Of a stretch of DNA of 32,654 bases, positions 1 through 32,654 are shown piece by piece. A model generated the notes under the pieces. That model had not been told where the DNA came from. It did no database searches and worked only from the letters and a program-made list of their open reading frames with translations. Position 1 is the first letter of the stretch. Each line of letters starts with the position of its first letter. The position numbers and the translations under genes are program-made. The stretch comes from Betaproteobacteria bacterium (GTDB taxonomy: Bacteria; Pseudomonadota; Gammaproteobacteria; Burkholderiales; Usitatibacteraceae): contig JAGRPO010000110.1 of assembly GCA_019449455.1 (NCBI GenBank), positions 1 to 32,654 on the forward strand. Reading direction: 5' to 3'.

Positions 1-1391
1 ACGGGCACGCTCTGGCCTTCCTTGCCGCAGGTGCCGATGCCCGGGTCGAGCGCCATGTCGTTGCCGATCATCGCGATGCGGGTGAGCGCGTCGGGGCCGT
101 TGCCGATGAGGGTGGCGCCCTTCACCGGGTACTGGAGCTTGCCGTTCTCGACCCACCACGCCTCGGCCGCCGAGAAGACGAACTTGCCGCTGGTGATGTC
201 GACCTCGCCGCCGCCGAAGTTGACGGCGTAGAGGCCGCGCTCCACGGAGGCGAGGATTTCCGCCGGGTCCCGGTCGCCGCCGAGCATGTACGTGTTCGTC
301 ATGCGCGGCATCGGCATGTGCGCGTAGCTCTCGCGGCGGCCGTTTCCGGTGACGGGAACGCCCATCAGGCGGGCGTTCAGGCGGTCCTGGAGATAGCCGC
401 GGAGGATGCCGTCCTCGATGAGGACGTTGCGCTCCGTGGGCTCGCCTTCGTCGTCGATGGAAAGTGAACCCCGGCGGTCGGCCAGCGTGCCGTCGTCGAC
501 CACGGTGACGCCCTTCGAGCCCACGCGCTCGCCGATCCGGTTGGAGAACGCGGAGGTTCCCTTGCGGTTGAAGTCGCCCTCGAGGCCGTGGCCGATGGCC
601 TCGTGCAGGAGGATGCCCGGCCAGCCCGGACCCAGCACCACCGTCATCGGCCCCGCCGGCGCGGGACGCGCTTCCAGGTTCACCAGCGCCTGCTTCACCG
701 CGGCCTCGGCCAGCTCGCCGATGCGCTCGTCGGTGAAATGACCGTAGCCGAAGCGCCCGCCGGCTCCGCTGAAGCCCTGCTCCCTGCGGCCGTCCTGCTC
801 CACGATGACGGAGACCGACAGGTTCACCAGGGGGCGCACGTCGGCCGCGCGAACGCCGTCGGCGCGCGCCACGAACACCACCTCGTACTCGCCGGAAAGC
901 CGGCCGATCACCTGCTTCACCCGCGGGTCGGCGGCGCGCGCGCGCTTCTCCAGCCGGCCGAGGAGCTGCACCTTCTCCGCGTCGCCCAGGCCCGACACGG
1001 GATCGATGGGCGCGTACAGGGGAGCCGCGATGCGCACGCTGGGCGCGGCGGCGGCGGCATCCCCGCCCTGCGCGGCGATGGCGCGCGTGACCTTCGCCGC
1101 GGCCTCGAGGGCGGCGGGCGTGATGTCGTCGGCATAGGCGAACGCGGTCTTCTCCCCGGACACGACGCGCACGCCCACGCCCTGGTCGATGGCGAAGCTG
1201 CCGCTCTTCACCTCGCCTTCCTCGAGCGTCCAGCCCTCCGAGCGCGAGAGCTGGAAGTAGAGGTCGGCGTCGTCGGCGCGGTGCGCGCGCACGAGGGCGA
1301 AGACGCGCTCCAGCGCGGCCTCGTCGATGCCGTTGGGCGCCAGCAGCGAGGCGCCGGCGAGGTCGAGCGCGGTGGGTTCGTCTTTGGTCAT
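1..1391 (-). CDS. tldD: TldD metalloprotease, 3' end cut by window edge
   Basis: This gene encodes the TldD subunit of the TldD/TldE (PmbA) zinc metalloprotease, a cytosolic peptidase known for microcin maturation, antitoxin decay and cleavage of unstructured peptides. The 463 visible residues are collinear with the family. The metal-binding motif HEAIGH with the following GLEGD lies at about residues 263-273. The sequence is still in frame at the window edge in the conserved Cys-containing stretch TCGKEGQSVPV, so only a short C-terminus is missing. The ATG at 1391 has an AGGG ribosome-binding site five bases upstream and lies 7 bp after the nitrilase stop, so it is probably the last gene of a yhdP-nitrilase-tldD transcript. 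Its partner TldE/PmbA is not in the window. Confidence 0.95.
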   Translation of the reverse strand, partial: MTKDEPTALDLAGASLLAPNGIDEAALERVFALVRAHRADDADLYFQLSRSEGWTLEEGEVKSGSFAIDQGVGVRVVSGEKTAFAYADDITPAALEAAAKVTRAIAAQGGDAAAAAPSVRIAAPLYAPIDPVSGLGDAEKVQLLGRLEKRARAADPRVKQVIGRLSGEYEVVFVARADGVRAADVRPLVNLSVSVIVEQDGRREQGFSGAGGRFGYGHFTDERIGELAEAAVKQALVNLEARPAPAGPMTVVLGPGWPGILLHEAIGHGLEGDFNRKGTSAFSNRIGERVGSKGVTVVDDGTLADRRGSLSIDDEGEPTERNVLIEDGILRGYLQDRLNARLMGVPVTGNGRRESYAHMPMPRMTNTYMLGGDRDPAEILASVERGLYAVNFGGGEVDITSGKFVFSAAEAWWVENGKLQYPVKGATLIGNGPDALTRIAMIGNDMALDPGIGTCGKEGQSVP

Positions 1392-1398
1392 GTCAGCC

Positions 1399-2262
1399 CT
1401 ATAGGGTCCGGTGCCGCAAGGCCGGGAGGCTCCTGCGGATCTTGGCCATGTAGGTGGGGTTGACGCCGGCCACTACAACCCCCGAGCCGCGCGGCAGGCG
1501 GTCCAGCACCACGCCCCACGGGTCCACGATCATGGTGTGGCCGTGGGTCTCGCGGCCGTTCACGTGGTAGCCGCCCTGGGCCGGCGCCACCACGTAGCAC
1601 TGGTTCTCGATGGCGCGCGCGCGGATGAGCACGTCCCAGTGCGCCTTGCCGGTGGTCTCGGTGAAGGCCGAGGGCACGAAGATGAAGTCCACCTCTCCCA
1701 TGGCGCGGTAGAGCTCGGGGAAACGCAGGTCGTAGCACACGGAGATGCCGATCCTGCCCCAGGGCGACTCCACCGTGACCACCGCCGCGCCCGGCTCGAT
1801 CGTGCGCTCCTCGCTGTACTTCTCCTGGCCCATGTCGAAGCCGAACAGGTGGATCTTGTCGTAGCGGGCCACGCGCCTGCCGTCGCCGTCGTAGACGAGG
1901 CACGCGTTCCTCACCTTGTCGGGGTCCGTCGCCACCAGCGGGACCGATCCGCCCACGAGCCACACCTTGTGGCGACTCGCCTCGGCGGCAAGGAAATCCT
2001 GGATGGGTCCCTCGCCGTCCTTCTCCCGGACCTTCACCTTGTCGGTGTCCTGCATGCCCATGATGCAGAAGTACTCGGGCAGCCCGATGATGCGCGCGCC
2101 CGTGGCGGCGGCGAGCTCGATGAGGCGCGAGGCCTCCTGCAGGTTGGCCTGCACGTTCGGGCCCGAGGCCATCTGCACGGCGGCAACGCGGAACATGCTC
2201 TGCGTGGTGAGCATCGTCTCGCGGAGCGCCTCGGGCGTCGTCGAGTTCTTGGTGATGATCAT
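1399..2262 (-). CDS. Carbon-nitrogen hydrolase (nitrilase superfamily, Nit/omega-amidase-like)
   Basis: A 287-residue cytosolic amidase of the nitrilase superfamily. The Glu-Lys-Cys catalytic triad is intact: E63 in LPEYF, K136 in YDKIHLF and C176 in [10 protein letters not shown]. The sequence resembles the Nit1/Nit2 branch, whose members hydrolyse deaminated glutathione or omega-amides of keto acids. The substrate is inferred, not shown. The ATG at 2262 overlaps the yhdP stop in an ATGA, which favours translational coupling, but family homology starts near M23 (MFRVAAVQM, codon at about 2196). The first 22 residues may therefore not be translated. M17 at about 2214 is another candidate start. 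The gene sits between yhdP and tldD, an order common in betaproteobacteria. Confidence 0.92.
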
Positions 2263-5200
2263 TGCGGGCGGGCGGGGGGCGCGGGCTTCGCCGCCTCCTT
2301 CGGTTGGGTCGGCGCTCCGATGCGCGTCACCGACGGATTATCCCATGACCCCGTCACGAAGTACTCGTACGACACCGCCTTTCCGAGCGGATTCTTGAGC
2401 AGCTTCTGCAGCAGGAGCGTGGTGAGGCCCATCACGGGCGTGCCGAGCACGGTGGCCGCGATCGCCACCCCCTCGCCCACCTCGGGCACGACCTTCAGGG
2501 TCAGGTTCTGCGTCTCCATCGGCAGCGACACCTCGCCCGCCATGCTCACGAAGGCCGAGGGCCCGGCCACCTCGAAGTCCTTCGTGAGGAGGATGCCGCG
2601 GGCGAGCCTCGCCTCTCCCGAGATGCGGTCGAAGGCGAAGCCCTCGCTGAAGATGTCGCGGAAGTCGAAGGTCACCCGCCGCGGGATCGACTGCAGCGAG
2701 ATGAGGCCGAGGAGCTTGCCCGCCCCCGGCTCGAACTTCGCGAACTGGCCCTTCGAGGCCTGGACCTTGAACCGGCCCGACAGCGAGCCGGGCGCGAACT
2801 CGTACGGGTAGCCCGGCCACACGAGGCTTCCCTCGAGGTTCGCCTCGCCGCGGTTCACGAACTCGCCGTAGCCGAACTGCCCGAGCAGGGCGTGGAGGTT
2901 GCGCGTCTCGAGCTTCAGCTCGAGCTGCGTGAGGGACCCCGTGCCCGTGCGGCGCCAGGTGCCGCTGGAAGCAAATCGCGCGTGCTCGTTGGCGAAGTCG
3001 AGCCGGTCGATCCGCCAGTCGCGGCCGTCGGGGCGGGCGGCGAGCTCCAGCCGGCCCAGCCAGTGGCCGCGGAACTCGAAGCGCTCGGCCACGATGTCCA
3101 GGGCCGGCAGGTCCTCCTGCTCCGGGGGTGGCGCGGGCTCCGGCCCGGCCGCGCCCGAGGTGACGGCGCCCAGCGCGAAGCGCTGCAAGCGGGCCCCGAT
3201 GCGGCCCTTCCCCCGGGGATCGAAGATTACCTCGCCGGCGATGGCCGGGCTCTCGAGCGTCCCGCGCCATTCGCCCGCCTCGCGTTGCATCCGGGCCGAC
3301 ATCCGGGTGAAGTCCCGGCCGGTGTATCGAAGCGTGCCGAAATTCAGGTCGATTCCGCGGAGCTCGAGGGCTGCCGTCAGCTCGCCCGGCGAGGCCGCCG
3401 CCGGCGCCGCCGGAGCCGCCAGGGCCTCGCGCCACGCGTCGAGGTCGAAGCGCTCGAGGTTGCCGTAGAGCCAGAGGCCCTCGCGCACCGGCTCCGCCGC
3501 GACCGGCGCGCCGAACTTGAGCGCCGCGTTCCATCGCAGTTCCCCGGCGGTGTCGTCCCGGCTGATGCGCGCGTGCACGACTCCCTCCAGCGTGGCGACG
3601 GTCTCCTCCCCGGGCGTCCCCAGCCGCCGGATGGCGACCGCGAGCGAGCGCGACTCGTCCGCGCGCTTGGCGAAGGGCTCGGGCAGCCCGATCGCCAGCC
3701 CCTTGAGCGCGGACTCGATCCGCAGCTGCGTGCCTTCCCCATCGGAGACCACGCGCGCCTTCCACGGCGTCGAGCCCGCCATGCGCCGCGCGAAGGCCTC
3801 CGGGATGAATGCGCCCAGCACCGTGGCGCTCATGTGCCCGTCGAGCTGGGTGAGCACCGAGCCGTCGGGCTGGGAGGAAAGGCGCAGCGTCGTCGGCTGT
3901 CCGAACATCGATCCGGTGAGCTCCGGCGCGTGCACGCTCTTCTCGGTGAAGGCGAGCCCGCCGCGGATGCCGGTGAGCAGGAGGCTGCGGCCCACGCTCG
4001 CGGTGGCGCCCGCGAACGCGTACTCGCCGGCGATCCGGAAGGGGTCCTCGCCCCACAGCGGCCAGGCGAGCTTGAGCTTCAACCGCGCCGGGCCCTCGAG
4101 CGAGACCACGCGCGTGAACGCGCCCGGGCCCTCCACGAGCGGCGTCTCGCGCAGGAAGCGCGCGCTGTCCACGCCGGTGGTCTCGATGTCGCCGTCGATC
4201 TCGAGGACCGGCGGGGCGGCGCCCAGGTCGGCCACGACGGCGCGCGCGCTCCTCGCCCGGCTCGCGTAGATGAACGCCTGGCTCGCGACGATCTCCATGC
4301 GCGCGTTCTCGAAGCGGATGTCGCCCTTCACCCGGTCCACCGACGGCCAGGCGGGGTGGTACTGCAGGCGCCCGCCCTCGATGGCCGCCTCCACGAGGAA
4401 GCGCCCGTGCGCGCCGTCGCGGAACGGGAACTGCCACAGGTCGCCCTTGAGCTCGAAGCGCCCGCGGCTCACCTCGCCGTCGAGCACGGCGCGGCCCAGC
4501 CAGTCGCGCGTGCCCGCCAGCGTGTTCGGCAGGTAGTTCGCCACGGCCTGCGCCCGGGCCCGCTCCACGCGCCCGGCGAGGTCGACCCAGCCCGGCGACT
4601 TCACGGGCGAATCCGGCAAGGCCCGCCAGGTGCCGGCGACCGTCATCTCCGCGTCCGCATTGGCGAGGCGCGCTTCCTCGATCCGCACCTCGATCGCCTT
4701 GCCCTCGCGCGTCCAGGTGGCGCGGGCCTCCAGCGTGTCGAGGGCGAGCGGCGCGCGGAAGATGTTTCCCGCCTCGAAGGTCGCGCCGCGGGAGGCGAGG
4801 CGCAGCTTCCCGCCGCGCTCGTCGCCTTCGAGCGAGCCGGTGAGCCCGGAGACACCGGGGTACCCCTCGACCGGGTTCACCGCGAGGTCCTCGAAGCGCG
4901 ACTTCACGCGGAAGGCCTGCGCCGTCGCGAGCGACTCGCCCGTCCACACGAGCGAGGAGTCGAGCAGGCGCCCGCGCGGCGCGAACAGGTTGGCCTGCGC
5001 CTTGGCCTCGCGCGGCACGGGCAGGTAGTCGAGGAGCGCGGCGGCGATCTTCAGGTCGACGCCGTTGGCGCGGATCTCGCCGCGCGGCGCCCGCCCGGCC
5101 TCGCGCCCGACGGACACGGAGAAATCCGCCTCCCGCGCCGCGAGCCCTTCGCGCGTCCGGAACGCGAGGCCGCGCGTTCCCGCGGCAAACCCCCCTGCCT

Positions 5201-6041
5201 GGAGGCGGTAGAACGCACGCCCCGAAAGCGCCTCGAGGTCCAGGGGCAGCGCATCGGCCGCGAGCTGCGCGCGCACCCCGCGCAGGTTCATGTCGGCGGT
5301 GACCTCGCGGATGGTCCCCGGCTCGAAGTCGATCCAGGCGCGGAAGCTTCCCATCGCGGTGCGAAGCGCCTCGGGAACCGGCAGGTGCGCGCGCATCCGC
5401 TCGAGGTCGGCGCGGCCGGTTTCGACGTAAAGCGTCCCCGTGGCCTGCCACTCCTCGCCCTTGCGCGCGATCGCCAGGTCCGCGCGCAGGTCGAGCCGGT
5501 CGGCGATGGCGGCCGGCGGGCTCGCGGTCACGGCGACGCGGTGCCGCTTGCCTTCCTTGCGCAAGGCGATCTCGACCCGGCGAAGCTCGACCGCCGGGGC
5601 GCCCGCGAACTCGTCCTGCCACTCGAGCGTGGCGTCGTGGATGGCGAGCCGCGGCTGCCCGAGGAGCCAGGCGGCGAGCGCCCCGTCCTCGCCGGAGGCC
5701 GTCGCGTTGAGCGGCTTGTCGGCGAGGTAGATGAGCCCGTCGGGACCGCGCCGCAGGCTCAGGCGCAGGCTGTAGAGGTCCACGTCGTGGAAGCGCAGGT
5801 CCCCCGCCAGCAGCGTCCACCACGACAGCGTGATCTCCGCGTGGCCGAGCACGAAGGCCGCCTCGCCGCGCCGGTCGGCCACGCGCACCCCGGTGAGGTT
5901 CAGGATGGGCCGCAGCCCGTACCAGCCGGCGTCGACGTCGGCGATCGAGACCGCCATCCCGGAGGCGCGCGAAATCGAGGCGGCGATGTCGTCGCGATAG
6001 TTGTCGATCCCCGGGAAGACGACGTAGCGCAGGGCCAGCAC
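2259..6041 (-). CDS. yhdP: YhdP family AsmA-like envelope protein
   Basis: A very large (1260 residues from this start) AsmA-domain protein of the YhdP/TIGR02099 family. Members are anchored in the inner membrane by one N-terminal helix and span the periplasm as a beta-rich groove. In E. coli, YhdP helps carry phospholipid to the outer membrane together with TamB and YdbH. The length matches E. coli YhdP (about 1266). A DUF3971-type region occupies most of the protein, and the AsmA-like C-terminal part ends near residue 1225, followed by a short Pro/Ala-rich tail. The GTG at 6041 is the only conventional in-frame start, yet it falls inside the membrane helix. The reading frame is open upstream and supplies the rest of the helix to about 6119, so the real start is probably there (see findings). 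The gene overlaps the nitrilase by four bases. Confidence 0.9.
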   Translation of the reverse strand: MLALRYVVFPGIDNYRDDIAASISRASGMAVSIADVDAGWYGLRPILNLTGVRVADRRGEAAFVLGHAEITLSWWTLLAGDLRFHDVDLYSLRLSLRRGPDGLIYLADKPLNATASGEDGALAAWLLGQPRLAIHDATLEWQDEFAGAPAVELRRVEIALRKEGKRHRVAVTASPPAAIADRLDLRADLAIARKGEEWQATGTLYVETGRADLERMRAHLPVPEALRTAMGSFRAWIDFEPGTIREVTADMNLRGVRAQLAADALPLDLEALSGRAFYRLQAGGFAAGTRGLAFRTREGLAAREADFSVSVGREAGRAPRGEIRANGVDLKIAAALLDYLPVPREAKAQANLFAPRGRLLDSSLVWTGESLATAQAFRVKSRFEDLAVNPVEGYPGVSGLTGSLEGDERGGKLRLASRGATFEAGNIFRAPLALDTLEARATWTREGKAIEVRIEEARLANADAEMTVAGTWRALPDSPVKSPGWVDLAGRVERARAQAVANYLPNTLAGTRDWLGRAVLDGEVSRGRFELKGDLWQFPFRDGAHGRFLVEAAIEGGRLQYHPAWPSVDRVKGDIRFENARMEIVASQAFIYASRARSARAVVADLGAAPPVLEIDGDIETTGVDSARFLRETPLVEGPGAFTRVVSLEGPARLKLKLAWPLWGEDPFRIAGEYAFAGATASVGRSLLLTGIRGGLAFTEKSVHAPELTGSMFGQPTTLRLSSQPDGSVLTQLDGHMSATVLGAFIPEAFARRMAGSTPWKARVVSDGEGTQLRIESALKGLAIGLPEPFAKRADESRSLAVAIRRLGTPGEETVATLEGVVHARISRDDTAGELRWNAALKFGAPVAAEPVREGLWLYGNLERFDLDAWREALAAPAAPAAASPGELTAALELRGIDLNFGTLRYTGRDFTRMSARMQREAGEWRGTLESPAIAGEVIFDPRGKGRIGARLQRFALGAVTSGAAGPEPAPPPEQEDLPALDIVAERFEFRGHWLGRLELAARPDGRDWRIDRLDFANEHARFASSGTWRRTGTGSLTQLELKLETRNLHALLGQFGYGEFVNRGEANLEGSLVWPGYPYEFAPGSLSGRFKVQASKGQFAKFEPGAGKLLGLISLQSIPRRVTFDFRDIFSEGFAFDRISGEARLARGILLTKDFEVAGPSAFVSMAGEVSLPMETQNLTLKVVPEVGEGVAIAATVLGTPVMGLTTLLLQKLLKNPLGKAVSYEYFVTGSWDNPSVTRIGAPTQPKEAAKPAPPARPQ

Positions 6042-6192
6042 CAGGGCGAGGAACGCGACGAGCGCCGTGCCGGCCAGGATGGCCGCGGCGCGCGCGAAGG
6101 AGCGGGAAATGGCCTTGATGCTGTCCTCGGAGTAAAGCCCGGGAGCGCGGGATCCCGCAGGGCGCTCGCGGTGGCGGGCATGGTTTCGCGGT

Positions 6193-6198
6193 ATTGTA
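6193..6198 (-). promoter_or_regulatory. Candidate -10 box for yhdP (TACAAT)
   Basis: On the minus strand the sequence reads TACAAT, five of six matches to the sigma-70 -10 consensus. It lies about 75 bp upstream of the putative extended yhdP start and in the gap between yhdP and the divergent glnE. No good -35 element is seen at 16-18 bp, so the call rests on one box and its position. Confidence 0.3.
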
Positions 6199-6204
6199 GC
6201 GGCT

Positions 6205-6218
6205 GGGGCCGCGGCCCC
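6205..6218. repeat. Perfect 14-bp palindrome before glnE
   Basis: GGGGCCGCGGCCCC is self-complementary and ends six bases before the glnE ATG at 6225, where a Shine-Dalgarno sequence would be expected. It could form a short hairpin that limits ribosome access. In such GC-rich DNA it could also be chance. Confidence 0.5.
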
Positions 6219-6224
6219 CTCCTG

Positions 6225-8915
6225 ATGAACGACCGCATTTCCCCCGAATCGTTTCCGGCCGCCTTCGAGCGGACCCTACGCCTGTCCCCCTTCGCGCGGC
6301 GGATCGCGGCCGCTCGTCCCGCCCTCGTGCAGGACCTGCGGGCCCGCGGCGCGGGGCCGCTGGCGCGCGCCGACCTCGATGCCGCCGTGGCGGCCGTCCC
6401 GGAGGGAGACCCCGCCGCGCTGGCCGCGGCGCTGCGCGAGCTGCGCGCCCGCGTCATGCTCACGCTCATCCACCGCGACCTCACGGGACTCGCGAGCCTC
6501 GACGAGGTCGTGTCCACGGTGACCGCGCTGGCCGAGGTGGCCATCGACTCCGCGGTGCGGGCGGCGCACGCCGAGCAGGCCGCCCTGCACGGGGAGCCCG
6601 CCCGCGGCGAGCGCCTGCTCGTGGTGGGCATGGGCAAGCTCGGCGGGGGAGAGCTCAACGTCTCCTCGGACGTCGACCTGGTCTTCCTGCACGCCGCCGA
6701 GGGCGACACCGACGGGGCGCGGCCGCTCTCGCACCACGAGTTCTTCACGCGCGTGGGCAAGCGCGCCATCGGCCTCGTCGCCGACGTGACCGGCGACGGC
6801 TACGTGTTCCGCGTCGACATGCGCCTGCGCCCGTTCGGCGACTCCGGGCCGCTGGTGAGCTCCTTCGCCGCGCTCGAGAACTACTTCATCGGCCAGGCTC
6901 GCCCGTGGGAGCGCTACGCGTGGCTCAAGGGCCGCGTGCTCAACGGCCCCGGCGAGGAGGTCGCGGCCATCGTGCGGCCCTTCGTGTACCGGCGCTACCT
7001 CGACTACGGGCTGCTGGAATCGCTGCGCGACCTGCACGGGCGCATCCAGGCCGAGGCGAACCGCCGCGGGCGCGCCGACGACATCAAGGTGGGCGCCGGC
7101 GGCATCCGCGAGTGCGAGTTCGCGGTGCAGCTCTTCCAGCTGGTGCGCGGCGGGCGCGACGCGGGGCTCCAGCTCGCCTCGACCCGCGACGCCCTCGCGG
7201 CGGTGGGCAGCCGCGGGCTGCTGCCCCCGGAGCGGGTGGCCGCCCTGCGCCTGGCCTACGAGTTCCTGCGCCGCCTGGAGCACCGCCTGCAGTATTACGA
7301 GGACCAGCAGACCCAGGCCCTGCCCGTCGAGCCCGCCCACCGCGCCGCCATCGCCGAGGCGATGGGCTTCGGCGACTGGGAATCGCTCGCGGCCGAACTG
7401 GAGCGCCACCGCGCCGGGGTGCAGGAGGCGTTCAACGCGCTCTTCGAGCGGCGCACGCCCGGCGGCGCGAGCGCGCTCCTCGCGCGCCTCACCGACCCGC
7501 AAGCGGCCCCCGACGAGGCGGGGCTCGAGGAGGACCTGCGCGCCACCGGCCTCGCGGACCCGGCGCCAGTGGCCGCGAGGCTTGCCGCGTTCGTGCGCTC
7601 CCGCCGCTATCGAAGCCTCTCCGGGGCGAGCCGCACGCGCGTCGAGCGCCTGCTGCCCGCGGCCATGGAAGCGGCGGTGCGCGAGGACACGGGAGCGGAC
7701 ACGGCCACGCGGCTGCTCGACCTGATCGAGTCGATCGACCGGCGCGAGTCCTACTTCGCGCTCCTGGACGAGTACCCGCAGGTGCTGGCGAGGGCGGCCC
7801 GGCTCGCCGCCCGCAGCCGGTGGGCCGCGCGGCTGCTCGCGCGCCACCCCATCCTGCTCGACGAGCTCACGCGCAGCGCGGCGAGCTTCACCGCCACCGA
7901 CTGGGCCGAGGAGCGCCGGCTCCTCATCCGGGAATGCGCCGCGCTGGACGACGACACGGAGCGGCTGATGGACCAGCTGCGCCACTTCAAGCAGCGCCAC
8001 GTCCTTCGCCTCGCCATCGCCGACCTCGAGGGCGAGCTTCCCGTGATGGCGCTCTCCGACGAGCTCTCGGCGCTCGCCGACCTGCTGCTCGACGTCGTGC
8101 TCGGCTTCGCCGGCCGCGCGATCTTCGGCGGCGACGGCCTGGCGCCGCCGCCCGGCTTCGCGGTCATCGGCTACGGCAAGCTCGGGGGCAAGGAACTGGG
8201 CTACGGATCCGACCTCGACATCGTCTTCCTCTACGACGAGTCCCGGCGCGAGGACGCCGAGAAGCTCGGCCGCGTCGCGCAGCGCGTGAACACTTGGCTC
8301 ACCAGCCACACCTCGGGCGGCGTGCTCTACGAGACCGACCTGAGGCTGCGCCCCGACGGCGCGGCGGGGCTCATGGTGAGCTCCTTCCCGTCCTTCCGCG
8401 ATTACCAGATGAACCGCGCGTGGACCTGGGAGCACCAGGCGCTCACCCGCGCGCGCTACTGCGCGGGGGATTCGGCGCTCGGACTGCGCTTCGAGGAGCT
8501 TCGCCGGGAGGTGCTCGCCGCGCCGCGCGACGCCGCGAAGCTGCGCGCGGAGATCCTCGCCATGCGCGAGAAGATGCGCGCGGAGGTGAAGGCCGGCACG
8601 CGCGACCTGAAGCACGTCGCCGGCGGGGTGGTCGACCTGGAATTCGCCGTGCAGGCGCTGGTGCTCGCCGAGTCCGGCCGGCACGCGGGGTTCCTCGACA
8701 ACAAGGGGAACCACACGCTCCTCAAGCGCGCCGGCGACCTCGGGATCGTGCCGGTGCCCGTGGCGGTGGCCGCCGCGGATGCGTACCTGGCGCTGCGCGC
8801 CCGCACCCACGCGGCCTCCCTCAACGACGAGGAGCACACGCTCGTCGCCGACGACGAACTCGTCGCCGAGCGCGACGCGGTGAAGGCGCTCTGGAAGGCC
8901 GTCTTCGGCCGGTAG
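6225..8915 (+). CDS. glnE: Bifunctional glutamine synthetase adenylyltransferase/deadenylase
   Basis: GlnE transfers AMP to, and phosphorolytically removes it from, a tyrosine of glutamine synthetase, under control of PII and glutamine. It sets nitrogen assimilation activity. The 896-residue protein has the two expected nucleotidyltransferase domains. The N-terminal deadenylase domain has GMGKLGG with D149 and D151. The C-terminal adenylyltransferase domain has GYGKLGG at 649-655 with D663 and D665. Each is followed by a helical GlnD-PII-uridylyltransferase-type region. The length is slightly below E. coli GlnE (946). The ATG at 6225 is preferred because homology begins soon after. An in-frame ATG at 6180 would add 15 poorly conserved residues. 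Neither start has a strong Shine-Dalgarno sequence. The gene ends 10 bp from the convergent cyclase gene. Confidence 0.95.
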   Translation: MNDRISPESFPAAFERTLRLSPFARRIAAARPALVQDLRARGAGPLARADLDAAVAAVPEGDPAALAAALRELRARVMLTLIHRDLTGLASLDEVVSTVTALAEVAIDSAVRAAHAEQAALHGEPARGERLLVVGMGKLGGGELNVSSDVDLVFLHAAEGDTDGARPLSHHEFFTRVGKRAIGLVADVTGDGYVFRVDMRLRPFGDSGPLVSSFAALENYFIGQARPWERYAWLKGRVLNGPGEEVAAIVRPFVYRRYLDYGLLESLRDLHGRIQAEANRRGRADDIKVGAGGIRECEFAVQLFQLVRGGRDAGLQLASTRDALAAVGSRGLLPPERVAALRLAYEFLRRLEHRLQYYEDQQTQALPVEPAHRAAIAEAMGFGDWESLAAELERHRAGVQEAFNALFERRTPGGASALLARLTDPQAAPDEAGLEEDLRATGLADPAPVAARLAAFVRSRRYRSLSGASRTRVERLLPAAMEAAVREDTGADTATRLLDLIESIDRRESYFALLDEYPQVLARAARLAARSRWAARLLARHPILLDELTRSAASFTATDWAEERRLLIRECAALDDDTERLMDQLRHFKQRHVLRLAIADLEGELPVMALSDELSALADLLLDVVLGFAGRAIFGGDGLAPPPGFAVIGYGKLGGKELGYGSDLDIVFLYDESRREDAEKLGRVAQRVNTWLTSHTSGGVLYETDLRLRPDGAAGLMVSSFPSFRDYQMNRAWTWEHQALTRARYCAGDSALGLRFEELRREVLAAPRDAAKLRAEILAMREKMRAEVKAGTRDLKHVAGGVVDLEFAVQALVLAESGRHAGFLDNKGNHTLLKRAGDLGIVPVPVAVAAADAYLALRARTHAASLNDEEHTLVADDELVAERDAVKALWKAVFGR

Positions 8916-8925
8916 GACGCCGCCG

Positions 8926-10224
8926 CTACTGGCGCTCGAGCAGGTGGTACACCTGCATGCGCCCCTTGCCCTTGATCTCGACGTCGTGCGGCGCGTCGAA
9001 CTTGAAGCGCGTGTGCAGCCGCCGGAAGGTGGTGAGGTCGACCTGGATCGAGCCGGTGAAGGCGTCGCCCGCCATGCGCGAGGCCACGTTCACCGTGTCC
9101 CCCCACATGTCGTAGATGAACTTCTTCTTGCCGATGACGCCGGCCACCACGGGGCCCGTGCCGATGCCGACGCGAAGCTCGATGTTCTCGCCGGAGCGCT
9201 GGCGGTACTCGTGCACCCGCCCGAGCATCTCGAGCGCCATGTTGGCGACCGCGTCGGCGTAGTGGACCTGCGCGCCCGTCTCGACGCCGGCGGCGGCCAT
9301 GTAGGCGTCCCCGATCGTCTTGATCTTCTCGACGCCGTACTTGTCCGCGATCTCGTCGAACATCGAGAACACGTCGTTCAGGATCTTCACCGTCTCCACC
9401 GGGGCAAGCTCCTCGGTCATCTTGGTGAAGCCCACGATGTCGGCGAACATCACCGTGACGTCGGCGTGGCCCTGCGCGATGTTCGACTCGCCGCGCTTGA
9501 GGCGCTCGGCGATGGCCCTGGGCAGCACGTTGAGCAGGAGCCGCTCGCTCCTCTCCTTCTCCACGCGCAGCTGCTCGTGCTGCATGTCGACCTCGGCGCG
9601 CAGCTTCTGCTTCTCGCTCGCGAAGTACCACAGCAGCGAGTAGATCATGAGCGAGATGGCGGCGAAATTGAGCACGAAGAAGACGGCCACCGTCTGCATG
9701 TCCATCTTCACCGGCGCGCCGGAGAGCAGGTAGTCGAAGACCCCCGCGAGCACCGTCATGAAGAGCCACGCGAAGAACCACGGCAGCGACTGGCGCGTGC
9801 CGAGCACCGTCACCGCCCCCACCGGCGCGATGAGCCCCCAGAGGCTCACGCCCGAGGCGGTGACGAAGTTCCCGATGGTCCACTGCATCGCGAAGGGCGT
9901 GAACAGGATCAGGCCCAGCTGGATCATCGCGAAGAGCTGGAGCTTGCGCGTGCGCAGGTAGAAGGCGATCGTGGCGGCCGACAGCGCCTGGAACGCGAGC
10001 GAGATCGACACCGAGTACTGCTGCCCCATGCTCCAGTACACGGACAGCCACAGGACGGAGGCGAGCACCATGAGCCCCGTCGTGAGGACCAGCATGTCGC
10101 CGGAGAGCTTCTCCTCCGGGCTGAGCGAGGCGCGCGAAAGGATCGAACTGCGGCCGGTCGCCGTTTCGGCCGCCGGGCCGGGAGGCTTCGGGGGGTCCGT
10201 CGAGGTGTCGGACGGCATGCTCAC
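8926..10224 (-). CDS. Six-TM class III adenylate cyclase
   Basis: A 432-residue membrane cyclase predicted to make cAMP from ATP. A hydrophilic, Pro-rich N-terminus of about 42 residues is followed by six predicted transmembrane segments (about 44-66, 71-90, 96-118, 124-143, 147-168, 177-201). A short helical linker with LLLNVLP at 229-235 leads into the catalytic domain (about 253-432). All class III catalytic residues are visible: metal-binding D262 (FADIVGFT) and D306 (IGDAY), adenine-selecting K302 and D372 (YDMWG), N379 and transition-state R383 (NVASRM). The K/D pair predicts adenylate rather than guanylate cyclase. The layout resembles mycobacterial Rv1625c and mammalian cyclase halves, so it probably works as a homodimer. 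The start is GTG 10224 or ATG 10218. The gene is convergent with glnE and divergent from ilvE. The signal sensed by the membrane part is unknown. Confidence 0.93.
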   Translation of the reverse strand: MSMPSDTSTDPPKPPGPAAETATGRSSILSRASLSPEEKLSGDMLVLTTGLMVLASVLWLSVYWSMGQQYSVSISLAFQALSAATIAFYLRTRKLQLFAMIQLGLILFTPFAMQWTIGNFVTASGVSLWGLIAPVGAVTVLGTRQSLPWFFAWLFMTVLAGVFDYLLSGAPVKMDMQTVAVFFVLNFAAISLMIYSLLWYFASEKQKLRAEVDMQHEQLRVEKERSERLLLNVLPRAIAERLKRGESNIAQGHADVTVMFADIVGFTKMTEELAPVETVKILNDVFSMFDEIADKYGVEKIKTIGDAYMAAAGVETGAQVHYADAVANMALEMLGRVHEYRQRSGENIELRVGIGTGPVVAGVIGKKKFIYDMWGDTVNVASRMAGDAFTGSIQVDLTTFRRLHTRFKFDAPHDVEIKGKGRMQVYHLLERQ

Positions 10225-10259
10225 GGATCGGCGGAGTTGTCGAGGGCGGGGTGCGGATG

Positions 10260-10290
10260 ATTATGGCATACATGCCCGGTTTGATAGAAT
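10260..10290. promoter_or_regulatory. Candidate divergent promoters for cyclase and ilvE
   Basis: The 103-bp gap between the cyclase and ilvE holds two -10-like boxes, one for each direction. CATAAT on the minus strand (10260-10265) faces the cyclase. TAGAAT on the plus strand (10285-10290) lies 37 bp before the ilvE start. Each matches five of six consensus bases. No convincing -35 box accompanies either one. Confidence 0.3.
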
Positions 10291-10327
10291 TGCATCCCAC
10301 AGCAACCAGAAGACAACAGGAACTCCC

Positions 10328-11251
10328 ATGTCGATGTCCGACCGCGACGGCTTCATCTGGTACGACGGCAAGCTCGTGCCCTGGAGGGAGGCCACGACCC
10401 ACGTCCTCACCCACTCGCTGCACTACGGGCTGGCCGTGTTCGAGGGAGTCCGCGCCTACAAGTCGGAGATCGGCACCGCCATCTTCCGCCTGAAGGAGCA
10501 CACCGACCGCCTCTTCAACTCCGCCAAGATCTACATGATGGAGCTGCCGTACTCGAAGGAGAGCCTCATGGAGGCGCAGCGCGAGGTCGTGCGCGCCAAC
10601 AAGCTCGAGAGCTGCTACATCCGCCCGCTCGCCTTCTACGGCTCGGAGAAGATGGGCGTGTCGCCCGTCGGCGCCAAGGTGCACGTCTCCATCGCCGCCT
10701 GGCCCTGGGGCGCCTACCTCGGCGAGGAGGGGCTCAAGCGCGGCATCCGCGTGAAGACCTCCTCCTTCGCCCGCCATCACGTGAACGTGACCATGGCGCG
10801 CGCCAAGCTCGCGAGCACCTATGCCAACTCCATCCTCGCCAACCTCGAGGCCACGGGCGACGGCTACGACGAGGGGCTGCTCCTCGACACCGACGGCTTC
10901 GTCGCCGAGGGCTGCGGCGAGAACATCTACATCGTCAAGGAAGGCAAGCTCTACACGCCGCAGCTCACCACGGCGCTCGACGGCATCACCTGGAGGAGCG
11001 TCCAGCAGATCTGCGCCGACCTCGGGCTGTCCGTCGAGAAGACGCGCCTCACGCGCGACGACATCTACATCGCCGACGAGGCCTTCTTCACCGGCACCGC
11101 CGCCGAGGTCACGCCCATCCGCGAGCTCGACCGGCGCGTGATCGGCACCGGCTCGCGCGGCCCCGTCACCGAGAGGATCCAGGCGGCATTCTTCGACATC
11201 GTGGGCGGCCGCAACAAGAAGTACCTCCACTGGCTCACGAAGGTCGACTAG
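10328..11251 (+). CDS. ilvE: Branched-chain amino acid aminotransferase
   Basis: A class IV PLP-dependent aminotransferase of 307 residues that performs the last step of leucine, isoleucine and valine synthesis (keto acid plus glutamate) and the first step of their breakdown. The PLP lysine is K160 in ARAKLASTYANS. The family signature with E194 in EGCGENIYIV is present, as is HYGLAVFEGVRAY near residues 32-44. The length matches IlvE. The ATG at 10328 has an AGGAA Shine-Dalgarno sequence at suitable distance. A small zinc-finger gene follows after 2 bp and waaF 36 bp later, so the three may share a transcript. Confidence 0.96.
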   Translation: MSMSDRDGFIWYDGKLVPWREATTHVLTHSLHYGLAVFEGVRAYKSEIGTAIFRLKEHTDRLFNSAKIYMMELPYSKESLMEAQREVVRANKLESCYIRPLAFYGSEKMGVSPVGAKVHVSIAAWPWGAYLGEEGLKRGIRVKTSSFARHHVNVTMARAKLASTYANSILANLEATGDGYDEGLLLDTDGFVAEGCGENIYIVKEGKLYTPQLTTALDGITWRSVQQICADLGLSVEKTRLTRDDIYIADEAFFTGTAAEVTPIRELDRRVIGTGSRGPVTERIQAAFFDIVGGRNKKYLHWLTKVD

Positions 11252-11253
11252 CG

Positions 11254-11457
11254 ATGGCCCTGCCCACCGAGCTGGACCAGGCCACGGTCGAGGTCTCGGC
11301 GGCCGACCTCCCGCTGCACTGCCCGCTCGCCTCGCAGAAGCTGTGGAACACGCACCCGCGCGTGTTCCTGCCCATCGAGGCGACGGGAGAGGCGCGCTGC
11401 CCCTACTGCGGCACGGTGTACCGCCTCGCCGGGGGCGCGGCGGCCGGGGGACACTGA
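11254..11457 (+). CDS. Small CHCC zinc-finger domain protein
   Basis: A 67-residue protein of the zf-CHCC type. The putative zinc ligands are a Cys at residue 23, the His of THPRV, and the pair in CPYCGTVYRL near the C-terminus. Homologous domains occur in mitochondrial complex I subunit NDUFS6 and in short bacterial proteins of unclear role that are often encoded next to ilvE in betaproteobacteria. It starts 2 bp after the ilvE stop, indicating co-transcription. Function beyond metal binding is unknown. Confidence 0.88.
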   Translation: MALPTELDQATVEVSAADLPLHCPLASQKLWNTHPRVFLPIEATGEARCPYCGTVYRLAGGAAAGGH

Positions 11458-11470
11458 AGCGAAACGCTTC
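11456..11470 (+). repeat. Short hairpin between zinc-finger gene and waaF
   Basis: GAAGCG-AAA-CGCTTC forms a perfect six-bp stem with a three-base loop, starting at the stop codon of the zinc-finger gene. It is not followed by a T run, so it is not a typical intrinsic terminator. It may reduce read-through or stabilise RNA. Confidence 0.35.
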
Positions 11471-11493
11471 CCCGTCGCCGGGACCATGATCCC

Positions 11494-12486
11494 GTGAGCG
11501 AAACCCTCGTCGTTTCCCCCTCGTGGATCGGTGACGCGGTCCTCTCCCATCCCCTCCTCGCGCGCCTGAAGGCGCGCGACCCGTCCGGCGCCATCGACGT
11601 CCTCGCGCCCGCCTGGGCATCGGCCGTCTACGGGCGCATGCCCGAGGTCCGGCGCACCATCGCCTTCCCCTTCGGCCACCGCGTGCTCGACCTCGCCGGA
11701 CGACGCCGGTTCGCGCGCGACCTGCCCCGTTATGACCGCGCGATCGTGCTGCCCGGGAGCCTCAAGTCCGCCCTCGTGCCCTGGTTCGCGGGCATCCCGG
11801 TGCGCACGGGATGGCGCGGGGAGATGCGCTACGGGCTGCTGAACGACATGCGCCGCCTCGACGACGCGGCGCTGCCCCTGATCGTCGAGCGGTTCGCCGC
11901 GCTCGCCCAGCCCGCGGGCGAGGCGCTGGAGCGCCCGCTCCCGCAGCCGCGCCTCGCGATCGACGCGGCTCGCCGTGACGCGGCGGTCGCGAAGTTCGGC
12001 CTCGCCGGCTCCGCCCCCGTCCTCGCGCTCGCGCCCGGCGCCGAGTACGGGCCCGCCAAGCGCTGGCCGGCGCGCCATTTCGCCGCCGTCGCCAGCGCAT
12101 ACGCTGCGCGCGGCTTCCGGATCTGGCTGTTCGGATCGGCGAAGGACGCACCGGTCACGGCGGAAGTCGCGCGGCTGGCCGGCGTGCCCGCGGCCGACCT
12201 CGCGGGGAAGACGAGCCTGGACGAGGCGATCGACCTGCTCTCGCTCGCCGGGCGCGTGGTGACCAACGATTCGGGACTGATGCACGTGGCCGCGGCCCTC
12301 GACCGGCCGATGGCCGCCGTGTTCGGCTCATCCAGCCCGGAATACACCCCGCCGCTGTCGGCGAAGGCGCGCGTCATCACGCTGCGCCTCGCCTGCAGTC
12401 CCTGCTTCAAGCGCGAGTGCCCCCTCGGCCACACGAACTGCCTCGAGAAGCTCGAGGCCGGGCAGGTCCTGGCCGCGCTCGACTAG
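11494..12486 (+). CDS. waaF: ADP-heptose:LPS heptosyltransferase II
   Basis: WaaF (RfaF) adds the second L-glycero-D-manno-heptose to the LPS inner core at the cytoplasmic face of the inner membrane. The 330-residue protein is a GT-B, family 9 glycosyltransferase. Diagnostic stretches are the N-terminal VSPSWIGDAVLSHPLL, the nucleotide-sugar site APGAEYGPAKRWP (about 184-196), and TNDSGLMHVAAAL followed by SSSPEYTPPLS. These match WaaF better than WaaC. The start is a GTG at 11494 with only a weak ribosome-binding site. No other LPS core gene is nearby, although a phosphomannomutase lies at the right end of the window. Confidence 0.93.
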   Translation: MSETLVVSPSWIGDAVLSHPLLARLKARDPSGAIDVLAPAWASAVYGRMPEVRRTIAFPFGHRVLDLAGRRRFARDLPRYDRAIVLPGSLKSALVPWFAGIPVRTGWRGEMRYGLLNDMRRLDDAALPLIVERFAALAQPAGEALERPLPQPRLAIDAARRDAAVAKFGLAGSAPVLALAPGAEYGPAKRWPARHFAAVASAYAARGFRIWLFGSAKDAPVTAEVARLAGVPAADLAGKTSLDEAIDLLSLAGRVVTNDSGLMHVAAALDRPMAAVFGSSSPEYTPPLSAKARVITLRLACSPCFKRECPLGHTNCLEKLEAGQVLAALD

Positions 12487-12489
12487 AAT
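12484..12489 (+). promoter_or_regulatory. Candidate -10 box for the DUF1684 gene (TAGAAT)
   Basis: TAGAAT overlaps the waaF stop codon and lies 28 bp before the next start. It is followed by TGGCGCC, much like the TATAATCTGGCGCC found before gspL at 27575. A -35 box is not evident. Confidence 0.3.
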
Positions 12490-12517
12490 TGGCGCCATCC
12501 CGTCCCGGAGCCGGACC

Positions 12518-13405
12518 ATGCGATTCCTCGCCCTTCCCCTTTTCGCGCTCGCCGCCTGTGCGACGACGGCACCCGCCGATCCGGCCTGGGAGCAGTCGAT
12601 CGTCGACTGGCGCGCCCGGGTCGAGAAAAGCCTGCGCGCCGACAACGGCTGGCTCACGCTCGCCGGCCGCTTCGTGATGAAGCCCGGCGCCAACACCTTC
12701 GGCACGGGCGCCGCGAACGACATCGTCTTTCCGGCGGGGCTGGGTCCCGCGCGCATGGGCACGATCACCGTCGCGGGCGGCAAGGTGACGCTCGCGATGG
12801 CGCCGGGCCTCACGGTCCGCAAGGAGGGCATGGACCTCGACGAGTTGCTGCTGGGCACCGATCCGGGCAAGCGCGACTGGGTGACGATGGGCCGCCTGGC
12901 GATGCACGTGATCGAGCGCGAGGGCCGCTACGTGCTGCGCCTGGCCGACAACGAGAGCCGGGTGCGCGCGGGCTTCCGCAATCGCGTCTGGTACAGGCCC
13001 GACGCCGCCTACCGCGTAAACGCGACGTACGTCCCCTACCCGCCCGGGCGAAAGGTGACGATCATCAACGTGCTGGACGAGGCTTCCGACGAGCCCTCCC
13101 CAGGCTACGTCGAGTTCGAGCTCGCGGGCCGGACGCACCGGCTGGACGCCGTCGGCGACGACGACGGGCTCTTCTTCGTGCTGCGCGACGCCACCGCGGG
13201 CGACACCACGTACCGGCCGGGGCGGTTCCTCTACGTCGAGAAGAAGCCCGAGCCGGGCAAGCCCTTCGTGCTGGACTTGAACCGCGCCTACAACCCGCCG
13301 TGCGCCTTCAGCGAGTTCACCACCTGCCCGTTGCCGCCGAAGCAGAACATCCTCAAGGCGCGCATCGAGGCCGGCGAGAAGTACCCGCCGAACCGCGAGG
13401 GCTGA
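12518..13405 (+). CDS. DUF1684 family putative lipoprotein
   Basis: A 295-residue protein matching the DUF1684 family, whose function is not established. It has a short hydrophobic N-terminus with a lipobox-like LAAC (C14), suggesting export and lipid anchoring. Export by a plain signal peptide is the alternative. The family hallmark is the C-terminal stretch DLNRAYNPPCAF followed by TCPLPPKQN and an RIEAGEK motif, all present here. The ATG at 12518 has GGAG eight bases upstream. It follows waaF after 31 bp and is followed 16 bp later by a second predicted exported protein. The function of the pair is unknown. Confidence 0.85.
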   Translation: MRFLALPLFALAACATTAPADPAWEQSIVDWRARVEKSLRADNGWLTLAGRFVMKPGANTFGTGAANDIVFPAGLGPARMGTITVAGGKVTLAMAPGLTVRKEGMDLDELLLGTDPGKRDWVTMGRLAMHVIEREGRYVLRLADNESRVRAGFRNRVWYRPDAAYRVNATYVPYPPGRKVTIINVLDEASDEPSPGYVEFELAGRTHRLDAVGDDDGLFFVLRDATAGDTTYRPGRFLYVEKKPEPGKPFVLDLNRAYNPPCAFSEFTTCPLPPKQNILKARIEAGEKYPPNREG

Positions 13406-13421
13406 GCGCCGGCCCGCCGCC

Positions 13422-13892
13422 ATGACGCGCGGCATCCTCCTCGCCTTCCTTGCGGTGGCCAACCTCGCCGCCGCCGCCGATCCGGCCTGGCCTCCGACGC
13501 CCGAGGCGCAGGCGCGCATCGACACGCTTCGCCGGACTCTCGGAGACCCCGGCGTCACCCCCTCCCGCCGCCAGGCCGCGCGCGAGGAGCTGGTGCGCCT
13601 GCTCATGCACCCGTCCGCCGGCCCGCTGCCGACGCCCGCCAGGCCCGCACGCGCCGCCATCGCGCCCCCTCCCCCCGTCGCGCCGCCGGCCGCCGCCGCC
13701 GTACCTGCCGCGCCGGGCGTCACCCGCGTCGACCCGCCTCCGCCCGTCCCCAGGCCGGTGCCCGATCCGAAAGGCGGAGTGGTCCAGCCCGCCGGCAAGA
13801 ACGTCGTCGATCCCCGCACGGGGTCGTTGCTCCTGGACGTGGGCAATGGCTACCTCGATCCCGCGACCGGCCGCTTCATCCCGAAACCCTGA
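13422..13892 (+). CDS. Proline-rich secreted protein of unknown function
   Basis: I do not recognise this 156-residue protein. It has a clear signal peptide with a likely cleavage after AAA near residue 19. A short helical segment (about 25-65) is rich in Arg and Glu. A Pro/Ala-rich low-complexity linker (about 68-115) resembles periplasm-spanning linkers. The C-terminus holds two loosely repeated units, DPRTGSLLLDVG and DPATGRFIP. It follows the DUF1684 gene by 16 bp and is probably co-expressed with it. Codon use and GC content look like the neighbours. A periplasmic or envelope location is inferred only from the signal peptide. Confidence 0.7.
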   Translation: MTRGILLAFLAVANLAAAADPAWPPTPEAQARIDTLRRTLGDPGVTPSRRQAAREELVRLLMHPSAGPLPTPARPARAAIAPPPPVAPPAAAAVPAAPGVTRVDPPPPVPRPVPDPKGGVVQPAGKNVVDPRTGSLLLDVGNGYLDPATGRFIPKP

Positions 13893-13967
13893 GCCACCGG
13901 GAACAAGGAAAGCAGACGGGAAGGTCGGGATCGAGTCGCTGAAGCAGCGCCCGTCCGCGGCGGGGCC

Positions 13968-14540
13968 CTAGCCGGCGGCGAGGTCGCCCGGCGTGTCGAT
14001 GTCGAAGCAGATGCCGGGGTCGTCCACGCGGACGACCTCGAGCCAGGCGCGATGGCGCTCGATCACGCCGCGGGCGCCCTGGTCGCCGTCGAGGGCCGCG
14101 AGGTCGTCGAAGAGGTCCGCGGAAAAGCCCACCGGATGACCGCGCCGGCCGGATGCATCGACGGCGGCGGCGAGCCTTGCGCCGCGCGAAAGCGCGGCCG
14201 CGACGGCGCGGTGCGTGGCGGGGAGGATGCGCGGCATGTCGGCGAGGGCCACGAGCCAGCCGTCGGCGTCGCGACTCGCCTTCACGCCCGCGGCGAGGCT
14301 TGCGCCCAGGCCGCGCGCGCAGTCGGGGGACACGAGCACTTCGCACCCTGCTTCGCGCAGCGCGTTGGCGAGCGCGACGTCGCCGGCGCGCACCACCGCG
14401 AGCGCGTTGCCCGCGCCGGCTAGCAGCGCGCGCCCGGCGCGCACGCCGATGGGAGCAGGGTCCGTGGGCGAGGCGGCGAGAAGCTTCGCCCCGCCGAAGC
14501 GAGTGCCGGCGCCGCCGGCGAGCAGGAGTCCGCGGATCAA
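13968..14540 (-). CDS. MocA/MobA-type nucleotidyltransferase
   Basis: A 190-residue NTP-transferase of the MobA/MocA family, which attaches CMP or GMP to molybdopterin. The N-terminus has the nucleotide-binding signature LLLAGGAGTRFGGAKLL at about 4-20. A metal-binding LADMP motif lies near the middle, and GHPVGF marks the substrate side. Adjacency to xdhC favours a role in molybdenum cofactor cytosine-dinucleotide formation for xanthine dehydrogenase-type enzymes (MocA). The start is a TTG at 14538-14540 that overlaps the xdhC stop as TTGA, indicating translational coupling. The gene was chosen over a longer open frame through its upstream neighbours because homology begins exactly here. Confidence 0.85.
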   Translation of the reverse strand: MIRGLLLAGGAGTRFGGAKLLAASPTDPAPIGVRAGRALLAGAGNALAVVRAGDVALANALREAGCEVLVSPDCARGLGASLAAGVKASRDADGWLVALADMPRILPATHRAVAAALSRGARLAAAVDASGRRGHPVGFSADLFDDLAALDGDQGARGVIERHRAWLEVVRVDDPGICFDIDTPGDLAAG

Positions 14541-15514
14541 GCGCGCAGGCGCGACGCGGGCTCGGAGGAGCGCTCGAGCATCACGCCGTTGCGGGTCGCG
14601 ATGAGGTCGGCCAGGATCGCGACCGCGATCTCGGGCGGGGTGCGCGAGCCGATGGACAGGCCGACGGGGCCGCGCAGTCGCGCGACCTCGCGCGCGGAGA
14701 GGTCGAAGGCGGCCAGGCGCTTGCGGCGTTCGGCGCTCGTCCGCTTCGATCCCACTGCGCCGACATAGAAGGCCTTCGACTTGAGCGCCTCCAGCAACGC
14801 CATGTCGTCGAGCTTCGGGTCGTGCGAGACGGCGAGGACGACAGTGTGGCCGTCGGGCTCGATGGCGAGCACGGCATCGTCGGGCATTCCTTCGACGAAA
14901 GCCGTGCCCGGAATGCGCCACGCGAGGCGGTATTCCTCGCGCGGATCGCAGACGAGCACGCGATAGCCGACGGTGGTCGCGATCTGCGCGAGGTAATGCG
15001 CGATCTCGGAGGCGCCGATGACGAGCATGCGCCAGCGCGGCCCGTGGATGCTGGTGAACCGCGATTCCGAGCGCTCGCATTCGTCCGTGGGCAGCGCGCC
15101 GGCGAAGCTCCACGCGCCGGTGGCGAGATCGACCTCCCGCGCCACCACGTCGCCGCTGGCTATGTGCGCGAGGAGCGCCTCGAGATCCGCCGTCGGGATC
15201 TCCGGCTCCACGACGACCTCGAGCTTGCCGCCGCAGGGCAGGCCGAAGCGGCGCGCCTCCTCGCCGGTGACGCCGTAGGAGACGAAGCGCGGGACGCGCC
15301 CGGTGAACTCCCCGCGGCGGGCGACGAGGTCGTCCTCGATGCACCCGCCGGAGACGGAGCCGACGAGGATGCCGTCGTCGCGCATGGCGAGCAGCGACCC
15401 GGGCGGGCGCGGGCTCGCGCCGAAAGTTCGCGCCACGGTGACGAGCCACGCGCGCCGTCCCGCCCTTCGCCATGCGAGGGCGTTTTCGAGGACGTCGAGG
15501 TCGAGGCTCTGCAT
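14537..15514 (-). CDS. XdhC/CoxI family molybdenum cofactor insertion protein
   Basis: A 325-residue XdhC/CoxI-type protein. In characterised members XdhC binds molybdenum cofactor, promotes its sulfuration and delivers it to xanthine dehydrogenase-family apoenzymes. The N-terminal XdhC/CoxI domain contains SVSGGCIEDDL (about 53-63) and GLPCGGKLEVVVEP. The C-terminal Rossmann-like domain starts at MLVIGASEIAHYLA and includes SHDPKLDDMAL and GAVGSKRT. The C-terminus shows the conserved GLSIGSRTPPEIAVAILA. No xanthine dehydrogenase or aldehyde oxidase genes are in the window, so the client enzyme is encoded elsewhere. It overlaps the downstream nucleotidyltransferase gene by four bases. Confidence 0.9.
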   Translation of the reverse strand: MQSLDLDVLENALAWRRAGRRAWLVTVARTFGASPRPPGSLLAMRDDGILVGSVSGGCIEDDLVARRGEFTGRVPRFVSYGVTGEEARRFGLPCGGKLEVVVEPEIPTADLEALLAHIASGDVVAREVDLATGAWSFAGALPTDECERSESRFTSIHGPRWRMLVIGASEIAHYLAQIATTVGYRVLVCDPREEYRLAWRIPGTAFVEGMPDDAVLAIEPDGHTVVLAVSHDPKLDDMALLEALKSKAFYVGAVGSKRTSAERRKRLAAFDLSAREVARLRGPVGLSIGSRTPPEIAVAILADLIATRNGVMLERSSEPASRLRA

Positions 15515-15541
15515 GGCGGCGAATATACCACCGCCCCCGTC

Positions 15542-16411
15542 TCAGCTCGGGCCTACGGCCTCCAGGCTGCGGGGCGAGAGGCGGAAGAGCTCGCGAAGCG
15601 CCGCGCGGTACTGGTCGACCGCGACCGACGAGAGGTTGTGGTGGCTGCCGCCCTCCACCTTGATGAAGCGCTTGGGTCCGGCCGCGGCGGCGAAGAGGCG
15701 CTCGCCCATCTCGTAGGGAACCACCGCGTCGCTCGTGCCGTGCACGACGAGAAGCGGCAGGTGGATCTTCGGCAGCTTCGAGAGCGTGTCGAATTCCTGC
15801 GTGAGGATGAGCCCCACCGGCAGCACCCGCCAGGCGGTGTGCTCCACCATGTCGCGGATGGAGGTGAAGGTGGCTTCCAGGACGAGCCCCGAGGCTTCGG
15901 GACGGCGCACGGCGAGCTCCGCGGCGATGGCCCCGCCGAGGGAATGACCGACGATGAAGCGCGGGCGGGCGGGCCCGGCGGCCGCGAGGTAGTCCCAGGC
16001 GGCCATCGCGTCCTCGTAGGCGAGCTGTTCCGACGGCGAGGCGCCGGTGCTCTTGCCGAAGCCGCGGTAGTCGATGGCGAGCACGTTGAAGCCGAGCTTG
16101 CGCCAGCGCTCGATGCGCGTGACGCTGCCCGTGAGGTTCCAGCGCGCGCCGTGCAGGTAAAGCAGTAGCGGCGCCGCCTTGTCGTCGGCCGGCGCCCAGT
16201 AGGCGTGCAGCCGGTCGCCGTTGCCGCCGACGGAAATCCAGCGCTCCTCGTACCGCAGGCCCGCGTTCTGGTAGCCCCACCAGGTGTCCTTGGTGGGACG
16301 GAAGATGAGCTCTCCCTGCTTCTGCGCGATGTAGGCGCATCCCCCGACCGTCGCGGCCAGGACGACCGCCGCGAAGCTGCGGACGAGGACGGAGCGCGCC
16401 TTCAGTTCCAT
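15542..16411 (-). CDS. Alpha/beta hydrolase, putative lipoprotein (ABHD13/17-like)
   Basis: A 289-residue serine hydrolase. The N-terminus is a signal peptide ending in a lipobox-like VGGC (C25), so the enzyme is likely exported and membrane-anchored. The alpha/beta fold includes the oxyanion stretch LYLHGARWN (about 84-92), DYRGFGKSTG, nucleophile S157 in GHSLGG, acid D228 in HGTSDAVVP and base H257 or H258 in GGSHHN. This pattern is typical of bacterial relatives of ABHD13/ABHD17. The substrate is unknown. It is 27 bp upstream of xdhC on the same strand, but no functional link is apparent. Confidence 0.88.
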   Translation of the reverse strand: MELKARSVLVRSFAAVVLAATVGGCAYIAQKQGELIFRPTKDTWWGYQNAGLRYEERWISVGGNGDRLHAYWAPADDKAAPLLLYLHGARWNLTGSVTRIERWRKLGFNVLAIDYRGFGKSTGASPSEQLAYEDAMAAWDYLAAAGPARPRFIVGHSLGGAIAAELAVRRPEASGLVLEATFTSIRDMVEHTAWRVLPVGLILTQEFDTLSKLPKIHLPLLVVHGTSDAVVPYEMGERLFAAAAGPKRFIKVEGGSHHNLSSVAVDQYRAALRELFRLSPRSLEAVGPS

Positions 16412-16445
16412 GCCGGCCCGTTCCTCGACCGGGGACCGGCCCGCT

Positions 16446-16625
16446 TCACTTCGGGCTGAAGACCACGGGCGCGTCCGGGCTGTGGATGAGCCGCGACTCC
16501 ACCATCACCAGGGTGCCCAGCGCGACCAGCACCACCGCGACCAGCGCCAGGATCTCCGTGACGGGGTTCGTGATGAACTTCCACAGTTGCCGCTGCCATT
16601 CGTTGTGCCTGAGTCGAAGTCCCAT
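16446..16625 (-). CDS. Small single-pass membrane protein
   Basis: A 59-residue protein that I do not recognise. It starts with a basic amphipathic stretch (MGLRLRHNEWQRQLWKF) and has one hydrophobic segment at about 24-44. A short C-terminal tail follows. The ATG at 16625 is chosen because a strong Shine-Dalgarno sequence, GGGAGGTGG, lies just upstream. An upstream in-frame start at 16652 would place that signal inside the gene. It ends 34 bp before the alpha/beta hydrolase on the same strand and may lead that operon. Confidence 0.6.
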   Translation of the reverse strand: MGLRLRHNEWQRQLWKFITNPVTEILALVAVVLVALGTLVMVESRLIHSPDAPVVFSPK

Positions 16626-16782
16626 GTGCCACCTCCCGAGCCTGCCGGGCAACCGTCGCGAGACGAAGCTGGTCAGACAGCATTCCGGGCCAGCCGTTCA
16701 CGAAAAGGGCATTTTGGGCCGATTTCCCGCAGGATCAAGGGGCGGCGGTGAGGTATCATTCGCAGCGCTCCGGAAGCCCGAC

Positions 16783-17229
16783 ATGCCCCCCCGCACCCGC
16801 AAGCTCTTCCCCACGCCCGACGACGCCGAAAGCGCCTTCTACGACGCCTTCGAACGCGCCGACTTCGCCGCCATGATGGTGGTGTGGGCGGAAGGCGACG
16901 ACGTGGTCTGCGTGCACCCATCGGGACCTCGCCTCACCGGCTTCGACGCGGTGCGCGAGAGCTGGATGCAGATCTTCGCGGGCGGCGTGAAGCTTTCGGT
17001 GCGCGTCACCGAGTCGCGCCGCGTCGACGGCCCTTCGGTGTCGGTGCGCTCGGTGGTGGAGTCGATCACCGCGCCGGGCACCGAATCCTCGCCGCAGCTC
17101 GTGAACGTCACCAACGTCTACGTCCTCACCGATGCCGGCTGGCGCATCGCGATGCACCACGCCTCGCCCCCGGAGCAGGTCGCCGCGCCGGAGGAGGACG
17201 ACGAGGCGCAGCCGCACACGCTGCACTGA
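16783..17229 (+). CDS. NTF2-like (SnoaL/DUF4440-type) domain protein
   Basis: A 148-residue protein with the NTF2-like cone fold signature: an N-terminal helix (DAESAFYDAFERADFAAMM), then VVWAEGDDVVCVHP, the GFDAVRESW motif and a C-terminal VYVLTDAGWRIAMHHAS strand. Close relatives are annotated as SnoaL-like or nuclear transport factor 2 family proteins, mostly of unknown function. A ligand-binding or isomerase-like role is possible. The last 20 residues are acidic and probably disordered. It is divergent from the small membrane protein across a 157-bp gap and 18 bp before the substrate-binding protein gene. Confidence 0.82.
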   Translation: MPPRTRKLFPTPDDAESAFYDAFERADFAAMMVVWAEGDDVVCVHPSGPRLTGFDAVRESWMQIFAGGVKLSVRVTESRRVDGPSVSVRSVVESITAPGTESSPQLVNVTNVYVLTDAGWRIAMHHASPPEQVAAPEEDDEAQPHTLH

Positions 17230-17247
17230 CGGACGGAAGGCGGCCCG

Positions 17248-19065
17248 ATGGGCTCCCTCCTCTCGCCCCTCCCCAAGCTCGCCGCCGCCGCCGCCCTGGC
17301 CGTGCTCGCGGCGGGCGCGTTCGCGGCGGATCCGGCGAAGGTCGTGCGGACGGCCTACCCCAGCGCGGAGTCGAAGCTCGATCCGGCGGCCGAGTCGGAC
17401 GAAGCCTCCGCCAGCATCTCGCACGCGATCTTCGACCCGCTGCTCGCCTACGACTTCCTGGCGCGGCCGGCGAAGCTCGTGGGCAATACGGCCGCGCTTC
17501 CCGAGATCGCCGACGAGGGCGCCACTTTCACGCTCAGGGTGAAGCCGGGAATCTTCTTCTCGCCCGACGCCGCCTTCGGGGACAAGCCGCGCGAGCTCAC
17601 CGCGCACGACTACGTCTATTCGATCAAGCGCCTCTTCGATCCGAGGCTCAGGAGCCAGTGGCTCTTCCTCGTCGAGGGCAAGATCGTGGGCGCGGACGCG
17701 GCCATGAAGGCGGCGAAGGAGACGGGGCGCTTCGACTACGACCGGCCCATCGAGGGCCTGCGGGCGCTCGACCGCTACACGATCCGCATCCGCCTGGCCA
17801 ATCCCGACTACTCGTTTCCCTTCGTGCTCGCGATGCCCGCGACCGCGGCGCTCGCCCGGGAAGTCGTCGAGCGCTACGGCCAGGACATCGCGTTCCACCC
17901 CGTGGGCACGGGCCCGTATCGCATCGCCGAATGGGTGCGCGGCTCGCGCGTGGTGCTCGAGGCCAATCCCGGCTTTCGCGAGGAGATCTTCGACGGCGAC
18001 CCCGGCCCCGACGAGGCGAGCCGCGCCATCCACGCGCGCCTCAAGGGCCGGCGCCTGCCGATCGTGGGCCGCGTGGAGATCCACATCGTGGACGAGGCGC
18101 AGCCGCGCTGGCTCGCCTTCCTCAACGGCGAGCACGACTACATCCGGCCGCTTCCCGAGGACTTCGCCAACATCGCCCTGCCGGGCGGCAGGCTCGCGCC
18201 CAACCTCGCCCGGGCCGGCATCTACGTGACGCCCGACGAGATCGCCTACACCACCTACACGACGTTCAACACGGCGGAGACGATCGACGGCAAGCCCAAC
18301 GCCATCGGCGGATTCGCGCCGGAGCGCGTGGCGCTGCGGCGCGCCATCGGGATGGGTTACCGGATCGACGAGCAGGTGGCGATCCTGGACAAGGGCCAGT
18401 CCGTGCGCGCGCAGACGCCGCTGCCGCCGGCGGTCTCCGGCCACGACCCGCAGTTCGCGAGCCCGACGCTCGAGTTCAGCCCGGCCCGGGCCAAGGCCCT
18501 GCTCGACATGTTCGGCTACGTGGACCGCGACGGCGACGGCTACCGCGAGGCGCCCGACGGCTCGCCCTTCTCGTTCCAGCACGCCTCCATCCCGACGCTT
18601 CGCGAGCGGCAGCGCAACGAGCTGTGGAAGAAGTCCATGGACGCGATCGGGCTGCGCGTCACGTTCGACAAGGTCGAGAAGCTCCCCGAGCTGCGCAAGC
18701 AGGCGCAGCTGGGCCGCGTGCAGTCCTTCAGCTACGGCTGGATCGCGGACTTCCCCGACGGCGAGAACTTCCTGCAACTGCTGTGGAAGGGTTCCATCGG
18801 GCAGGTGAACTACGCCATGTTCGACCACCCGGAGTACAACGCGCTCTACGAGAAAGTGAAGCGCATGCCCGACACGCCGGAGCGAAACGCCCTCATCGAG
18901 CGCATGGTGAAGCTGATCGTCGTGTACTCGCCATGGCTCGTCGAGACCTACAAGGCGCAGAAGATCCTGGTGCAGCCGTGGGTGCTGGGCTACAAGAAGA
19001 ACCCCTTCGGCCACGAGCCCTGGAAGTACCTCGACATCGACCCCGAGCGCCGGCCGGGGCGATAA
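17248..19065 (+). CDS. Oligopeptide-type ABC transporter substrate-binding protein
   Basis: A 605-residue periplasmic solute-binding protein of family 5 (OppA/DppA type). The signal peptide probably cleaves after AFA at residues 24-26. The family pattern includes an N-terminal IFDPLLAYDF, the SIKRLFDP segment, GTGPYRIAEW, and the long C-terminal domain with YGWIADFPDGENFLQLLW. The ligand may be a peptide or another small solute and cannot be told from sequence. The ATG at 17248 has a GGAAGGCGG ribosome-binding site. No permease or ATPase gene is adjacent, so this is an orphan binding protein that must use a transporter encoded elsewhere. Confidence 0.9.
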   Translation: MGSLLSPLPKLAAAAALAVLAAGAFAADPAKVVRTAYPSAESKLDPAAESDEASASISHAIFDPLLAYDFLARPAKLVGNTAALPEIADEGATFTLRVKPGIFFSPDAAFGDKPRELTAHDYVYSIKRLFDPRLRSQWLFLVEGKIVGADAAMKAAKETGRFDYDRPIEGLRALDRYTIRIRLANPDYSFPFVLAMPATAALAREVVERYGQDIAFHPVGTGPYRIAEWVRGSRVVLEANPGFREEIFDGDPGPDEASRAIHARLKGRRLPIVGRVEIHIVDEAQPRWLAFLNGEHDYIRPLPEDFANIALPGGRLAPNLARAGIYVTPDEIAYTTYTTFNTAETIDGKPNAIGGFAPERVALRRAIGMGYRIDEQVAILDKGQSVRAQTPLPPAVSGHDPQFASPTLEFSPARAKALLDMFGYVDRDGDGYREAPDGSPFSFQHASIPTLRERQRNELWKKSMDAIGLRVTFDKVEKLPELRKQAQLGRVQSFSYGWIADFPDGENFLQLLWKGSIGQVNYAMFDHPEYNALYEKVKRMPDTPERNALIERMVKLIVVYSPWLVETYKAQKILVQPWVLGYKKNPFGHEPWKYLDIDPERRPGR

Positions 19066-19083
19066 AGGCCCTATCATTGCCCC

Positions 19084-19896
19084 ATGGCGGCCCTGCCCAG
19101 CGAGTCCCCGCAAGCCACGAGCCGTTTCGGCGCGCTCGTGACGGTTGCGCTCGTCCTCGTGCTGGCCTGGCTGCTGGCCCGGTGGACATGGGTCTTCGTG
19201 ACGCCGCCGGAACCGGATTCGGCGCCCCCTGCCGCCGCCAGCGTGGACCTCGCCGCCGTGGCCCGGCTCTTCGGCGGCGCGGCCCCAGCGGGTGCCGGGA
19301 CGCAGGCAGGCTCCGCGTCGGGGCTTCGGCTCAAGGGCGTGATCGCGCCGACGCCGGCGAGCATCGGCTCGGCCGTCTTCAACGCCGGCGGCAAGGACAT
19401 CGCGGTGGGCCTTGGCGGCGAGGTGCTGCCGGGCATCCGGCTCGTGGCAGTGGAGCCCGACCACGTGCTGGTCACGCGCGCCGGAGTTCGCGAACGCATC
19501 GACCTCGACATGCGCATGGCCGCGGTGCCGCGGGCGGTGGCGGGCAAGGCGGCGGGGTTCCGGCTGGCGGTGTCGCGTTCGGGCGCGAATGCGTTCGCCT
19601 TTTCCAGGAAGGACCTGGAGAACGCCCTCAAGGACCCGGGGCAGCTCGGCTTCCTCGGCCGCATCGGCGTTCCCCAGGGAGGCGGCGTGCGCATGGACGA
19701 GGCGCCCGCGGGAAGCCTCGCCTCGCGCCTGGGCCTGCAGCCCGGCGACGTCATCAAGAAGGTGAACGGCCAGCCCGTCGCCTCCGCCGGCGACCTCGCC
19801 CGCCTGCACCAGCAGTTCTCCACCACCTCCCTCATCCAGGCCGAAGTCCAGCGCGGCACGTCGACCGTCCAGCTCAGCTACACCATCAACCCCTAA
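19084..19896 (+). CDS. gspC: Type II secretion system protein GspC
   Basis: GspC is the inner-membrane clamp that links the assembly platform to the outer-membrane secretin GspD. The 270-residue protein has a short cytoplasmic N-terminus, one transmembrane helix (about 17-38), a Pro/Ala-rich linker, a homology region with GLRLKGVIAPTPASIGSAVF that contacts secretin domain N0, and a C-terminal PDZ domain (about 170-270, with GSLASRLGLQPGDVIKKVNG). The ATG at 19084 has little Shine-Dalgarno sequence. It opens the gsp operon 18 bp after the substrate-binding protein gene. A palindromic element follows its stop codon and separates it from gspD. Confidence 0.94.
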   Translation: MAALPSESPQATSRFGALVTVALVLVLAWLLARWTWVFVTPPEPDSAPPAAASVDLAAVARLFGGAAPAGAGTQAGSASGLRLKGVIAPTPASIGSAVFNAGGKDIAVGLGGEVLPGIRLVAVEPDHVLVTRAGVRERIDLDMRMAAVPRAVAGKAAGFRLAVSRSGANAFAFSRKDLENALKDPGQLGFLGRIGVPQGGGVRMDEAPAGSLASRLGLQPGDVIKKVNGQPVASAGDLARLHQQFSTTSLIQAEVQRGTSTVQLSYTINP

Positions 19897-19900
19897 CTCG

Positions 19901-19930
19901 TTGGGGACGGTTCCTGGGAACCGTCCCCAA
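19901..19930. repeat. Perfect 14-bp inverted repeat between gspC and gspD
   Basis: TTGGGGACGGTTCC and its exact complement are separated by two bases, followed by TTAGTAACGTGCCTCTGTCA. As RNA it would form a very stable hairpin four bases after the gspC stop codon. It lacks a following T run, so termination would be inefficient at best. The sequence style (GGGGACGGTTCC plus AGTAACGTG) recalls REP-like palindromes associated with REP-associated tyrosine transposases. That assignment comes from memory and is unverified. Confidence 0.85.
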
Positions 19931-19972
19931 TTAGTAACGTGCCTCTGTCAAAAATCCGGGATTCGGCGCAAA

Positions 19973-22027
19973 ATGCCCAACAAATCAACGAGGAAGCCTG
20001 ATTTCGTGACACGATTTCTAGCATCGGTCGCGCTCGCCGCGCTCATCGCGTCTTCCCCTGCCCTGGCGGCAGAGGAGGAGAAGGTCACGCTCAACTTCGT
20101 GAACGCCGACATCGTCTCGGTCATCAAGGCGGTGGGCGCGCACACGGGGAAGAACTTCATCCTCGACCCGCGCGTCACCGGGACGGTGAACATCGTCTCC
20201 GACAAGCCGGTGCCGAAGGAACTCCTCTACCCGATGCTGCTCTCCGTGCTGCGCACGCAGGGCTACGCCGCGGTGGAGTCCAACGGCTTCGTGAAGATCG
20301 TCCCCGAAGCCGAGGGCAAGACCGGCGCCAGCCCCGTGGGCGAAGCCGCGGCGAGAGTCCCGGGCGACCGCATCGTGACGCGCGTGTTCCTGCTGCAGAA
20401 CGAGTCGGCGCTTCAGCTCGTGCCGGTGCTGCGCCCGCTGGTCACCGCCAACAATTTCGTCGCCGCCTACGCGGCCAACAACGCCATCGTCATCACCGAC
20501 TACGCGGAGAACGTGAAGCGCATCGAGTCGATCATCCGCGCGATCGACCAGCCCACGGGCGGCGACGTCCAGGTGATCCACCTCGCGCACGCCTCCGCCG
20601 TCGACATCGCGCAGACGATCAGGGGCGTGATCCCGGAGACCGCCCCGAACCCCGGCGCGCCGGGCTCTCCCGCCAAGGCCGCCATCGCCATCGACCCGCG
20701 AACCAACAGCCTGCTCGTGCGCGGCGACAACCCGGGGCTCCTCGGCCGCATCAAGGCGCTCGCCGCGAGCCTGGACACGCCCGGCGCCGGCGCGGGCAAC
20801 ATCCACGTCGTCTACCTGCGAAACGCCGAGGCCGCCAAGATCGCGGACACGCTGCGCGGTCTGCTCTCGGGCGCCGAGGCGAGCCGTGCCGCCACCCCCG
20901 CCCCGGCCACGACCGCGGCAATCACCGGCGGCAGCTCCGGCATGCAGTCCGCCACCTCCCCCGCCGCCCAGGCCGCCCCGTCGTCGATCGTGCAGGCCTA
21001 CGGTCCCACCAATTCCCTCATCATCACCGCGCCCGAGCCCACCTACCGCGCGCTTCGCTCCGTCATCGACAAGCTGGACGTGCGCCGCGCGCAGGTCCTC
21101 GTCGAGGCGCTCGTGGTCGAGGTGCAGACGGGGAGCGCTTCCGAGTTCGGCGTGCAGTTCCAGGGGCTCTCCGGCATCGGCCGCGACGGCCGGCAGGTGA
21201 TCGGCGGCACCAACTTCTCCACCAGCCCCTCCTCGGCCACGAGCTTCGGCACCAACATCATCGGGCTCGCGCAGAACCTCGCCTCCATCGGCACCGGCCT
21301 CAACGTGGGCGTGGTGAACGGGCGCATCACGATCCCCGGCCCCGACGGGACCAACATCGAGATCCTGAACCTGGGGGTCCTCGCCCGCGCCCTCGAGGGC
21401 GACGCCAGCGTGAACGTGCTCTCCAAGCCCAACGTGCTCACCCTCGACAACGAGGAGGCGCGGCTCCTCGTGGGCCAGAACGTGCCCTTCATCACCGGCA
21501 GCTACACGCCGACGTCCTCCAGCGCGACCAACCCCTTCCAGACCATCGAGAGGAAGGACATCGGCCTCACGCTCAAGGTGAAGCCCCAGATCACCGAGGC
21601 GGGCACGGTGAAGCTCGCGATCTTCCAGGAGGTGTCGTCGATCTCGCGCGACGCGACCGTGAAGGGCGCCGACCTCATCACCAACAAGCGCTCGCTCGAA
21701 TCGACCGTGCTCGTGGACGACGGCCAGATCATCGTCCTGGGCGGCCTCATCCAGGACGACCAGCAGTCCTCGATCGACAAGGTGCCGCTGCTGGGCGACA
21801 TCCCCTTCCTCGGCAGCCTCTTCAAGTACGAGTCGAGGAGCCACAAGAAGACGAACCTCATGGTGTTCCTGCGGCCCTACGTGCTGCGCGACGACGCCTC
21901 GTCGCGCGCGCTCACCACCGACCGCTACGACTACATCAGGAACCTCCAGGGCGGCATGGGCTTCGAGAGGAACATCCTGCTGCCGCCCGTGGCGCCCGAG
22001 CAGCTGCCGGAACTGAAGCCGAGATGA
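19973..22027 (+). CDS. gspD: Type II secretion system secretin GspD
   Basis: GspD forms the outer-membrane channel of the type II secretion system. From the ATG at 19973 it has 684 residues. A signal peptide ends near residue 33 (SSPALAA). The N0 domain (from about 36, LNFVNADIVSVIKAVG) is followed by N1-N3 domains with the repeated VVYLRNAEAAKIADTL-type pattern. An Ala/Thr/Ser-rich insert occupies about 305-340. The secretin domain includes VLSKPNVLTLDNEEA, VGQNVPFITG and VPLLGDIPFLGSLF. A clear C-terminal pilotin-binding S-domain is not seen. A GTG at 20006 preceded by GAGGA is an alternative start and would give a shorter signal peptide. It overlaps gspE by four bases. Confidence 0.94.
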   Translation: MPNKSTRKPDFVTRFLASVALAALIASSPALAAEEEKVTLNFVNADIVSVIKAVGAHTGKNFILDPRVTGTVNIVSDKPVPKELLYPMLLSVLRTQGYAAVESNGFVKIVPEAEGKTGASPVGEAAARVPGDRIVTRVFLLQNESALQLVPVLRPLVTANNFVAAYAANNAIVITDYAENVKRIESIIRAIDQPTGGDVQVIHLAHASAVDIAQTIRGVIPETAPNPGAPGSPAKAAIAIDPRTNSLLVRGDNPGLLGRIKALAASLDTPGAGAGNIHVVYLRNAEAAKIADTLRGLLSGAEASRAATPAPATTAAITGGSSGMQSATSPAAQAAPSSIVQAYGPTNSLIITAPEPTYRALRSVIDKLDVRRAQVLVEALVVEVQTGSASEFGVQFQGLSGIGRDGRQVIGGTNFSTSPSSATSFGTNIIGLAQNLASIGTGLNVGVVNGRITIPGPDGTNIEILNLGVLARALEGDASVNVLSKPNVLTLDNEEARLLVGQNVPFITGSYTPTSSSATNPFQTIERKDIGLTLKVKPQITEAGTVKLAIFQEVSSISRDATVKGADLITNKRSLESTVLVDDGQIIVLGGLIQDDQQSSIDKVPLLGDIPFLGSLFKYESRSHKKTNLMVFLRPYVLRDDASSRALTTDRYDYIRNLQGGMGFERNILLPPVAPEQLPELKPR

Positions 22028-23538
22028 CCGCCCCGCTCGAGCGAACCGTGAACCCGCAGGACCTCGATCCCGCCACCGTGCGCCTGCTGCCCTACGCCTT
22101 CGCGAAGGCGAAGGGGGCCATCGCCGCGCGCGTGGCCGGCGGCGCGCTCGAGGTGTGGCTGCGCGGCACCCCGCAGGCGGCCACCCTCGCCGAAGTGCGC
22201 CGCATGGCGGGCAAGCCCCTCAAGGAGGTGCTCCTCTCCCTCGACGAGTTCGAGCACTGCCTCACGCTCGCCTACACGCGCGAGCCCAACGCCGCCGAGA
22301 CGATCGTCGAGGACATGGGCGAGGCCCTCGACCTCGCCAAGCTCACCGAGTCGCTGCCCGAGGTGGCGGACCTGCTCGAGGCCGAGAACGACGCGCCCAT
22401 CATCCGCCTCATCAACGCGCTGCTCACGCAGGCGGTGCGCGAAGGCGCCTCCGACGTCCACCTCGAGATCTTCGAGGGCCGGGCCCTGGTGCGGTACCGC
22501 GTCGACGGGACGCTGCGCGACGTGGTCGAGCCGCGCCGCGGGCTGCACCCGGCCATGGTCTCGCGCATCAAGGTGATGGCCTCCCTCGACATCGCGGAGA
22601 AGCGCCTGCCGCAGGACGGCCGCATCGCGCTTCGCGTCGCCGGCCGGCCCATCGACGTGCGCGTCTCCACCATCCCGACGGCCAACGGCGAGCGCGTGGT
22701 GCTGCGCCTGCTCGACAAGCAGGCCGGGCGCCTCACGCTCGACGCCCTCGGCATGGGCGCGCAGTCGCGCGACGGGATCGACGCCCTGATCCAGCAGCCG
22801 CACGGCATCTTCCTCGTGACCGGCCCCACGGGGTCGGGAAAGACGACGACGCTCTACGCGGCCCTCTCGCGCCTGGACCGCAAGACCCGCAACATCCTCA
22901 CCGTCGAGGACCCGGTCGAGTACGAGCTCGACGGCATCGGCCAGACGCCGGTCAACCCGAAGATCGACATGACCTTCGCGCGCGCGCTGCGCGCGATCCT
23001 GCGCCAGGACCCCGACGTGGTGATGATCGGCGAGATCCGCGACCTCGAGACCGCCCAGATCGCGGTGCAGGCCTCGCTCACCGGCCACCTCGTGCTCGCG
23101 ACACTCCACACCAACGACGCGCCGGGCGCGGTGACGCGCCTGGCCGACATGGGGATCGAGCCCTACCTCCTCGCCTCGACGCTCTCCGGCGTGCTCGCCC
23201 AGCGCCTGGTGAGGAAGCTCTGCCCCGCCTGCAAGGCTCCCTACGAGCCCGACGCGGCAGAGCGCGCGGCCCTGCACGGGAACTCGCCCGAGCGCCTCTT
23301 CCGGAACGTCGGCTGCGCCGCCTGCAATTTCACCGGCTACAAGGGCCGCACCGGCATCTACGAGCTCCTCGCCATCGACGACGACCTGCGCCGCCTCGTG
23401 CACGACACGGCGGCCGAGCGCGACATCCGCGAGAAGGCGATGGCGCGCGGGATGGTGCGGCTGCGCGAGGACGGGCTGCGCTGGGTTCGCGACGGGACGA
23501 CTTCGCTCGACGAAGTGCTGCGGGTCACCCGCACCTAG
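22024..23538 (+). CDS. gspE: Type II secretion system ATPase GspE
   Basis: GspE is the cytoplasmic hexameric ATPase that powers pseudopilus assembly. The 504-residue protein has an N-terminal domain that binds GspL, Walker A GPTGSGKT at 267-274, Walker B ending in MIGEIRD with E337, and the LTGHLVLATLHTND His box. A zinc-binding tetracysteine motif is intact (C400-x2-C403 and C431-x2-C434), as usual for GspE and unlike many retraction ATPases. The ATG overlaps the gspD stop as ATGA, indicating coupled translation. A GC-rich hairpin follows before gspF. Confidence 0.95.
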   Translation: MTAPLERTVNPQDLDPATVRLLPYAFAKAKGAIAARVAGGALEVWLRGTPQAATLAEVRRMAGKPLKEVLLSLDEFEHCLTLAYTREPNAAETIVEDMGEALDLAKLTESLPEVADLLEAENDAPIIRLINALLTQAVREGASDVHLEIFEGRALVRYRVDGTLRDVVEPRRGLHPAMVSRIKVMASLDIAEKRLPQDGRIALRVAGRPIDVRVSTIPTANGERVVLRLLDKQAGRLTLDALGMGAQSRDGIDALIQQPHGIFLVTGPTGSGKTTTLYAALSRLDRKTRNILTVEDPVEYELDGIGQTPVNPKIDMTFARALRAILRQDPDVVMIGEIRDLETAQIAVQASLTGHLVLATLHTNDAPGAVTRLADMGIEPYLLASTLSGVLAQRLVRKLCPACKAPYEPDAAERAALHGNSPERLFRNVGCAACNFTGYKGRTGIYELLAIDDDLRRLVHDTAAERDIREKAMARGMVRLREDGLRWVRDGTTSLDEVLRVTRT

Positions 23539-23540
23539 CC

Positions 23541-23576
23541 CCTCACCCCGACCCTCTCCCGGAGGGGGGAGGGAGG
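23541..23576 (+). repeat. GC-rich palindromic element containing the gspF ribosome-binding site
   Basis: The gap between gspE and gspF reads CCTCACCCCGACCCTCTCCC and then GGAGGGGGGAGGGAGG. Bases 23552-23560 can pair with 23565-23573 in a nine-bp stem (one G-U pair) with a four-base loop. The right arm overlaps the GGAGG Shine-Dalgarno sequence (23572-23576) that lies seven bases before the gspF ATG. The CCCTCACCCC...CCCTCTCCC wording is like dispersed intergenic repeats common in GC-rich proteobacteria. Copy number here was not tested. Confidence 0.65.
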
Positions 23577-23583
23577 AAAAGGA

Positions 23584-24798
23584 ATGCCAGGCTTCCGCTA
23601 CCAGGCGTATTCGATCGAAGGCCACCTGCACAAGGGCGTGCTGGAGGCCGACAGCGCGCGCCAGGCGCGCTCGCTGCTGCGCGACCAGGGGCTCACGCCG
23701 TACAAGGTCGAGGTCATCGCCGCCAACGACCCCGGCGGGGGAAGGCACTTCCGGGCGCTGTGGCTGTCCTCCGGCGAGCTCACGCGCCTCACGCGCAGCC
23801 TCGCCTCCCTCATCGAGGCCGGGCTCACCGTCGAGCAGGCCTTCAACGCGCTCATCGAGCAGGCCGAGGCCGAGCGCGAGCGCCAGGTGCTGGCCGCCCT
23901 TCGCGGCGAGGTCATGGCGGGCTCCACGATCGCCAAGGCGCTGGAGGGCTTCCCCGGCGTCTTTCCCGAGCTCTACCGGACGCTCGTCGCGGCCGGCGAG
24001 TCGTCCGGGCAGCTTTCGCGCGTGCTCGCGAAGCTCGCGGACTACCTGGAGGAGCGCCAGGCGCTCCGCGGCCGCCTCGCGCTCGCGCTGGTCTATCCCG
24101 CGATCGTCACGGGCGTCTCGCTCCTCGTGATGGGCGCGCTCCTCGTCTACGTCGTCCCGCAGGTGGTGCAGGTGTACAGCCACGCGAAGGAGGCCCTGCC
24201 GCTCCTCACGCGGATGCTCATCGCCGTGTCGGGCTTCCTGCAGCTCACCTGGCCCGCCTGGATCGCGCTCGCCGTCGCCGCGGGCGCGGGCCTCAAGTTC
24301 GCGCTCTCGCGCCCGGCCTCGCGCGCCCGCATCCACCGCCTCCTCCTCGACGCGCCGGTCGCGGGCAAGGCGCTGCGCCACCTGGACAGCGCGCGCCTCG
24401 CCGCCACGCTCGCGATCCTCGTGGGAAGCCGCGTGCCCATCCTCGCGGCCCTCGAGGCGGGCGAGGGCGTGATGACGATGATTCCCATGCGCGAAGCCCT
24501 GGCGAGCGCGGCCCGGGGCGTGCGCGAGGGCATGCCGCTCGCGCGCTCGCTCGCCGCCACCGGCGTGTTCCCGCCGGTGATGGTCCACCTCATCGGCGGG
24601 GGCGAGGCCACCGGCCGCCTGGACGAGTCGCTCGAGCGCGCGGCGCGCCAGCAGCAGGCCGACATCTCGACGCGCCTCGCCACCGCCGTCGCGGTGTTCG
24701 AGCCCGCGCTCATCGTCGCGATGGGCGTCATCGTGCTCGTCATCGTGCTCGCGATCCTGCTGCCGATCTTCAACCTCAACCAGCTCGTCGGGCGCTAG
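23584..24798 (+). CDS. gspF: Type II secretion system inner-membrane protein GspF
   Basis: GspF is the polytopic platform protein that connects GspE to pseudopilin insertion. The 404-residue protein shows the tandem GspF/PilC domains. The first covers about 65-190 (RLTRSLASLIEAGLTVEQAF and FPELYRTLVAAGESSG). The second covers about 270-392 (LAATLAILVGSRVPILAAL and FPPVMVHLIGGGEATG). Three hydrophobic segments occur at about 168-190, 215-237 and 375-397. The ATG has a strong GGAGG ribosome-binding site partly held in the upstream hairpin. Length and order match GspF. Confidence 0.95.
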   Translation: MPGFRYQAYSIEGHLHKGVLEADSARQARSLLRDQGLTPYKVEVIAANDPGGGRHFRALWLSSGELTRLTRSLASLIEAGLTVEQAFNALIEQAEAERERQVLAALRGEVMAGSTIAKALEGFPGVFPELYRTLVAAGESSGQLSRVLAKLADYLEERQALRGRLALALVYPAIVTGVSLLVMGALLVYVVPQVVQVYSHAKEALPLLTRMLIAVSGFLQLTWPAWIALAVAAGAGLKFALSRPASRARIHRLLLDAPVAGKALRHLDSARLAATLAILVGSRVPILAALEAGEGVMTMIPMREALASAARGVREGMPLARSLAATGVFPPVMVHLIGGGEATGRLDESLERAARQQQADISTRLATAVAVFEPALIVAMGVIVLVIVLAILLPIFNLNQLVGR

Positions 24799-24826
24799 CG
24801 CCCCCGTTCGAGCCTCCTGGAAGACA

Positions 24827-25246
24827 ATGAAACGACAAGCCGCCTTCACCCTCATCGAGATCCTCGTCGTCGTGGCGATCCTGGGCATCCTCGCGGCCAT
24901 CGTCGTGCCGCGCATCATGGACCGGCCCGACGAGGCCAAGCGCGTGGCCGCCAAGGCCGACGTCGCGGCCATCGTGCAGTCGCTCAAGCTCTACCGGCTC
25001 GACAACGGCTTCTACCCGGCCACCGACCAGGGCCTCGCGGCGCTGGTGCAGAAGCCGTCGACCAACCCCGCTCCCGCCAACTGGAAGCAGGGCGGCTACC
25101 TCGAGCGCCTGCCGCGGGACCCGTGGGGCAGCGACTACCAGTATCTCAACCCCGGCGTGAAGGGCGAGATCGACGTCTTCAGCCTCGGGGCCGACCGGGC
25201 TCGCGGAGGCGAAGGCAGTGGCGCGGACATCGGCAACTGGGACTAG
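24827..25246 (+). CDS. gspG: Major pseudopilin GspG
   Basis: GspG is the main subunit of the type II secretion pseudopilus. The 139-residue precursor has a six-residue leader (MKRQAA) followed by the class III signal FTLIEILVVVAILGILAAIV, with Glu at mature position 5. The residue before the cleavage site is Ala, not the usual Gly. The C-terminus has the conserved SLGADRARGGEG and ADIGNWD, which bind calcium in known GspG. It is 28 bp after gspF and its 3' end overlaps gspH. Confidence 0.94.
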   Translation: MKRQAAFTLIEILVVVAILGILAAIVVPRIMDRPDEAKRVAAKADVAAIVQSLKLYRLDNGFYPATDQGLAALVQKPSTNPAPANWKQGGYLERLPRDPWGSDYQYLNPGVKGEIDVFSLGADRARGGEGSGADIGNWD

Positions 25247-25718
25247 GCGGGCACAGCCCGCCGGGACGGCCGCGGGCTTCACGCTCGTCGAGATCCTCGT
25301 GGTGGTCGCCATCGCGGGCATCGTGCTCGCCGTGGCCGCGGTGAACCTCTTCCCGAGCGACGAGGAGGTGGCGCGGCGCGAGACCTCGCTCCTCGCGCTC
25401 GACATCGAGGCCGCGCGCGACGACGCCTGGTTCGGCGGCCGGCCCACCGCGGTATCGCTCTCGGAGGGCCGCGTGCGGGTGCTGCGCCTCGCGTCCGACC
25501 GGTCGTGGTCGCCCATCCCGGGCCGCGAGCGGCGGCTTCCGGACACGCTGCAGGTGGCCTCGCTCGCCATCGACGGCCGCCAGGTCGACGCACGCGAAGT
25601 CCTCGTCTTCCTGCCCGACGGCATGGGCGTGCCGTTCCGCGTGGCGCTCACCGTGCGCGGGCTGCCGAAGGCGATCGAGGGCGACGCCGCCGGCGCGGTG
25701 CGGGCGATCGTCCGATGA
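25218..25718 (+). CDS. gspH: Minor pseudopilin GspH
   Basis: A 166-residue minor pseudopilin. A 20-residue basic leader ends in Gly, followed by FTLVEILVVVAIAGIVLAVA with Glu at mature position 5. The start is a GTG at 25218 inside the end of gspG, preceded by a good GGAGGCGAAGG ribosome-binding site. No nearer start precedes the cleavage motif. The globular part with LPDGMGVPFRVAL and a C-terminal RAIVR fits GspH. It overlaps gspI by four bases (ATGA). Confidence 0.9.
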   Translation: MARTSATGTRRAQPAGTAAGFTLVEILVVVAIAGIVLAVAAVNLFPSDEEVARRETSLLALDIEAARDDAWFGGRPTAVSLSEGRVRVLRLASDRSWSPIPGRERRLPDTLQVASLAIDGRQVDAREVLVFLPDGMGVPFRVALTVRGLPKAIEGDAAGAVRAIVR

Positions 25719-26080
25719 AGCGCGCGCGCGCCTTCACGCTGATCGAGATCCTGGTCGCGATGGCGATACTCGCCATCGCGCTCGCGGCCACCACGCGCGC
25801 GGCGAGCCTCGCGACCGACGGCGCGCGGGAGACGCGCGCGCGGCTCGCGGCCACCTGGGCCGCCGGCAACCGCGTGGCCGAGATGCGCGCGCGCGGGCTC
25901 TTCCCCGCGCCCTCCGTCGCCTCCGCCACCACGGAGCAGGCCGGGCTTTCGCTCCTCGTGCAGGAGACGGTGACCGACACCCCCAATCCGGTGATCCGCC
26001 GCGTCGAGCTCGCGGTGTCGGACGCCCGCGATCCCGGTCGCGTGCTCACCACCCAGACCGCGTTCCTGGTGAAGCCGTGA
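25715..26080 (+). CDS. gspI: Minor pseudopilin GspI
   Basis: A 121-residue minor pseudopilin that nucleates the GspI-J-K tip complex. The six-residue leader MKRARA is followed by FTLIEILVAMAILAIALAAT, with Glu at position 5 and Ala before the cleavage site. The middle segment WAAGNRVAEMRARGLFP matches the conserved GspI core (family consensus around WAxxNRxAE). Its ATG overlaps the gspH stop and its stop overlaps the gspJ GTG, so translation is coupled on both sides. Confidence 0.93.
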   Translation: MKRARAFTLIEILVAMAILAIALAATTRAASLATDGARETRARLAATWAAGNRVAEMRARGLFPAPSVASATTEQAGLSLLVQETVTDTPNPVIRRVELAVSDARDPGRVLTTQTAFLVKP

Positions 26081-26673
26081 GAGCGGAACGCGCCTTCACG
26101 CTGGTGGAACTCCTCGTGGCGCTCGCGATCTTCGCGCTGCTCTCCGCCTTCGCCTACCGCGGGCTCGCGGTGATGCTCGACAGCCGCGATCACCTCGAGC
26201 GCGACTCGCGCAAGTGGCGCGACCTGGCGCTCTTCGTCGGCCGCTTCGAGCGCGACGTCCAGGCGGTGCTCGACCGCCCGGCCGTGGGACCGTCGGGCAC
26301 GCCGCAAGGCCCCCTGTCCTCGCTGCTGGACCTCGGCGGCACGACGGCAACGGGCCTCGCCGTCACGCGCGCCGGCGCGGCCCTCTACGCCAACGACCTC
26401 GCCGCGCCGCAGCGCGTCGGCTACCGCCTCGCCGAGGGGCGCGTCGAACGCCTGGCCTGGCCCGCCGTCGACGCGGGGCCGCGCGCCGAGGTCGCCGCCA
26501 TCCCCGTTCTCGACGACGTGCGCGCCCTCGCCTTCCGGTTTCTCGACCGCGGCTACGAGTGGCGCCGCGAGTGGGCGATGCCGTCGGCGCAGGGGCTTCC
26601 GCGCGCCGTGGAGATGACGGTGGAGCTGGGCAGCGGCGAGAAGGTCGTGCGCGTGGTGGACATCCCGCGATGA
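26077..26673 (+). CDS. gspJ: Minor pseudopilin GspJ
   Basis: A 198-residue minor pseudopilin of the tip complex. The leader MRAERA precedes FTLVELLVALAIFALLSAFA, with Glu at mature position 5 and again Ala rather than Gly before the cleavage site. The downstream FERDVQAVLDRP segment and the length fit GspJ. The start is a GTG forming GTGA with the gspI stop. Its own stop overlaps the gspK ATG. Confidence 0.93.
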   Translation: MRAERAFTLVELLVALAIFALLSAFAYRGLAVMLDSRDHLERDSRKWRDLALFVGRFERDVQAVLDRPAVGPSGTPQGPLSSLLDLGGTTATGLAVTRAGAALYANDLAAPQRVGYRLAEGRVERLAWPAVDAGPRAEVAAIPVLDDVRALAFRFLDRGYEWRREWAMPSAQGLPRAVEMTVELGSGEKVVRVVDIPR

Positions 26674-27602
26674 GGCGCGGCGCGCAGCGCGGCGTGGCCG
26701 TGGTCACCGCGATCCTGGTGGTGGCGGTGGCCGCCTCCACGGCGGCGTACATGCTGTCGACGCAGTCGGCCACGCTCAACCAGACGGCCCTGGTGGCCTC
26801 CCGCGCGCAGGCCGACCTCTACGCGCAGGCCGGGCTCGACTGGGCGCGCGGCGTGCTGGCCGAGGATGCCCGCGCGAGCGCGACCGACACCCTCGCCGAA
26901 GGCTGGGCGCAGCCCCTCGTGGGCCTGCCGGTCGAACGCGCCGTGGTGAGCGGGGCGATCGCCGACCTGCAGTCGCGCTACAACCTGAACAACGTCGTGA
27001 AGGACGGCCGCCGCAGCGACGCCGACGTGCAGATCCTCACGCGCCTCCTGGAATCGCTGGGCCTCGACGCGAGCCTCGCGGTCGCCGTGCTCGACTGGGT
27101 GGACGCCGACGCCGATCTCGCCGGCAACGGCGGCGCGGAGGACGCGTACTACCTCTCGCTGCCGCGCCCGCACCGCGCCGCCAACCGGCCCATGGTGCAG
27201 GTGGAGGAGCTCTACGCGGTGCGCGGCTTCGACGCGAAGGCCGTCGCGAAGCTGCGCCCGTTCGTCACGGCGCTGCCGGCGCGCGCTCCCGTGAACGCCA
27301 ACACCGCTTCCCCGGAGGTGCTGGCCGCGATCCTCCCGCAGCTCTCGCGCGACGAAGTCCGGGCGCTCGCCGACTCCCGCCGGGCAAGGCCCTTCAAGGA
27401 TCGCGCCGACCTGAAGACGCGCGCGGCGAAGGCGGCGCCCTCGACCGTGGACAACGATCTCGACGTAAAGAGCGACCACTTCCTCGTGCAGGTCGGCGTG
27501 GCGCAGGACGACGTGCAGGTGGCGACCGAGGCCCTCGTCGCGCGCGCCGCCCCGGGCGCCACTCCCGCGACAGCTATAATCTGGCGCCGCCCGCTGTACT
27601 AG
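26670..27602 (+). CDS. gspK: Pseudopilus tip protein GspK
   Basis: GspK caps the pseudopilus tip with GspI and GspJ. The 310-residue protein has a leader ending in Gly8 and a hydrophobic helix VAVVTAILVVAVAAS. Mature position 5 is Thr rather than Glu, which is characteristic of GspK. The conserved DLQSRYNLNN motif (about 102-111) is present, as are helix-hairpin-helix-like segments around VLDWVDADAD and PVNANTASPEVLAAIL. The last codons overlap a TATAAT sequence. The ATG overlaps the gspJ stop. Confidence 0.94.
   Translation: MRRGAQRGVAVVTAILVVAVAASTAAYMLSTQSATLNQTALVASRAQADLYAQAGLDWARGVLAEDARASATDTLAEGWAQPLVGLPVERAVVSGAIADLQSRYNLNNVVKDGRRSDADVQILTRLLESLGLDASLAVAVLDWVDADADLAGNGGAEDAYYLSLPRPHRAANRPMVQVEELYAVRGFDAKAVAKLRPFVTALPARAPVNANTASPEVLAAILPQLSRDEVRALADSRRARPFKDRADLKTRAAKAAPSTVDNDLDVKSDHFLVQVGVAQDDVQVATEALVARAAPGATPATAIIWRRPLY
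27575..27580 (+). promoter_or_regulatory. Candidate internal -10 box before gspL (TATAAT)
   Basis: A perfect TATAAT sits in the last codons of gspK, 71 bp before the gspL start. A 49-bp gap here breaks the run of overlapping genes. No -35 match is seen 17 bp upstream (CCGGGC). It could give gspL-M-N some separate expression, but the evidence is a single hexamer. Confidence 0.35.
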
Positions 27603-27651
27603 CCGTGGTCGAGGAACGAGCCGTCACCGAAATGATGTTCCGCCGCCCGCC

Positions 27652-28752
27652 ATGATCCTGCGACTCCTCGTCCCCGCCGTCGACCGTCCCGGTGCCGACA
27701 CGCCGTTCGCGTGGTCGCTCGCGGACGGTCGCGGACGGCAGCTTCGCGAGGGGTCGACGCCGCTCGCGGGCGTCCCGCGCGCCGAGATCGTGGAGGCGGT
27801 GCTGCCCGCCTCGCGCGTGCTCTTCGCGCGCCTGAAGCTTCCGCGCGTGAATGCGGCCACCATCCGCGAGCTCCTGCCGTTCGCGGTGGAGGACCGCCTG
27901 GTCGCCGACCCGGCGCAGATCCACGCGGTGCCGGGCGCGACCAACGCGCGCGGCGAAACGCTGGTGGCGGTGGTCGATCGCGCCTGGCTCGAGGAGACGC
28001 TCGCGGTCCTCGCGCGCTCCGGCCTCGCCCCGGCGCGCGCCGTCTGCGAGAGCGCCCTGCTGCCCGCCGAGCCGGGGAAGTGGCACGCGGTGCTGGGCGA
28101 GTCCCGCTGCTTCCTCGTGGAGGACGACGGCCACGCCGTGGCCTTCGACCACCCCGCCGACGCCGAGCCGCCGCTCGCGGTGCGCATCGCCGCCGACGAG
28201 GCGGCGCATCGCGACTCCCGCCCGCGGAACCTGGGCGTCCTCGTGGAGCCCGGCCTGACCGTGCCAGACGCGGCGCTGTGGGGTGAACGCGTCGGCGTGA
28301 AGGTCGTCGCGGCGCAGGGAAGCCTCGCGCTCGCCGCTCCCCTCGCGCCGACCGCGATCGACCTGCTGGCCGGCGACTTCGCGCGGCGCTCCGCCGGGAT
28401 CGCGTCGCTTCGCCTCCCGCGCCTGGCATGGGCGCTCGCCGCCGCGATCGCGATCGTGCAGCTCGGGTTCACCGTCGCCGACTGGTGGCGCCTCGAACGC
28501 GAGCGCCGTTCGCTCGAGGCCGAGCGCGAGTCGATCTTCCGCGCCGCCTTCCCGGAGGCGAAGACCGTCGTGGACCCGGCGCTGCAGATGCGCCGCAATC
28601 TCGCCGCGCTGCAGCGCGCGCGCGGCCGCTCCTCGGCGACCGACTTTCTCCCGCTCGCCACCGCCGCCGCGAAGAACGATCCGGCGCCCGCCAGGCGCAT
28701 CACCTACGCGGGCGGCCGGCTCGAGATCGACCGCGGGAGCGCCTCCCGGTGA
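27652..28752 (+). CDS. gspL: Type II secretion system protein GspL
   Basis: GspL is a bitopic inner-membrane protein that recruits GspE and pairs with GspM. The 366-residue protein has an actin-like cytoplasmic domain (1 to about 250) with the family segments LPASRVLFARLKLP and IRELLPFAVEDRL. One transmembrane helix spans about 257-277. A short periplasmic part of about 85 residues follows. The ATG at 27652 begins directly at the homology. It is 49 bp downstream of gspK and overlaps gspM as GTGA. Confidence 0.9.
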   Translation: MILRLLVPAVDRPGADTPFAWSLADGRGRQLREGSTPLAGVPRAEIVEAVLPASRVLFARLKLPRVNAATIRELLPFAVEDRLVADPAQIHAVPGATNARGETLVAVVDRAWLEETLAVLARSGLAPARAVCESALLPAEPGKWHAVLGESRCFLVEDDGHAVAFDHPADAEPPLAVRIAADEAAHRDSRPRNLGVLVEPGLTVPDAALWGERVGVKVVAAQGSLALAAPLAPTAIDLLAGDFARRSAGIASLRLPRLAWALAAAIAIVQLGFTVADWWRLERERRSLEAERESIFRAAFPEAKTVVDPALQMRRNLAALQRARGRSSATDFLPLATAAAKNDPAPARRITYAGGRLEIDRGSASR

Positions 28753-29228
28753 ACGCGCCCGGCTTCTGGACGGCCCGCAGCCCTCGCGAGCGCGCGATCC
28801 TCGCCGCCGTCGCCGCGATCGCCGCGATCGCCCTCTTCTTCGCCTTCGCCTGGCTGCCGCTGGAGCGCTCCCGCACGCGGATCGCCGCGTCGCTGCCCGG
28901 GCTGCGCGCGTCGGTGGCGGAAATGCGAGTCCAGGCCGACGAGGCCCGGGCCCTGCGCGCGATGCCGGCGGCCGCGGCCGCCTCCGCCACGCCGCTCGCG
29001 ACCCTCGTGTCCTCCGGCGCACTGGCCCAGGGCCTTCCCGAGGCGCGCGTGAGCGCCCTCGACGCCAGGCGCGTGCAGCTCTCGGTGGACGACGCATCCT
29101 GGACGCGGCTCGTCGAATGGATCGCCGCGACGAATGCCGCGCACGGCCTCGCCGTGGACGAGGCGACGGTCGAGGCCCTGCCAGCGACGGGCCGCGTGCG
29201 CGCGAGCCTCGTCCTCGCCGCACCCTGA
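28749..29228 (+). CDS. gspM: Type II secretion system protein GspM
   Basis: GspM is a bitopic inner-membrane partner of GspL. The 159-residue protein has a short cytoplasmic N-terminus containing WTARSPRERAIL, one transmembrane helix (about 16-36) and a periplasmic coiled-coil plus ferredoxin-like region. The length and the WxxLxxRERxxL-like start are typical of GspM. The GTG start overlaps the gspL stop by four bases, so the longer open frame that continues upstream through gspL is not used. Confidence 0.88.
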   Translation: MNAPGFWTARSPRERAILAAVAAIAAIALFFAFAWLPLERSRTRIAASLPGLRASVAEMRVQADEARALRAMPAAAAASATPLATLVSSGALAQGLPEARVSALDARRVQLSVDDASWTRLVEWIAATNAAHGLAVDEATVEALPATGRVRASLVLAAP

Positions 29229-29234
29229 TCGCGC

Positions 29235-29981
29235 ATGAATCCCCTGCGCGCGCTCCTCCTCGGCGTCGCCGCCTACGGCGTCTTCCTCGTTGCCACGATT
29301 CCCGCGACGGTGGTGGCTTCCCGGATCGCCGTCGCTTCGGGCGGACAACTCACCCTGGCGAACGCGAGCGGCACGGCGTGGAACGGCGCGGCGCGCGCGG
29401 CCGTCGCGACGGGGGGCTCCACGTTGCCGCTCGACGAAGTTCGCTGGCGTTTCCTCCCGTCGCGCCTGGCGGCCGGCCGCATCGCCTTTTCAGTGGAGGC
29501 CCGCGCGGGCGACCTCCACGCCAGGGCCGAGGCGTCCCGCAGCCCGCTCGCGTGGCGGATCGACGGCCTCGACGCGAACGGCAGCGCTGCCTTCCTGGCT
29601 CCCCTCGTCCCGCTCGCCTCCGCCTGGCAGCCTGCCGGCACCCTCGCGATCCAGGCGCCGAGCCTCGCGTGGGACGGCACGAACGCCACGGGCAGCGCCA
29701 CCGCCGAATGGCGGGACGGCACGCTGGCGCTGTCCGAAGCCCGCCCGCTGGGAAGCTGGCGCGTGCGGGCCACGGCCGAGGGTCCCGCGGTGAGATTCGC
29801 GCTCGCGACGATCCGGGGACCGCTGCGGCTCTCCGGAAACGGGACGCTCGCGATCCCCGGCCGGCTCGCCTTCAGCGGCGAGGCCCGCGCCGAAAGCGGG
29901 CGCGAGAGCGAGCTCGAGCCGGTGCTGGCGCTCTTTGGCCCGCGCCGGCCCGACGGCGCCCGCGCGCTGGAACTGCGCTGA
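29235..29981 (+). CDS. gspN: Type II secretion system protein GspN
   Basis: GspN is an accessory inner-membrane protein present in some type II secretion operons. Its exact role is unsettled. The 248-residue protein has an N-terminal transmembrane helix (about 5-25) and a periplasmic beta-rich domain with LANASGTAWNGAARAA and VRWRFLPSRLAAGRIAF, which are typical of the family. It lies six bp after gspM and ends the gsp cluster. Its stop overlaps the next ATG by one base (TGATG). Confidence 0.85.
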   Translation: MNPLRALLLGVAAYGVFLVATIPATVVASRIAVASGGQLTLANASGTAWNGAARAAVATGGSTLPLDEVRWRFLPSRLAAGRIAFSVEARAGDLHARAEASRSPLAWRIDGLDANGSAAFLAPLVPLASAWQPAGTLAIQAPSLAWDGTNATGSATAEWRDGTLALSEARPLGSWRVRATAEGPAVRFALATIRGPLRLSGNGTLAIPGRLAFSGEARAESGRESELEPVLALFGPRRPDGARALELR

Positions 29982-30943
29982 TGGCGGCGCCGGAATACCG
30001 CGCCCCGCGCTGGCTCTCGAACCCGCACCTGCAGACGATCTACGGCTCGCTCTTCGTCGCGAGGCCGCGGGTGCAATACCGCCGCGAGCGCTGGGAGACG
30101 CCCGACGGCGACTTCGTGGACGTGGACCACGTCGACGCGATGCCCGACGCCCCGTGGGTGGTGCTCTTCCACGGCCTCGAGGGCTCCTCCGGCTCGCCCT
30201 ACGCGCGCGCGCTCATGCATCGCGTGGCCCTGCGCGGCTGGCGCGGCACGGTGGTGAACTTCCGCGGCTGCAGCGGCGAGCCCAACCGCCTGGCGCGCGC
30301 CTACCACTCCGGCGACTACAGGGAAGTCGACTGGATCCTGCGCCGGATGAAGCCGCTGGCCAACGGCGCGCCGATCTACGCGGCGGGCGTCTCGCTCGGC
30401 GGCAACGCCCTCCTCGTGTGGCTGGGCGAGCGCGGCGAGGAGGCGGCCGGCATCGTCTCGCGCGCGGCCGCCGTCTCCGCGCCCGTGGACCTCATGGCCG
30501 CGGGCGAAGCGCTGGGGCGCGGCTTCTCCCTCCTCTACGCCAGGCACTTCCTCGCCACGATGAAGGCGCGCGCCGCCGCCAAGCACGCGCGCTTCCCGGG
30601 CTCCTTCGACCTCGAGCGCATGCGCCGCTCGCGCACGCTGCGCGAGTTCGACGACGTCGTGACGGCCCCGCTGCACGGCTTCCTCGGCACCGACGACTAC
30701 TGGACGCGCGCGAGCGCGAAGCCCCTGCTTCGCCGCATCGCCGTGCCCACGCTGGTGCTCAATGCCCGCGACGACCCGTTCCTCCCCGCGCAGGCGTTGC
30801 CGACCCCGGACGATGTCTCGGCCTCCGTCACTGTAGAATTTCCTCCACGCGGCGGCCACGTCGCCTTCGTCTCGGGCTCCTTTCCCGGCAACATCGACTG
30901 GCTGCCCGCACGCCTGCTGCACTTCTTCGACCACCAGGAATGA
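29981..30943 (+). CDS. YheT family alpha/beta hydrolase
   Basis: A 320-residue hydrolase of the YheT/ABHD1-3 family. The N-terminal WLSNPHLQTIYGSLF signature is diagnostic. Catalytic candidates are S138 in GVSLGGN, D264/D265 in NARDDPFLP and H293 in GGHVAF, and the oxyanion region is LFHGLEGSSGSPYA. Family members are esterases or lipases of unclear physiological substrate. The ATG at 29981 overlaps the gspN stop by one base, suggesting it belongs to the same transcript as the gsp operon, though a secretion role is not known. Confidence 0.92.
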   Translation: MAAPEYRAPRWLSNPHLQTIYGSLFVARPRVQYRRERWETPDGDFVDVDHVDAMPDAPWVVLFHGLEGSSGSPYARALMHRVALRGWRGTVVNFRGCSGEPNRLARAYHSGDYREVDWILRRMKPLANGAPIYAAGVSLGGNALLVWLGERGEEAAGIVSRAAAVSAPVDLMAAGEALGRGFSLLYARHFLATMKARAAAKHARFPGSFDLERMRRSRTLREFDDVVTAPLHGFLGTDDYWTRASAKPLLRRIAVPTLVLNARDDPFLPAQALPTPDDVSASVTVEFPPRGGHVAFVSGSFPGNIDWLPARLLHFFDHQE

Positions 30944-30951
30944 GATCCCCC

Positions 30952-32334
30952 ATGGCCTCCCCCATCGCTCCCGAGATCTTCAAGGCCTACGACATCCGCG
31001 GCATCGTGGACAGGACGCTCACCGAGGAGGCGGCCGAGCTCATCGGCCGGGGCCTGGGCACGATGGGCAAGGCCCTGGGCGTGAAGCGCTTCGTGGTGGG
31101 GCGCGACGGGCGGCTCTCCGGCCCGCGCCTCGTGGCGGCGCTCACGCGCGGGCTCAACGCCGCCGGCATGGACGTGACCGACCTCGGCGTCGTCGCGACC
31201 CCGATGGTCTACTTCGCGACCTTCGAGCTCGGCACCGGCAGCGGCGTCATGGTGACGGGCAGCCACAACCCGCCCGAATACAACGGCCTCAAGATGGTGG
31301 TGGCGGGCGACACGCTGGCCGCCGCGGCGATCCAGGACCTGCGCAAGCTGATCGAGTCGGGGAAGTTCGCCACCGGCAACGGCTCCGTGGAATCGAAGGA
31401 CATGGCCGAAGCCTACCTCGAGCGCATCGCCGGCGACGTGAAGCTCCACCGCCTCATGCGCGTGGCCATCGACTGCGGCAACGGCTCGCCCGGTGCCATC
31501 GCGCCCGCCCTCTTCCGCAGGCTGGGCTGCGAGGTGCAGGAGCTCTTCTGCGAGGTGGACGGCACCTTCCCCAACCACCATCCCGACCCCTCCAAGCCGG
31601 AGAACCTCGAGGACCTCATCCGCGCGCTGAAGGAAGGCCACGCCGAGCTGGGCCTCGCGTTCGACGGCGACGGCGACCGGCTGGGCGTGGTGACCAAGTC
31701 GGGCCGCATCATCTACCCCGACCGCCAGCTCATGCTCCTCGCGGCCGACGTGCTGCAGCGCAACCCCGGCGCGAAGGTGATCTTCGACGTGAAGTGCACG
31801 CGCCAGCTGTTCGGCTGGATCCGCGACCACGGCGGCGAGCCGGTGATGTGGAAGACCGGCCACTCGCTCATCAAGGCGAAGCTCAAGGAGACCGGCGCCC
31901 CGCTCGCGGGCGAGATGAGCGGCCACATCTTCTTCAAGGAGCGCTGGTACGGCTTCGACGACGGGCTCTACGCCGGCGCGCGCCTGCTCGAGATCCTCTC
32001 GCGCGCCCCGAGCGTCACGCAGGCCCTCGAGGAACTCCCCGATTCCGTCACCACGCCCGAGCTCAACCTCGCCCTCGCCCGCGAAGGCGAGAACCACGCG
32101 CTCATCGCGCGGCTGCAGAAGACCGCGCGCTTCGAAGGCGCCATCGAGATCATCACCATCGACGGCCTGCGCGTCGAGTATCCGGACGGCTTCGGCCTCA
32201 TGCGCGCCTCCAACACGACGCCCGTGATCGTGCTTCGCTTCGAGGCCGACACGACCGAGGCGCTGGCCCGCATCCAGGCCGACTTCCGCCGCGTCCTCGC
32301 CGAGGTCCTGCCGGGGGCCAAGCTGCCCTTTTAG
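30952..32334 (+). CDS. Phosphomannomutase/phosphoglucomutase
   Basis: A 460-residue alpha-D-phosphohexomutase of the AlgC/ManB type. It interconverts 1- and 6-phosphates of mannose or glucose and supplies sugar nucleotides for LPS and exopolysaccharide. The catalytic phosphoserine is S104 in TGSHNPPEYNG, the metal loop is DGDGDR at 238-243, the sugar-binding loop is GEMSGH (320-325), and the phosphate-binding loop is RASNTTP (418-424). All four domains are complete. The ATG at 30952 is preferred because GAG lies seven bases upstream. An in-frame ATG at 30940 overlaps the yheT stop but lacks ribosome-binding spacing. Confidence 0.94.
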   Translation: MASPIAPEIFKAYDIRGIVDRTLTEEAAELIGRGLGTMGKALGVKRFVVGRDGRLSGPRLVAALTRGLNAAGMDVTDLGVVATPMVYFATFELGTGSGVMVTGSHNPPEYNGLKMVVAGDTLAAAAIQDLRKLIESGKFATGNGSVESKDMAEAYLERIAGDVKLHRLMRVAIDCGNGSPGAIAPALFRRLGCEVQELFCEVDGTFPNHHPDPSKPENLEDLIRALKEGHAELGLAFDGDGDRLGVVTKSGRIIYPDRQLMLLAADVLQRNPGAKVIFDVKCTRQLFGWIRDHGGEPVMWKTGHSLIKAKLKETGAPLAGEMSGHIFFKERWYGFDDGLYAGARLLEILSRAPSVTQALEELPDSVTTPELNLALAREGENHALIARLQKTARFEGAIEIITIDGLRVEYPDGFGLMRASNTTPVIVLRFEADTTEALARIQADFRRVLAEVLPGAKLPF

Positions 32335-32654
32335 CGCGAGCGGGCGGCAGCGAAACACGCTTCCACGGGAGTGGCCACGGTGCCGCGTGCCATCCTTGAC
32401 ATCGACCGAGAAGGCACCGCTGCATCGATCGCGAAGACGTGTAGCGGAGAAGGGATGTCGGACCTGACTTCGGCGCCATGCCGAATCGGTACGGCGGTGA
32501 ACGGAGAGGCAGTGGGTCCAGGTGGGTTGTGTTTCTTTTTGGTTTTTGGCCAAGTGAGCTTGCCGGGAGCGCCGAAGTGCGGATCGAGTCGACATAGGCT
32601 GGGGCGACGCTGTCGGAACCCCCGGTGTTGGCCAAAAACCAAAAAGAAACACAA
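32335..32654. other. Non-coding tail with no convincing gene
   Basis: After the phosphomutase stop, 320 bp run to the window edge without a gene I can support. Several frames are open, as usual in GC-rich DNA. One plus frame is open from about 32359 to the end, but the product has low-complexity Arg/Lys-rich sequence and matches no family I know. The stretch is less GC-rich than the genes and holds the inverted repeat at 32527-32654. It may be part of a dispersed repeat. Confidence 0.6.
32527..32654. repeat. Perfect 27-bp AT-rich inverted repeat, right arm at window edge
   Basis: Bases 32527-32553 (core TTTCTTTTTGGTTTTTGGCC) are the exact reverse complement of 32628-32654, with 74 bp between them. 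Inward extension stops at once (G at 32554 against G at 32627). Outward extension cannot be judged because the window ends, so the arms may be longer. The T-rich arms contrast sharply with the surrounding GC-rich DNA. Possible roles are a REP/MITE-type element or a bidirectional transcription stop. Confidence 0.9.

Follow-up and report, generated by a model that had tools for sequence, protein, structure and literature searches.

A dispersed family of intergenic hairpins whose arms vary between copies yet remain complementary

The DNA analyzed here ends inside a long hairpin belonging to a dispersed family, and the two arms of these hairpins change together, such that the stem sequence varies and the hairpin is retained. 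The reading that we favor, with moderate confidence, is that the family consists of MITE-like palindromic insertions, non-autonomous and confined to one genus, in which template switching during DNA synthesis keeps the two arms matched. Gene names used throughout (phosphomutase, alcohol dehydrogenase, and others) are by-eye readings.

The window, by which we mean the whole stretch of DNA analyzed, is the entire contig C256 (32654 bases) of a 3.48-Mb genome assembled in 341 contigs. The earlier note had described an AT-rich perfect inverted repeat at its end, and this repeat is real: the arms, 27 nt each at 32527–32553 and 32628–32654, are 100% complementary with 74 nt between them, and have a GC content of 0.33, compared to 0.72 for the window. 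No perfect inverted repeat in the window is longer, and those in 40 dinucleotide shuffles reach 12 to 16 bp (spacer ≤400); folding of the strand with DNA energies gives a z score of −7.3 relative to 200 shuffles. The right arm is indeed clipped, although by the assembly and not by the windowing, since the window ends where the contig ends. The final 141 bases (32514–32654) are identical to the final 141 bases of contig C92, with no third full-length match in the genome assembly, and thus the clipping reflects an assembly break at a repeat. Sharing of exactly 141 bases is the trace expected if an assembler using a 141-base word had stopped at the repeat's first word, in which case the shared part of the repeat would begin at 32514. 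A longer true repeat, as had been suggested, is also indicated by the unclipped relatives, and because their arms are 38 to 46 bp, the true left arm is probably 32514–32553 (40 nt), of which 32527–32553 is paired and 32514–32526 is predicted to pair past the contig end. The loop (32554–32627, plus strand) includes a conserved core, TCGACATAGG (32589–32598, plus strand), which 24 of 36 copies match exactly. Upstream is the phosphomutase gene (30952–32334, plus strand; identified from its translation, with 80 relatives in named genome records), a host gene lying outside the element, followed by a presumptive left outer flank (32335–32513, from BLAST of the flank). A part of this flank (~32442–32510) resembles the left flank of the hairpin on G000:C311 (74% identity over 69 nt), in agreement with the proposal that the DNA before the repeat belongs to the same element.

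A search of the genome for further copies finds them on C92 and G000:C311. To survey the family more broadly, we used a covariance model built from nine aligned copies (16 stem pairs); the first relatives had come through BLAST and a sequence pattern, not a pairing model. In 28 genomes of the taxonomic family, the model identifies at least 38 distinct places (best-strand E ≤1.3e-11) in seven of the eight genomes of the window's genus, in a search that scored 123 first-look candidates per genome and that may have missed copies. The genus genomes have at least 3 (G000), 9 (G001), 8 (G002), 2 (G003), 3 (G004), 2 (G006), and 11 (G007) places, and there is no copy among the candidates scored by the model in G005. 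The 20 genomes of other genera in the same taxonomic family yield one weak match (E = 0.026), and among 399 genomes drawn from the order, at least three have matches at E ≤1e-4, all of them in the window's genus; no match at this level lies outside the genus under strict filters with eight candidates scored per genome. The 80 phosphomutase loci in named genome records have hairpin matches at one locus alone (L123, in Burkholderiales MAG ACE_PRO65). Together with the filled and empty sites described below, this distribution bears out the idea of a dispersed non-autonomous element, and it is at odds with the contrary case raised in the earlier note, a repeat present once in the genome whose arms end at precisely 27 bp. 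The exact 27-mer has no match in a genome-contig collection, and a 23-mer and a degenerate loop pattern have none in viral contigs, collections that may omit records near the window; the hairpin region of G007:C300 has no plasmid match and the window tail has no phage match, in collections that may omit close records. No description of the hairpin family was recognized in a literature search conducted largely without subscription papers.

In a model-free census of inverted repeats (score ≥25) in parts of three genomes, 400 kb of G002 contained one repeat, a nested palindrome of another kind; 291 kb of G005 contained none; and 97 kb of G000, including 16 kb that reads N, contained two, both unlike the hairpin family. 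We also observed several other palindromic structures: a nested palindrome with a 36-bp outer arm around three smaller hairpins, by eye (L259 15323–15529, on G002:C15); a second long-hairpin type in G001, with the sequence GGGACGGTTCTACAGAACC... and a loop of ~31 nt in L285 (L285 1809–1951, on G001:C120; and L309, on G001:C164); and short, REP-like palindromes of the GGGGACGGTTC type in three genus genomes (L251 6700–6749, L299 2183–2256, and L322 ~2035–2075).

The hairpin also follows the same phosphomutase gene in related genomes. On G001:C68 this gene is followed by two long hairpins and then an alcohol dehydrogenase gene, on G002:C13 by one long hairpin and then alcohol dehydrogenase, and in G006 the two genes are adjacent without a hairpin of the C256-end family. 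Alcohol dehydrogenase adjoins the hairpin on C92, and because the two genes are adjacent in relatives' contigs, C256 and C92 are very probably neighbors. Both contigs enter the hairpin in the same orientation, like the inverted pair of G001, and in all likelihood they flank two identical hairpins from opposite sides.

The anatomy of the hairpin was determined from 36 copies, with the ends of some placed by hand; the C92 copy, which is identical to that in the window, was left out, as was the copy on G001:C173, which has a broken right arm. (The next open frame at the latter locus, LTVEGKAELWRRW..., is transposase-like by eye; L089 2985–4142.) Arms are 38 to 46 bp in 34 of the 36 copies, the two clipped copies having 27 and 34 bp, and loops are 74 to 77 nt. 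The inner arm end is GGCCGA, GGCCAG, or GGCCAA in 34/36 copies, and the 35 longer arms are rich in G over their outer 20 bases (59%) and in T over the following 20 toward the loop (53%). An unpaired base lies at positions −17 to −20 from the inner arm end in 15/36 copies, and 15 of 21 gap columns fall within this interval (binomial p ~2e-11, a value that assumes random, independent placement, and related copies are not independent). Hairpins occur in pairs at six sites, which represent four loci and come from G001, G002, and G007, with starts 279 to 464 bp apart and with opposite loop directions at five of the six; two further hairpins on G002:C13 are 1.9 kb apart. The loop of one copy can be read as an AYVD...GKF-like string, but this reading frame was rejected on inspection by eye, since it is not maintained in copies whose loops are 75 or 76 nt. 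A scan for intrinsic terminators, which covers loops of 3 to 8 nt, shorter than the 74-nt loop here, gives no T-run sites in 32000–32654. The hairpins of integron attC sites have the base boxes RYYYAAC and GTTRRRY, and this pair is present in the outer 14 nt of none of the 36 copies; an attC identity was accordingly rejected.

Comparison of sister species shows both filled and empty sites, and by this comparison the hairpin copies were inserted into intergenic DNA. At five loci, DNA of ~360 to 460 bp is absent from some sister species: G006 has ~369 bp more than G002 at a parE-parC locus; G002 has ~412 bp more than G000 at a crp-like locus; G007, G004, and G000 have ~382 bp more than G002 at a glpD-HAD locus; and there are ~362 bp (G007:C147) and ~456 bp (G004:C368 and G003:C42) more than in G000 at the other two. 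The empty sites contain from none to ~55 bases of their own, and no target-site duplication was recognized by eye in alignments of these diverged sites. The parE-parC insert also contains, by eye, two tandem ~40-bp repeats located between its hairpin and the parC gene (L072 2601–2705, on G006:C175). When inserts are self-aligned (L069, L076, and L080), much of each is one imperfect palindrome. Of 20 copies, two (L069 and L070) have an outer repeat that outscores every match in the flanks at other loci, orthologs included, and the parE-parC and glpD-HAD copies have none by this cross-locus test. At two of the four loci analyzed for this, the outer repeat continues into the left-hand gene, at its coding end; inclusion of host coding DNA is supported for L069 (0/500 shuffles) and L086/L089 (2/2000), and not for L070 (299/2000) or L080 (1816/2000). 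The family thus resembles MITEs in being small, non-autonomous, dispersed, and intergenic, with filled and empty sites; it departs from them in lacking the conserved terminal inverted repeats that a MITE has in common with a parent IS, the arms differing between copies.

The variation in the arms is paired. Arm identity has a median of 67% between copies (630 pairs), whereas inside single copies it averages 96% (n = 36), and in the inner 16 pairs of the 36 copies, 99.3% of 576 cells are paired, a value inflated because copies were found mostly or partly by a model that rewards pairing. Among these 576 cells, 136 are changed on both sides, two are G-U, and four are unpaired; the covariation score is 0.638 versus 0.192 in shuffles, and shifting the partner by one column reduces pairing to 51 to 58%. 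Mismatches counted in the loop frame include eight G-U and eight A-C, and so neither strand is favored. In nine orthologous comparisons, three of which are among three genomes at one locus, 372 sites could be compared, with both arms changed at 51 and a single arm at 11; the transition:transversion counts (31:20 for both-arm and 10:1 for one-arm changes) are not significantly different (Fisher p = 0.08). An unpaired base is on the same arm in both members in four of the nine comparisons (at −17 to −20 in three, and near −36 in the fourth). At the glpD-HAD locus, G001 shares the outer 17 to 19 bp and the flanks with G007, and the inner stem and loop differ and again form a perfect hairpin. As a separate observation, the second hairpin type of G001 sits at this locus, inside what in G007 is the outer arm of a first-family hairpin.

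The loop, too, can differ in direction between orthologs, being the same in 8 of 13 comparisons, clearly reversed in 2, weakly reversed in 1, and undecided in 2. One clear reversal is between G007:C150 and G001:C173 (score 66 reversed, 22 same), where the left flanks are 95% identical over 104 nt; the other is between the second hairpin of G002:C13 (at 56.5 kb) and G007:C211 (32.5 reversed, −0.5 same). The weak case is G007:C300 versus G000:C311 (12 reversed, −1 same; best shuffle 8). Between G003:C42 and G004:C368, the hairpin flanks are swapped and the loop direction is unchanged.

Because of the paired changes, the near absence of G-U intermediates, and the reversed loops, we infer that template switching maintains the arms. 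An element of ~360 to 460 bp, as measured at five loci, and centered on a hairpin of ~155 to 165 nt, entered intergenic DNA, as the filled and empty sites show, and its arms would then drift together at each site. DNA synthesis would switch template between the arms and copy one onto the other, and under such arm-to-arm rewriting the hairpin would keep its shape even as the stem sequence changes, with the loop ending in either orientation. Template switching is reported to homogenize arms and invert spacers (PMC8604942 and PMC8794818), although the spacer inversions described there span a few bases, much less than the 75 nt here. Selection on hairpin shape may also act, as the bulge hints, since unrestricted copying between the arms would be expected to remove a bulge at a fixed position. 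A more elaborate proposal, tentative and on balance improbable, is that the loop and the shape, not the stem, define the element, that arm copying sometimes takes in host DNA, and that the folded hairpin, with its bulge at a fixed position, is recognized by a putative protein or nuclease irrespective of the stem sequence.

Covariation on two strands is often read as evidence of a selected RNA stem, and an RNA-level role is one alternative here. The hairpin could be a transcribed 3′-untranslated or intercistronic stem that ends, processes, or stabilizes transcripts, whether as the bidirectional barrier proposed in the earlier note or as an RNase III-type site, with selection keeping the stem. 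The gene contexts are consistent with this (6 convergent, 11 tandem, and no divergent among 17 hand-classified loci, as raw counts with no null), as is the bulge at a fixed position, and NEMIS and ERIC RNAs are reported to affect adjoining transcripts (PMC2229807). Nonetheless, we consider it unlikely. It is a common view that an RNA stem acquires compensatory changes by way of G-U (PMC8794818), and the near-zero G-U count therefore argues against stepwise compensation in RNA; neither strand is favored, and copies are missing in sister species at five sites. Moreover, none of 10 loci matches an Rfam family at gathering score, and the five sub-threshold hits are to four miRNA models and one lncRNA exon.

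The hairpin might instead be a single-strand substrate of a shape-reading enzyme, as in REP/RAYT or IS200-like systems, in which a putative Y1 transposase would read the bulged stem and the shape rather than the sequence would be conserved. The fixed bulge in a stem of variable sequence, the paired hairpins with predominantly opposite loops, and the compensatory changes also reported for REPIN hairpins (PMC3116915) agree with this. However, the stem and the loop both far exceed the length of REPs, given as 20 to 40 bp (PMC3733652), and no REP head motif was identified, which makes this reading distinctly doubtful. That the contig stops exactly at an arm and has 141 bases in common with another could also reflect a chimeric inverted join, but 34 of the 36 measured copies are unclipped, 35 of the at least 38 places are in six other genomes and have different arms, and in G001 and G002, too, this phosphomutase gene is followed by family hairpins. 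These observations refute an assembly artefact for the family as a whole and make one very improbable at this contig end. We continue to favor a MITE-like insertion whose arms are rewritten by template switching. The strong covariation here, with almost no G-U and with reversed loops, is as expected if one arm templates the other, and the hairpin family warns against taking such covariation as RNA function. With dozens of natural replicates, several of them at the same sites in sister species, the rate at which long palindromes are homogenized and inverted in bacteria could be measured.

Several known systems share features with this family. YPAL/RU-2 of Yersinia (~168 bp) is likewise intergenic, palindromic, and not A+T-rich, with filled and empty sites and a length similar to that of the hairpin (PMC2229807). 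Compared by description, it differs in that the arms here vary between copies yet stay complementary, and in that target duplications are reported for YPAL (PMC2229807), whereas none was recognized by eye at hairpin family sites. REPINs also have an inverted arrangement and a hairpin conserved by length and pairing, with compensatory changes, but they have invariant 16-mer ends and a variable middle (PMC3116915), in contrast to the variable ends and conserved loop of the hairpin family. Correia/NEMIS elements of Neisseria are similarly small inverted-repeat insertions by genes, and inversion has been reported (PMC10969869); their terminal repeats are of a defined kind (PMC2229807), whereas the arms here differ at each site. 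The template-switching hairpins described in PMC8794818 and PMC8604942 are RNA-gene stems or short gene repeats, whereas the members of the hairpin family are dispersed insertions whose arms are ~40 bp and whose loop is ~75 nt; nonetheless, they show the same combination of changes in both arms and inversions of the loop.
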